The notes under the pieces were generated by a model, which saw only the letters and a program-made list of their open reading frames with translations, had not been told where the DNA came from and searched no databases. Shown piece after piece: positions 1 to 50,496 of a stretch of 50,496 nucleotides of DNA. The stretch is from Kordia sp. (GTDB taxonomy: Bacteria > Bacteroidota > Bacteroidia > Flavobacteriales > Flavobacteriaceae). Both the position numbers and the translations under genes were made by a program. Every line of letters starts with the position of its first letter. The stretch's first letter is position 1. The DNA is taken from positions 1 through 50,496 of the forward strand of contig NZ_JAKVBC010000037.1 of assembly GCF_022447245.1 (NCBI RefSeq). Reading direction: 5' to 3'.

Positions 1-65
1 TAAATTACTAAAAGTACTACTAGTGTAGCAACGAGTATAGAAAGTTGTTTGGAAGAAATTTTCAT
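1..65 (-). CDS. N-terminus of an unidentified membrane protein (partial)
   Basis: An ATG at 65-63 on the minus strand opens a frame that runs off the window edge. The 21 visible residues are a short basic start (MKISSKQ) followed by a strongly hydrophobic stretch, as in a membrane anchor or signal peptide. It begins 11 bases after a possible small ORF, so it may be the last gene of a minus-strand operon. Too little is visible to name a family; a sensor kinase is possible but unsupported. Confidence 0.4.
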   Translation of the reverse strand, partial: MKISSKQLSILVATLVVLLVI

Positions 66-76
66 GGATGTATCTA

Positions 77-226
77 CTATGAACTCACTAAAATACTGCG
101 CTTTTTTTGTAAATGTTCTTTTTCCAATGAATTTGTGACTGCTTGAAGCGCTAAATCAAGCAGTTCAATGGCTTTTTCTATGTTTTGTGGCAACATAATA
201 ATCTGAAAGTGTTCTGTAGTATACAT
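77..226 (-). CDS. possible small protein, 49 aa
   Basis: A short frame starts at ATG 226 and ends with TAG at 77-79. It sits 4 bases after the stop of the YCII-like gene and 11 bases before the next ATG, a spacing that fits an operon. The peptide looks helical (for example NIEKAIELLDLALQAVTNSL) with no signal or membrane segment. I recognise no family. Spacing and composition are the only support. Confidence 0.3.
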   Translation of the reverse strand: MYTTEHFQIIMLPQNIEKAIELLDLALQAVTNSLEKEHLQKKRSILVSS

Positions 227-230
227 AACT

Positions 231-577
231 TCATTGTTCTAAATCAGTTACTTCTCTGATTTCTACCGTTCCTCCTAAATCGTAATCAGGGAAATCTTGT
301 GCAATTTCTTGAACCGCATCAAAATCGTTGGCAACAACCATATAGTAACCACCAATAATTTCTTTTATTTCGGTAGAAGTTAAGTCGGTTACCGTACGAT
401 TTTCGCCAACAATACGACGAATTTGTGGATTCAATGTATTTCCGTCACGAAGGATTCCTGCTTCTTCCATTTATTTCCCCATGCGAACCATTTTCCCATA
501 CGGCTTTGTAATTCTTCAGGAGAAAGACCTAAATCAGCGTAATCTACTACAACGAAAATCATCATAAATTCTTTCAT
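231..577 (-). pseudogene. YCII-related domain protein, frameshifted
   Basis: YCII-like proteins are small ferredoxin-fold proteins of mostly unknown function. The N-terminal part starts at ATG 577 (MKEFMMIFVVVDYADLGLSP...) and reads to ...KWFAWGN before shifting out of frame at about 470-473; the C-terminal part (MEEAGILRDGNTLNPQ... to TDLEQ) continues in another frame to the stop at 231. Adding one A to the AAA before TGG gives an uninterrupted 115-aa protein with the expected GNKMEEAGIL junction. The gene is therefore broken by one missing base, through mutation or sequencing error. Calling only 231-470 would miss a third of it. Confidence 0.8.
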
Positions 578-642
578 AATAGTGTTTTTACAAGGTTTAT
601 ATCTTTAAGACGCTTTACAAAAGATAAAAGAGGACATATTTT

Positions 643-1146
643 TTAATTATTTTTTTCTGGACTTTGAAAAGCTTGTGAAACCATACGTTTTACGACCATT
701 CTATGAAACGGTTTGATGAGGTTCATGTATATTTTTCCTTTCTTATTATTGTATTCAACTAAAGTAGTCACTTTGATATTGTGAGAAGCGACTTTGGTGT
801 CAGAAACAATAGCTCTAAAATTTAGGTGACTATCATTTGCTCCTAAAATAACTTCACTCGGTGTGATATCATAAATTTTAAAGAATTTGATGTAACTACC
901 AACTTTAAATTCTTCATGATGGTCTTCTGGTAAGGTTGTCTTTAGCCCGAAAAACTGAACGATGCTGTTTCTAATTTTGAATAGAAACGCAATCAATTTT
1001 GGAGTGGTATTAAAGATTTGATTCGTAATTTCTTGAATCGAATGAATGCGATTGGTTGTTGAAAATGTATCTGCAAAATCAATTCTAGGAAGCAAATTTG
1101 CTGCATTCTCAGAGATAAAAATGGATTCTTCTTTTACTTTTAACAT
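643..1146 (-). CDS. DUF2867 domain-containing protein
   Basis: A 167-aa soluble protein resembling DUF2867. Visible family-like features are the early PRIDFADTF segment, a central region rich in aromatic residues (SYIKFFKIYDITPSEVILGAN) and a C-terminal block ending in a basic FHRMVVKRM stretch. No signal peptide or membrane helix is present. The family's biochemical role is unknown; some members are C-terminal parts of NAD(P)-binding proteins. It lies 44 bases before a lipoprotein gene on the same strand. The family call rests on overall resemblance, with no catalytic motif. Confidence 0.6.
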   Translation of the reverse strand: MLKVKEESIFISENAANLLPRIDFADTFSTTNRIHSIQEITNQIFNTTPKLIAFLFKIRNSIVQFFGLKTTLPEDHHEEFKVGSYIKFFKIYDITPSEVILGANDSHLNFRAIVSDTKVASHNIKVTTLVEYNNKKGKIYMNLIKPFHRMVVKRMVSQAFQSPEKNN

Positions 1147-1189
1147 TAGGTGTGGATGTTAAGATGATTAAAGAATCCTAAATTTACAA

Positions 1190-1753
1190 CTATTCCTTGC
1201 GATTTGCATATTTTTCCAAGGCTTTTCTAAGCGCTATTCCAGCCTCTTTAGTAGGTTCCCAAGAAAACTTGATGTTGTTTACTTTACAATAGCGTTCAAA
1301 GTCGCCATACAATACATCATTTGCTTTTGTGTCAAATTTTTCGCCGGGCGCATTATCAAAACTTTGTTTCAGTATTTTTCCGTCTTTAAGATAATATGTG
1401 GTTTTAAATTTACGAGGCTTCCTTTTTAAAGCATCATCAATATAATTTTTACTTTCTTCAATTACGATGATTACTGCATCGTTTTCAGAAACAACCTCTT
1501 TAATGGTAAGTAATGATTTTAACTCTTTGGCCCATTCTAAATTTCGTAAAAGTTCTTTTCTATTTTTAACTTCTACAAAATCATTCCGAAAAGTTTCTGA
1601 ATAATTTTCGCTTGTTAGTTCGATAAGCTTATCGACATCATTGTTGTTTCTTGCTTCTACAAAAGATGTAATTATTCCAAGTGACGAATTATCTGAACAA
1701 GATGTCAATATAAAAACACTAAAAAAAAGCAGTAAAGTATGTTTGAATTTCAT
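1190..1753 (-). CDS. putative lipoprotein, NTF2/SnoaL-like
   Basis: A 187-aa protein with a lipoprotein signal: basic MKFKH, a hydrophobic core and the lipobox FILTSC with the acylated cysteine near residue 19. The mature part begins SDNSSLGIITSFVEARNNNDVDKLIELTSENY, the helix pattern typical of NTF2/SnoaL-like folds (DUF4878 or DUF3828 type) that often sit on the envelope of Bacteroidota. It is probably a periplasm-facing lipid-anchored protein of unknown role. The fold call is inference from the N-terminal helix pattern. Confidence 0.6.
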   Translation of the reverse strand: MKFKHTLLLFFSVFILTSCSDNSSLGIITSFVEARNNNDVDKLIELTSENYSETFRNDFVEVKNRKELLRNLEWAKELKSLLTIKEVVSENDAVIIVIEESKNYIDDALKRKPRKFKTTYYLKDGKILKQSFDNAPGEKFDTKANDVLYGDFERYCKVNNIKFSWEPTKEAGIALRKALEKYANRKE

Positions 1754-1872
1754 AAGTTATCTATTAAAAATTGCGCTTCCTAAAGTAGAAAACTTTAGAA
1801 ACCTATGCTATAAAAAAGTAAACTATTTTTTAATTGCTTGACAGATTTTTCTATGCGAATAAAAAGTATACA

Positions 1873-2652
1873 TCACGCAGAGAGAATTCTTTTTTCTTGA
1901 ATAAATTCTGCAACATCTTTTGCCCAAACCTGATAGGCTAATTCAGATGGATGTACGCCATCACTAAAAAAATCTTCTGGGGTTGCATTCAAATTCATAC
2001 GTTTTACCAAATCGTGATATTCCAAACCTTTGGCTCTATAATACACGTTTTCATAAGTATGTACTACTTTTTCGAGTTCTTTACCCAAATGCAATACCAA
2101 GTTTCCAATAACAAACTTAAAAGGACCTGTAAAAGCTGTAAACTCTTTAATTGGCGGCATATTGGCGAATACAATAGGTGTTCTTGGATACATAGAGCGA
2201 ATGTCATCAATTAAGGTACGAATATGTTTGTTCCAACGTTTTGGCGTTCGAAGCACAAAACTATCATTGCCACCAAGTCCAATAACAATTAAATCTACAG
2301 AATGTTCTGTAATTTGAGGAATAATATTTTGAGTCACACATTGTGCTGTATATCCACTTTTAGCATATACTTTCCATGAAATATTTGCTGGAACATGTGT
2401 TGATAATTCTTTCGCCAACGTTCCTGTAAAACCTTTAGCATTACTTGAAGCGCCAACACCTGCAATGGTACTTTCGCCAATTGTGATCAATTGAAAAGAC
2501 TGTTCACTCTCCATAGGAATCAAACCTTCTACATCTGTTGCTTCTGGAAACTCAGGAATGGTCCGTTTAATTTTCTTTCCTTGAAAGTAAAGCATCGGTA
2601 AAAGCGGAACAGAAACAATCGCGCCAAGCGTGTATTTAATATTCATAATCAT
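1873..2652 (-). CDS. SGNH/GDSL-type hydrolase (esterase family)
   Basis: A 259-aa protein of the SGNH hydrolase superfamily, which cleaves ester bonds in lipids or acylated sugars. Block I is present as ITIGESTIAG (GES instead of GDS; the serine nucleophile is kept). A glycine block and the Asn block appear as VIGLGGNDSF, and the catalytic Asp/His pair is near the C-terminus in DGVHPSELA. The hydrophobic N-terminus (YTLGAIVSVPLLPMLYF) is probably a membrane anchor. Start could be the ATG at 2652 or the in-frame ATG at 2646. The substrate cannot be read from the sequence. It is divergent from the photolyase operon. Confidence 0.8.
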   Translation of the reverse strand: MIMNIKYTLGAIVSVPLLPMLYFQGKKIKRTIPEFPEATDVEGLIPMESEQSFQLITIGESTIAGVGASSNAKGFTGTLAKELSTHVPANISWKVYAKSGYTAQCVTQNIIPQITEHSVDLIVIGLGGNDSFVLRTPKRWNKHIRTLIDDIRSMYPRTPIVFANMPPIKEFTAFTGPFKFVIGNLVLHLGKELEKVVHTYENVYYRAKGLEYHDLVKRMNLNATPEDFFSDGVHPSELAYQVWAKDVAEFIQEKRILSA

Positions 2653-2715
2653 TTCAAATAAGCATTATAAATATACAATTTTACATATCAAAAATATATT
2701 TGTTTAATGATTTTG

Positions 2716-2723
2716 TATATTTG
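2716..2723 (+). promoter_or_regulatory. candidate -7 promoter element of the DUF2256-cryptochrome operon
   Basis: TATATTTG matches the Bacteroidota -7 consensus TAnnTTTG exactly and lies 18 bases before the ATG at 2741. A second exact copy occurs 21 bases upstream (2695-2702) inside the longer direct repeat TATATTTGTTnAA. The sequence TTGTTAAACAA (2721-2731) just after the box is an 11-bp palindrome. No convincing -33 TTTG is at the right distance. Confidence 0.45.
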
Positions 2724-2740
2724 TTAAACAAAAATGAATT

Positions 2741-2884
2741 ATGAAGAAAACTCACCTTCCATCAAAAGTCTGTAAAGTGTGTAAACGACCGTTTACTTGG
2801 CGTAAAAAATGGGAGCGTGTTTGGGATGAAGTTCAGTATTGTAGCGAACGTTGTAGAAGAAATAAAAACAGAAAGCATGACTAA
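2741..2884 (+). CDS. DUF2256 domain-containing small zinc-binding protein, 47 aa
   Basis: A short gene: ATG 2741, stop TAA 2882-2884. The peptide has CKVC near residues 11-14 and CSERC at 34-38, a four-cysteine pattern expected to bind zinc, with a tryptophan/arginine-rich middle ([11 protein letters not shown]). This matches DUF2256, which commonly sits beside or fuses to cryptochrome/photolyase genes. The next gene's ATG (2877) overlaps its 3' end, so the two are translationally coupled. Function is unknown; the context suggests a role linked to the flavoprotein downstream. Confidence 0.9.
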
Positions 2885-4175
2885 AACGGGATTGGTTTGG
2901 TTTCGAAATGATTTGCGAATTCACGATCAAATTTCGTTGGTCAAAGCAGCCAAAGAAAACAGCTTTGTGATTGCTGTATATTGCTTTGATCCACGACAGT
3001 TTGAAAAAGATCGTTTCGGATTTACAAAAACAGGAAAATACCGTGCGCAGTTTTTGATAGAAACAGTGCAGGATTTACAACAACAATTAAACGAACTGAA
3101 CATTCCGCTGTTTGTACATGTTGATGTACCCGAAAAAATAATTCCTGAATATGTCAAGATTCATAAGGTTACTTCTGTTTATTTACAAAACGAATGGACT
3201 TCTGAAGAAAGAGAAGTAGTAAACAATGTTCAAAAAGAAATTACTAGTAATGTGGATTGGATTGAAGCGTACGATCAGTTTTTATTTCATCCAGAGGACA
3301 TTCCGATGACAATAGACAAAATTCCACAAGTATTTACCATATTTAGAAAGAAATGTGAAAAATATGCTAGTGTTCGCCAACTGGAAACTATTTCCAAAAT
3401 GCCAGAAAAAAACCGAGTGCCACAACAGACGAGAGTTCCAACATTACAAGAGTTAGGACATACAGATTTCGATACTGATTCGCGAACAGCTTTTCCTTTC
3501 AAAGGAGGTGAAAAGACAGGATTACAGCGTTTGCATGACTATACCTGGAACACCAAGAAGCTATCTTATTACAAAAACACACGAAATGGATTGGTAGGAA
3601 CAGATTACAGTTCCAAGTTTTCCACCTGGTTAGGCAACGGAAGTTTATCACCGCGAATGATTTATCATGAAGTCAAAAAATATGAATCTGAAATCGTTAA
3701 AAATCAATCTTCGTATTGGATGATTTTTGAATTGATTTGGCGCGACTTTTTCAAATACATTTCCCTAAAACACGGAAACGATATCTTCAAACTTGAAGGT
3801 ATTTTGCATACGCCGTACGAATGGAACACTGATAAACAATTAATTCAACAATGGATTGATGGGGAAACAGCAGAACCATTTGTAAATGCAAACATGCTCG
3901 AACTCAAACATACTGGGTGGATGAGCAATCGCGGTCGCCAAAACGTAGCTTCTTATTTTGCCAAAACACAAAAGCTTGACTGGCGTATTGGTGCCGCGTA
4001 TTTTGAATCATTGTTAATAGATTATGATGTGCATAGTAACTATGGAAATTGGCTGTATGTTTCTGGTGTTGGAAATGATCCACGCGACCGAACCTTTAAT
4101 GTAAAACTCCAGGCAGCACGCTATGATGGCAATAATAAATTTCAAAACCTTTGGTTACAAACTAGCTTATTTTAA
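2877..4175 (+). CDS. DASH-family cryptochrome / photolyase
   Basis: 432 aa. DASH cryptochromes bind FAD and an antenna (MTHF) and repair cyclobutane dimers mainly in single-stranded DNA. The N-terminal antenna domain starts [15 protein letters not shown]. The FAD domain carries [32 protein letters not shown] and the signature [16 protein letters not shown]...DWRIGA, then [17 protein letters not shown]; the last two blocks are typical of DASH proteins. An open frame extends to 2817, but that stretch is the DUF2256 gene read in another frame, so ATG 2877 is the start. The next gene begins immediately after the stop codon. Confidence 0.92.
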
Positions 4176-5711
4176 ATGAAAACTTTACGATTAATACTTG
4201 GCGATCAATTGAATCAGCAACATTCTTGGTATGATGATACTAACGAAGACGTTGTATACTTTATGGCAGAAATGCGTCAAGAAACGGATTATGTAAGACA
4301 TCATATTCAGAAAGTAGTTGCGTTTTTTAAAAGTATGCGTTCGTTTGCCGATTGGTTGAAAAATGAGCAACACGAAGTTGTATATTATAGCTTAGACGAT
4401 AAGCGAAATCAACAGGATTTGGTGTCGAATTTGAATCAGTTGATTGAAGAGTATGCTATAGAAAAATTTGAATACCAATTGCCTGATGAATACCGTTTGG
4501 ATGAACAGTTGAAAATGTTTTGCCACGAATTAAATATTGAAACAGAAGCTTTTGATACTGAACATTTTTTAACAACGCGAACGGATTTTGCAGATTTTTT
4601 TGAAGGGAAAAAACAACTAGTCATGGAATATTTTTATCGCAACATGCGAAAGAAGTACAATATCATGATGTTGAATGATAAGAATCCAGAAGGCGGAAAG
4701 TGGAATTTTGATCATAGCAATCGTAAAAAATGGAAAGGTTCACCTGAAATTCCCGTTGAAAAACAATCGAAGAACACTGTTTCAGACATTTGTAAAATGA
4801 TTGAAAAATCTAAAATTGAAACGATAGGTTCTATAGATGTTAACAACTTTCATTGGCCCACAAATAGAGAAGCTTGTTTGAATGTACTGAATTATTTTTG
4901 TGAAAATCTACTTCAATATTTTGGAGACTATCAAGATGCGATGCATACCGAAGAACATTTCCTATTTCATAGTCGCTTATCTTTTGCAATGAATTCTAAA
5001 ATGCTGCATCCGATGGAAGTTATACAAACCGTAATTTCGTATTGGCGAGCACATAAAAACAAAATTGATATTTCGCAAGTAGAAGGTTTTGTGCGACAAA
5101 TTTTAGGTTGGCGTGAATATATGCGTGGAATGTATTGGAAAGAAATGCCAAATTATAGAACTTTGAACAAATTAAATAATACGAATTCGCTTCCTGACTT
5201 TTTCTGGACAGGAAATACGAAGATGAATTGCTTGAAACATGCCATTTCTCAAAGTTTAGATCATGCGTATGCACATCATATTCAACGATTAATGGTCACT
5301 GGAAATTTTGCATTGCTCACACAAACGCATCCAGATGAGGTAGATAAATGGTATTTAGGTATTTATATTGATGCCATAGAATGGGTTGAAATTACAAATA
5401 CGCGTGGGATGAGTCAATTTGCCGATGGCGGATTGGTAGCAACAAAACCGTATGTTTCCAGTGGAAGCTACATCAATAAAATGAGTAATTACTGCAAAGA
5501 TTGTGTGTATAAAGTATCTAAAAAAGAGACTGAAGATGCATGTCCATTTAATGCATTGTATTGGCATTTTTTAGATGAAAAGCGTGAATATTTTAAAGGA
5601 AATCAGCGTATGTCTATGATGATGAACTTGCTCAATAAAATGGACAAAACAAAATTAGCGGCTTTGAAGAGTAGAGCAGAAGCAGTGATTGCAAATCCAG
5701 AAAAGTATTAA
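4176..5711 (+). CDS. FeS-cluster bacterial (6-4)-type cryptochrome/photolyase (PhrB-like)
   Basis: 511 aa, starting MKTLRLILGDQLNQQHSWY, the hallmark of the DUF523-like N-terminus of FeS-BCP photolyases. These repair (6-4) photoproducts using FAD and a [4Fe-4S] cluster. Four cysteines are placed as in the family: residue 352 (NCLKHAIS), 440 and 443 (YCKDC) and 456 (DACPF). The FAD/DNA-binding part includes RQILGWREYMRGMYW and HHIQRLMVTGNFALL. ATG follows directly on the cryptochrome stop codon, so the two photolyases are co-translated. With DUF2256 and DUF2452 it forms a light-repair operon. Confidence 0.92.
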   Translation: MKTLRLILGDQLNQQHSWYDDTNEDVVYFMAEMRQETDYVRHHIQKVVAFFKSMRSFADWLKNEQHEVVYYSLDDKRNQQDLVSNLNQLIEEYAIEKFEYQLPDEYRLDEQLKMFCHELNIETEAFDTEHFLTTRTDFADFFEGKKQLVMEYFYRNMRKKYNIMMLNDKNPEGGKWNFDHSNRKKWKGSPEIPVEKQSKNTVSDICKMIEKSKIETIGSIDVNNFHWPTNREACLNVLNYFCENLLQYFGDYQDAMHTEEHFLFHSRLSFAMNSKMLHPMEVIQTVISYWRAHKNKIDISQVEGFVRQILGWREYMRGMYWKEMPNYRTLNKLNNTNSLPDFFWTGNTKMNCLKHAISQSLDHAYAHHIQRLMVTGNFALLTQTHPDEVDKWYLGIYIDAIEWVEITNTRGMSQFADGGLVATKPYVSSGSYINKMSNYCKDCVYKVSKKETEDACPFNALYWHFLDEKREYFKGNQRMSMMMNLLNKMDKTKLAALKSRAEAVIANPEKY

Positions 5712-5732
5712 AAGAGAGAAGAAACCGAAGAT

Positions 5733-6143
5733 ATGAAAGAAGAAGATAAAAAACCTGACAATGTAGTTTTTGACGAAGAATCAAACAGTTATAATGCTGG
5801 TTTAAAGGCATATGCTACCAATGTTGGAGCGCCTAGTATTACTACACCTGATACGGTAACTTGGAAAAATGTGAATATTGATAAAGTCAACAAACAAGTC
5901 AAAGCACGTTATGATGAACTGAAAGCTGAATACGACGCATTGATGGAAAAGTTTGAATACAACAACTTGATTTACAATGCAAGATTTAATTTTGAGCCGA
6001 TTGTTGGAGAAACATATCACTTGTATAGAGACAAATATCAGCAACCATTTTTATCGATCATTGCGCCAAGTCAATGTAACTTTGATTATGTGGAAACTTT
6101 TCGTTTGAATGCTGACAAAATGTGGGAAGTGGTTGAGGATTAA
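5733..6143 (+). CDS. DUF2452 domain-containing protein
   Basis: A 136-aa soluble protein: acidic N-terminus, TNVGAPSITTPDTVTWKN, a helical segment (VKARYDELKAEYDALMEKF) and a C-terminal region GETYHLYRDK...PSQCNFDYVETFRLNADKMWEVV. This layout fits DUF2452, of unknown function. It is 21 bases after the photolyase stop and probably in the same operon. Its last ~20 codons are repeated, with changes, at 6803-6884 as part of a tandem duplication. Confidence 0.8.
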   Translation: MKEEDKKPDNVVFDEESNSYNAGLKAYATNVGAPSITTPDTVTWKNVNIDKVNKQVKARYDELKAEYDALMEKFEYNNLIYNARFNFEPIVGETYHLYRDKYQQPFLSIIAPSQCNFDYVETFRLNADKMWEVVED

Positions 6144-6166
6144 TTTTTTTACTAAATATATTTTTA

Positions 6167-6795
6167 TTGCTAGATCGTTGGAAAAATAAAACTTTGAGAG
6201 AAAAGAAAAAGTTTTCAATAATAGTAGCCGTTATTAGTCTTGTTGTTATCTGTGTGAACATCTTGATTCCAAATACAAAAAAGAAGATTTAACGTTTAAA
6301 ACAATTAATTTATCAGGAAAACCAAAATTTAAATCAGGAGTTCGTGGTAAAGCAGGAAGAGGAAGTATATTCTATTATTTAGAATTACCAACAAAAGAGC
6401 ATCGATATGAAGTTATAGGAGCAAATTATAAATATCTAACCCATCGACTTGAATTTCGAACCCATGTGAAATCAGGTACAGAATTGAGGATAGGAATTAT
6501 TGACGATAATATACTTACGATGAGTAAAGGTGCTATTGAATATTTACAGTTTGATAAAGCACGATTCTATGAAAATCAAAAAAGCTTATTCACGAAATAT
6601 ATGCTTTTCCCTGTATTTATTATTTGTTCGGTAGCACTATTCTTTAAGGAACGACCAAAGATAATATTAAATGATGGAAGCTATCAAAATATAAGTTTTG
6701 GTGCTATTTTATTCATAGTTTCAATATTGAGTTTTATATTGCTTATTTTTATTATTGGCTATGATTTTATAATGGCAAGTGAGTTTATTGAATAA
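6167..6795 (+). pseudogene. small two-segment membrane protein, copy 1, frameshifted
   Basis: Upstream copy of a tandem pair. It starts at TTG 6167 (LLDRWKNKTLREKKKFS...), reads through one membrane segment to ...NILIPN, then hits a stop at 6290. The protein resumes in another frame (KKEDLTFKTINLSGKP...) and continues to SEFIE at 6795. One missing base at about 6269-6276 explains the break: with it restored, IPNYKKEDLTFKTINLS aligns with SPIYEKDDIKKITVTLT of copy 2. Predicted topology is one N-terminal helix, a soluble domain and two C-terminal helices. No known family recognised. Confidence 0.75.
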
Positions 6796-6802
6796 TGAGG
6801 TT

Positions 6803-6884
6803 TTGACTATCTGGAAACTTTTCGTTTACATGCTGATAAAATGTGGGAAGTGGTAAATTATATTAAAAATTTATTCTGTTGATA
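6803..6884 (+). pseudogene. duplicated 3' end of the DUF2452 gene (fragment)
   Basis: Bases here read FDYLETFRLHADKMWEVVNYIKN and are an altered copy of the end of the DUF2452 gene (FDYVETFRLNADKMWEVV at about 6082-6135). There is no start or 5' part, so it is a remnant. It marks the left edge of the second unit of a tandem duplication of roughly 720 bp. Confidence 0.85.
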
Positions 6885-7502
6885 AATAATTGGAAACAAA
6901 AGACATGGGAGGAAAAAAAGAAAGGCTTTAAAATAGCAGCTAGTATTTTTCTGGTATTCATATCAGTTTCCTTTTTTTCAAGTCCAATTTATGAAAAAGA
7001 TGATATAAAGAAGATTACAGTGACACTGACTAAAAATCCTCGTTTTGTAAAGCCTCAAAATACATCAAAGGTTCAGGGTAAACCTTTTGTGATTTTTCAA
7101 ACCACATCAGGCACATTTGAATTAAGAGGAATTGACTATAAATATTTAAAACATCAACAGCTTCGTAAAAATGTGAAAAAAGGCGATCAGTTAACATTAG
7201 GTGTTTTAGAAGAAAAAGTATTAACCATTCACAAAGGCAGTGTCAATTACTTACAATTTGCAAAAGCACAATTTCACAAACAAAAAAATAGGCTGTTTCT
7301 TCGTTATTTATTTACTCCTTTGTTTTTTATAGCACTGATTCCATTATTTTTAAAAAGACAACCTATGTTACGGCAAAACGACGGTCAGTATTTGAAAGTA
7401 GATTTCGCAGCTATTCTATTTTACACATTTATTGCCATGTTTATATTATTGCTAATGACGATAGGTTTTGATGCTATTAGTAGTAGTGAGTTTATTGAAT
7501 GA
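6879..7502 (+). CDS. small membrane protein, copy 2 (intact)
   Basis: 207 aa starting at TTG 6879 (no earlier in-frame ATG exists and copy 1 has TTG at the same place). Visible features: basic N-terminus, a membrane helix (AASIFLVFISVSFF), a 90-residue soluble domain with SGTFELRGIDYKYL and GSVNYLQFAKAQ, two C-terminal helices separated by KRQPMLRQNDGQY, and the ending SEFIE shared with copy 1. No family recognised. The soluble part might be extracytoplasmic, but the topology is inferred from hydrophobicity only. Confidence 0.7.
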   Translation: MINNWKQKTWEEKKKGFKIAASIFLVFISVSFFSSPIYEKDDIKKITVTLTKNPRFVKPQNTSKVQGKPFVIFQTTSGTFELRGIDYKYLKHQQLRKNVKKGDQLTLGVLEEKVLTIHKGSVNYLQFAKAQFHKQKNRLFLRYLFTPLFFIALIPLFLKRQPMLRQNDGQYLKVDFAAILFYTFIAMFILLLMTIGFDAISSSEFIE

Positions 7503-7553
7503 TCCAGTTTTCCGTATTTAGAACAACATCAAGTTAACGTGAGTTTGATATAA

Positions 7554-7775
7554 CTATTCTGCTTTTTCATACGCTTCTTGCACAAAGCTTTCAACTTTCC
7601 ATCAACTAGGCCAATACCTGTTAATCGTACTCTATGTCTGCACATGGTACCAAAAACCTACGAATTTTCAGGGTGTTCTGTAATTTCTTTACCTTTAAGT
7701 TTTAAACCTATATCAATGCGAGATTTGGTAGCTGGTTTTGTCACAGTAAATTTTCTTTATGGATCTCGTGGGAAA
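7554..7775 (-). pseudogene. remnant of a DUF5655-type (DUF4287-associated) protein
   Basis: Reading the minus strand from about 7775, FTVTKPATKSRIDIGLKLKG is the conserved core of DUF5655-type proteins, followed by EITEHPENS, a stop codon, then FGTMCRHRVRLTGI...VD and, one frame later, FVQEAYEKAE with the natural stop at 7554-7556. One internal stop and one missing base (AAAGC for AAAAGC) break it, and the N-terminal two thirds cannot be recognised upstream. The gene is dead. The plus-strand frame at 7578-7853 is its shadow. Confidence 0.7.
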
Positions 7776-8053
7776 AAATTAGATTCAACCTTAATTAAAA
7801 AGTCACTAAGATTAAATACAGAAAATACTTTGATTTTTTTAAAAAATCCTTGAATAATATGCCTAGATTCATAGGCTATATCTATCCATTATAGTTGTTA
7901 CATGTTTTGGATGAGCTTAAAGATTTCATTATTATAGAAAATTATGTGAAGTACTTTTTTAAAACTGATAGATAAGGTTTTGTTGAGAATTTAGATACGA
8001 GCCAATAAATAATCTCCTTTCATCATGCAAAATTTGATCTCAAAATGTAGTAT

Positions 8054-8400
8054 CTATTCATCAAGAAGTTCTTCTGTCGAAATTACCTTATTATTGAGTT
8101 CATGGATAGGAGTCTTCAAAAACGGATATGCGCCATTTCTTTTAAATTGAACTACTAACATTTCAGAATCTTGATGCGCAGAAATGGAGAGATAATGTAT
8201 ATCTATGCTTGAAATCCAATATATTGGTAAGATTTCTATTTAGTTCTGAACTTTCATTGTAAAAGATAGTATGATATTCAATCCCATCCAATTCGAAGAT
8301 GATAAATAGATGTGCTCCAAGGAACATGCATTTTACAGAATAATCGGTCTTGAATCCTTTGAAACAAAATGTAGCTTCAATCTAATCATTAAATGGTGTT
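8054..8400 (-). pseudogene. remnant of an unidentified protein gene
   Basis: On the minus strand one frame reads IEATFCFKGFKTDYSVKCMF...FELDGIEYHTIFYNESSELNRN and stops; a second frame picks up at DIHYLSISAHQDSEMLVVQF and ends ...STEELLDE with TAG at 8054-8056. A further stop interrupts the 5' end near 8385. The continuity across frames suggests a decayed coding sequence. I do not recognise the family. The flanks 7776-8053 and 8401-8535 hold nothing I can identify. Confidence 0.5.
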
Positions 8401-8535
8401 TTTAAGTTATGCGTTGCAAATATCAAGACTACTCCATTTTAGACCAAGATACATACAACTAAAACTTCAATACTTACTTAAACCATAATGTCTTTTGTAA
8501 CCTCAAAAAGTTTGTTGTAATGAAAAAAATATGTT

Positions 8536-9564
8536 CTAAATAGTTTCTCTATTATTCAATAATGTTTTAATATACGCTTTAAAATCAGCAGGTTTATCTA
8601 CATGCAAAGCGATTTTAGTAAATGACTTTTTACTGCCAAATAAACCGTGTAATGTATGTTCGTTGTTGGTTTCAATGATCATGTTATGACCTTCCATTTC
8701 ACCTAATAAAGACAATCTGACAATATTTTCTTCCTTATCAAATTCTTTGCTAGACAATGTGATTTCTTTGATGTCAGCTAGTGGAATTTCAGCTTCTTGT
8801 ATAATTCCGTAGCGTAGTGACAGATCATTGTTTTCTATAGCAATTGGACGTTTCATGAGTGACTTTGCATATCCAAAAATTTGCAACCCAGAATAAATAC
8901 TCAAAATGGTGAGTATCCATGCAGCAAGACTATTCCATTTTTCTAATAAAATATGTACTGGAACAACTTCTATGGCAATGATAAAAATCAATACGAAGAA
9001 TAGAGACAAAGCCGTACTTTCTTTGTGATAACTGAATTCATTTTCGGCTAGTTTTCTACGTTTCCAATAGAAGAGTCCATAATAAAATACTGAGATTTCT
9101 GTTGCGAACGGTCCAGCCACAGGTTTCGGTAAAATTTCGGCACAGGTTTTTTTCAGTGCTGTAAAAAAGTCTACGGAAGTATCTTTTTGAGCTTTATGAA
9201 ATAAAACGGCTTTTCGAACTTTATAAATAATAAATGACGCTACACCAATTTCTATGACTGGAATACACCAAGTTTTAAAAAGTTGTAAATATTCTTGGTT
9301 GCTTTCTGGTAACGAATTAAATCCTATCAACAACCCAATAATCATTATGGGAACTACAGTTGTTTTTGGAATGTTTGTTTTTCTAACTAATAGAAAATAC
9401 AGAATAGGAATTGTAAGTAGCAAATCAGCAGAAACTGCAAATGTAAGCGTGCTAGCATGTTCTAAAAAATACGGTGATTTGATAAAAAAATACGTTCCGA
9501 TGAAGAGTGCTAGTGGGATTAGAAATTTAGCAAAACGTTGTTGGAAATTCAATAGTGTTTGCAT
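8536..9564 (-). CDS. multi-pass membrane protein of unknown function
   Basis: 342 aa with about six hydrophobic segments (for example LIPLALFIGTYFFI, LLLTIPILYFLLV, TVVPIMIIGLLIGF, ALSLFFVLIFIIAIEVV, LAAWILTILSIYSGL) and a soluble C-terminal domain of about 110 residues beginning IENNDLSLRYGIIQEAEIPLADIKEI. That domain looks like the small pleckstrin-like domain found after membrane helices in several bacterial families. Similar flavobacterial proteins are sometimes labelled beta-carotene monooxygenase, a name nothing here supports. It is last in a minus-strand run behind a sigma factor, with a 97-base gap. Confidence 0.65.
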   Translation of the reverse strand: MQTLLNFQQRFAKFLIPLALFIGTYFFIKSPYFLEHASTLTFAVSADLLLTIPILYFLLVRKTNIPKTTVVPIMIIGLLIGFNSLPESNQEYLQLFKTWCIPVIEIGVASFIIYKVRKAVLFHKAQKDTSVDFFTALKKTCAEILPKPVAGPFATEISVFYYGLFYWKRRKLAENEFSYHKESTALSLFFVLIFIIAIEVVPVHILLEKWNSLAAWILTILSIYSGLQIFGYAKSLMKRPIAIENNDLSLRYGIIQEAEIPLADIKEITLSSKEFDKEENIVRLSLLGEMEGHNMIIETNNEHTLHGLFGSKKSFTKIALHVDKPADFKAYIKTLLNNRETI

Positions 9565-9661
9565 ATCAAAATGTTTAGAGTTGGCTTCGCCAATTGGACA
9601 CTTTTTTATTCAATTTGTTACACAAAAAGGAAATAAATTTCCAACAATATTACACTAAACT

Positions 9662-10282
9662 TTACCCTTGTTTTAAGCTTTCCATATCACTGATTAGTTG
9701 CTTTAACTTATTCATGATAGAACCATAACCCAATTGAAAAGAAACATGATATACGACTACTGAAAATACGGTAGCCAAAGGTATAATTGCAAATAACCCT
9801 TCGTTAGGGAAGTTAAGTGTCTCTACACCAAAAATTTCCCCAAAATTCTTTTCATATTGATTGGAGTATGTATAGATTATTAAAGGAATTAACATTGCTG
9901 GTGTAGCCGCCCAAAGTAATCTTGCTGTTGCTGCTTTTCTTTGTAATAAGAGTTTGTGCAATGATTTTAGGAAACTATAACAATTGGTTTCTTTTTGAAC
10001 GCTTTCTATTTTCTGCACTTGTTTTTTTGTAATGAAGTACCATACAATACACCAAATTGAGCCGATACTTCCTGACCAAAAACTATTTCCAATGGCATAA
10101 TTACCAACAAGGAAAATAACGGCCATTAATAGTAAAGTTTTAGGTTCAGCATGTAAAACACGCATAATTTTATCGCCTAAGTGTTGTGATTTTTGATTGT
10201 ATAAATTTTCAATTTTTGGGATTGTTAATGTTTCATTATTGATAAAGCCTTCTTTCCAGATATGTTCAATTGATTTTTCCAT
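9662..10282 (-). CDS. membrane protein encoded with an ECF sigma factor (possible anti-sigma)
   Basis: 206 aa, overlapping the end of the sigma-factor gene by 17 bases, so the two are translationally coupled. The N-terminal ~75 residues are cytoplasmic-looking and helical. Four hydrophobic segments follow (TLLLMAVIFLVGNYAIG, IGSIWCIVWYFI, LLWAATPAMLIPLIIYTY, LFAIIPLATVFSVVVYHV). The position is where anti-sigma factors are encoded and the N-terminal soluble plus membrane layout fits, but no zinc-binding HxxxCxxC motif of ZAS-type anti-sigma domains is present. The anti-sigma role is inference. Confidence 0.6.
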   Translation of the reverse strand: MEKSIEHIWKEGFINNETLTIPKIENLYNQKSQHLGDKIMRVLHAEPKTLLLMAVIFLVGNYAIGNSFWSGSIGSIWCIVWYFITKKQVQKIESVQKETNCYSFLKSLHKLLLQRKAATARLLWAATPAMLIPLIIYTYSNQYEKNFGEIFGVETLNFPNEGLFAIIPLATVFSVVVYHVSFQLGYGSIMNKLKQLISDMESLKQG

Positions 10283-10760
10283 GTACTAATTTTTTTAACT
10301 GTTCTTTGATTCGATTGATGCGAACGCCAATAGTATTGGCATTCATTCCCATAATGCTAGCAATTTCTTGATACGATTTCTCTTCCAAATACAATAAAAT
10401 AATGGCTCTGTTGATTTCATTCAACTGTTTAATGGCATTGTAGAGTTCATTTAAAGAAGCTTCTTTAAAAAACGCTTGATTGTCGTCTTGCACATCTTTT
10501 GGAATCGCGTCCGATACAAAAGTGTTTGCGTTTTTTTTGTCTTTCTTCAATAAGGTTAAGCAAACGTTTAAGGAAACTCTATAAATCCAAGTTGACCATT
10601 CCGATTTTCCGCTGAAATTGTTGCGACTTCGCCAAATTTGCAAGCATACTTCTTGGTAATAATCTTCAAAATCTTCTTGCGAATTGCTATAGGCACGACA
10701 AATTTTGATGATGATTGCCGCATGTGGAAGAATCTGTGATGTATAAAAATCGTGACTCAT
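10266..10760 (-). CDS. ECF-type RNA polymerase sigma factor
   Basis: 164 aa from ATG 10760 (MSHDFYTSQILPH). Region 2 is visible as SNSQEDFEDYYQEVCLQIWRS...FSGKSEWSTWIYRVSLNVCL, and region 4 as LNEINRAIILLYLEEKSYQEIASIMGMNANTIGVRINRIKEQL with its helix-turn-helix. The length is typical of ECF sigma factors. An open frame extends to 10829, but that stretch overlaps a separate small membrane-protein gene whose TAA shares a base with this ATG (TAATG), so 10760 is preferred. It probably controls envelope-related genes together with its two membrane neighbours. Confidence 0.9.
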   Translation of the reverse strand: MSHDFYTSQILPHAAIIIKICRAYSNSQEDFEDYYQEVCLQIWRSRNNFSGKSEWSTWIYRVSLNVCLTLLKKDKKNANTFVSDAIPKDVQDDNQAFFKEASLNELYNAIKQLNEINRAIILLYLEEKSYQEIASIMGMNANTIGVRINRIKEQLKKLVHGKIN

Positions 10761-10927
10761 TAAAAAGTTTTCTTCATCAATGATTGAATGATTTTTAAAA
10801 ATAACAGAAAATAAATAATACTTATACAAGCAAGAATTATTTGCCCCATTAATGAACTCATCACATCATCTGTAGCAATTGCTGAGAAATGAAAACTAAC
10901 TTTTTGATTAAGAATGTGTGCTAACAT
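10760..10927 (-). CDS. small single-pass membrane protein coupled to the sigma factor, 55 aa
   Basis: ATG at 10927, TAA at 10762-10760, overlapping the sigma ATG by one base. The first 28 residues are polar (MLAHILNQKVSFHFSAIATD), followed by one strong membrane helix (IILACISIIYFLLFLKII) and a basic tail (MKKTF). The one-base stop/start overlap and first position in the operon argue that it is real. No family recognised; it might sense or relay a membrane signal to the sigma/anti-sigma pair. Confidence 0.65.
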   Translation of the reverse strand: MLAHILNQKVSFHFSAIATDDVMSSLMGQIILACISIIYFLLFLKIIQSLMKKTF

Positions 10928-10946
10928 TTTGAGTTTTTTATGTTTT

Positions 10947-10961
10947 TACAAACTGTTTGTA
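10947..10961. promoter_or_regulatory. 15-bp perfect palindrome upstream of the sigma operon
   Basis: TACAAACTGTTTGTA has 7-bp arms around a single central base and lies 20 bases before the ATG at 10927. On the minus strand the GTTTG end falls in a promoter-like position, 19 bases after a TTTG. It could be an operator for a dimeric repressor or for autoregulation. Confidence 0.4.
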
Positions 10962-11045
10962 CTTCGTTAGTGGCTCAAAGTGGATTTTATTACATGCGAT
11001 TTTTATTTTTTTTAGAAAAAAGTGAGTATGGTTAAAATAGCTTAT

Positions 11046-11079
11046 AAAAAAGAAGGCAACTTTGTATTAGTTGCCTTCT
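11046..11079 (-). terminator. intrinsic terminator of the arylsulfotransferase-like gene
   Basis: An 11-bp perfect stem (AGAAGGCAACT / AGTTGCCTTCT) with a 7-base loop, followed on the minus strand by TTTTTATAAG. It lies 28 bases past the stop codon at 11107. Confidence 0.85.
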
Positions 11080-11106
11080 GAATATATTGTATGTAAATTG
11101 ATTGTA

Positions 11107-12414
11107 CTACAATCCAAAACTTGCTACTACTGGATCGTCAACTTCATAATCGTATGCTCTCCAGAAGAAAGAACTTTCTCCGCCATTGTATTTCCATACC
11201 AATTCTTTTTCAGGTGTTACTTCCCAGAAACCAAAATCACCTTCACAAATCAAGGTATTTCCATTATCTAAACGTTCTGCACCAGATATTTTACTTGAAA
11301 AGATATCGTCATTCTTGTAAAACCACACTACATTAGGTTCATTGTCCGTGTTAGGCATCAATGAAAAAGGGGTTGGCATTTCCAATTCATATACTGTAGA
11401 AACTCCTTCATCAAATCCATTTACATAAAGGAGCATATTTCCTTCTCCTTGTACGCCATTTTCTAATAAATTTGGATAGTGATTACGATCGCCTCGTACT
11501 TCTCCCATCATGTTGTCATAAGCACGTGGATTTCCAAATCGGTAAACCAAATCGCCACCTTTTCCATAATTTCCTCCAGCGCCAGTAGCTGCTTCTGCAG
11601 TTGTTGTGCTATGGTCAATTACCCAAACTTCACTGTAAAAGTTTACACTTAAATAAATGATATCTTTGTTTTCATCATAATCAAGTCCGTTAGCATGCAT
11701 AATATCTCCATTGGCAATCGGATTATAATTTACGTTGATTTTATGAGGATTGTCTGCCACTATTCCGTAATTAGTAAGTGAAGCATTATAGTCTTGTACA
11801 ATATGATCGTAACTTCTCCACTGCCATACTACAGCATTTGTTTCTGGATTAATTTCCATTAAAGTTTCAGGGTAAATGTCACCAGGGTTTGAAGATCCTT
11901 GGGCAGCAGCTTCCGCTTCAGGAATACGTTCCCAAACTAGTAATAATACATTTCCGTTTGGTAGCATTTCTACATCATGATGCAATACAAAATTCTCGTT
12001 ACTCAATGTATACTCCCATTCTACAGTACCATTGATGTTTAGAATTTTTACAATTCCTCCATAACCACCAAATTCAATTTGAGCGTTAGGAGCTTTAAAA
12101 ATACCTAAGAGTTTTCCATTAGGTAATATTTCTAAGTCATTTCCTAAAGGTTCATCAAAAGTGAATTCGTGAACTTTTTGTCCCGTTTTGTTAACCAAGA
12201 ATGCAGAGTTTTTACCCGCATTCACTGCAAGTGTTAAGTTGTTATGAACTTTGTCAGCGTCATACACTTCTACTTCAGGAGCTAAGGTTACTGGGGTTGG
12301 GTTTGGTGTTTCTCCTTCAGGAGTAATAATTACAGAATCATCATCGTTGCAGCTTGCAAGTGCCAATAGTAATGCACAGGCAACATATTTTAAGGTGGGT
12401 GTAATTTTCATCAT
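11107..12414 (-). CDS. arylsulfotransferase (ASST)-family lipoprotein
   Basis: 435 aa with a lipoprotein signal ending LLLALASC, followed by an acidic/proline linker (NDDDSVIITPEGETPNPTP). The rest is a beta-propeller-like repeat protein with the family's recurring pattern: NKTGQKVHEFTF, LEILPNGKLLGIF, HHDVEMLPNGNVLLLVWE, INPETNAVVWQWR, HANGLDYDENKDIIYLSVN, VYRFGNP, AERLDNGNTLICEGDFG. The HHDVE and HANGLDYD blocks resemble the histidine-containing segments of arylsulfate sulfotransferases, which move sulfate from phenolic sulfates to other phenols. Probably lipid-anchored at the outer membrane. Activity is not shown; some relatives may only bind. Confidence 0.75.
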   Translation of the reverse strand: MMKITPTLKYVACALLLALASCNDDDSVIITPEGETPNPTPVTLAPEVEVYDADKVHNNLTLAVNAGKNSAFLVNKTGQKVHEFTFDEPLGNDLEILPNGKLLGIFKAPNAQIEFGGYGGIVKILNINGTVEWEYTLSNENFVLHHDVEMLPNGNVLLLVWERIPEAEAAAQGSSNPGDIYPETLMEINPETNAVVWQWRSYDHIVQDYNASLTNYGIVADNPHKINVNYNPIANGDIMHANGLDYDENKDIIYLSVNFYSEVWVIDHSTTTAEAATGAGGNYGKGGDLVYRFGNPRAYDNMMGEVRGDRNHYPNLLENGVQGEGNMLLYVNGFDEGVSTVYELEMPTPFSLMPNTDNEPNVVWFYKNDDIFSSKISGAERLDNGNTLICEGDFGFWEVTPEKELVWKYNGGESSFFWRAYDYEVDDPVVASFGL

Positions 12415-12492
12415 AGCTTTAATTAGTAGGCTAAAAATAGATAATTATCTAGTAATTACATGAAAAAAATGTGTAATAATGAGCTTTTCTAT

Positions 12493-13017
12493 TCAATTTT
12501 TAATGTTCATTCGTGTTTTTTGGCGTTTTCCTAGTGAAAAATTAATCGTCAATTGTATCGCTCCACGATCAATAGGTTCAAAACTTTTATTTGTTAAAAT
12601 TACTTGCGGATTGATGGTTAACTTGGCTTTTTCACCACCAATTCCAAAAATAGGAATGTAACGTAATGTTGCTTGTTTAAAGTCGGTATAGACAGACAAC
12701 TCTGAACCAATTACAAAAAACTGAAAATACATAAAACCGTTTATTTTTGGTGCTATGATAAAATTTCTAGTATTGATACCAATATCAGTTCCTGTTCCAT
12801 AGCTATAGCCAACACCATGCCTTCCGCCAAAAACCATTTTATTCAATCCAACTGAAAGCAAGTGAAAATTTCTATTATTAGCTTCTCCAAAACTATAGCT
12901 ATAACCAGCTTCAAAATTGGTGTATTTGTACATGCTAAAATCTCTAAGGTTTTGGCTGTAGCCATTCAGTATAAAACAAGAGAAAAGCAGAAATACTAGC
13001 ATAGAATTTATATTCAT
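12493..13017 (-). CDS. secreted or outer-membrane barrel-like protein
   Basis: 174 aa with a signal peptide (SMLVFLLFSCFILNGYSQ, probable cleavage after YSQ). The mature part alternates aromatic and small residues (FEAGYSYSFGEAN, HGVGYSYGTGTDIGI, FMYFQFFVIGSELSVYT) and ends in a strand-like AIQLTINFSLG before a polar tail, as in small outer-membrane beta-barrels. No specific family recognised. The natural last strand (INFSLG) is followed by 12 extra charged residues. Confidence 0.6.
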   Translation of the reverse strand: MNINSMLVFLLFSCFILNGYSQNLRDFSMYKYTNFEAGYSYSFGEANNRNFHLLSVGLNKMVFGGRHGVGYSYGTGTDIGINTRNFIIAPKINGFMYFQFFVIGSELSVYTDFKQATLRYIPIFGIGGEKAKLTINPQVILTNKSFEPIDRGAIQLTINFSLGKRQKTRMNIKN

Positions 13018-13205
13018 AGTAACATCGATTTTACAGATAACGCAAGAAATTTTTTTTGTAGTATATGACGCTTTTACTCAAAATATATTTGTGAAGAGGA
13101 TAATAATTGTAAAGGAAGTTGTTTTTTGTATAATAGAATAAGTATTTTAGCAAACAAACCGAATTATAAATTATACCGAAAGGCTTATTTCTTAAATTAC
13201 CGCTC

Positions 13206-13952
13206 TTGCTACTAGATCCTCTTAAAAGTTTTATTTATCGAAAAACAGACCTGTATCGCTTTGTCTTATTTGCGAAAAAGTTTACTGAAAGGCAACGAGC
13301 AGTTGTATCCGAAGAAATATCTTTTTATAGTAAGTTGACAACAAAAGAGCAACGTGTTTTTGAACATAGAGTATTGCGTTTTATTAACAGTCATACATTT
13401 GTGGGTCGTGAAGATTTATTAGTCACAGAACGTATGCAACTCTTGATAGCTTCTACAGCGGTGATGCTTACCTTTGGATTTAGACGTTATTTACTTTCTA
13501 GGTTTGAAACTATTTTAGTATACCCACAACATTACTTTTCAAATATTACAAAACAGTATCATAAAGGAGAAGCCAATCCGACTTATAAAACTTTAGTGTT
13601 TTCGTGGGAAGATTTCGAAGAAGGCATCAAAATTGAAGACGATAATCTCAATCTTGGGATTCATGAACTTACCCATGCGGTACACTTTAGTTTTTTGACA
13701 GAAAGCAGTTATAGTGCTCGATCATTTTTAAAGCACTACGATTTATTGCTTGTTTCTTTAACTGATGCAGATGCACAAAAACGCTTGATAAAAATGAATT
13801 ATTTGCGTGATTATGCGTTTGAGAATCAGTATGAATTTTTATCTGTTTTGGTTGAGCATTTCTTTGAAACTCCTGATGAGTTCAGGTCAAAATTGCCTAA
13901 CATTTATAACAGAGTTAAATTGATGCTAAATATGAATGTTGCTGATTTTTAA
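13206..13952 (+). CDS. MtfA-type zinc-dependent peptidase (M90 family)
   Basis: 248 aa with the zinc-protease motif HELTH inside LNLGIHELTHAVHF at about residue 150, and the segment VGREDLLVTERMQLLIASTAVMLTFG found in MtfA relatives. MtfA of E. coli is a cytosolic aminopeptidase linked to glucose phosphotransferase control. No ATG is available at the 5' end: the frame is open from 13170, so TTG 13206 is the likeliest start, and translation might begin slightly earlier at a rare codon. The stop overlaps the end of the convergent kinase remnant by four bases. Confidence 0.8.
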   Translation: MLLDPLKSFIYRKTDLYRFVLFAKKFTERQRAVVSEEISFYSKLTTKEQRVFEHRVLRFINSHTFVGREDLLVTERMQLLIASTAVMLTFGFRRYLLSRFETILVYPQHYFSNITKQYHKGEANPTYKTLVFSWEDFEEGIKIEDDNLNLGIHELTHAVHFSFLTESSYSARSFLKHYDLLLVSLTDADAQKRLIKMNYLRDYAFENQYEFLSVLVEHFFETPDEFRSKLPNIYNRVKLMLNMNVADF

Positions 13953-14604
13953 ATCTGAATTAACGGAATTCGAAGACAACTTTGTGTTCCTGCAACGATT
14001 CCTGTATTATTGCGTAATGTGCGCACATCTAAAAGCTTTTGTTCGCAAGAAGCACCGTTAATGATTTTTAAACGTTCGTTGATGTTTTCGAGCGAAATTC
14101 CTGCGCTTTCATTTAATTCTTTTTCCGTTTTTGTGATGCCTTCACCATTATCGGTAATGCATGCGTATAACATTTCTTTTTCTAGCATAATGGAAATCTT
14201 TAATTCGCCTTTTCCGTTGCGTTTCATACCTTTTAAACCATGAACAATTGCATTTTCTATCAAAGGTTGCAAAATTAATGGCGGTACTTTGGTATATTCT
14301 AGCTCTTCTTTCAGCGCGTTATCAATTACAATAGTATATGCGAAACCTTTATCAAAAAGATCGCGTTGTAATTCGATATATAGTGTTGAAATTTCAATTT
14401 CGTCTTGTAAATCTATCAATTTACGTTTTGTAGATTTTTGAACAAGTCGATACAAATGTGAAAGTCTATTTAGCCAGTTGATAGATTGATTCACATTTCC
14501 TTTTGTATAGCGTTACAGATACTTTGAATTGCATTATTTATAAAATGCGGATTCATTTGGGAATTCAAAAGATCATATCGCAACGATAATTCGTTTGATG
14601 ACAT
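13949..14604 (-). pseudogene. LytS-type sensor histidine kinase, truncated and frameshifted
   Basis: The cytosolic part of a His_kinase/HATPase protein is readable in two frames. Frame one from ATG 14604 gives ELSLRYDLLNSQMNPHFINN (the phospho-acceptor region) and AIQSICNAIQKE, then TGA at 14493-14491. Frame two continues VNQSINWLNRLSHLYRL, PPLILQPLIENAIVHGLKG (N box) and ACITDNGEGI (G box) to 13949. One missing A in GGAAATG restores the join. No membrane or sensor domain is found upstream of 14604, so the gene is also truncated. No LytTR regulator is adjacent. Confidence 0.8.
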
Positions 14605-15209
14605 TCAATACATTTTTTTAGAGTTAACATTAGTTACGCTGGCTTTAGGGATTTACTTTCAAATAGGTATATGTAAATGTACTATTGTTACATGCATAAG
14701 ACAACATGTTTTTGCCTGTTTTCTCGAAAATGGGCTCTATATTCACGGAATGTAGAATGTTTTAGAAAGTGGTATTTGTTTGATTTTTAGTTTTTTGAAA
14801 GTGTTTTTTTAAAAATGCAATAAAAAACTTCAATTTTCCTGAATTGACAGCGAAAAGACGATGATTTATTGATGAAATGATGATTTTTTGACCTTGTGAC
14901 AAGTGCAGAAATAGTATATTTATGCTTTTCGTATTAACTTTTTTAGTGAAAATATACTAAGAAAGTATTGTCTTAATATCAATTCAAAAGTTATTATAAT
15001 TAGTGATTTACTGCCTCTATTTTATAAAAAAATAGGTAAGAAATATAATTTGTATTGATTTTTTTCTTTACTTAGATCATATTGCTGTTTTTACATTTCT
15101 TTCTCCCCCAAAATACTCGTAAAAAGTCAGCTTTTTGGAAGCTTAACATTCAGTTATTCTTGAATGTGTGTTAATGTATTACTTTTATTTTTTTGAAATA
15201 TAAATTGTT
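14605..15209. other. 605-base intergenic region without a recognisable gene
   Basis: AT-rich and without an open frame I can support. It lies between the kinase remnant and a secreted-protein gene and may include decayed sequence of the kinase. A promoter-like TTG-N18-TATATTTA occurs near 14896-14925, one base off the -7 consensus, but it is about 290 bases before the next start codon. Confidence 0.4.
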
Positions 15210-15992
15210 ATGATAAAAAAAATACTATTTGTTTTATTATTAAGTATCACTATACAATTGCAAGCACAAAGTCTTGTGAATGATGGAGCAGAAATAATGC
15301 TGCAAGAGTCAGCTCTTATATATAGTACGGAGAGTTTCGCAAATAGAAATAATGGACAAATTAAAGGAGACGGAATTATGGATTTTTCCGTAGCTAGGAA
15401 TTTTGCTATAATTAATCCCGGAGTGGTTATTGGTGATTTAGGGTTTAATTCTACTTTGAGCAATAGTCCGAATGCTGGATTTATGCTAGATATTCAAGGA
15501 AATGCAGGAATCGGAATAGAAAATGGACATGATCATGTATTTATTGACGGTGATTTAGTTACGAATGGAGTTTTAGATATCGCAACTATTGATGGTTTTA
15601 TTCCTGCAACAACCGATTCGTTTACCATTATATCATATACAGGAAATCTTTCGGGACAATTCACAAACGTAAATCTAGGAGCAAACCTTTCTAATTTTGC
15701 ATTAGATTATACCTTGCCAGGTCAAATTAGATTGGTACACCAAAGTGTTTTAAGTACAGAAGAAGCTACTATTGAATCATTACAAGTATTCCCAAATCCA
15801 ACAAATGATATCATTTATATTCGATCCTTAGATAAGATTGATAAAGTTGAAATATATAATTTATTAGGAAATCAAGTATTGGTAACTACCAAAACAGATA
15901 AAGTAGACTTAGGACTGCTAGCGAAAGGAATGTATTTGGCTAAGATTTACAGCGCAGAGAAATTTAGTGTCAAGAAAATTAAAGTGCAATAG
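15210..15992 (+). CDS. secreted protein with type IX secretion (T9SS type A) sorting domain
   Basis: 260 aa. Signal peptide MIKKILFVLLLSITIQLQAQ, then a repetitive beta-rich region (QIKGDGIMDF, NPGVVIGDLGF, NGHDHVFIDGDLVTNGVLDI) resembling autotransporter-like or adhesin repeats. The C-terminal ~75 residues are a classic sorting domain: LQVFPNPTNDIIYI...VEIYNLLGNQVL...LLAKGMYLAKIY...KKIKVQ. It should be exported and either released or attached to the cell surface. It is followed 18 bases later by the decayed TSP3-repeat gene on the same strand. Confidence 0.88.
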   Translation: MIKKILFVLLLSITIQLQAQSLVNDGAEIMLQESALIYSTESFANRNNGQIKGDGIMDFSVARNFAIINPGVVIGDLGFNSTLSNSPNAGFMLDIQGNAGIGIENGHDHVFIDGDLVTNGVLDIATIDGFIPATTDSFTIISYTGNLSGQFTNVNLGANLSNFALDYTLPGQIRLVHQSVLSTEEATIESLQVFPNPTNDIIYIRSLDKIDKVEIYNLLGNQVLVTTKTDKVDLGLLAKGMYLAKIYSAEKFSVKKIKVQ

Positions 15993-16010
15993 TTATAACA
16001 TTAAAATACT

Positions 16011-16585
16011 ATGAAAAGAATTATAATAACACTAATTTGTCTTTTTGTTGGAATTCAGCAACAAGTTACAGCACAATCCTGTGGTAACTGGGTAACACTA
16101 TCAACCTGAATGAATGTTGTATTATTGGAGATTTTTATGATAATGGCAAAGTAGAAGGTGTAATAACATTATCAGGTAACAATACTTATTGTGACACAAA
16201 TACTGTTTTGAATGGATGTGGAGATGATGGAGTTATTGCTATTGACAATTGTCAGGATGATAGCAATCCAGATCAAACAGATACGGATAATGATGGAATT
16301 GGTGATGCCTGTGATAATTGTCCATCTATAGCTAATAATAATCAATTAGACAGTGATAATGATGGAATTGGTGATGCTTGTCAAACACAAGCAGGAGCGA
16401 ATACAGGTTTTGTAGGAGTCAGTACCAATAATCCACTAGCTAAATTTCATGTAGAAGATGGTGATGTGTTTGTAAGTAACTTTAACCGTGGAATTATATT
16501 GACAACTGCTTCTGGAAAATGCTTTCGCTATAAACCAAATGAACAAGGAATGTTAGTAGGTAAGGAAATTATATGTCCACAATAA
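16011..16585 (+). pseudogene. thrombospondin type 3 repeat surface protein, internally deleted and frameshifted copy
   Basis: ATG 16011 gives a good signal peptide (MKRIIITLICLFVGIQQQ...AQ) and [10 protein letters not shown], then TGA at 16107. The neighbouring frame is open from about 16092 and reads [15 protein letters not shown], then [19 protein letters not shown] and the calcium-binding repeats, ending KEIICPQ. Compared with the intact neighbour, NECCIIGDF corresponds to SNCCIIETL near the end of its leucine-rich region, so about 330 residues are missing between signal peptide and repeats. GGTAAC occurs twice at the junction (16083-16088, 16091-16096). Confidence 0.8.
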
Positions 16586-16590
16586 AAAAA

Positions 16591-18207
16591 ATGAAAACTA
16601 TGATAAAGAAAATTACAATTATATTAATCATCCTATTATTAGGAAGTAACCAACAATTTTTTGCGCAAACTCAGTGTAACACAGGTTCCAATGTTGTTTC
16701 ACTTTATACCCAAGAAGATGTAGATAACTTTGTAAATATGTATGCAGGTACTTGTAATTATGTGCCAGAACTTAACATAGGTAGTTTCAGTAACCCTAAT
16801 TCAATTACAGATATTTCAGGACTATCTTTTATCACAGAAGTTTATAGCTTGAAATTGAATAGTCTACAGGCATTATCGTCATTTACGGGGTTAGAAAATC
16901 TTCAATCTGTTGTAAAATTAACTATTCTTAATTGTGATTTAGTGACTGATATCTCTTTTCCAAATTTAGTTATAAATGATCCAGTAAATACGAGTCTCAA
17001 TATAAGTGGATGCAATAATTTACAATCATTTACATTAAATCAAACTACAGATCATTACATTAAGTCTGGTCCAATAATCAAAAATAATCCGCAATTAACA
17101 AACTTGAATTATAGTATTGATCCTTCTACAACGAATAGTAATGGCTCAGGTGTTGAGATTATAAATAATGATAGTTTGACATCCTTAGCTTTTTTAGGGA
17201 ATATATCTAATGATTCTAGAAGTATAATAATCGAAGGAAATGCATCCTTAACAAGTTTGTCTAGTTTGCATGTGGGAACAACAATCCATAGGCTATGGTT
17301 TATTAATAACCCTATACAAAATTTGGATGGTTTAGAAAGTGTAACAACAATCAATATGTTAACAATTAATCAAAGTAATTTGTCAAACTTATTAGGTTTT
17401 CAAAATGTGACGAATTTGAGTCAACTATATATTGGTGGTGCTCCACTTAGTTCACTCCAAGGATTAAATGTAAGTCAATTAGGTCTTTTGAAAATAAGCT
17501 ATACCGATATTGTAAATCTTCAGGGGCTCGATAATTTAGTTAGTGCGGGTACACTAGAATTTTCATCAAATGCTTCTTTAACAAATCTGTCAGGATTGGA
17601 AAATATAGCCGATATTAATAGACTTAGATTAATAGGCAATAGTTCATTAGTAGATATTTCAGTAATAAGTGATTTTCTATCTTTGAGCAATTTAGAATTA
17701 ACATTAGAAAATAATACACAATTATCAAATTGTTGTATAATAGAGACACTTTTAGAGCGAGGACTTGAGTATTCATCATTAATTATTTCAAATAATGCTT
17801 TTACCTGTTCAGATATCAATTCAGCTATTTTAAATTGTACTGAAGATGGATTGTTGATTGATCTAGATAACTGTGATGATATTTCAAATCCAGATCAAAC
17901 AGATACTGATAATGATGGTGTGGGTGATCCGTGTGATAATTGCCCAACAGTAGCAAATAATAATCAATTGGATAGTGACAATGACGGAATAGGTGATGCA
18001 TGTCAAGGGCAAGCAGGTGCGAATAGTGGTTTTGTAGGAGTTAGTACAAATAATCCATTGGCTAAATTTCATGTAGAGGATGGTGATGTGTTTATCAGTA
18101 ATATCAATCGTGGAATTATTATGAAAACAGCTGACGGGAAATGTTTTAGATACCAGCCAGATACCAATGGAAAGTTGGTAGGAACTCAAATAATTTGCCC
18201 ACAATAA
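16591..18207 (+). CDS. secreted leucine-rich / thrombospondin type 3 repeat protein
   Basis: 538 aa from ATG 16591 (MKTMIKK); the ATG at 16573 overlaps the previous gene's end and is less likely. Signal peptide through FFAQ. Residues about 50-400 are leucine-rich repeats of the receptor L-domain style ([40 protein letters not shown]). Two calcium-binding thrombospondin type 3 repeats follow ([34 protein letters not shown]), then a conserved tail ([20 protein letters not shown]...CFRYQP...IICPQ). Probably a surface or secreted binding protein. The tail is shared with the decayed copy upstream. Confidence 0.82.
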
Positions 18208-18213
18208 AATGAA

Positions 18214-18247
18214 AAAAGCGGTTGTATCTTAGTGGACAACCGCTTTT
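18214..18247. terminator. bidirectional terminator between the TSP3-repeat gene and rpe
   Basis: A perfect 12-bp stem AAAAGCGGTTGT / ACAACCGCTTTT with a 10-base loop, and A/T tracts on both sides. It serves the plus-strand gene ending at 18207 and the minus-strand rpe ending at 18271. Confidence 0.88.
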
Positions 18248-18270
18248 CTATATTACTTTTATAAGTTTCT

Positions 18271-18930
18271 TTACGAAACTAGCTGCTTTAAATTCTGAAT
18301 AGTTGCTGTTGGATTCTCAGAACGGAATACAAAACTTCCCGCAACCAATACATCTGCACCAGCATCTACCAAAGCTTTAGCATTTTTATCATTGACACCA
18401 CCATCGATTTCAATTTCGGTTGCAGCTCCTTTTTCTGTAATCAATGCTTTAAGTTTTTTGACTTTATCATACGTATTTTCTATAAATGATTGCCCTCCAA
18501 ATCCAGGATTTACACTCATGATACAAACCAAATCAATATCTTGAATAACGTCTTCTAAGAGACTTATATTGGTATGTGGATTCAAAGCTACTCCAGCTTT
18601 CATTCCTGCCGCTTTGATTGCTTGTAGTGTTCTGTGTAAGTGTGTACATGCTTCGTAATGTACCGTTAACACATCTGCACCTAAATCAGCAAATGTTTGA
18701 ATATAACGATCTGGGTCAACGATCATTAAATGTACATCTATAGTTTTGGTAGCGTGTTTACTAATCGCTTTTAATACTGGCATTCCGAAAGAAATGTTCG
18801 GCACAAAAACGCCGTCCATAATATCAATATGAAACCAATCAGCTTCACTTGCGTTTACCATTTCAATATCGCGTTGTAAGTTGGCAAAATCTGCAGCCAA
18901 GATCGATGGCGCAATTCGTTTTGTAGACAT
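18271..18930 (-). CDS. rpe: ribulose-phosphate 3-epimerase
   Basis: 219 aa. Interconverts ribulose-5-phosphate and xylulose-5-phosphate in the pentose phosphate pathway. Family signatures: IAPSILAADFANLQRDI, DWFHIDIMDGVFVPNISFG (metal-binding His and Asp), IDVHLMIVDPDRYI, IMSVNPGFGGQSFI and EIDGGVNDKNA. An open frame reaches 19002, but homology begins at MSTKRIAPSI, so ATG 18930 is the start; the upstream stretch includes the rpoD terminator hairpin. The leader just before the ATG is A/C-rich with no Shine-Dalgarno. Confidence 0.96.
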   Translation of the reverse strand: MSTKRIAPSILAADFANLQRDIEMVNASEADWFHIDIMDGVFVPNISFGMPVLKAISKHATKTIDVHLMIVDPDRYIQTFADLGADVLTVHYEACTHLHRTLQAIKAAGMKAGVALNPHTNISLLEDVIQDIDLVCIMSVNPGFGGQSFIENTYDKVKKLKALITEKGAATEIEIDGGVNDKNAKALVDAGADVLVAGSFVFRSENPTATIQNLKQLVS

Positions 18931-18976
18931 AATTTGTAGTGTGTTGTTATTTGCCGACAAAAGTACTATAAAATAA

Positions 18977-18999
18977 ACGCTCTCGCAATGCGAGAGCGT
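18977..18999 (-). terminator. hairpin terminator downstream of rpoD
   Basis: A perfect 10-bp GC-containing stem (ACGCTCTCGC / GCGAGAGCGT) with a 3-base loop, followed on the minus strand by the T-rich TTATTTTATAG. It separates rpoD from rpe. Confidence 0.7.
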
Positions 19000-19065
19000 C
19001 ATTCATCAATCAAAAAACGAACAGTTATGTTATAAAAACTAAACTGCTGTACGGTTTTTAGGAGT

Positions 19066-19929
19066 TTATCCTAAATATGTTTTTAATATTTTACTTCGTG
19101 ATGTGTGCTTTAAACGACGAATCGCTTTTTCTTTAATTTGACGTACACGCTCACGAGTTAAGTCGAAAGTTTCTCCAATTTCTTCCAAAGTCATAGGATG
19201 TTGATTTCCTAATCCGAAATATAAACGGATAACATCTGCTTCTCTCGGCGTCAATGTTTCTAAAGCACGCTCAATCTCTGTTTTTAAAGATTCATGTAAT
19301 AATTCTTTATCAGGATTTGGCGATTCTCCAGAATTCAATACGTCATATAAGTTCGAATCTTCTCCTTCAACTAACGGCGCATCCATAGATACGTGGCGTC
19401 CAGAGTTCTTCATCGACTCTTTTACATCATTCACAGTCATGTCTAATTCCTTTGCAATTTCCTCTGCAGAAGGTACTCTTTCATGACTTTGCTCAAGATA
19501 CGCAAAAGTTTTATTAATTTTATTAATCGAACCAATTTTGTTTAAAGGTAAGCGCACAATACGTGATTGTTCTGCTAATGCTTGTAAGATAGATTGTCTA
19601 ATCCACCATACTGCATACGATATAAATTTAAAACCACGCGTTTCGTCAAAACGTTGAGCGGCTTTAATTAGACCCAAATTTCCTTCATTGATCAAATCAG
19701 GAAGTGTTAATCCTTGATTTTGATACTGCTTTGCAACCGATACTACGAAACGAAGGTTAGCTTTTGTTAATTTTTCTAGAGCAATTTGGTCTCCAGCCTT
19801 GATTCTTTGAGCTAATTCTACTTCTTCGTCTGCTGTAATAAGGTCAACTTTACCGATTTCTTGAAGATATTTGTCTAAGGACGCAGTTTCCCTGTTGGTA
19901 ACCTGCTTGGTAATTTTAAGTTGTCTCAT
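19066..19929 (-). CDS. rpoD: housekeeping RNA polymerase sigma factor RpoD/SigA (Bacteroidota type)
   Basis: 287 aa, the short form usual in Bacteroidota, which lacks region 1.1 and the large non-conserved insert. Region 1.2: [25 protein letters not shown]. Region 2: [36 protein letters not shown] and [16 protein letters not shown]. Region 3: [16 protein letters not shown]. Region 4: [12 protein letters not shown] and the helix-turn-helix [23 protein letters not shown]. It recognises the TTTG / TAnnTTTG promoters of this phylum. Confidence 0.97.
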
Positions 19930-20062
19930 GTACTCTACTTGGGATTTTGATCTTGTGCTTACGCTACTAGTTATACGTACGAATTGGTATAAATGTTACA
20001 AAAAGTTAAAAAATATTTTAAATAAACTTTTCGAAAAGTGTAATTCCTTTAAAATTAAAAGA

Positions 20063-20824
20063 TTACACACCTCTTTTATCACCATAAATATGCACATGCA
20101 AACGATCAGTATAGTGAAATTGATGCTTTTTGCATACTTCAATCAGCCATTGTTGCTTATTTTTCAATGCTTCTGGATTGGTTCCTTCGGGCATTAAGTA
20201 TACTTTTTGGTTAGGAATCTTATAAGTTGTACAAATGTTTAACACTTCCGTGAGATCGTTCTCAGAGGAAATTACAAACTTAAAAACTGCTTTTTCATTT
20301 GTAGAAAAGTATTCGTATGCTGCTGGTTTTTCACGTAATTTCTTCGGATTGTTAGAATTTGCCAACTTAGGAGATACATTATATTGATCAATCAAGGCTT
20401 CAAAGGTTGCATCAGGCAACAACGTACCATTGGTTTCAATCTCAAAAAAATAATCGTCTGCTTTACTATTGAAAAATTCGATTAAAGCTGAAAGTTCTTG
20501 CAATTGCATCATGGGTTCGCCACCAGTCAATACAATGTTTTTACAACCAGTTTTTGCAACTTCTTCATAGATTTCTTCCAGCGTAAGCGAAATAATCATT
20601 TTATCCATTTGATACTTTTTATACGCTGGATCTTCATCTTTTACATGCGCAAAACGCGTTTTCTCCCAATTCCACGTATAATCTGTATCGCACCAAATAC
20701 AATGCAAATTACAAAGCGATGTTCTAATAAACACGCTCGGCTGTCCCATATTTTTTCCTTCTCCTTGTATGGAATGAAAAATTTCAGGTCTTCCGTCCAG
20801 ATTTGCAATTTTCAATTTCGTCAT
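20063..20824 (-). CDS. queE: 7-carboxy-7-deazaguanine synthase (radical SAM)
   Basis: 253 aa. Converts 6-carboxy-tetrahydropterin to 7-carboxy-7-deazaguanine in queuosine biosynthesis. Features: FHSIQGEGKNMGQPSVFIRT, the radical SAM motif CNLHCIWCDTDYTW, IVLTGGEPMMQ (SAM-binding) and FEIETNGT. The long insert between CDTDYTW and SLTLEEI is of the size seen in other Bacteroidota. Single minus-strand gene, divergent from the HMG-CoA reductase operon. Confidence 0.93.
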   Translation of the reverse strand: MTKLKIANLDGRPEIFHSIQGEGKNMGQPSVFIRTSLCNLHCIWCDTDYTWNWEKTRFAHVKDEDPAYKKYQMDKMIISLTLEEIYEEVAKTGCKNIVLTGGEPMMQLQELSALIEFFNSKADDYFFEIETNGTLLPDATFEALIDQYNVSPKLANSNNPKKLREKPAAYEYFSTNEKAVFKFVISSENDLTEVLNICTTYKIPNQKVYLMPEGTNPEALKNKQQWLIEVCKKHQFHYTDRLHVHIYGDKRGV

Positions 20825-20910
20825 AAATGCTGCTTCAAAAGGTAAACCACAAAATTAACGCATTCCAATTGGAGAGACAAAACTATATGAAACGGAATCA
20901 AATTTGAATT

Positions 20911-20931
20911 TATATTTGTGAAAATCACAAA
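20911..20931. promoter_or_regulatory. -7 box overlapped by a palindrome, upstream of the lipid operon
   Basis: TATATTTG (20911-20918) matches TAnnTTTG exactly. Overlapping it, TTTGTGAAAATCACAAA (20915-20931) is a perfect inverted repeat with 7-bp arms around AAA, reminiscent of CRP/FNR-family half-sites but with a shorter spacer. It lies about 80 bases before the ATG at 21012, in the divergent gap with queE. A repressor bound here would occlude the promoter. Confidence 0.45.
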
Positions 20932-21011
20932 AAATAATTCTATAGTTTGTGTTGATTGCTCTTTTTGATGTGATTATTGCAATAATTTTGAATGTATTAA
21001 AATTTGAGATT

Positions 21012-23321
21012 ATGGAAATACCGATTATACCAGGAAGAGGACTTGTAACAAGTACTGCAACGAATATGCGTTTGGACTTTTTAGAAGCCAATGACATCGA
21101 TACAAATATCATTTCTGAAGCCACATTAGAGTTTCAGGATATTAGAGGAAATATAGAATCTTATATCGGAAGCACTGAAATTCCATTGGGCATTGTTGGT
21201 CCATTACTTTTTAATGATCAAGAAACACAAGAATTAGTGTACTGCCCAGCAGGAACTTTAGAAGGAGCGTTGATTGCAAGCATGAATCGCGGCGCTAAAG
21301 TGATTAGCAAAAGCAAAGGTTTTTCTGCAGAAGTGAAATGGCAAAGAATGACGCGTTCGCCTATGTTTATTTTTGAAAACGTAGAAGAAGCTTCTATTTT
21401 TAAACACTATGTAAAAACTGCATTTTTAAGTATCAAAGAAGCTGCGGAAGCACATACAAATTATGGAAAACTAATAGCAATTAATTGCATTCAAGATATA
21501 AATGTAATACATACAAAGTTTAGCTACGAAACACGCGATGCTTCTGGACAAAATATGACAACAACCTGTACGTGGCATGCAATGCTGTATTTGGTAGAAG
21601 CTTTTACAAATGCAACAGGAGTTAAACCTTTAGATTTTGTGATTGAAGGAAATGGTGCGTGTGATAAAAAAGTATCACAATACAATATAGATTCTGGTAG
21701 AGGAATTCATGTAGTAGCCAAATGCGTGCTTTCAGAAGAAATCATCACGAAAGTACTGCGTACAACTTCCGATAAACTGATGCGTTGTTTTCATCCTTCC
21801 AAAAAGTTAGCAGAAAAAGACGGAATGGTTGGTTATAATATCAATGTTGCTAATGCGATTGCTGCGATTTTTGTGGCAACAGGGCAAGACTTGGCTTCTA
21901 TCCATGAGTCTAGTGTGGGAATATTGCATTTGGAACAAAAAAATGGCGGATTGTATATGCGATTAACTTTACCAAACTTAGTCATAGGAAGTATTGGCGG
22001 CGGAACTTCCTTACCGAGACAAGCACAGGCATTGAAAATAATGGATTGTCATGGAAGCGGAAAAGTGGAGCGATTTGCGAAACTCATCGCAGGTTTTGCG
22101 TTAGGATTAGAGATTTCAACTTATGCCGCAATTGTCAGTGGTGAATTCGCAAAAGCACATGAAAAATTAGGAAGAAACAAACCTGTACAATGGTTATTAC
22201 CTTCAGAACTGACATCAAGCTTTGTACAATCGAGTTTGAATGGTTTTTTTGAAGACAAACAGATTCAGCACATCCAGCCAAAGTCACATGAGTTGTTAGA
22301 GAATGGAATTTTAACAAACATAGCATCAAAGGTTAATAAAAAAATCATAGGTTTTTTGCCATTTCAGATTGATTACATACAACAAAATGGCATCGCCCAA
22401 ACCAAAGATGTACTCATAAAATCAAAACCACTTGATGATGAGGTAATCAAAGGTTTGCATACCATTGCTGCTTCTATAAGTCCAACATTGTCAGATGTGT
22501 TGATAAAATCTAAACGACATTTAGAATACCATAATTGTCATCTCAAAGAAATTGAGTTGTATTCGTATTTACACAAAAGCGGATTTGAAAATATGCCAAA
22601 GTATTTTGGGAAACATGTCAATCCAAAACGTGAAATTTTTATGTTGATTCAAGAATTTTTGTCTGTTTCTGATATGAAAATCATGAACACTGAAAACGAT
22701 CCTAAACAATGGAAACCTGGCGATATTCTTTCTGTCATGAAAACAATTACACAATTTCATCAAGAAGTGAAGTTGGAAGATTTTACACATGTTCAAGAAT
22801 TCCAACCGTGGAAAGTGAGCGAATTATACAAAAAAATGATGCAGATTCTCATCACAGAATGTGCAGAAGTAGATCAAAAAAATGTATTGGAAAAACTACA
22901 TGATGAGATTGATGATCTAAAAAATCAAGAAAAAGAGATTCATGTTGAAAAAACAATTGTGCACAACGATTTTAATCCGAGGAACATTGCAATTAGAAAT
23001 AATGGAATGCCAGTAATTTACGATTGGGAATTAGCAGTTATTGATGTGCCACAACGTGATATTGTAGAGTTTTTGAGTTTTACATTATTGCCAAGTTTCA
23101 AAAAAGATGAACTTTATTTTTATCTAAAAACACATTATCAATTGTATGATGAAGTGGATTGGAATGTATGGATAAAAACTTATAGATATGCATTGAAAGT
23201 GTACATCATCACGCGATTGTCTTTCTATGAAGTTTCAGGAATTTTAATTGCGTACGATTTCTCAAAACGCGTATTGAAAACGGCATTAAAAATGCTCAAA
23301 TATTTGGAAGAAGATGCATAG
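21012..23321 (+). CDS. HMG-CoA reductase fused to an APH/choline-kinase-like domain
   Basis: 769 aa from ATG 21012 (the open frame back to a GTG at 20949 has no homology). Residues 50-400 are an HMG-CoA reductase: STEIPLGIVGPL, GTLEGALIASMNRG (catalytic Glu84), EGNGACDKK (Lys at 219/220), GQDLAS (Asp293), LPNLVIGSIGGGTSLPRQAQ and the C-terminal His383 in AHEKLGRNK. Residues 465-769 are an aminoglycoside-phosphotransferase fold with the catalytic loop HNDFNPRN (651-658) and metal-binding YDWE (Asp671). All key residues of both domains are present. The stop overlaps the next gene's ATG. HMG-CoA reductase makes mevalonate; the kinase substrate is unknown. Confidence 0.85.
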   Translation: MEIPIIPGRGLVTSTATNMRLDFLEANDIDTNIISEATLEFQDIRGNIESYIGSTEIPLGIVGPLLFNDQETQELVYCPAGTLEGALIASMNRGAKVISKSKGFSAEVKWQRMTRSPMFIFENVEEASIFKHYVKTAFLSIKEAAEAHTNYGKLIAINCIQDINVIHTKFSYETRDASGQNMTTTCTWHAMLYLVEAFTNATGVKPLDFVIEGNGACDKKVSQYNIDSGRGIHVVAKCVLSEEIITKVLRTTSDKLMRCFHPSKKLAEKDGMVGYNINVANAIAAIFVATGQDLASIHESSVGILHLEQKNGGLYMRLTLPNLVIGSIGGGTSLPRQAQALKIMDCHGSGKVERFAKLIAGFALGLEISTYAAIVSGEFAKAHEKLGRNKPVQWLLPSELTSSFVQSSLNGFFEDKQIQHIQPKSHELLENGILTNIASKVNKKIIGFLPFQIDYIQQNGIAQTKDVLIKSKPLDDEVIKGLHTIAASISPTLSDVLIKSKRHLEYHNCHLKEIELYSYLHKSGFENMPKYFGKHVNPKREIFMLIQEFLSVSDMKIMNTENDPKQWKPGDILSVMKTITQFHQEVKLEDFTHVQEFQPWKVSELYKKMMQILITECAEVDQKNVLEKLHDEIDDLKNQEKEIHVEKTIVHNDFNPRNIAIRNNGMPVIYDWELAVIDVPQRDIVEFLSFTLLPSFKKDELYFYLKTHYQLYDEVDWNVWIKTYRYALKVYIITRLSFYEVSGILIAYDFSKRVLKTALKMLKYLEEDA

Positions 23322-23829
23322 TTTTTTACAACATATCTATATTGTTTTGCTGCCTTTAATCATTTCAAATGTATTGCACATGTTTGTGATTAAAAAAAAT
23401 ATGTTTTCATGGTTGACAATATCAATTTCACAAAAACTATTTGGCAAAAATAAAACATGGAGAGGCTTTGTGTTTGTTTCCCTTGTGAACTCCATAGTGT
23501 TATACGTACTTGATTTGGCCTGTAATTTTCAATTAGAACATACTTTCTTTATAGGGTTTATGCTTGGTTTCTCATATATGTTGTTTGAGTTACCAAATTC
23601 GTATATGAAACGAAAATTGGGAATTCAAGCTGGACAACAAGCAACATCCAACAGAATACTCTTTGCATTCATTGACAAAATGGATTCTGCTTTTGGAGTC
23701 ATATTGGTGTACTTTTTAATGGGATTTATCTCGTTTCCATATGCGTTGCTACTCTTCATAATCTCCAGTGCAACCCATATTATAATCAGTCAACTTTTAG
23801 TTCAATTTCACATCAAAAAATCATTCTAA
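23314..23829 (+). CDS. CDP-archaeol synthase (CarS)-like integral membrane protein
   Basis: 171 aa with about five membrane helices. Motifs typical of the CarS/CdsA-related CTP-transferase family: FGKNKTWRGF (residues 43-52), ELPNSYMKRKLGIQAGQQ (92-109) and FIDKMDSAFG (119-128), matching the GKTWRG, ExxNSxxKRRxGI and DxxD blocks. Such enzymes activate a membrane lipid phosphate with CTP to give a CDP-lipid. ATG 23314 overlaps the end of the HMG-CoA reductase fusion by 8 bases, and the next gene begins 1 base after the stop. CarS is best known from archaeal ether-lipid synthesis; the substrate here is unknown. Confidence 0.75.
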   Translation: MHSFLQHIYIVLLPLIISNVLHMFVIKKNMFSWLTISISQKLFGKNKTWRGFVFVSLVNSIVLYVLDLACNFQLEHTFFIGFMLGFSYMLFELPNSYMKRKLGIQAGQQATSNRILFAFIDKMDSAFGVILVYFLMGFISFPYALLLFIISSATHIIISQLLVQFHIKKSF

Positions 23830-23830
23830 C

Positions 23831-24400
23831 ATGGAAAAAGAAAATATATACAATGTTCCTAATTTTTTAAGCTTTTACCGATTGCTCACATTTCCCTTAA
23901 TCGTATGGTTTATCTATACAGGAGAAGAAAAGATGTTTGCCATATTTTTATGTGTAAACTTAGTCACAGATATTTTAGATGGTTTGATTGCGAGAAGTTT
24001 CAATCTGCAAACAAAATTTGGCGCAAGATTAGATTCATTAGCTGACAACGGAACGTTCATTGCTGCTTTTATCGGAATTTTCACGTTTAAAATTCATGAC
24101 TTTGCGGAATCTATTTGGATGCTTTGGACATTCATTGGTTTCTTCGTGTTAGGCTTATTGATCTCTTTTATAAAATTCAGGCAGTTTCCAACTCTACATT
24201 TATACACCACAAAAATTGGAGGTTACGTTCAGGGTTTCTTCATTTTTGTATTGTTTGCGTGGAGTTATAATGAATATTTGTTTTATGTAGCAATGATTAT
24301 TGGATACATTTCACACATTGAAGAAATTATAATTCTCATGATTTCAAATGCAATGAAAACAGATGCCAAAGGTTTGTATTGGGTTTTGAAAGAAAGTTAA
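23831..24400 (+). CDS. CDP-alcohol phosphatidyltransferase family protein
   Basis: 189 aa with multiple membrane helices and the complete family signature D-x2-D-G-x2-A-R-x8-G-x3-D-x3-D (DILDGLIAR at 47-55, G64, D68, D72). The family swaps CMP on a CDP-activated alcohol for a second alcohol, for example CDP-diacylglycerol plus inositol, serine or glycerol phosphate. It follows the CarS-like gene after one base, the natural order for making and then using a CDP-lipid. The acceptor alcohol cannot be read from the sequence. Confidence 0.9.
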   Translation: MEKENIYNVPNFLSFYRLLTFPLIVWFIYTGEEKMFAIFLCVNLVTDILDGLIARSFNLQTKFGARLDSLADNGTFIAAFIGIFTFKIHDFAESIWMLWTFIGFFVLGLLISFIKFRQFPTLHLYTTKIGGYVQGFFIFVLFAWSYNEYLFYVAMIIGYISHIEEIIILMISNAMKTDAKGLYWVLKES

Positions 24401-24420
24401 AAGCGTTGATTTTTCCATAA

Positions 24421-24455
24421 CCCAACACCCAACACCCAACATCTAAAATCTAAAC
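24421..24455 (+). repeat. degenerate heptamer repeat (5 units)
   Basis: Three copies of CCCAACA followed by TCTAAAA and TCTAAAC, in strict 7-base register, end one base before the ATG at 24457. The pattern YCYAAMA recurs at 34143-34183, and a related 7-base repeat occurs at 33244-33271. Confidence 0.75.
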
Positions 24456-24456
24456 T

Positions 24457-24873
24457 ATGTCTTTCTTTTTCAAGCAATCCGAAACTACTCGACTGCTAAT
24501 TATTGCTGCTTTAGGTGTGATTTTAGGATTCATTACCTATGAAATTGTATACTATTTGAATCCGTTTTCTCCCAAAGCTACGATTAGTTGGATACTGGCT
24601 TTTATTATTGGAATTGCACGACAACATGCATTACACAGATATTTTACTTTTTCGCATCAAGGTTCATACTTTAAAAGTTTATATCGAGCGTATATTGTAG
24701 ATACTGTCGGACTGCTATTTAGTACTGGACTCAATTGGTTTCTGGCTGAAGTTTTACAGTTGCATCATCGTTTGGTGTGGGGAATTTGTTTGCTATCTTC
24801 AGCTTTGATTAGTTTAGTGTTTCTTAAAAAGTATATCTTTAAGTCTACTTCAAGTATTTCATACATAATATAG
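24457..24873 (+). CDS. GtrA-like small membrane protein
   Basis: 138 aa with four hydrophobic segments and the GtrA-like layout: short polar N-terminus, GVILGFITYEIVYYL, an Arg/His-rich loop RQHALHRYFTFSHQ corresponding to the N-R-x-F-x-F loop of GtrA proteins, then two more helices and a basic C-terminus. GtrA proteins are thought to help move polyprenyl-linked sugars across membranes. It is 56 bases after the CDP-alcohol transferase, separated by the heptamer repeat, and is probably in the same transcription unit. Confidence 0.65.
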   Translation: MSFFFKQSETTRLLIIAALGVILGFITYEIVYYLNPFSPKATISWILAFIIGIARQHALHRYFTFSHQGSYFKSLYRAYIVDTVGLLFSTGLNWFLAEVLQLHHRLVWGICLLSSALISLVFLKKYIFKSTSSISYII

Positions 24874-25139
24874 AATGTCCGTAAAAAACACAGTTTGTCC
24901 TGAGTTTTCTGTTTTTTATTAAATGCAATAATTAAAAGTATGCCTTCTATTTAAATTTGCAACTTTACATGCTACAGCTAATTTAATTTATAAAAGTAGG
25001 TAGCAAAATTGTCGCTTGTAAACTAGAAAATATACCAGATATTGAATGGAATATATTTTTGATAGACTTGTGTTAAATAAAGTCCAAAAATATTTCAAGT
25101 TTAACTTGAGTTTCCTAATTTCACGACAAAGAAAAAGTA

Positions 25140-26255
25140 ATGGATTCAAACTTTTTTAACTTTTTATTGATTGCCGGAGCTGTTCAAGGTTTTATCTTCA
25201 ACGGTTTCACATTATTTTCTAAAAAGAAAGTAGATAAGGTGATCATTTTCCTTAATCTTACCGTTTTCTTTTTATCGCTGAACAATCTGCAAGCTTGGCT
25301 TATCGCAAAAGATTTTCGTTTTGATTTCTTCTTTTTGCGGCAATTTTTAGTGTCTTGGTATATGTTTATCATGCCCATGTTTTATATGTTTTTAATTTAT
25401 TATTTAAAAATTGAAGACAAAGTACGTAGCTATGTTAAGTTTGCCATTGTATTATTTGTGATCGAGTTGATTGTGCGTAGTATTTTTATTTTGAATGCTA
25501 CAGAAGCAGATGTTTCTATAATTAAAATGTATACAAGAGCTGAAGAAATGGTCAATGCAGCATTGTCAACTTTTCTTTTCTATAAATGTCTTCAAATTGT
25601 ATTTCAAAAAAGCAAACTCCTTGATTTTATTGTAGATTATGATGATATAAAATGGTTGAAAATCTTTCTAATTTTAGGTGGATTTGTCATTGCTTTTTGG
25701 GTGTTGGCAATTGGGTTAAATACATATTTTGAAGATGCGCGTGCATATTATCCATTACGATTGGCAACTTCTATATTGTTGTATTGGATCGGTTATCAAG
25801 GAACTTCTCGTTATACCTTACTACATGATCGAATTATGTTGCGTGGGAAACTTGCAGCATTGAAGCATGAAACAACAGAAAAGGTAGTGTCGGAAACTGA
25901 AAATAATTTATTAGAAAAGCACCAACAAGAATTCGAAACCATTGCAAGCTATATTTTGTCTGAACAACGTTTCTTGGATTCAAAATTGAGTTTGGAACAA
26001 TTATCCGATGAGCTCGATATTAGTGCGGGGCATTTGTCAAAACTAATCAATAATTACAGTGAATATAACTTTTCAGATTATATCAACTCCTTACGCGTTG
26101 CACAGGCAAAAGCATTGCTAAAAGATGACGATTTTGATAATTATACGATTGTCGCTATTGGATTGGAATGTGGATTTAATTCGCGTTCTACGTTTTATAC
26201 CGCTTTCAAAAAGTTTACAGATCTTACGCCTTCAGAATATCGAAAAACACATTGA
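25140..26255 (+). CDS. membrane-anchored AraC-family transcriptional regulator
   Basis: 371 aa. Residues 1-230 have about seven hydrophobic helices (FLLIAGAVQGFIFNGF, VIIFLNLTVFFLSL, FVIELIVRSIFIL, IFLILGGFVIAFWVLAIG). The C-terminal 110 residues are an AraC-type double helix-turn-helix: LSLEQLSDELDISAGHLSKLIN, FSDYINSLRVAQAKALL, TIVAIGLECGFNSRSTFYTAFKKFTDLTPSEYRK. This architecture is common in Bacteroidota and suggests a membrane sensor that binds DNA directly. Probable target: the neighbouring secreted-protein gene at 26562 or itself. Confidence 0.9.
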   Translation: MDSNFFNFLLIAGAVQGFIFNGFTLFSKKKVDKVIIFLNLTVFFLSLNNLQAWLIAKDFRFDFFFLRQFLVSWYMFIMPMFYMFLIYYLKIEDKVRSYVKFAIVLFVIELIVRSIFILNATEADVSIIKMYTRAEEMVNAALSTFLFYKCLQIVFQKSKLLDFIVDYDDIKWLKIFLILGGFVIAFWVLAIGLNTYFEDARAYYPLRLATSILLYWIGYQGTSRYTLLHDRIMLRGKLAALKHETTEKVVSETENNLLEKHQQEFETIASYILSEQRFLDSKLSLEQLSDELDISAGHLSKLINNYSEYNFSDYINSLRVAQAKALLKDDDFDNYTIVAIGLECGFNSRSTFYTAFKKFTDLTPSEYRKTH

Positions 26256-26561
26256 ACAATTATATAGGAGGTATAAACCGTCTTAAATTTTCATCCAAAT
26301 AAGATTTCGGACATTTAAAAAAACTTAAATACCATACAAATTGAAACTATTTTCTTCTATAGATAGTTGTTTCTAGTATCGAGTAAGAAACTGTTTTAAA
26401 GTAAGTGTTTACCAGTGGTTTTTGCTTTTAATTGTACTTTTTAGCATTCAAAAATCAAGACAAAAAAATATCCGAATATTTCTACCAACTAACATTTCGG
26501 ATCTTGAAACTTGGTATCGTAACTACATTTGTTTCATATAAATTTTAAAACCGAATTAATT
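26256..26561. other. 306-base gap with repeated ATTTCGGA sites
   Basis: No gene seen. It contains ATTTCGGA at 26304-26311 and 26494-26501, and the inverted ATCCGAA at 26470-26476, forming an inverted pair with TTCGGAT at 26496-26502. These may be binding sites of the AraC-type regulator upstream. Confidence 0.35.
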
Positions 26562-27065
26562 ATGAAGAAGTGTATTGTTATCTTATTATTAGTGCCTTTA
26601 TTAGGTTTTTCTCAAGAGAAAAATAAGCGTGTTGAGTTCAACTCAATTTCATTAAACCCACTTTCAATTTATTTAGGCGGGCCAGGTGGGTTTTCAATTA
26701 GTGGAGACATCGGTTTATCATATAAAGGAAATGATTTTTTGGTATCGGGTCAGTTTGGAGAAGAATTAAATTTGTTTGGATCAGAAGGTGATTCGTTCGC
26801 AGAAATAAGTCTGTCTTGGGGAAAAAAATCTGAATTGACAAGTTGGTTGCAATGGGAAGGCTTTGTAGGACTTTCCTATTTTAATTACAAAAGAAAAAAT
26901 CTTGATTTTACACATGATAGAAGTATCACAGTTGGTGTTCCTTTCATCACAAAGCTCAAATTTATGATAGGAAATTCTTTTTCCATTGGCACACAAGTAC
27001 GTATCAATATGAATACTGTTCAATCAGTCATGAGTGGCGGACTTTCTTTTCAAGTGGATTTTTAA
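26562..27065 (+). CDS. small outer-membrane barrel-like protein
   Basis: 167 aa from ATG 26562; the frame open to 26529 lacks a signal. Signal peptide MKKCIVILLLVPLLGFSQ, then strand-like segments with alternating hydrophobic residues (SISLNPLSIYLGG, FSISGDIGLSYKG, FAEISLSWG, WEGFVGLSYF, MSGGLSFQVDF) ending in a terminal Phe as in many outer-membrane barrels. No named family. It follows a regulator gene whose putative sites lie in its leader. Confidence 0.6.
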   Translation: MKKCIVILLLVPLLGFSQEKNKRVEFNSISLNPLSIYLGGPGGFSISGDIGLSYKGNDFLVSGQFGEELNLFGSEGDSFAEISLSWGKKSELTSWLQWEGFVGLSYFNYKRKNLDFTHDRSITVGVPFITKLKFMIGNSFSIGTQVRINMNTVQSVMSGGLSFQVDF

Positions 27066-27102
27066 AAAAAACTGCATTACAAATTTTACGATAAGATACA
27101 TA

Positions 27103-27134
27103 AAAAAACGCCACGAAATTTCGCGGCGTTTTTT
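27103..27134. terminator. bidirectional terminator between the barrel gene and pnp
   Basis: Stem AAAAAACGCC / GGCGTTTTTT extended by CGAAA/TTTCG with one mismatch; A- and T-tracts flank both sides. Serves genes ending at 27065 (plus) and 27153 (minus). Confidence 0.88.
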
Positions 27135-27152
27135 TAATATATTTAGAAAAGA

Positions 27153-29330
27153 TTACTTTTTTTCTTCTCTTTGTTTCTTGTCTTCACGTGGCTTACGCTC
27201 TTCTCTCGGAGGTCTTTTTAACAAAGCCTTACGAGACACTTTCTCTTTACGTGTTTTAGGATCTACACCAAAGTATTTTACGTCTAAAATGTCACCCATT
27301 TTTACAACATCACTTACATTGTTTGTACGTTCCCAGGCCAACTCAGAAATGTGTAACAATACTTCGTTTCCAGGCGCTTCAGTATATTCTACAACCGCAC
27401 CGAAATCTAACATTTTTACAACTTTTACTTCGTAAATGCTTCCTTTTTCTGGTTTAAAAGTAATCGCGTTAATTTTAGCTAACACACCGTCAATTCCTTC
27501 TTGGTCTGTTCCTAAGATTTCAACAATTCCTTCTTCTGTTATAGGATCTTCGTTGATAACAATTGTCGTATTTGTTTCTTTCTGTAACTCTTGAATTACT
27601 TTTCCTCCAGGTCCAATTAATGCACCAATGTATTCTCCAGGAATAACACGTGTAATCATTTTTGGAGCATGTGCTTTTACATTCTCGTTTGGAGTTTCGA
27701 TCGTATCCGTTAGTTTACTTAAAATATGTAAACGTCCGTCACGAGCTTGTTGTAACGCTTTTACTAAAACTTCGTATGACAATCCTTTGATTTTGATATC
27801 CATCTGACAAGCAGTGATACCATCAGCAGTTCCTGTTACCTTAAAGTCCATATCTCCTAAGTGATCTTCATCTCCTAAGATATCTGATAATACAGCGTAT
27901 TTTCCTGTGTCTGCATCAGAGATTAATCCCATTGCAATTCCAGACACAGGCTTAATCATTTGTACACCAGCATCCATTAATGCCATTGTTCCCGAACAAA
28001 CTGTTGCCATAGAAGATGAACCGTTTGATTCTAAAATCTCAGATACCACACGTACTGTGTATGGGCAATCATCAGGAACCATGCCTTTTAAGGCACGTTG
28101 CGCTAAATTACCGTGTCCAACCTCACGACGCGATGTTCCTCTAATAGGGCGCGCTTCTCCTGTTGAAAAAGGAGGGAAGTTGTAGTGTAAATAGAAACGC
28201 TCTTCTCCTTCATAAGATGGCATGTCTATTTGGTTTGCTTCTCTCGATGTTCCTAAGGTGACAGTAGCTAATGCTTGTGTTTCTCCACGTGTAAAAATAG
28301 CCGAACCGTGTGTAGATGGTAAATAATCTACCTCGCACCAGATTGGTCTGATGTCTGTAGTTTGACGACCATCTAAACGTAATCCTTCATCTAATGTTAA
28401 GTTACGGATGGCAGATTTTTGTGCTTTTGCAACATACTTATGAATTAGTTTACCCAATTCTTCTTGCTCTTCTTCAGTGAATGATTCAAAGACTTCTTCT
28501 TTTAAATCGCTCAATGCTTGTCCACGTTCGTGCTTAGAAGAACCTGCTTTAGCAATAGCATATGTTTTATCATATACCATTCCGTGAATCTTTTCAGCCA
28601 ATGCTTCATCTTCGACTGCAGGTTCGTACTCACGAGTTTCTTTTTTACCAAAAGCTTCCGCTAATCTCAACTGTGCTACACACTGAATTTTAATAGCTTC
28701 ATGTGCTGCTTTGATAGCTTCTGTCATTTCTTCTTCTGAAATCTCTTTCATTTCACCTTCTACCATCATTACAGAATCTGCAGAAGCTCCAATAACCATA
28801 TCGATATCAGATTCTCCCAACTGTGCTAACGTAGGATTGATAATGAACTCTCCATTTATACGACCAACACGTACTTCAGAAATAGCCGTTTCAAACGGAA
28901 TATCTGATAACTGAATTGCCGCAGAAGCTGCTAAACCAGCCATTGCATCTGGCATAACTTCTGGATCGTGAGACATTAACTGAATCATTACTTGCGTTTC
29001 AGCATGGTAATCTTTTGGGAATAATGGACGTAATACGCGGTCTACCAAACGCATTGTCAATACTTCTCCATCACTTGGTCTTGCTTCTCTTTTAAAGAAA
29101 CCGCCAGGATAACGACCAGCTGCTGCAAACTTTTCTCTGTAGTCAACAGTTAATGGTAAGAAGTCAACATCTGCCTGGTGATAATTGGAAACTACCGTAC
29201 ATAATAACATACATTTTCCCGACTGTACGACAACGCTACCATGCGCTTGCTTCGCTAATTTTCCGGTTTCGAGAGAGATTTCTCTTCCGTCACCAAGGTC
29301 TATGACCTCTTTAAAAACTTTTGGAATCAT
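27153..29330 (-). CDS. pnp: polyribonucleotide nucleotidyltransferase (PNPase)
   Basis: 725 aa. Phosphorolytic 3'-5' RNA exonuclease of the degradosome. Two RNase PH domains are visible ([21 protein letters not shown]...; [20 protein letters not shown], with [20 protein letters not shown] and the catalytic-region [27 protein letters not shown]), then a KH domain ([19 protein letters not shown]), an S1 domain ([20 protein letters not shown]...[15 protein letters not shown]) and a basic tail. The 5' leader is a long CAACA-rich stretch. Gene order rpsO-pnp is conserved widely. Confidence 0.97.
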
Positions 29331-29469
29331 AAATTTTCTTTAATTCTAATTAAACTTAGGTCGTTGTGTTGTTGTGTGTAGTTGTTGTGTTGACCCAATG
29401 AAAAACCAGTAATTATAGCTTTTTATAACTTCTTACAAATGAGTAAAAAGTGTGTTTATGTAATTAAAA

Positions 29470-29490
29470 AAAGAGGCACGAAGCCTCTTT
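29470..29490 (-). terminator. terminator of rpsO
   Basis: 8-bp perfect stem AAAGAGGC / GCCTCTTT around ACGAA, followed on the minus strand by a T-run. It begins 5 bases past the rpsO stop codon, so pnp needs partial read-through or its own promoter. Confidence 0.8.
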
Positions 29491-29494
29491 CCTT

Positions 29495-29764
29495 TTATTT
29501 TCTTAATCCTAATTCTTTTACGATTGCACGATATCTGTTGATATCTTTCTTCTTTAGATAGTCAAGTAGGCTTCTTCTTTTACCTACTAACTTTACTAGA
29601 GAACGCTCAGTGTTAAAATCTTTACGATTTTTCTTTAAGTGCTCCGTTAAGTGATTAATTCTGTACGTGAATAACGCAATTTGACCTTCAGACGAACCTG
29701 TATCTTGTCCAGATTTTCCGTGCTTTGCGAAGATCTCTTCTTTAACTTCTTTAGTTAAGTACAT
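29495..29764 (-). CDS. rpsO: 30S ribosomal protein S15
   Basis: 89 aa, the normal length. Binds the central domain of 16S rRNA early in 30S assembly. Signature: GKSGQDTGSSEGQIALFTYRI, then LTEHLKKNRKDFNTERSLVKLVGKRRSLLDYLKKKD and RYRAIVKELGLRK. Upstream of pnp on the same strand. Confidence 0.97.
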   Translation of the reverse strand: MYLTKEVKEEIFAKHGKSGQDTGSSEGQIALFTYRINHLTEHLKKNRKDFNTERSLVKLVGKRRSLLDYLKKKDINRYRAIVKELGLRK

Positions 29765-30052
29765 GCCAATATTGTTTTAATAATTTTTATGTATTGATAC
29801 GACTATCATATCAAGCGGCAAATATACTACTATTTTTTAGAATCCAAATGAATAATTAAACCTTTTTGATTTGTGGCAGTCAGAAGAACATAATTGTTAA
29901 AAAACGTTAAATATGTAATGTGACTTAGCAATTAGTTTTGGTACCAAATTGAATAGATTACAGAGGAATTCCATCTTACAAAAATTGAAAACCTTTAAAA
30001 CAGGAACAGATGAAAAACTAAATTCAAAAAGCAACAGGGATTTTTAGTAGTA

Positions 30053-30838
30053 TTGATGACACTCTTTTTAATGACTGCTTGTCAAAATGAAACCGCAATA
30101 GAAACCTTTGAAAAGGAAGTTGCAATAGATGATCAACTTGCAAAACGGAGTGCAGAAATAGATTTGATATCAGACGATATTGGATTGATCGTTGATGAAG
30201 CTTCAGTAGAAGCAAAATCTTCAGTATCATTTTTACCAACATGTGTAACCATTACTACTGAGATTAGTTCAGGTTTTACCCAAAGAACACTCGATTTTGG
30301 TGATGGATGCGAATTGCCAAATGGAAATGTCGTCAGCGGAATTATTATGATGAGTCATGCAGTAGTTGTAAATCCAGCGACAAGAGAAATTGCTGTAACG
30401 TTTGATAATTTTACACGAAATGGTGTTTTGGTAGAAGGAACACGCAGTTTAGAACGTATAGCTTCAAACGATGCAGGAAATCCACAATCGACAGCACAAG
30501 TAAATATGCAAGTAACATGGCCAGATGAAACTACAGCCACTCGTGAAGGAGTAAGAGTTAGCGAATGGATTGAAGGTATTGGTTCGGGAACTTGGACAGA
30601 TAATGTATTTTCTATCACAGGAAATGCGACCACTACAGGACGACTTGGGAATACACATGCTGCAACTATTACAACTGCATTACGTAGAGAAGCTATTTGT
30701 GCATTTATTGTAAGCGGAACCGTTGAATTATCTAAGAATGATAATACAGGAACTTTAGCTTATGGAGATGGAACCTGTGATGGTGAAGCCACTTGGACAA
30801 ACCCAAATGGAGAAACAGTTACAATTTATTTAGATTAG
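30053..30838 (+). CDS. secreted lipoprotein of unknown function, 5' end disrupted by one extra base
   Basis: The mature part starts at CQNETAIETFEKEV after a lipobox (FLMTAC) and is beta-rich with a cysteine pair (FGDGCE; GDGTCDGEATW); no family recognised. As written the frame opens only with TTG 30053 or ATG 30056, giving a signal peptide without its basic end. Upstream at 30010, ATG is followed by five A's and then out-of-frame codons ending in TAA. Removing one A gives MKTKFKKQQGFLVVLMTLFLMTAC, a perfect lipoprotein signal. So the true start was almost certainly 30010, now separated by a +1 indel. Confidence 0.7.
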   Translation: MMTLFLMTACQNETAIETFEKEVAIDDQLAKRSAEIDLISDDIGLIVDEASVEAKSSVSFLPTCVTITTEISSGFTQRTLDFGDGCELPNGNVVSGIIMMSHAVVVNPATREIAVTFDNFTRNGVLVEGTRSLERIASNDAGNPQSTAQVNMQVTWPDETTATREGVRVSEWIEGIGSGTWTDNVFSITGNATTTGRLGNTHAATITTALRREAICAFIVSGTVELSKNDNTGTLAYGDGTCDGEATWTNPNGETVTIYLD

Positions 30839-30870
30839 CAATCTTGAGTAATTTTTAGTTTTAAGCGACA

Positions 30871-30894
30871 AAAGGCTTCCATTTGGAAGCCTTT
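30871..30894. terminator. bidirectional terminator between the lipoprotein gene and accD
   Basis: 11-bp perfect stem AAAGGCTTCCA / TGGAAGCCTTT with a 2-base loop. Confidence 0.85.
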
Positions 30895-30919
30895 CTTTAT
30901 CATTATATTTGTAAAAAAA

Positions 30920-31777
30920 TTACGCGCGTATTGGCTGATTTTGGATCAAGTCAATATACAAGTTAATTTTGTTTTTCAATTCTTTTCTGTGTGAGATAAA
31001 ATCTAGGAATCCATGCTCTAATAAGAATTCTGATGTTTGGAAACCTTCTGGTAAATCTTTTCCTGTTGTATCACGAACAACTCTTGGTCCTGCGAATCCG
31101 ATTAAGGCACCAGGTTCTGCAATATTGATATCTCCAAGCATTGCAAATGAAGCAGTTGTTCCTCCAGTTGTTGGATCCGTACACAATGAGATGTATGGAA
31201 TTCCAGCGTCAGCTAATTGCGCTAATTTTGCAGATGTTTTTGCCAATTGCATTAACGATAATGCAGCTTCCATCATACGTGCTCCACCAGATTTTGAAAT
31301 GATCATGAATGGAATGTTGTTTTTGAGTGAGTAATCTGCAGCACGTGCAATTTTTTCACCTACAACACTTCCCATAGAACCTCCAATAAATTTGAAGTCC
31401 ATGCAAGCAATGACTAAATCTTTTCCTTTCGATTTTCCGACAGCTGTACGAACAGCGTCTTTTAAACCAGTTTTTTCTTTAGCAGCTTTAAGTCTGTCAA
31501 CATATTTTTTACTGTCTTCAAACTTTAATGGATCTTTTGATGTAAGATTTTTATCGAGTTCTTTAAAATCATTATCATCAAATAATATTTCGAAATATTC
31601 TTTACTTCCTATACGTACATGGTATCCATCTTCAGGGCTTACGTAGAAGTTTTTCATTAATTCTTCTGAATCAACGATTTTTCCTGTTGGCGATTTGTAC
31701 CAAAGTCCTTTGGGCGTATCTCTTTTTTCCTCTGTTGAGGTTTGAATACCTTTTTCTTTTCTTTTAAACCAAGCCAT
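30920..31777 (-). CDS. accD: acetyl-CoA carboxylase carboxyltransferase subunit beta
   Basis: 285 aa. Forms the carboxyltransferase with AccA to make malonyl-CoA for fatty acid synthesis. Core motifs: [68 protein letters not shown] and [14 protein letters not shown]. The N-terminal zinc ribbon is present in outline ([14 protein letters not shown]...[15 protein letters not shown]) but all four zinc cysteines are replaced (S, G, S, D/G positions). I recall the same loss in other Flavobacteriia, so it looks like a lineage trait. Confidence 0.95.
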
Positions 31778-31944
31778 AATGATTTGTGAATTACGATTTA
31801 CAATGTTAGATCGTTTGTGACAATCTGTATCGTACGATCAAATTAGTTAGTTTTATTTTTAGTTAGTCGACAAAATTACTGTTTTTATTGATGAAACTCA
31901 AAATTTGATTTGGCTATCTATAGTTTCATTTTTTTCTAGGTATA

Positions 31945-31989
31945 AAAAACCTCGTTAACGCATTGAATTTCAGTGTTAACAAGGTTTTT
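31945..31989 (-). terminator. terminator of fbaA
   Basis: 15-bp arms AAAAACCTCGTTAAC and GTTAACAAGGTTTTT with one mismatch, 15-base loop, T-run on the minus strand. The rest of the 31778-32040 gap holds the accD leader and nothing else recognised. Confidence 0.8.
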
Positions 31990-32040
31990 GTGTTCTTGTT
32001 TATTTTGTGAGCTTCTCATTTACATGAGAATGTCCAAATA

Positions 32041-33108
32041 TTATAAGGTATTTACGTTGTTTAAATCTTCAAAGGCTTGCTTTAAACGTGTTTTGAATGT
32101 TAACTCACCTTCACGTAACCATTTTCTTGGATCATAGGTCTTTTTGTTAGGAATATCGTCTCCATCAGGATTTCCAATTTGTGCTGCTAAGTAGTCTTTC
32201 TTCGTTAATATATAATCACGAATTCCAGACATAAATGCAAACTGTAAATCTGTATCAATGTTCATTTTAATGACTCCATATCCGATAGCTTCTCTGATTT
32301 CTTCTAAAGTAGAACCTGATCCGCCGTGGAAAACAAAGTCAATATGATTGTGTCCAACATTGTATTTTTCTGAGATATATTCTTGCGAATTTTTCAAGAT
32401 TTTTGGTGTCAGTTTAACATTTCCTGGCTTGTATACACCGTGTACATTTCCAAAAGCTGCAGCAATGGTAAAACGAGGACTTACTTTCATTAACTCTTCG
32501 TATGCATACGCAACTTCTTCTGGTTGTGTATATAATTTAGAAGCATCTACATCAGAATTGTCAACTCCATCTTCTTCACCACCTGTAATTCCCAATTCGA
32601 TTTCTAATGTCATTCCCATTTTGCTCATGCGCGCTAGGTATTCTTTGCATATTTCGATGTTTTCTTCTAATGGTTCTTCCGAAAGATCGATCATGTGTGA
32701 ACTGTATAAAGGTTTTCCAGTTTGCTTGAAGTGCTCTTCACTTGCGTCTAACATACCGTCAATCCAAGGCAATAATTTCTTAGCACAATGATCGGTATGT
32801 AAGATTACAGGAACACCATATGCTTCTGCCATTTGATGAACGTGTTTTGCTCCAGCAATAGAACCAGCAATGGCTGCTTTTTGCCCTTCATTACTTAATC
32901 CTTTTCCTGCGTTGAATTGTGCACCTCCATTAGAGAATTGAATGATGACAGGAGAATTTAATTCTGCAGCGGTTTCTAAAACTCCATTAATAGAGTTTGA
33001 ACCTACTACATTTACTGCTGGTAATGCAAAGCCTTTTTCTTTGGCTAATTTGAATATTTCTTGTACTTCGTCTCCAGTAGCAACTCCTGGTTTGATATTA
33101 TGACTCAT
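32041..33108 (-). CDS. fbaA: class II fructose-bisphosphate aldolase
   Basis: 355 aa. Zinc-dependent cleavage of fructose-1,6-bisphosphate in glycolysis and gluconeogenesis. Metal-binding and active-site motifs: VPVILHTDHCAKK, EIELGITGGEEDGVDN, FGNVHGVYKPGNV, HNHIDFVFHGGSGS and VIKMNIDTDLQ. Length matches the FbaA (class IIA) type of E. coli and yeast. Candidate -7 box TACTTTTG lies 28 bases upstream. Confidence 0.96.
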   Translation of the reverse strand: MSHNIKPGVATGDEVQEIFKLAKEKGFALPAVNVVGSNSINGVLETAAELNSPVIIQFSNGGAQFNAGKGLSNEGQKAAIAGSIAGAKHVHQMAEAYGVPVILHTDHCAKKLLPWIDGMLDASEEHFKQTGKPLYSSHMIDLSEEPLEENIEICKEYLARMSKMGMTLEIELGITGGEEDGVDNSDVDASKLYTQPEEVAYAYEELMKVSPRFTIAAAFGNVHGVYKPGNVKLTPKILKNSQEYISEKYNVGHNHIDFVFHGGSGSTLEEIREAIGYGVIKMNIDTDLQFAFMSGIRDYILTKKDYLAAQIGNPDGDDIPNKKTYDPRKWLREGELTFKTRLKQAFEDLNNVNTL

Positions 33109-33136
33109 CGTCTTTTGGTTTTTTTTGTTTGGATTA

Positions 33137-33144
33137 CAAAAGTA
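33137..33144 (-). promoter_or_regulatory. candidate -7 element of fbaA
   Basis: On the minus strand TACTTTTG matches TAnnTTTG exactly, 28 bases before the fbaA ATG. No good -33 TTTG was found at the usual distance. Confidence 0.45.
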
Positions 33145-33243
33145 ATAAAATTGTGATGAGTTTTTACGTAGTTGACAATTTTAGAAGCTCCTGTGAAGTC
33201 ACTTTTGCGAATTTGATAATTTCGAGTGTTTTTACTGAAAAAT

Positions 33244-33271
33244 TTTGAATGTTGAATTTTAAATTTTGAAT
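33244..33271. repeat. degenerate heptamer repeat (4 units)
   Basis: TTTGAAT, GTTGAAT, TTTAAAT and TTTGAAT run in 7-base register in the gap between the CPBP protease and fbaA. Same period as the repeats at 24421 and 34143, different unit. Confidence 0.55.
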
Positions 33272-33358
33272 TATATTGTCATTTTTTCAATAGAATTTTT
33301 GAGAAGATTTTTTGCATTCTGAAAGCGCAAACGTTTTAGTTTCAGGAAGAAAGTATAA

Positions 33359-34015
33359 TTATACAATTGTAACCGTCAAATTCCAAAAGATATGGAGTAG
33401 GATAGAAGGAATGATTGATTTTGACTTGTATGAAAGTACACCTAAAATATAGCCTCCAAACAATGTAATATATCCATGATGCCAATTGATGCTTGTATTG
33501 TCAAATATTGCTACTTCAACTTGAAGGTGTATATATGCAAATAATAGCGATGTAAAAAATATCGCTAAGCAAGGTTTGTATTTTTGGATGAGTTCACGTT
33601 GAAGATAATTTCGGAAGAAAAGTTCTTCTATAAAAGGAACAAGTAGAATGGATCTTAAAGCGTCAAAAGATTTAAGTTCTTCAGGTGCTAATTTATAATT
33701 GTAAAGATCAGGTGCAATTTCGAAATAGTATAAGAAGTCAAGTACTGATTGAAAAAACACAAATCCAATTCCTAGTAGAATCCCTAAAATATAAAATTTT
33801 GGAGCAGTCTTTTTAAACTCAAATACATCTTTTCTTTTGATACTTATGAAAAGTATTATAAGTATACATGCAAAAATACATTCGCTTACTAAACTATATA
33901 TATCTAACGTATTGACAGAGTCGATATCGTCGAAGGATATATAATGCCAAGGCCAGATTAATTCTTGAATAAGACAATATAATATTGTAAACAAAAAAGC
34001 TTTGAGGAAATTCAC
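33359..34015 (-). CDS. CPBP family intramembrane (CAAX-type) metalloprotease
   Basis: 218 aa with about six membrane helices. The family's conserved motifs are visible: EELFFRNYLQ (EExxxR, motif 1), FAYIHL (FxxxH, motif 2) and SILLHIFWN (HxxxN, motif 3). Members are membrane proteases or maturation factors; substrates are usually unknown. Stands alone on the minus strand. Confidence 0.88.
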   Translation of the reverse strand: MNFLKAFLFTILYCLIQELIWPWHYISFDDIDSVNTLDIYSLVSECIFACILIILFISIKRKDVFEFKKTAPKFYILGILLGIGFVFFQSVLDFLYYFEIAPDLYNYKLAPEELKSFDALRSILLVPFIEELFFRNYLQRELIQKYKPCLAIFFTSLLFAYIHLQVEVAIFDNTSINWHHGYITLFGGYILGVLSYKSKSIIPSILLHIFWNLTVTIV

Positions 34016-34142
34016 GGGATGATTTGTAAGTTTATATTTTGAATTGAGGTGTTTATTTTGAGAATTTAAAAAGAAAATTTATGCTTCAGCAGATTCAATA
34101 TAAATAATTTAAAAAGTTAAATACGAACGAAAAGGATGTTTT

Positions 34143-34183
34143 CTAACATCTAATACCTAAAACCCAACACCAAAAACCTAAAA
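34143..34183 (+). repeat. degenerate heptamer repeat (6 units)
   Basis: TCTAACA, TCTAATA, CCTAAAA, CCCAACA, CCAAAAA and CCTAAAA in strict 7-base register, overlapping the end of the tamL coding region. Similar in unit and period to the repeat at 24421-24455. Confidence 0.7.
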
Positions 34184-36733
34184 AGGATAATTAATCCCAA
34201 TATTATACACAGCATTTCCAAAGTTATAGTCATTGAACCAGCGATTGTTAACTGGATAGGCAGGATCGTAGGTTTTGAAACCAATATCAAAGCGTAAGAC
34301 AAAGAAGCTGAAGTCGTAACGCAAACCTAAACCTGTTCCAAGTGCAATATCTTTGAGTGATTCCAAACCGTCGAATTTTCTACCTTCTTCTTCTGTATCA
34401 TCAAAAACATTCCAAATGTTTCCTGCATCTGCAAACAAAGCACCTTTAAAGCTTCCGAACAAATCAAAACGATATTCTATGTTCGACGTCAATTTTAAGT
34501 TGGCTTCATTAAAGTCTAAAATACTTGCCGATCGTCCTGGGCCTAATTGATAAGCGCTCCAAGCTCTGTTATCGTTTGATCCACCACCAAAATAACTTCG
34601 TGCAAACGGAATATTGTCTGAGTTTCCATATGGAATGACAATTCCGAAGAAAGTTCTAAAAGCTAATACATCCTGTTTTCCAGACAATTCCCAGTGCTTT
34701 ATGTAATCAAATTCTGTTTTGACATATTGTGTGTACGGAACACCAAAGAGTTTGTAGTTTCCTCTGGAATCTTTTTCCAAGTTGGCTACGCTAGCAATGG
34801 CTGATAAAAAGTTTCCAGCAAGCTCCAATTCGGTTCTAAACTGAAAAAACGTATTGTCTGCTATATTTTCTTTGCTGTTATGTAAAAAGTTGATTTTTGA
34901 TGCAGCGATTAAATTGTCTTGCGTCAATCGAAATTGTCGCTGCGCTACACTTAAAACAGTAGAAAGTTCACTAGCAGTAACATCAAAACCATTAAAAATT
35001 ACATCTTCAATAAATTGGTCAGGTTGGCCAGCAGCAATATTTAACGATTCATCTGCACCTAAATAATTAGAACTTTGTGCTACAGAATTCAAGCGATCAT
35101 ACGAACTCGTGTATACATTAAAATAGTTGCTCGTATTTAAGTTTCGAATAAATTGCAGATTGAACAACTCTAAATTGAATGTATTCTTTTTTGTAGGGCG
35201 CCAATTATAACGCACAAAACCAGTAAAAGTTTGTCGGTCCAATCCAATATTTTGTTGTACACTGGTTCCTAAAGATAATACAGTAGTAGGAAGCATATAC
35301 TTTGGGATAATCTTATCCGTTTTAAACGGGAAAAAGAATCGCGGAAAGTTCAATCGAATATCTGCACCAATTTCAGAAATATTAAAGAATTGATCCTCCG
35401 AATCGGCAACATCTTTAGAAGCTCCTAAAGTTCCTCTTGCGGCAATTTCCAAAGTTTCTGCACCACGAAATACATTTCTACTGATTAATGATGTACTAAA
35501 TGAGAATCCGTAATCCTGAATGTTAGAATGTGTGATGTCAATATCAAAACCTAAAGAAAATTTCTTTCGAGGTTGTAAATATATATTTGTGACTAAATCT
35601 GTCAGACTATCATTAATATATTCGTACTGAATGTTTGGATACCTAAATGTTCTTAAGTTGCTAATATGTTTGTATGTCAAGGTTCTGTCTTGATCTTTAT
35701 ATACATTGCCTGCTTGTATAAAAATAGCGTCGGTAATAGCTTTTGGGCGAAAACGAAGTTTATCATTTGAATAAATCGTAAAATCTTCATACTGCACCGA
35801 ATCAATATACTCAGATCGCGAATTGGCAAAGGTGTAGTCAGTATAAATATTAACTTTTTTAATTCGATGTACCTTGTATTCTGTTTCAACAATGGAGTCA
35901 TTTTTTCGCTCACTGAGGTTGTTGATTTTTAATAAAACAGGAAGTTTATAATCTCCGTTCATGGTATCTGTTCTTACAGAATCAATACCTACTTTTGGTT
36001 TAATAGAGTTTAACTGAAAATTGTAAATTCCTGAATTTCTGAATAAAACTGTTAAACGTTCACATTCGTTATAAAAATCAGAAGTACTGTACTGTTTCCC
36101 TTGCTTTAAAAATGATTTGTCTTTGTGTAAATTATAGATGGAATCTAAATCAGGTGATTTGATGGTGACATACAAACTGTCCAAAAAATATGGTTTTCCT
36201 GTTTCAACATTATATTGAATACTAGCTCTATTTGGTTTTTCATCAGGGATAATTTCGTATTCGGCTCTAGCATTAAAAAAACCTTTATTTTGATAATATG
36301 CTTTTAAACGATCGGTGGTTTTCTTAGTTTTTTTCTTATTGATAATTACAGGTGCTTCTCCTGTTTTTCTGAGCCAATTATTGAAACCGATTTTGTAATT
36401 TCCTAGTTCTCTAACTTGCTTTTTAGATAACTTTTTATTCAGTCGACCACGACGTTTTGGGTTTCGACTTAACCATGCTTGATATGTTGAATCAGGATTT
36501 TTTTCAGCAAGATTATATACGTGTAATCGAATAGGAAGTGTTAAAAAACGCGTATTCGGTTTTTGATACATTTGACTTAACGCGTCTGGATCGTTTGAAG
36601 TTTTTCCATTTACTGTTAATTCATTCTTAATTAATAGTAATTCATCATCTTTTACATATTTGATGGTATTACAAGAATTAAGAAATGCGCCAATTATAAT
36701 AAATAATGATATTTTTGCTAAAAAGGATTTCAA
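34178..36733 (-). CDS. tamL: lipidated BamA/TamA-family outer membrane protein (TamL-like)
   Basis: 851 aa. Unlike proteobacterial TamA it has a lipobox (IGAFLNSC, Cys about residue 21), a Bacteroidota trait. The N-terminal half contains POTRA-like segments (LKAYYQNKGFFNARAEYEI; KVHRIKKVNIYTDYTF; NVYKDQDRTLTYKHISNLRTFRYP). The C-terminal half is a 16-strand-type barrel with FSLGFDIDITHSN, SRNVFRGAETLEIAARGTLG, the GPGRS turn and DAGNIWNVFDDTE, ending GNAVYNIGINYPF with a terminal Phe. Expected to act with TamB in inserting outer-membrane or surface components. tamB is not in this window. Divergent from the TrmH-family gene. Confidence 0.85.
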   Translation of the reverse strand: MKSFLAKISLFIIIGAFLNSCNTIKYVKDDELLLIKNELTVNGKTSNDPDALSQMYQKPNTRFLTLPIRLHVYNLAEKNPDSTYQAWLSRNPKRRGRLNKKLSKKQVRELGNYKIGFNNWLRKTGEAPVIINKKKTKKTTDRLKAYYQNKGFFNARAEYEIIPDEKPNRASIQYNVETGKPYFLDSLYVTIKSPDLDSIYNLHKDKSFLKQGKQYSTSDFYNECERLTVLFRNSGIYNFQLNSIKPKVGIDSVRTDTMNGDYKLPVLLKINNLSERKNDSIVETEYKVHRIKKVNIYTDYTFANSRSEYIDSVQYEDFTIYSNDKLRFRPKAITDAIFIQAGNVYKDQDRTLTYKHISNLRTFRYPNIQYEYINDSLTDLVTNIYLQPRKKFSLGFDIDITHSNIQDYGFSFSTSLISRNVFRGAETLEIAARGTLGASKDVADSEDQFFNISEIGADIRLNFPRFFFPFKTDKIIPKYMLPTTVLSLGTSVQQNIGLDRQTFTGFVRYNWRPTKKNTFNLELFNLQFIRNLNTSNYFNVYTSSYDRLNSVAQSSNYLGADESLNIAAGQPDQFIEDVIFNGFDVTASELSTVLSVAQRQFRLTQDNLIAASKINFLHNSKENIADNTFFQFRTELELAGNFLSAIASVANLEKDSRGNYKLFGVPYTQYVKTEFDYIKHWELSGKQDVLAFRTFFGIVIPYGNSDNIPFARSYFGGGSNDNRAWSAYQLGPGRSASILDFNEANLKLTSNIEYRFDLFGSFKGALFADAGNIWNVFDDTEEEGRKFDGLESLKDIALGTGLGLRYDFSFFVLRFDIGFKTYDPAYPVNNRWFNDYNFGNAVYNIGINYPF

Positions 36734-36771
36734 TAAGTGGTGTTTTTCAAATTCAAAATTAAACTATTTGC

Positions 36772-37503
36772 ATGATTAGCAAAAGACAATTAAAAATAAT
36801 AACGAGTCTACAACAAAAAAAGTACCGAAAATCAACAGGGCTCTTTGCGGTTGAAGGGAAAAAGGTGATTCAAGAGTTTCTGAATTCTAATTTTGAGCTA
36901 GATACACTATTTACTACGGATGAAAGTTTGTTTGCTTCCAGTTCAAAAGTAACATTAATTTCTGAAGTTGAATTAAAAAAGATTAGTTTCCTAAAAACGC
37001 CCAATAAAGCTTTAGCACTTTTTAAAATTTCGGAACCTGCTTTGGTTGAAAATGAAGGTTTGATAGTAGCCTTGGATGCAATTCGCGATCCTGGAAACTT
37101 AGGAACAATTATTCGTTTGTGTGATTGGTTTGGTGTGAAACATCTTGTATGTTCTGAAACTACGGTTGATTGTTATAACCCAAAAGTAATTCAAGCTACA
37201 ATGGGCTCGCTAACCCGTATAAATGTAGTATACACTGATTTAAAAAAGTATCTTTCAGAAACTGATTTACCTGTTTTTGGTGCTTTCATGGATGGTAATA
37301 ATGTTTACAAAACAAATTTGCCAACAAATGGAATTCTCGTGATGGGTAATGAAGCTAATGGCGTTTCAGGTGAAATCTCAGCATTAATCACCGAAAAAAT
37401 TGCCATTCCACGTTTTGGAGAAATTCAACAAACAGAAAGTTTAAATGTTGCCATGGCGACAGGAATTTTGTTGAATGAGTTTAAGCGTAGTGAGTTTATA
37501 TAG
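36772..37503 (+). CDS. TrmH/SpoU-family RNA 2'-O-methyltransferase
   Basis: 243 aa. N-terminal substrate-binding domain (KYRKSTGLFAVEGKKVIQEFL) and a SPOUT knot with the three motifs LDAIRDPGNLGTIIRLCDWFG, ILVMGNEANGVS and IPRFGEIQQTESLNVAMATGILL. Methylates a ribose 2'-OH in rRNA or tRNA using SAM; the specific nucleotide cannot be assigned. Confidence 0.9.
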   Translation: MISKRQLKIITSLQQKKYRKSTGLFAVEGKKVIQEFLNSNFELDTLFTTDESLFASSSKVTLISEVELKKISFLKTPNKALALFKISEPALVENEGLIVALDAIRDPGNLGTIIRLCDWFGVKHLVCSETTVDCYNPKVIQATMGSLTRINVVYTDLKKYLSETDLPVFGAFMDGNNVYKTNLPTNGILVMGNEANGVSGEISALITEKIAIPRFGEIQQTESLNVAMATGILLNEFKRSEFI

Positions 37504-37536
37504 AGGATTCTCTAGGAAAGTCTATCATCTGAAATC

Positions 37537-37592
37537 GTCACTTCGAGTGAATTTGTGCAAAAAAAATATATCGAGAGGTACTTCGAAATTCT
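37537..37592. repeat. REP-like palindromic intergenic element
   Basis: TCACTTCGAGTGA (37538-37550) is a palindrome with 5-bp arms, followed after an A-run by TATCGAGAGGTACTTCGA, which has TCGA at both ends. Sequences of this CACTTCGAGTG...TATCGAG type are scattered through many flavobacterial genomes. Confidence 0.5.
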
Positions 37593-37684
37593 ATTTTTAA
37601 GCAAGTTTTATACAAAACTTCTTAAAGATATCACTCAATCTGACATTTATGAAAAATCAACAATCAAAAAAAGAATCGAAGATA

Positions 37685-38404
37685 TTATTGAAACGTAAAA
37701 TTGATAAAAATTCCACGCGTTTGCATTTTTTGAATATTACTTGTCCATGGACTGTTTGGATCAACATCACGAACCAATTCATCATTCAATGCAAATACAC
37801 CACGAATAGAAGGTGTAAATTTAAAGTAGTACAAATAGAAATCGACTCCAAATCCTAATTCATAATAAAAGGTTCTACGTTTCATACGAAATTGACCATT
37901 AAAATTATCATCAGGATTCTTTTCATTACTCGATAAATTCAAAGAAGTAGAAAATCCACCAATAATGAACGGTTTAAAGTTATTGATGCGCTTGGTTCCG
38001 ATTTTTAACAATAATGGAATGTGCACATAACTCGATTTTATTTCACGCTCTCTATCAACTTGATCAATCAAACCGTAACTTTCAGGATATTCAATATTAC
38101 GTGTGGTAAAGAAAATTCCGGGTTCCAAACGTAAGTTCATATAGTTATTTAACTTTACATCTCCAACCAAACCTACATTAAAACCTGTAGACGGTTTCAA
38201 CTGAATGGCATCTGCATTTCTGTTATAGGTAAATTTAAAATCGTAACTGTTAAATCCTAAAAAATAACCCCAAGTTAGTGTGTTATTATCTATCTGACCT
38301 TTTCCTCCACTGGCATCATTCAATACTTTTTTCTTGCTGAATAGTTGAGGATATGCAGATTGTAGTGCGAAAATGCAAAAGATGATAAGTAAAATCTTCT
38401 TCAT
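37685..38404 (-). CDS. porT: PorT-family outer membrane protein (type IX secretion)
   Basis: 239 aa. Signal peptide MKKILLIIFCIFALQSAYPQ, then a barrel with PorT-like features: TLTWGYFLGFNSYDFKF, GFNVGLVGDVKLNNYMNLRLEPGIFFTTR, HIPLLLKIGTKRINNFKPFIIGG, and a final strand GIFINFTFQ. PorT/SprT is required for type IX secretion. It follows ubiE by five bases, the arrangement seen in other Flavobacteriaceae. Presence of a T9SS sorting domain at 15210 fits a working T9SS. Confidence 0.82.
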   Translation of the reverse strand: MKKILLIIFCIFALQSAYPQLFSKKKVLNDASGGKGQIDNNTLTWGYFLGFNSYDFKFTYNRNADAIQLKPSTGFNVGLVGDVKLNNYMNLRLEPGIFFTTRNIEYPESYGLIDQVDREREIKSSYVHIPLLLKIGTKRINNFKPFIIGGFSTSLNLSSNEKNPDDNFNGQFRMKRRTFYYELGFGVDFYLYYFKFTPSIRGVFALNDELVRDVDPNSPWTSNIQKMQTRGIFINFTFQ

Positions 38405-38409
38405 AAAAT

Positions 38410-39138
38410 CTATTTTGTTGCGGTGTAAATACTTGCTACACCAAACGTTTGTGGTTTATCTTTCACATCTATAAACCCAATTTTTCGTAAAATATTGTTG
38501 AAGTTTTCTCCATAAGGGAAAGCAGCTGCCGATTCTGACAAATATCCGTAAGCAGAATTGTCTTTAGAAAACAGTTTTCCAATTAATGGTAAAATATTCT
38601 TTGTGTAGAATTTATAAAATTGTTTATGAGGTGCTTTTGTTGGTACAGAAGTTTCCAATACAACAAAAATTCCTTTCGGTTTTAAAACACGGAAAATTTC
38701 CTGTAAGCCTTGCTCTAAGTTTTCAAAGTTTCGAACACCGAAAGCAACGGTAATAGCATCAAACGAATTGTCTTCAAATGGTAACTTTTCACCATCACCT
38801 AATACCATTTCAATCTTATCGTGAAGTGCTTTTTTCTTCACTTTTTGTTTACCAACTTCCAACATTCCTGGTGAAATATCCAAGCCAACAATACGCTCTG
38901 CACTAGTTTCAGCGAGATTAATTGCTAAATCGGCTGTTCCGGTAGCAATATCTAAAATAGTCTTCGGATTAGTTTCACCAACCATACGAACCACTCGCTT
39001 TCTCCATTTGATATCAATACCAAAAGAAATCACACGGTTCAATCCGTCATAATTCTCTGAAATGGTATCAAACATCTCTGTAACCTGCTCTTTTTTGCCA
39101 AGTTTTGACTCTTTGTATGGTGTTACATTTTTCGACAT
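38410..39138 (-). CDS. ubiE: demethylmenaquinone methyltransferase
   Basis: 242 aa from ATG 39138; the open frame to 39237 has no homology. Methylates demethylmenaquinone to menaquinone using SAM. Motifs: VTEMFDTISENYDGLNRVISFGID, ILDIATGTADLAI (SAM site), IVGLDISPGMLEVG, LPFEDNSFDAITVAFGVRNFEN, VLKPKGIFVVLE. Flavobacteria use menaquinone, so MenG activity is the relevant one. Operon with porT. Confidence 0.95.
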   Translation of the reverse strand: MSKNVTPYKESKLGKKEQVTEMFDTISENYDGLNRVISFGIDIKWRKRVVRMVGETNPKTILDIATGTADLAINLAETSAERIVGLDISPGMLEVGKQKVKKKALHDKIEMVLGDGEKLPFEDNSFDAITVAFGVRNFENLEQGLQEIFRVLKPKGIFVVLETSVPTKAPHKQFYKFYTKNILPLIGKLFSKDNSAYGYLSESAAAFPYGENFNNILRKIGFIDVKDKPQTFGVASIYTATK

Positions 39139-39266
39139 ATAGAAAATTTTGGCAAATATAATTAATCCTGTTATCAATGTTGTGTTGTAAAGCCTATAAT
39201 TTGCATAGGTATTATAAATCTGATAGTCAAGTAGCAAAGTATTAGCAAATGATTGCTTTTTTCCCT

Positions 39267-39274
39267 TATATTTG
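39267..39274 (+). promoter_or_regulatory. candidate -7 element of trkA-trkH
   Basis: TATATTTG, an exact TAnnTTTG match, 25 bases before the trkA ATG. A -33 element is not clear. Confidence 0.45.
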
Positions 39275-39299
39275 TATACTTTTTCAATAAGTTAATTCG

Positions 39300-40649
39300 A
39301 TGAAAATTATAATTGCGGGAGCTGGTGAAGTAGGATATCATTTAGCAAAACTACTTTCTTATGAATCTCAAGATATTACCTTAATAGACTGCGATAAGGA
39401 AAATTTAGAATATGCAGATGCACATTTGGACATACGTGTCATAAAAGGTGATGCAACTTCTATCACAGTATTAAAAGATGCAAGAGTTGCTACTGCAGAT
39501 TTGGTAATTACGGTTACTTCTTCCGAAACAACAAACATTACTATTTGTGTACTAGCAAAGCAATTAGGTTGTAAACGAACGATTGCTCGAATATCCAATA
39601 CGGAGTTTATTGACAATCAAGAAGAATTAAAATTTAGTGATTTAGGAATTGATGAATTGATTTCTCCTGAAAAATTAGCTGCTGCCGAAATAAAATTACT
39701 ACTAGATCAATCTGCATTTAACGATAGTTATGAGTTTGAAGATGGAGCGCTGACAATGGTTGGTACTATTTTGCAACGAACTGCGCCTTTTGTTGGAAAA
39801 AGTGTAAAAGAAGCAGCAAGTATTTTTCCAGAATTACATTTTGTGCCGATTGCTATTCAGCGATTTGGGACACAATATACGTTGATTCCACGTGGAGATA
39901 CCTTATTCAAAGAAGGCGATCAAGTATATTTTATTATTTCCAAAGAAGGAGTAGAGGAGTTATACAAGTTAATTGGAAAACAACGAGAAGATATCAAGAA
40001 TGTAATGATTCTTGGTGGAAGCAAAATTGGATTGAAAACCTCCAGAGATTTATGCAAAAATAGATTCAATGTAAAATTGATCGAAAAAGATAAATCAAAA
40101 GCATTTGAATTGGCAGATGAATTGCCAAATGCCTTGATTATTCATGGAGATGGGCGCAATGTAGAGTTGTTAGAAGAAGAAGGTGTGTATGATATGGATG
40201 CGTTTATTGCCGTAACAGGAAACTCAGAAACAAACATTATGTCATGCTTGGTGGCAAAATCGAAAAGTATTCGAAAAACCATTGCGTTGGTCGAAAATAT
40301 GGATTACTTCCAATTATCTCAATCGATAGGAATAGATACCTTGATCAATAAAAAGTTATTAGCAGCAAACAATATATTTCGCCATATTCGTAAAGGGGAC
40401 GTTGTTGATATGACGCGACTCAACAATATGAATTCAGAATTGCTAGAGTTTGTCGTAAAACCCACTTCACGTGTTTGTGATAAAAAAATAAAAGACTTAG
40501 ATTTTCCTCGATCTGCCATTATTGGAGGTGTAATTCGAGAAGGCGAAGGTTTAATTGCTTTGGGTGATTTTCATATCAAATCGGGCGATAGAGTTGTCGT
40601 CTGTAGTTTACCACAATCCATCAACAAAGTAGAACGTATGTTTCTCTAA
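39300..40649 (+). CDS. trkA: Trk potassium uptake regulatory subunit TrkA
   Basis: 449 aa. Cytosolic gating ring subunit with two halves, each a Rossmann NAD-binding fold plus a TrkA_C domain. First nucleotide site IIIAGAGEVGYHLAKLL with DCDKENLEY; second VMILGGSKIGLKTSRDL with IEKDKSKAFELA and HGDGRNVELLEEE. TrkA_C segments: FVPIAIQRFGTQYTLIPRGDTLF and SAIIGGVIREGEGLIALGDFHIKSGDRVVV. Nine bases before trkH. Confidence 0.95.
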   Translation: MKIIIAGAGEVGYHLAKLLSYESQDITLIDCDKENLEYADAHLDIRVIKGDATSITVLKDARVATADLVITVTSSETTNITICVLAKQLGCKRTIARISNTEFIDNQEELKFSDLGIDELISPEKLAAAEIKLLLDQSAFNDSYEFEDGALTMVGTILQRTAPFVGKSVKEAASIFPELHFVPIAIQRFGTQYTLIPRGDTLFKEGDQVYFIISKEGVEELYKLIGKQREDIKNVMILGGSKIGLKTSRDLCKNRFNVKLIEKDKSKAFELADELPNALIIHGDGRNVELLEEEGVYDMDAFIAVTGNSETNIMSCLVAKSKSIRKTIALVENMDYFQLSQSIGIDTLINKKLLAANNIFRHIRKGDVVDMTRLNNMNSELLEFVVKPTSRVCDKKIKDLDFPRSAIIGGVIREGEGLIALGDFHIKSGDRVVVCSLPQSINKVERMFL

Positions 40650-40658
40650 TCTTTGATA

Positions 40659-42149
40659 ATGAGGGTAAATTATAAAATCATATTTCACTTAATGGGACTG
40701 CTGTTAATTTGCAATGGCGGATTTATGTTACTTGCTACTTTGGTAAGTTACCTTTATGAAGATGGTGTAACGTTACAATTGTTTTTGGCAGGATTGGTGA
40801 CGATCATTGCTGGAGCACTTTTTATGTTGACAACCAAAGATCATAAAAAGGAAATCAAAAAGCGGGAAGGTTATATTGTCGTTACTTTTGGTTGGATATT
40901 TATGTCTCTCTCAGGAACATTTCCGTATATATTTACCCGAACTATCCCAAAATTTACCAATGCCTTCTTTGAAACGATGTCTGGTTATACTACAACTGGA
41001 GCCACTATTTTAGAGAAAATAGAAGGTTTGCCAGAAGGAATATTATTTTGGCGAAGTATGACGCATTGGATAGGAGGAATGGGAATTATTGTATTAGCAA
41101 TTGCTATTTTACCTTTATTGGGAATCGGAGGAATGCAATTATTTGCGGCAGAAGCACCTGGTCCAAGTGCCGATAAATTGCACCCGAGAATTACAGACAC
41201 TGCGAAACGTTTATGGTTGATTTATGTAGGATATACAGTGGCAGAAACCATCTTATTACAAGTCGCAGGAATGTCTTTTTTTGACGCTATCAATCATGCG
41301 TTATGTACATTATCTACAGGAGGTTTTTCTACCAAAGATGCCAGTATTGCACATTGGAATGGAGATCCAATTATACAATATATCATTATTTTCTTTATGT
41401 TTTTGGCAGGAACAAACTTTGTCTTAAGCTATTTTGCCTTTAAAGGAAAGATACAAAAAGTTTTTAGAGATGAAGAATTCCGAGTCTATGTAGCTTTTGT
41501 CATCATTTTTACGCTAATTGCTACGGTTATTATACATACGCAAGCAAATGTAGAGCCCTCCGACTACCATCCAATGGTTTGGGGAGAACTGGAAAGCGGC
41601 TTCCGACATTCGCTGTTTTCCGTCATTGCTGTTATTACAACTACTGGGTTTGTGACTGCTGACTTTACTTCGTGGACTACATTTTTAACCATTTTCTTCT
41701 TTGGTTTAATGTTTCTTGGAGGTTCAGCAGGTTCCACTTCAGGTGGTGTAAAAGTCGTCAGGCACTTGTTGATGATTAAAAACGGTCTGTTAGAATTTAA
41801 ACGTACGTTACATCCACGTGCTATTATTCCTATGCGTTACAACAATAAATCTGTCTCGGAACATATTGTATACAATATCTTAGGATTCTTTATTCTGTAT
41901 ATGTTATTGTTTATTATTGGAGCTTTGGTGTTAGGATTTGTAGGTTTAGATTTTGAATCGGCTATTGGTGGTGCAGCTTCTTCTTTAGGAAATGTTGGGC
42001 CAGCATTGGGAGACTTAAATCCGCTAGAAAATTACAACTCAATTCCGTCTTTCGGGAAATGGTGGTGTGCTTTTTTAATGCTTCTTGGACGATTGGAATT
42101 ATTTACTGTATTAATTCTAATCACGCCATTCTTCTGGAGAAATCGTTAG
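40659..42149 (+). CDS. trkH: Trk potassium uptake channel subunit TrkH
   Basis: 496 aa from ATG 40659 (MRVNYKIIFHLMG); the frame is open to a TTG six bases earlier. Four pore-loop segments characteristic of TrkH/KtrB channels: ETMSGYTTTGATILE, HALCTLSTGGFSTKD, VIAVITTTGFVTADF and AASSLGNVGPALGD; the intramembrane gate region GGSAGSTSGGVKV is present. With TrkA it makes a K+ uptake system. Confidence 0.95.
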   Translation: MRVNYKIIFHLMGLLLICNGGFMLLATLVSYLYEDGVTLQLFLAGLVTIIAGALFMLTTKDHKKEIKKREGYIVVTFGWIFMSLSGTFPYIFTRTIPKFTNAFFETMSGYTTTGATILEKIEGLPEGILFWRSMTHWIGGMGIIVLAIAILPLLGIGGMQLFAAEAPGPSADKLHPRITDTAKRLWLIYVGYTVAETILLQVAGMSFFDAINHALCTLSTGGFSTKDASIAHWNGDPIIQYIIIFFMFLAGTNFVLSYFAFKGKIQKVFRDEEFRVYVAFVIIFTLIATVIIHTQANVEPSDYHPMVWGELESGFRHSLFSVIAVITTTGFVTADFTSWTTFLTIFFFGLMFLGGSAGSTSGGVKVVRHLLMIKNGLLEFKRTLHPRAIIPMRYNNKSVSEHIVYNILGFFILYMLLFIIGALVLGFVGLDFESAIGGAASSLGNVGPALGDLNPLENYNSIPSFGKWWCAFLMLLGRLELFTVLILITPFFWRNR

Positions 42150-42255
42150 TTTTCAATGATTTAAAAATGGCGCTTAAAATTTTTTTTGAAATTTCTTGTA
42201 ACATTTTTTTTGTTGATACGTCATACTTGTGTAAATCAATCAAAAAACAATAATC

Positions 42256-42513
42256 ATGACATCAACAAATTACACTCAAACAAATTTAGTACCAGTCGAA
42301 CCCATTCATTCAAATGAAAACTATGTAAATAGAGGAATTTTGACTTCGTCTTACAAAGAAGAAATTAAAGAAAATTTTAATAATTCTGAATCGAATTCTT
42401 TGTTCCGCTTAAAGCAACATGTTCGAGCAAATCATTACAAATTTGCTCCAGCTGCTGGAACAATTCTAAAAGTTTCAGTATTTGTCATAGCATATTTAAT
42501 CACTTTTATTTAA
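42256..42513 (+). CDS. small protein with C-terminal membrane helix, 85 aa
   Basis: Polar N-terminal 65 residues (MTSTNYTQTNLVPVEPIHSN, then SSYKEEIKENFNNSESNSLFRLKQHVRAN) and one C-terminal helix (ILKVSVFVIAYLITFI), i.e. tail-anchored. No family recognised. It has its own space on the plus strand and a strong terminator at 42602-42652, which supports a real gene. Confidence 0.6.
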   Translation: MTSTNYTQTNLVPVEPIHSNENYVNRGILTSSYKEEIKENFNNSESNSLFRLKQHVRANHYKFAPAAGTILKVSVFVIAYLITFI

Positions 42514-42601
42514 TTAGCTACATTATAAATAAATTATTTGAGTTCGATATCGGGCATCACAAATAAATGCACTAAACTTTAAAATATCACTTATCACTGT
42601 G

Positions 42602-42660
42602 AGTGCAGTAGAAGAATGAGCCAACACTTTATAATTGGTTCTCTACTGCACTTGATTTTT
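42602..42660 (+). terminator. long hairpin terminator
   Basis: 11-bp perfect outer stem AGTGCAGTAGA / TCTACTGCACT plus an inner GAGCCAA / TTGGTTC pairing (one G-U), followed by TTGATTTTTTATATTTTT. It ends the transcript of the 85-aa protein gene. Confidence 0.75.
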
Positions 42661-42708
42661 TATATTTTTCAAAAAATTAAAATTCTTTCAAACAGTCCTA
42701 CAGAAAAA

Positions 42709-42736
42709 AGGGGGAAAATCCCCTGTCAAAGGGTTT
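42709..42736 (+). promoter_or_regulatory. possible attenuator-like leader of the 99-aa membrane protein
   Basis: GGGG(G) can pair with CCCC across GAAAAT, or the same C's can pair with the later GGG across TGTCAAA, leaving TTTTTT. The two pairings exclude each other, as in attenuators. Stems are short, so this is tentative. Confidence 0.3.
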
Positions 42737-42794
42737 TTTAACTTCGGATGTTTTGTGGATATTTACACCAGTGAAACAAAAGATTTAAAAATAA

Positions 42795-43094
42795 ATGCTT
42801 AAGAGGTTTAACTTTCTCGAATTCTGCTGGTTAGCTACAGTTGTTTTGTTAACGAGCACGGTGGTAACGATCTTTACAAATACAGATCTTACAGGTGAAA
42901 CTTATGCACCAGCAGGAACGCTTTTCGGGATAGACCTTAAGTATTGTGTTGTTATTTTCTACGCTTTTAATACGTTCCTGTTCTTTGGAATTAAGGAATT
43001 TTTTTGGCGATATGAACGAAAATTTCCAAATGCCATTATCATGTTTAGTGGCGCTATTTTGACAATTTCACTTTTAATACTTAATATTATTTAG
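42795..43094 (+). CDS. small membrane protein, 99 aa
   Basis: Three hydrophobic segments (FCWLATVVLLTSTVVTIF, YCVVIFYAFNTFLFFGI, AIIMFSGAILTISLLILNII) with a basic, aromatic loop FFWRYERKFPN between the second and third. No family recognised. Followed by its own hairpin terminator at 43107-43143. Confidence 0.6.
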   Translation: MLKRFNFLEFCWLATVVLLTSTVVTIFTNTDLTGETYAPAGTLFGIDLKYCVVIFYAFNTFLFFGIKEFFWRYERKFPNAIIMFSGAILTISLLILNII

Positions 43095-43106
43095 TTAATC
43101 TCAACC

Positions 43107-43143
43107 AAGCCAAAAGATGTACTTATCACACATCTTTTGGCTT
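43107..43143 (+). terminator. terminator of the 99-aa membrane protein gene
   Basis: 14-bp perfect stem AAGCCAAAAGATGT / ACATCTTTTGGCTT, 9-base loop; the downstream T-run is short (ATTGTTTC). Confidence 0.7.
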
Positions 43144-43201
43144 ATTGTTTCTGACCTACATTTCTAAAAATACATATTAGGTTATAAAGATAAAACCATA
43201 A

Positions 43202-43235
43202 AAAAAAGCTGTTTTCTCAAGAAAACAGCTTTTTT
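43202..43235. terminator. terminator of the aminotransferase gene
   Basis: 15-bp perfect stem AAAAAAGCTGTTTTC / GAAAACAGCTTTTTT with a 4-base loop; works on either strand. Confidence 0.88.
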
Positions 43236-43252
43236 CATTTTGAATGATATTT

Positions 43253-44437
43253 TTACTGTAATGCTTCTTTGATCTGTTGTATTGCTTTGCGTAATTCTTC
43301 TTCCGAAGCTGCATACGAAATACGAATACAATTTGGATTTCCAAATGCATCACCAGTTACAGTAGCAACTAAAGCTTCATCTAATAGATACAAAGAAAAA
43401 TCAGTAGCATTATTTATGGTTTTTCCGCGTAATGTTTTACCAAAGAAAGATGAAATATCTGGAAATATATAAAATGCACCTTCAGGAACATTGACATTGA
43501 AACCATCAATTTCTTTAAGTAAACCTAAGACAATATCTCTACGCTTTAAAAACTCATCCATCATGTATTGAATTTTGTCTTTAGAAGCTTCTAGAGCTGC
43601 AATCGTAGCGCGTTGTGCAATACAATTAGCTCCACTAGTTACTTGTCCTTGAATTTTGTTGCAAGCTCTCGCTATTTTTTCTGGAGCACCGATATATCCA
43701 ATTCTCCAACCAGTCATTGCAAATGCTTTAGAAACACCATTTACCGTAATTGTGCGATCGTACATGGACGGAATTCGTGCAATGCTATAGTGTTCACTTG
43801 TAAAGTTGATATGTTCGTATATTTCATCAGAAACAACATATATGTTTGGATGCTTTTCTAAAACTGAGGCCAATGCTTTTAATTCAGCTTCGCTATATAC
43901 AGAACCACTGGGATTACAAGGAGAACTGAACCAAATCATTTTTGTTTTTGGTGTAATAGCAGCTTCCAATTGCTCAGGTGTCATTTTAAAATCAGTCTCA
44001 ATAGAAGTAGCTACCTGCACAGGAACACCTTCAGCCAATTTTACAATATCACTGTAGCTTACCCAAAACGGCGCAGGAAGAATTACTTCGTCTCCTTCGT
44101 TCAATAAAACCATTGCTACATTAGCTAGTGATTGTTTTGCTCCAGTAGAAACTACAATTTGACTTGCGGTGTACGTAAGATTATTATCGCGCTTAAATTT
44201 ATTAATAATTGCTTCTTTCAAATCGCCATAACCATCTACAGGTGTGTAACTATTGTAGTTATCATTAATGGCTTGAATTGCGGCTTCTTTTATAAACTCT
44301 GGCGTGTTGAAATCTGGCTCTCCGAGCCTTAGCCCGATAATATTTTTGCCTTCATTTCTTAATTCTCTTGCTTTCGCTGCCATTGCTAAGGTAGCGGAAG
44401 TAGACATGTTTAAAACTCTTTCAGATAATAATGACAT
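43253..44437 (-). CDS. PLP-dependent class I aminotransferase (aspartate aminotransferase-like)
   Basis: 394 aa. Fold type I aminotransferase of the AspB branch. Motifs: GLRLGEPDFNTPEFI, GYGDLKEAI, IVVSTGAKQSLANV, WFSSPCNPSGSVYS (PLP Asn), VVSDEIYEHI (PLP Asp/Tyr), ITVNGVSKAFAMTGWRIGYI (PLP-binding Lys in SKAFAMTGWR), and C-terminal CIRISYAASEEEL with the carboxylate-binding Arg. Aspartate/glutamate specificity is likely but not certain. Leader is A/C-rich (ACACAACACACAACG). Confidence 0.9.
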   Translation of the reverse strand: MSLLSERVLNMSTSATLAMAAKARELRNEGKNIIGLRLGEPDFNTPEFIKEAAIQAINDNYNSYTPVDGYGDLKEAIINKFKRDNNLTYTASQIVVSTGAKQSLANVAMVLLNEGDEVILPAPFWVSYSDIVKLAEGVPVQVATSIETDFKMTPEQLEAAITPKTKMIWFSSPCNPSGSVYSEAELKALASVLEKHPNIYVVSDEIYEHINFTSEHYSIARIPSMYDRTITVNGVSKAFAMTGWRIGYIGAPEKIARACNKIQGQVTSGANCIAQRATIAALEASKDKIQYMMDEFLKRRDIVLGLLKEIDGFNVNVPEGAFYIFPDISSFFGKTLRGKTINNATDFSLYLLDEALVATVTGDAFGNPNCIRISYAASEEELRKAIQQIKEALQ

Positions 44438-44602
44438 CGTTGTGTGTTGTGTTATTTTATTTTAAAAACTGAATGCTACGAAATTAGGTATTTTATCATT
44501 TAGGAAGAAACAATGTAGCTACTAATTGTTTGGTTTTCTGCAATGAGTTTTAGTTTTTAGGTAAATATGATAAAATATATACAGATAGTTACAGAAATAA
44601 AA

Positions 44603-44626
44603 AAAAGCCTGCATAATGCAGACTTT
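44603..44626 (-). terminator. terminator of the desaturase gene
   Basis: 12-bp stem AAAAGCCTGCAT / ATGCAGACTTTT with one mismatch; T-rich on the minus side. Confidence 0.7.
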
Positions 44627-44646
44627 TTGTAAGTGATTTTATTTTT

Positions 44647-45693
44647 TTAGTTAGAGAAGCGCATCTTTTCTAATTTGTAATATTCTCTAAACGTTATCAT
44701 ACGTTCTTGTTCTTCATCCCAAAGTTTTAAAAACATCATTTTTAATCCGTCTTTAAAGGATAAAGTTGTTACGTATTTTGATAAAATTTTATTTTCAGTA
44801 ATACATTTTCTTAAGTTGTAATTTGGAATTCTACTGTTTAAATGGTGAATGTGATGAATTCCAATATGGCCAGTAAACCATTCCATCACTCTAGGTAATT
44901 TTAAATAGGTACTTCCTTTGATGGCTGAAAGTAAAAAGTCCCAATCTTTTTTCCATTTCTTATAGGAGAATTCGTGTTGGTGTTGAATATAAAAGAACCA
45001 AAATGCAATAATTCCAAAGAAAAATAGAATGATAAACTGAACCGCAAAGAAATCAGCCCAACCTGCAAAGTACCCAATAATTAAATATGGAATAATAATG
45101 ATGAGGTTGTCTTTTAAAAGTGTCAATGTAATTTTTTGCCACTTGTTAAATTGTAAGAACGGATATTTTGTAGTTACAATTAAGTAGTACGCAGGAGCAA
45201 TCACAAAGATTACGATTGGACTTCTAAACACCTTGTATCTAAATTTTCCCCACCAACTCTTTTCACGAAATTCTTTTACGGTAAGTGTTGGCATATCACC
45301 AACTTGTCTTGTTTCTAGCTGTCCGTTATGTCCATGGTGAAATGTATGTGTTTCTGCCCAATATTTGAATGGTAGAAAACTAAATACGCTACATGCATAT
45401 CCAATAATATCACTCGCTTTTTTTGACTTAATAAAGGAACCATGTCCACAATCGTGCTGAATGATAAAAATTCGAACCAAAAAGAAGGCATTTAAAATTC
45501 CTAATAAAATAGTCAGGGTTAATGAAAATTCGAGAGTAAAATACATTAATACCCAAACGGCAATAAACGGTAAAAAAGAAGATAGCATTTGGCCGATGGC
45601 CTTTTTAGTATTTTTTTTCTTGTATTTAGATATGATTGATCTCCAGTTTTTAAGAGCTTCTTTGATCTCTTTATCAATATTATTCTGCGCCAT
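44647..45693 (-). CDS. membrane fatty acid desaturase
   Basis: 348 aa. Di-iron acyl-lipid desaturase with the three histidine boxes: HDCGH (IIQHDCGHGSF), HTFHH (AETHTFHHGHNG) and HIHHL (GIHHIHHLNSR), and four to six membrane helices (FLPFIAVWVLMYF, LTILLGILNAFFL, IIIIPYLIIGYFAGW, FIILFFFGIIAFWFF). Resembles the omega-6/delta-12 branch. Introduces double bonds into membrane lipids, probably for cold adaptation; exact position of attack is not readable. Confidence 0.9.
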   Translation of the reverse strand: MAQNNIDKEIKEALKNWRSIISKYKKKNTKKAIGQMLSSFLPFIAVWVLMYFTLEFSLTLTILLGILNAFFLVRIFIIQHDCGHGSFIKSKKASDIIGYACSVFSFLPFKYWAETHTFHHGHNGQLETRQVGDMPTLTVKEFREKSWWGKFRYKVFRSPIVIFVIAPAYYLIVTTKYPFLQFNKWQKITLTLLKDNLIIIIPYLIIGYFAGWADFFAVQFIILFFFGIIAFWFFYIQHQHEFSYKKWKKDWDFLLSAIKGSTYLKLPRVMEWFTGHIGIHHIHHLNSRIPNYNLRKCITENKILSKYVTTLSFKDGLKMMFLKLWDEEQERMITFREYYKLEKMRFSN

Positions 45694-45815
45694 GGAGGGA
45701 AACTATTTAATATTTTAGAATCAATTTAAATTTTTGGTACAATATATTGCAAATATCGTAATTTGGAAACAATAAATTTACATAATCATAAATAAAGATT
45801 AGTTTTGCCGCAGAT

Positions 45816-46445
45816 ATGGAAATAATACAAAAATATTTTACAGGTATAACAGCAACTCAAATAGAACAATTTGAGCAGTTAGAAATGTTATATAAAGAAT
45901 GGAATGCACAAATTAATGTGATATCAAGAAAGGATATTGGCGAATTGTATGTGCGTCATGTATTGCATGCACTTGCCATTGCAAAAGTGCAATCGTTTGC
46001 AGCTGGTTCAAAAATTTTAGATGTTGGTACTGGTGGTGGTTTTCCTGGAATTCCGCTAGCAATATTATTTCCAGAAGTCAATTTTGTACTGGTTGATGCG
46101 ATAGGAAAGAAGATAAAAGTTGTTAACGCTGTTGCTGAAAGTATTGGTTTAACTAATGTGGAAGCTTATCATATACGTGCTGAAAAGGTAAAGGGAGAGT
46201 TCGATTTTATCGTAAGTAGAGCAGTTACCAATATGCCTGATTTTGTAAAGTGGGTTCGTAAAAAGGTTGCTAAAAAACAACGACACGAATTAAAAAACGG
46301 AATTTTGTATTTGAAGGGAGGCGATTTGACAGAAGAATTGAAAGATTTTCCAAAAGCTACTTTGTATGCTATTCCTGATTACTTTGAAGAAGATTTCTTT
46401 GACACCAAAAAGGTAGTGCATCTTCCTTTAAAATATAAACCTTAA
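45816..46445 (+). CDS. rsmG: 16S rRNA (guanine-N7) methyltransferase RsmG
   Basis: 209 aa. Methylates N7 of the guanine at E. coli position 527 of 16S rRNA. Motifs: LEMLYKEWNAQINVISRKDIGELYVRHVLHAL, ILDVGTGGGFPGIPLAILFPEVNFVLVDAIGKKI (SAM site) and DFIVSRAVTNMPDFV. Single plus-strand gene with a strong terminator after it. Confidence 0.95.
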   Translation: MEIIQKYFTGITATQIEQFEQLEMLYKEWNAQINVISRKDIGELYVRHVLHALAIAKVQSFAAGSKILDVGTGGGFPGIPLAILFPEVNFVLVDAIGKKIKVVNAVAESIGLTNVEAYHIRAEKVKGEFDFIVSRAVTNMPDFVKWVRKKVAKKQRHELKNGILYLKGGDLTEELKDFPKATLYAIPDYFEEDFFDTKKVVHLPLKYKP

Positions 46446-46450
46446 AAAGT

Positions 46451-46484
46451 AAAATCCCCTAAGTACGAATACTTAAGGGATTTT
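46451..46484. terminator. terminator after rsmG (possibly bidirectional)
   Basis: 15-base arms AAAATCCCCTAAGTA / TACTTAAGGGATTTT with one mismatch and a 4-base CGAA loop, T-run on the plus side. Confidence 0.85.
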
Positions 46485-46555
46485 TTGTAGTTAGTTGGTT
46501 GGTTTGGTTATTGAGAGTTCTTTATATCTTAATAGATATTATTTTATGTTCTAAA

Positions 46556-48241
46556 TTAGAATGCTGTTGTAATGTTAAAAGTGACACCTGTACTTTGTGG
46601 TACAAATCGGCAAACACCTCCAACACACACTAATCCACCACGTTGTCTACCGTAGTTTACTGCAAAACGCGTGGCGCCTCTTGCAAAACTTCCTCCAACA
46701 TTGTAATAGTGAATTTGTTCGTCTTTATCATCGTTTCCGTAATTGTAGATATCATTTACATAGAATGATAATCTTGGTGTTAGATTAAATTCGAGTGTTG
46801 CTCCAGCCCAGTTTTTATTATCGTCTGGCGTCCATAAATGTTGTAACTCCATACGTGCAGATTGTCTTGAACTAATTCTATATGTAGATTCAACAACAGC
46901 AATATTAGAATTTACTTCACCACGTTGATCTGTAATAAAACGTTGGTTATAATATTGATTCACATAGTAAAATATACTTTGCCATTTGCGATTCCATTTT
47001 TTACGAACTTCTAAGCTGTATTCAGAGAAGTATTTTTGGCCAAAGCCAAAGTATTCTATTTCAGCATTTCTATCTGTAAAATTAAAATCTCCTTTTAATC
47101 CAGCCCAATACGATGCATTTAATGCAACCTTTGTTCCGTATTTTCCTCCGAGTGCTGTTCCTTTTTTGAAGTTATAGAAAATATCAACTTGTCCTCCAAT
47201 TTCACCAAACTTCAATAAAGAAGGATCTGGAACGGAAATCGCAGGTTGTGATTGGTACACATATATGTTTGTCAGTAAATAATCATGCTGTTTTGTCAAT
47301 CCTGGCAAATAGTTCATGATATTTTCATTGAATACATTTCCGGAGGCTTCTCTTTCAGAAAAGAAATTCATGTTTTCTAATCTTCTAAAAGTAGCATCAA
47401 TTCCTAATCCTTTTTGAGAATATCCCAGGTTAACTAAAAGTGCACTTCCAGGTTCTACGAAGTTTTCAATAAATCGCTGTGAATTTACGATTGCATCATC
47501 ACTTTTAGTAATGTATTCAATACCAGAATAAAAAGAGTTTCCAGAATAATCAAGTCTTGCTGAAAAAGCATTTGTCATTTCATCAAAGCCCGTATTTTGA
47601 AATTCTTCTGGTATATCTTCTTTTCTTCCAACATAACTGAATCCTGCTGAAAGTGATGAACTTTGCAATTTGAATAGATTTGTGAGGTCAATTTCAGAAT
47701 TGAAAGCAAAAATTTCACCTTCTGATACTTCAAAACCATCACGTTGTCTTGCATACATTCCTGTGAATGATAATGAATTTGAAGGTTGATACTTTACGCG
47801 TCCACCTCTAAATGAATTATTAATCCCTAGAGGTCTATTCTCCCATCCACGTAAAATAAGTCCACTACCAAATTGTTCGTAAAAATATCCAGCAGTTACT
47901 TCTAACTTGTTGGTTTTGTACATTGCATAATATTGTGCAATGCCTGAATCGTCTAATTTTGGAGAGTAATTTAGTAAAGGCATTGGAGCATACGATTCTA
48001 CTTGAATTCCAGCAAACCAATTTCCGTAATTATAATCTAATTTTAAATAATTGTTAGAGCGTACGTGTTCGTCTTCGGCAAATTTCCCAAGACCTGTATC
48101 ATCATTATACCATTGGACAATTGATTCAAATCCACCAGTCAATGTTCCCCAGTCTTTCTTTTTATCTTCGCTATCATCTTGTGTTTGTGCAAATCCAACA
48201 GAGCAAGCTAATGCAAAAGAAAGGTATAGTAATTTCTTCAT
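46556..48241 (-). CDS. DUF6029 family outer-membrane barrel protein
   Basis: 561 aa. Signal peptide MKKLLYLSFALACSVGFAQ, then a long series of amphipathic strands (FAGIQVESYAPMPLLNYSPKL, AMYKTNKLEVTAGYFYEQFGSGLILRGWENRPLGINNS, ATLEFNLTPRLSFYVNDIYNYG) ending GVTFNITTAF with terminal Phe. I match it to DUF6029, usually encoded beside TlpA-like and Omp28-like proteins as here. Likely an outer-membrane channel or structural partner of the neighbouring redox lipoproteins; the role is unknown. Confidence 0.78.
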   Translation of the reverse strand: MKKLLYLSFALACSVGFAQTQDDSEDKKKDWGTLTGGFESIVQWYNDDTGLGKFAEDEHVRSNNYLKLDYNYGNWFAGIQVESYAPMPLLNYSPKLDDSGIAQYYAMYKTNKLEVTAGYFYEQFGSGLILRGWENRPLGINNSFRGGRVKYQPSNSLSFTGMYARQRDGFEVSEGEIFAFNSEIDLTNLFKLQSSSLSAGFSYVGRKEDIPEEFQNTGFDEMTNAFSARLDYSGNSFYSGIEYITKSDDAIVNSQRFIENFVEPGSALLVNLGYSQKGLGIDATFRRLENMNFFSEREASGNVFNENIMNYLPGLTKQHDYLLTNIYVYQSQPAISVPDPSLLKFGEIGGQVDIFYNFKKGTALGGKYGTKVALNASYWAGLKGDFNFTDRNAEIEYFGFGQKYFSEYSLEVRKKWNRKWQSIFYYVNQYYNQRFITDQRGEVNSNIAVVESTYRISSRQSARMELQHLWTPDDNKNWAGATLEFNLTPRLSFYVNDIYNYGNDDKDEQIHYYNVGGSFARGATRFAVNYGRQRGGLVCVGGVCRFVPQSTGVTFNITTAF

Positions 48242-48291
48242 GTAAATATATAATAGTTTAGTTTAGTGTTTGGTTGGTTGGTCAGTTTTCT

Positions 48292-48780
48292 TTACTTTGC
48301 GTTTTTCTTAACTACTTCGTAAAGTTCTTCTTCAGCACCCATTTGGTACCCTGTATGGCGCCAAACAATTTTACCATCCTTAATAACGATCACATGAGGA
48401 ATCACAGTAATGTTAAGTGAACGTTGTAATTCTTGATTTTCATCTAAGAGAATTTTATATTCCCAACCTTTACCATTAATTAATGGCTTTACTCTTTTCT
48501 TTGTTCTGGCATCATCAGTAGCAATGGCAATCAATTCAACATTTGTTTCATCGATCCAATCATCATATACTTCGCTAATTGCATCCAATTCATTAATACA
48601 AGGTACACACCAAGTTGCCCAAAAGCTGATCACTTTTACGCCTTTTGTTTTGGTGATTTCATCCATGTTTAAGGAGCTACCATCCAATTTTTTAACAGAA
48701 ACATTCGGGATTTCTTTTTGCGCATTTGCTTGTAGTGTATACATTAAGAATACAACAACAATACTCATAATTGACTTCAT
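48292..48780 (-). CDS. TlpA-like periplasmic thiol-disulfide protein
   Basis: 162 aa. Signal peptide (SIMSIVVVFLMYTLQANAQ), then a thioredoxin fold with active site WCVPC in VISFWATWCVPCINELDAI, and a cis-proline VIPHVIVIKDGKIVWRHTGY. TlpA/ResA-type proteins reduce disulfides outside the cytoplasm. It lies 50 bases upstream of the DUF6029 gene on the same strand and is divergent from the Omp28-like gene. Confidence 0.9.
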   Translation of the reverse strand: MKSIMSIVVVFLMYTLQANAQKEIPNVSVKKLDGSSLNMDEITKTKGVKVISFWATWCVPCINELDAISEVYDDWIDETNVELIAIATDDARTKKRVKPLINGKGWEYKILLDENQELQRSLNITVIPHVIVIKDGKIVWRHTGYQMGAEEELYEVVKKNAK

Positions 48781-49010
48781 ATTTTTTAGTTTAATAGTGA
48801 GAACGCTGTAAATATATAAAAGCTTGCGTTAAAAAAACAATAAAAACAAAATAATTCATTTTTTGCATTTTCTCCATATTCTCTATATAAATTATAGGCT
48901 ATTTGTTTGATTAACTGTTTATTAGATTTTTCTTTTTTTTAACGAAAATTTACTCTAAATTAGTCCCAAATTATACCATAAACCAAACTTTGTAAACAAA
49001 AAAAAGTCTT

Positions 49011-50321
49011 ATGAAAACAAAAAACATTTTACAATGCCTAGTTGTCGTATTCGCTTTATTCATGTACTCATGTAGCAGTGATTCTGACAATGATACTGGA
49101 GAGCCGAACCCAGGTGGCGGAGGTTCAGGAATTACTTCTATTACGGTATCAGCAAGTGCTAACTCAATTGAATTAGGTGGATCTGTAACTTTTACAGTAA
49201 CTGCAAATGATGGATCTAATGTAACATCTAGTGCTTCTATTTTAGTAAATAACAGTACAATACAAGGAGTAGAGTTTACACCAACAGCAACGGGTAACTA
49301 CCAAATTACTGCAAGGTATCAAAATATTACTAGTGGAGCAATTACTTTAGAGGTAACTCCTCCAGTCATTACTGCTTTGCGAGTAGAAAGTACACAATCA
49401 ACTATAAAAATAGGAGATACAGCTGATTTTATTGTAATCGGTACAGATGCTTCAAATAATGAGTATACAATTACGGATAGTGCGACAATTACAGTAAATG
49501 GAAACCAAATTACAGGAAGCAGATTTATGGCTATTACTACAGATGATTTACAAGTGACAGCTACTAAAGATGGAGTAGACTCTCCAGTATTTGACTTACC
49601 GGTGACTGATGAAACAGCACCAGGAACATTCCAGAGAACAGTGAGTCTTATTGATGCAACTGGGACATGGTGTGGATGGTGTACTAGAGTTTCTTACGGA
49701 ATTGAATTAGTTGAAGCTGCAACAGATAAAGCATTTGTCGTTGCTGCACACAGTGGAGATGGAATGCAAAACTCTTACAGTTCTGCTTTAGTTGCTCAAG
49801 TAAATCCAGGAGGAAGCTACCCAACAGCTGTACTTAATGGTACTACTGAGTGGACGTACCCAGAACCCAGTAATGTTGATCAAGTGACTAACTTGGCTTC
49901 AGGAACAACTTCAAGAGGATTATCTGTAAACTCTATGGTAGTTGGAAATAACCTACAAGTATATGTCAGTGCAGCTTTTGTACAAGCAATGCCAAATGCT
50001 AAATTAGCAGTATACGTTCTTGAAAGTGATATCGTAGCTTCTCAGGCAAACTATACTAGCTATTATGGAGGTGTTGACCCAATTACTGATTTCAGACACC
50101 ATCATGTGTTAAGACACTCTCTTACTGCTGTACTTGGAGATGCTATACCATCAGGAAACACTGGAGCAGGACAAAAGTATACTCAAATATATGATGTTCC
50201 TATACCAAGCAATATTTCTGATAACACTAAAATATCTGTAGTTGCTATGATCATTGATAATACTTTTGATATTGTATCATCTAATGGAGGTCACACAGGA
50301 GAAGATAAAGATTTTAATTAA
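49011..50321 (+). CDS. Omp28-related lipoprotein with thioredoxin-like domain
   Basis: 436 aa. Lipoprotein signal ending FALFMYSC, Gly/Pro-rich linker, then two Ig-like domains (ITSITVSASANSIELGGSVTF...; ITALRVESTQSTIKIGDTADF...) and a C-terminal Omp28 domain. The latter contains a thioredoxin-like site WCGWC in SLIDATGTWCGWCTRVSYG and VNPGGSYPTAVLNGT. Expected on the cell surface or periplasmic side of the outer membrane. Divergent from the TlpA/DUF6029 pair, with which it probably works. Confidence 0.85.
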   Translation: MKTKNILQCLVVVFALFMYSCSSDSDNDTGEPNPGGGGSGITSITVSASANSIELGGSVTFTVTANDGSNVTSSASILVNNSTIQGVEFTPTATGNYQITARYQNITSGAITLEVTPPVITALRVESTQSTIKIGDTADFIVIGTDASNNEYTITDSATITVNGNQITGSRFMAITTDDLQVTATKDGVDSPVFDLPVTDETAPGTFQRTVSLIDATGTWCGWCTRVSYGIELVEAATDKAFVVAAHSGDGMQNSYSSALVAQVNPGGSYPTAVLNGTTEWTYPEPSNVDQVTNLASGTTSRGLSVNSMVVGNNLQVYVSAAFVQAMPNAKLAVYVLESDIVASQANYTSYYGGVDPITDFRHHHVLRHSLTAVLGDAIPSGNTGAGQKYTQIYDVPIPSNISDNTKISVVAMIIDNTFDIVSSNGGHTGEDKDFN

Positions 50322-50366
50322 TCAAATTAATTATAAAGTTAGCTAGGATTCATTTAATTCTTACAT

Positions 50367-50395
50367 AAAAGCAGCCTATTAGGCTGCTTTTTTTG
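50367..50395 (+). terminator. terminator of the Omp28-like gene
   Basis: 11-bp perfect stem AAAAGCAGCCT / AGGCTGCTTTT with a 3-base loop and a T-run. Confidence 0.88.
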
Positions 50396-50420
50396 TTCTA
50401 TACTTTTTCTTTTTTAGTAA

Positions 50421-50496
50421 TGTCCCGTCCTGAAATAGCGTTACACTAAATTTTAAGTGTAATTAAAACAAATTATGTAAAGCGAACTCAAAAAGA
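50421..50496. mobile_element. possible insertion sequence end (partial)
   Basis: TGTCCCGTCCTGAAATAGCG resembles, from memory, a terminal repeat of IS3-type elements in Bacteroidota. It lies past the Omp28 terminator and the window ends before any transposase could appear. An imperfect palindrome (TTACACT ... AGTGTAA) lies at 50441-50462. Confidence 0.35.

Follow-up and report, generated by a model that had tools for sequence, protein, structure and literature searches.

The Kennedy pathway consists of a choline kinase, a cytidylyltransferase, and a CDP-alcohol transferase. The archaeal CDP-archaeol route employs a UbiA-type DGGGP synthase, CarS, a CDP-alcohol transferase, and ASD, and bacterial phospholipid synthesis relies on CdsA, PssA, and PgsA. 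Unusual bacterial membrane lipids, to which the locus described here may also contribute, are linked to the myxobacterial elb operon (ether lipids) and to the archaeal-lipid genes of Ca. Cloacimonetes. In the accessible part of the elb report, ElbD has acyl-CoA ligase, FAR-like, ACP, and acyltransferase domains, and the term "HMG-CoA" does not occur (PMC9131029), while the accessible part of the Ca. Cloacimonetes report describes GGGP and DGGGP synthases, with CarS not detected (PMC7852524). No description of the gene set analyzed here was found among the literature matches listed, judged on titles and abstract openings.

We analyzed a 50,496-nucleotide stretch of Kordia sp. DNA (the window), in which four plus-strand open frames (20949-23321, 23314-23829, 23831-24400, and 24457-24873) form a confirmed four-gene arrangement (Table 1). 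The first frame opens at 20949, with an ATG at 21012 in the same frame. There is an 8-base overlap between genes 1 and 2, a single base separates genes 2 and 3, and 56 bases lie between genes 3 and 4. All Pfam matches were above the cut-offs: HMG-CoA_red (E 1.2e-95, residues 18–388) and APH (1.2e-10, residues 511–705) in the fusion protein, and CarS-like (4e-8), CDP-OH_P_transf (2.8e-24), and GtrA_DPMS_TM (1.3e-9) in genes 2–4. The sequence and Pfam thus bear out the domains, the tight spacing, and the repeat before gene 4 that the first-pass annotation had described.

Table 1. Features of the four-gene cluster, numbered from the first nucleotide of the window
Feature	Position	Strand	Evidence and remarks
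Fusion gene, HMGR-like domain and APH-fold kinase domain, 769 aa	21012..23321	+	ORF, Pfam; same fusion in at least 50 other loci
HMGR-like domain	21063..22175	+	Alignment; catalytic residues kept, Glu212 at the human Ser684 position
APH-fold kinase domain, N-lobe and C-lobe	22269..23318	+	Pfam; motifs HND..PRN and YDWE; AlphaFold; PDB matches
CarS-like CTP:lipid-phosphate cytidylyltransferase, 171 aa	23314..23829	+	Pfam; predicted structure
CDP-alcohol phosphatidyltransferase (CDP-OH), 189 aa	23831..24400	+	Pfam; motif DxxDG..AR..G...D...D intact
Short tandem repeat CCCAACA x3, between genes 3 and 4	24421..24441	+	Sequence
GtrA/DPMS transmembrane-domain protein, 138 aa, accessory	24457..24873	+	Pfam

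With a probability of roughly 0.6, the operon encodes a short phospholipid pathway whose starting point is not glycerol phosphate. In an order suggested by gene content only, the HMGR-like domain would perform the four-electron reduction typical of HMGR on a lipid acyl thioester, not on HMG-CoA, giving a primary lipid alcohol, and the fused APH kinase would phosphorylate this alcohol. CarS would then add CMP from CTP to form a CDP-lipid in the membrane, and the CDP-alcohol transferase would exchange CMP for a second alcohol, the head group of the putative product. A possible role for GtrA, confined to Kordia, is transport of the product or of a carrier. The succession of kinase, CTP transferase, and CDP-alcohol transferase in a short lipid route, as first proposed, is supported.

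Analysis of the best 80 matches listed, which represent 79 distinct loci (50 fusion and 29 unfused) and are no census, identified the HMGR-kinase fusion in at least 50 loci besides the window, labelled to about ten phyla. Open frames in relatives were called by length in scripts, without a gene finder; L082 was scored as unfused, though an overlapping frame directly after it encodes the kinase portion, and L079 was left out of the phylum count owing to conflicting Rhodococcus and Cyanobacteriota labels. Among these matches, CarS lies near the fusion in 31/50 loci (versus 0/29 unfused loci), with a close or overlapping fusion-CarS order in 19/50, and the CDP-alcohol transferase is also present in 19/50. 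The fusion and CarS also occur in Bdellovibrionota (L052 and L056), and 11 of the 50 fusion loci listed, both Streptomyces included, lack CarS, PPDK-like, and UbiA genes alike in the DNA covered, some of these stretches being incomplete. CarS was also seen with no HMGR in the stretch read, beside a patatin-like gene (L027–L030), with UbiA-like and/or PEP-synthase-like genes (L023, L025, and L026), or with none of these three (L021). Both patterns count against the proposed pathway. Cultured Kordia and Paenibacillus are among the carriers of the CarS-bearing cluster.

In Flavobacteriales, CarS was found in 11/395 genomes and a strong CDP-OH subtype in 13/395 (E < 1e-70, a cut picked post hoc from a gap in a list of 22). 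The two coincide in 9 genomes, with a hypergeometric P of 7e-14 that is overstated, as several genomes belong to one genus and both draws were taken as the same 395 genomes. The subtype is thus present in 9/11 CarS genomes, and 3 of the other 4 subtype-bearing genomes have HMGR-like genes. A chance neighbourhood was rejected on this co-occurrence, and the association exceeds chance because the fusion, CarS, and CDP-OH also occur together in other Bacteroidota, where the first three genes do stay together as had been anticipated. A phylum-wide CarS search matched 1/395 genomes, the window's own.

Alignment indicated that the window HMGR-like domain keeps the catalytic residues E49, R93, D218, K219, K220, N281, D293, and H383. 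The best 80 domains listed comprise 51 fusions including the window and 29 without a kinase in the same frame. In human HMGR numbering, where we take Ser684 to lie in the HMG-binding loop and Glu559, Lys691, Asp767, and His866 to be catalytic, the Glu559 equivalent is kept in 79/80 of these domains (one gap) and the other three catalytic equivalents in 80/80. The Ser684 position is acidic in all 80 (Glu in 75 and Asp in 5), whereas it is Ser in the comparison structures 6hr7, 8ecg, and human 1dq8. This position lies in neither scan pattern (ASMNRGAK and [GHR]DA[SA]GQNM); the GQNM signature is enriched by that selection. Three of three further domains, found through a CDP-OH neighbour and not through HMGR patterns, also carry Glu, and one HMGR relative in G1013 (L121) carries Ala. 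The Arg590 and Lys692 equivalents are retained among the best 80 domains listed, with one Arg at Lys692, and a Glu at the Ser684 position may still permit HMG-CoA binding. Lys735 was considered as a second lost residue and dropped, since its position in the window depends on the alignment. The window domain exceeds the Pfam HMG-CoA_red gathering score (321 versus 27 bits) and falls below all three NCBIfam HMGR cut-offs (251.1/441.8, 187.6/778.35, and 28/259.95 bits). It is probably not an HMG-CoA reductase (EC 1.1.1.34).

The isoprenoid background of the hosts bears on the same point. The window's genome contains the separate class II HMGR that the first-pass annotation had suggested looking for; it lies elsewhere (C50), passes the NCBIfam class II cut-off, and adjoins a GYDIA GHMP kinase gene. 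Among 29 host genomes, selected by the analyst from the 79 loci plus the window's genome, the MEP-pathway IspH is present in 18, of which 17 have a single HMGR match only, while 10 of the 11 genomes without IspH have a second HMGR match. Presence of the domain in IspH-bearing genomes with no other HMGR match, together with the changed Ser684 equivalent, argues against the earlier assignment of mevalonate synthesis to it. Use of mevalonate as a building block, also put forward earlier, is unlikely: the fusion would make and phosphorylate mevalonate, and phosphomevalonate or a relative would serve as a lipid head group or building block. The union of reductase and kinase in one protein and the kept catalytic residues agree with such a role, and HMG-CoA can also be obtained from leucine breakdown, without HMG-CoA synthase. 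The acidic Ser684 position counts against it, as does HMG-CoA synthase scoring above the cut-off in only 6/29 host genomes, although these absences are weak, since two Kordia genomes that carry a second HMGR match also gave no hit to this model. Furthermore, CarS- and CdsA-like enzymes, seemingly interchangeable here, act on lipid phosphates, not on a small water-soluble phosphate, according to the accessible part of the source (PMC9385802).

The kinase motifs HxD....N and D are kept in 49–50 of the 51 fusions among the matches listed, the rest being gaps. The best PDB matches of the kinase model (mean pLDDT 94.9) are LicA and choline kinases, with a 25-hydroxy steroid kinase also near, suggesting that folds of this type can accommodate hydrophobic alcohols. 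The only PDB match of the CarS-like model (pLDDT 95.1) with a probability of 1.00 is archaeal CarS 5guf (TM 0.64/0.69, but Foldseek E 0.024). The CarS motifs ELPNS..KR and DK.DS are present, and the score lies under the NCBIfam equivalog cut-off for CDP-2,3-bis-(O-geranylgeranyl)-sn-glycerol synthase (45 versus 148 bits). The CDP-OH motif DxxDGxxAR(x8)GxxxDxxxD forms invariant columns in 10 aligned sequences; the window protein is weakly similar to ClsA and PgsA, under the NCBIfam cut-offs, and its relative in L057 is most like archaetidyl/phosphatidylserine synthases. The window CarS and CDP-OH proteins thus reach no NCBIfam cut-off, and the match to ordinary phosphatidyl-lipid enzymes that the first-pass annotation had weighed was not found. 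PDB sequence searches gave no useful match for the CarS profile (E ≤0.01), the CDP-OH profile (≤1e-5), or the kinase domain (≤1).

An archaeal-like route, in which an isoprenoid alcohol or prenyl ether would first be phosphorylated, then activated with CDP and joined to a head group, is doubtful, more so than the use of mevalonate. The CarS fold is in its favour, as are UbiA genes in 23/50 fusion and 15/29 unfused loci, phosphatidylserine decarboxylase (PSD) in 2/50 fusion loci (L070 and L073), all among the matches listed, and GtrA in Kordia. However, a search of the window's genome, run without a positive control, detected no cluster-type UbiA, the only PEP-synthase-like match there looks ordinary by eye, and the UbiA relatives (n = 32) conserve only the first Asp motif at the 80% level, with E..E in the second place. 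Moreover, an acyl-thioester reductase is not known to be required in the archaeal route. The phosphorylation, activation, and head-group logic of the isoprenoid version first proposed stands, while its isoprenoid part is possible for UbiA-bearing relatives but disfavoured in the window's genome, where the cluster UbiA was not found. GtrA, initially counted as part of the set, occurs in 4/50 fusion loci among the matches listed (L032–L035, Kordia and one sister lineage only) and was rejected as a core member. It is very improbable that the operon merely places ordinary lipid enzymes side by side, with CDP-OH serving as phosphatidylglycerophosphate synthase for this genome and with the fusion unrelated, because, although CDP-OH resembles ClsA and PgsA weakly and only one other CDP-OH match was found in the genome (267 aa, PssA-like), its subtype tracks CarS and HMGR-like genes, is strong in few Flavobacteriales, and accompanies a fusion that is close to or overlapping CarS in 19/50 loci among the matches listed.

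Comparison with sister clusters extends the preferred acyl-thioester pathway. L168, L170, and L171 combine an unfused HMGR-like gene, a small protein (x233), a CdsA-like gene, and the same CDP-OH subtype, suggesting that the CdsA-like enzyme replaces CarS and, from gene content only, that x233 replaces the kinase. The CarS and CdsA-like profiles match at 93% over the catalytic motif, versus 7% for the x233 profile against the CdsA-like family. Searches with x233 gave nothing useful in Pfam (5 members) and nothing in NCBIfam (one member); it may resemble phytol/dolichol kinases and is a candidate CTP-dependent lipid-alcohol kinase. DUF3419, which we take to be betaine-lipid-synthase-like, is present in 0/50 fusion and 12/29 unfused loci among the matches listed. 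The PSD genes of L070 and L073 and the archaetidyl/phosphatidylserine synthase-like CDP-OH of L057 also agree with the preferred pathway. We put at about even odds a widespread bacterial pathway that begins with a novel acyl-thioester reductase derived from HMGR, whose lipid alcohol product is phosphorylated and CDP-activated directly, the backbone not being glycerol phosphate, and in which sister clusters lead to a betaine-type head group (DUF3419) or, by decarboxylation, to an ethanolamine lipid. If so, HMGR-family proteins read as mevalonate enzymes in MEP-pathway bacteria do something else, and a class of membrane lipids in several phyla awaits discovery. The named cultured strains that carry the CarS-bearing cluster are open to lipidome comparison.

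The window protein shares its sequence family and the catalytic Glu, Lys, Asp, and His with class I HMG-CoA reductases (1dq8, 8ecg, and 6hr7), while it differs in its acidic Ser684 position, in DA[SA]GQNM instead of DAMGMNM, in its fusion to a kinase, in scoring under the NCBIfam cut-offs, and in occurring in IspH-bearing hosts. With the archaeal CDP-archaeol route, the cluster has the CarS and CDP-alcohol transferase steps in common, and some relatives also carry UbiA and PSD genes; the labelled neighbour genes of the loci include no GGGP synthase, and input to the pathway would come from the HMGR-like reductase and the APH kinase. The kinase, CTP transfer, and CDP-alcohol transfer follow the order of the Kennedy pathway, and LicA and choline kinase are structural neighbours of the kinase domain, whereas the CTP-using enzyme here is of the membrane CarS/CdsA type, which makes the lipid, not the head group, the probable activated half. 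CTP activation and CDP-alcohol transfer are likewise shared with CdsA, PssA, and PgsA, but entry would be through a reductase and a kinase, not through acylated glycerol phosphate, and would constitute a third entry to CDP-lipid synthesis, beside bacterial glycerol-3-phosphate and archaeal glycerol-1-phosphate.

The first-pass annotation described four genes at 21012..24873, and all four are present there on the forward strand, with every part identified by Pfam above cut-off. They encode a 769-aa protein joining an HMGR-like domain to an APH-fold kinase (the fusion), a CarS-like CTP transferase, a CDP-alcohol transferase (CDP-OH), and a GtrA protein. Genes 1 and 2 overlap by 8 bases, genes 2 and 3 are separated by 1 base, and gene 4 starts 56 bases downstream of gene 3, past a CCCAACA triplet repeat. 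Among the matches listed, the closest named relatives of the fusion are from Kordia. The 5.24-Mb genome also carries the separate class II HMGR that the annotation had suggested looking for: a second HMGR, on contig C50, scores above the NCBI cut-off for class II (degradative-type) HMGR, and it adjoins a GYDIA GHMP kinase above its own cut-off, indicating that an ordinary-looking HMGR is present elsewhere in the genome. The only CarS-like match in this genome is the window copy, and CDP-OH has just one further match, a PssA-like protein of 267 aa encoded on contig C18. An AraC-type regulator gene lies past the operon, with close relatives at the Kordia loci L032, L033, and L035 and none at the remaining 47 fusion loci listed (E up to 1e-5).

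Alignment of 80 HMGR-like domains (window included, from the matches listed) with 6hr7 and 8ecg revealed that the catalytic residues are conserved. The position that we take to be Ser684 in human HMGR numbering is Glu in 75 of the 80 domains and Asp in 5, while it is Ser in the canonical 6hr7 and 8ecg. DAMGMNM is replaced by DA[SA]GQNM in this set, partly by selection, since the latter was a scan pattern; the human sequence retains both Ser and DAMGMNM. Three extra unfused relatives, reached via CDP-OH, also have Glu at this position and GQNM. In statin and HMG-CoA structures of canonical HMGR, the loop with Ser684 holds the HMG moiety, and an acidic residue here should disfavour HMG-CoA. In the tree, three canonical HMGR chains form a separate supported group (100/100); the fused and unfused sets do not split into one group each, and the root is unresolved. 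In G1013, the genome of the Moraxellaceae bin L057 and one of those with IspH, a second HMGR relative (L121) has Ala at the Ser684 position.

Among 29 hand-chosen genomes carrying the gene, HMG-CoA synthase was above cut-off in 6, the MEP-pathway enzyme IspH in 18, and HMGR in all 29. A single HMGR match was found in 17 of the 18 IspH genomes (two in G1013), and a second or third in 10 of the 11 genomes without IspH, the second being confirmed as class II in the window's genome only. The synthase model was blank in two Kordia genomes where HMGR matched a second time, and single absences therefore carry little weight; taken together, the counts indicate that the HMGR-like enzyme occurs independently of the mevalonate pathway.

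The kinase domain model (pLDDT 94.9) is closest in fold to LicA, choline kinases, APH(9)-Ia, and 25-hydroxy steroid kinase (E about 1e-7 to 1e-6, TM about 0.5), and its motif residues are conserved in 49–50 of 51 sequences (the window plus fusions among the matches listed), the remainder being gaps. For the CarS model (95.1), the sole probability-1.00 match is the archaeal CarS 5guf (TM 0.64/0.69, E 0.024), followed by a runner-up at probability 0.80 and E 0.78. As to the head group, the window CDP-OH is weakly similar to ClsA and PgsA, and that of L057 resembles serine synthases. The most economical reading of the set is a route in which an acyl thioester would be converted to an alcohol, the alcohol to a phosphate, the phosphate to a CDP-lipid, and the CDP-lipid to a phosphodiester lipid. 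The presence of reductase and kinase in one protein suggests that the alcohol produced is the alcohol phosphorylated, and candidates for the chain are a fatty acyl, a 3-hydroxyacyl, and an isoprenoid acid. Cluster-type UbiA gave no match in the window's genome (a search without positive control), and the single PEP-synthase-like match there is ordinary-looking by eye, so both seem dispensable for a minimal route.

Within the family, few genomes carry the fusion (3 of 299, the window's own included), but a scan of named genomes found it at no fewer than 50 loci. Taxon labels among the matches listed include Bacteroidota, Bdellovibrionota, Myxococcota, Pseudomonadota, Actinomycetota, Bacillota, Thermodesulfobacteriota, Nitrospirota, Spirochaetota, and Schekmaniibacteriota; many loci are metagenome bins, so individual labels may be wrong. 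Named isolates listed are Kordia jejudonensis, K. periserrulae, Phaeodactylibacter luteus, two Streptomyces, and four Paenibacillus. The same kind of HMGR without an in-frame kinase occurs at 29 or more further loci; at one of these, L082, the following frame encodes the kinase part.

Neighbours of the 50 fusion loci listed (5 kb flanks on both sides in 29, many others shorter) include PEP-synthase-like genes (PPDK_N + PEP-utilizers; PPDK) at 32, CarS at 31, UbiA at 23, CDP-OH at 19, GtrA at 4, and phosphatidylserine decarboxylase (PSD) at 2. CarS starts about 100 bases or less from the fusion stop at 19 loci. Among the matches listed, CarS accompanies 31 of 50 fused and 0 of 29 unfused loci, whereas DUF3419 and the small protein family x233 accompany 12 of the 29 unfused loci and none of the 50 fused ones; the kinase thus travels with CarS. 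Many of these 12 loci also have UbiA, PPDK, GNAT-like, and AMP-ligase genes, the L094 ligase resembling fatty-acid CoA ligases and OleC; they form a second, larger lipid cluster family. Gammaproteobacterial clusters contain an MMPL-family transporter and a LolA-like protein, which suggests lipid export to the outer membrane. A divergently transcribed gene family (~320–340 aa), whose products may be regulators, flanks both fused and unfused clusters in different lineages; the one member searched (L034) has no Pfam domain.

Cluster types and located features (L-numbers, loci in other genomes)
Feature	Locus	Coordinates
Fusion	window	21012-23321
AraC-type regulator	window	25140-26255
Kordia type		
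Saprospiraceae: UbiA-PPDK-fusion-CarS-CDP-OH	L043, L053	
+ methyltransferase, acyltransferase, fatty-acid desaturase	e.g. L044, L056	
Gammaproteobacterial: LolA-like, MMPL exporter, UbiA, fusion, PPDK, GNAT-like, AMP ligase, CDP-OH, CarS	L057, L064, L065	
MMPL + LolA-like	L057; L064; L065	2032-7605 (L057)
Fusion, PPDK, UbiA, CarS + CDP-OH + PSD	L073	
Fusion, PPDK, UbiA, CarS + PSD, no labelled CDP-OH	L070	
Fusion, PPDK, UbiA, CarS + CDP-OH only	L077	
Paenibacillus type	L074-L076, L078	
Unfused: HMGR-UbiA-PPDK-DUF3419-x233-GNAT-AMP ligase	e.g. L094	
Unfused HMGR-like with DUF3419 + x233	L087, L089, L090, L091, L093, L094, L097, L098, L102, L104, L105, L110	
Divergently transcribed gene	L034; L051; L089; L098	6822-7790; 1228-2184; 6784-7740; 6613-7638
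Patatin-like gene, then CarS + CDP-OH subtype	L027; L028; L030; L029 (CarS as L017)	6423-8508; 159-2250; 6196-8485; 

The window's CDP-OH subtype is strong in 13 of 395 Flavobacteriales genomes (E < 1e-70, a cut set after seeing a gap in the match list), and nine of these, including the window's genome, fall among the 11 CarS genomes. Three of the other four (L168, L170, L171) have a set of four genes (unfused HMGR-like, x233, CdsA-like, and CDP-OH), the CdsA-like protein bearing the CdsA-type C-terminal motif; L169 has the same set minus HMGR within the stretch read. A CdsA-like relative also lies downstream of HMGR and CDP-OH at the Sphingobacterium loci L089 and L098. CarS and CdsA-like profiles gave a 93% match over the catalytic motif, and an excerpt of a review places CarS and CdsA in one superfamily (PMC9385802). 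Together these results suggest that bacteria differ in which proteins fill the reductase, kinase, CTP transferase, and CDP transferase slots, and we infer that x233 occupies the kinase slot.

Several loci argue against the lipid-route reading. CarS, PPDK, and UbiA are all absent at 11 of the 50 fusion loci listed, some of them with short flanks; CarS stands beside UbiA-like and/or PPDK genes at L023, L025, and L026 and alone at L021; and the patatin-like loci L027–L030, in four Flavobacteriales genomes of 1.6–1.7 Mb (Pfam Patatin confirmed in L027), have no HMGR within the stretch read. The remaining parts of such partnerless and HMGR-less loci may lie elsewhere in the genome, and the patatin-like gene is perhaps an alternative lipid supply. 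A literature search, with preprints and most subscription journals outside its reach, returned no description of this gene set among the titles and abstract openings listed. We see in the set a new form of CDP-lipid synthesis, its product being as likely as not a distinct lipid class.
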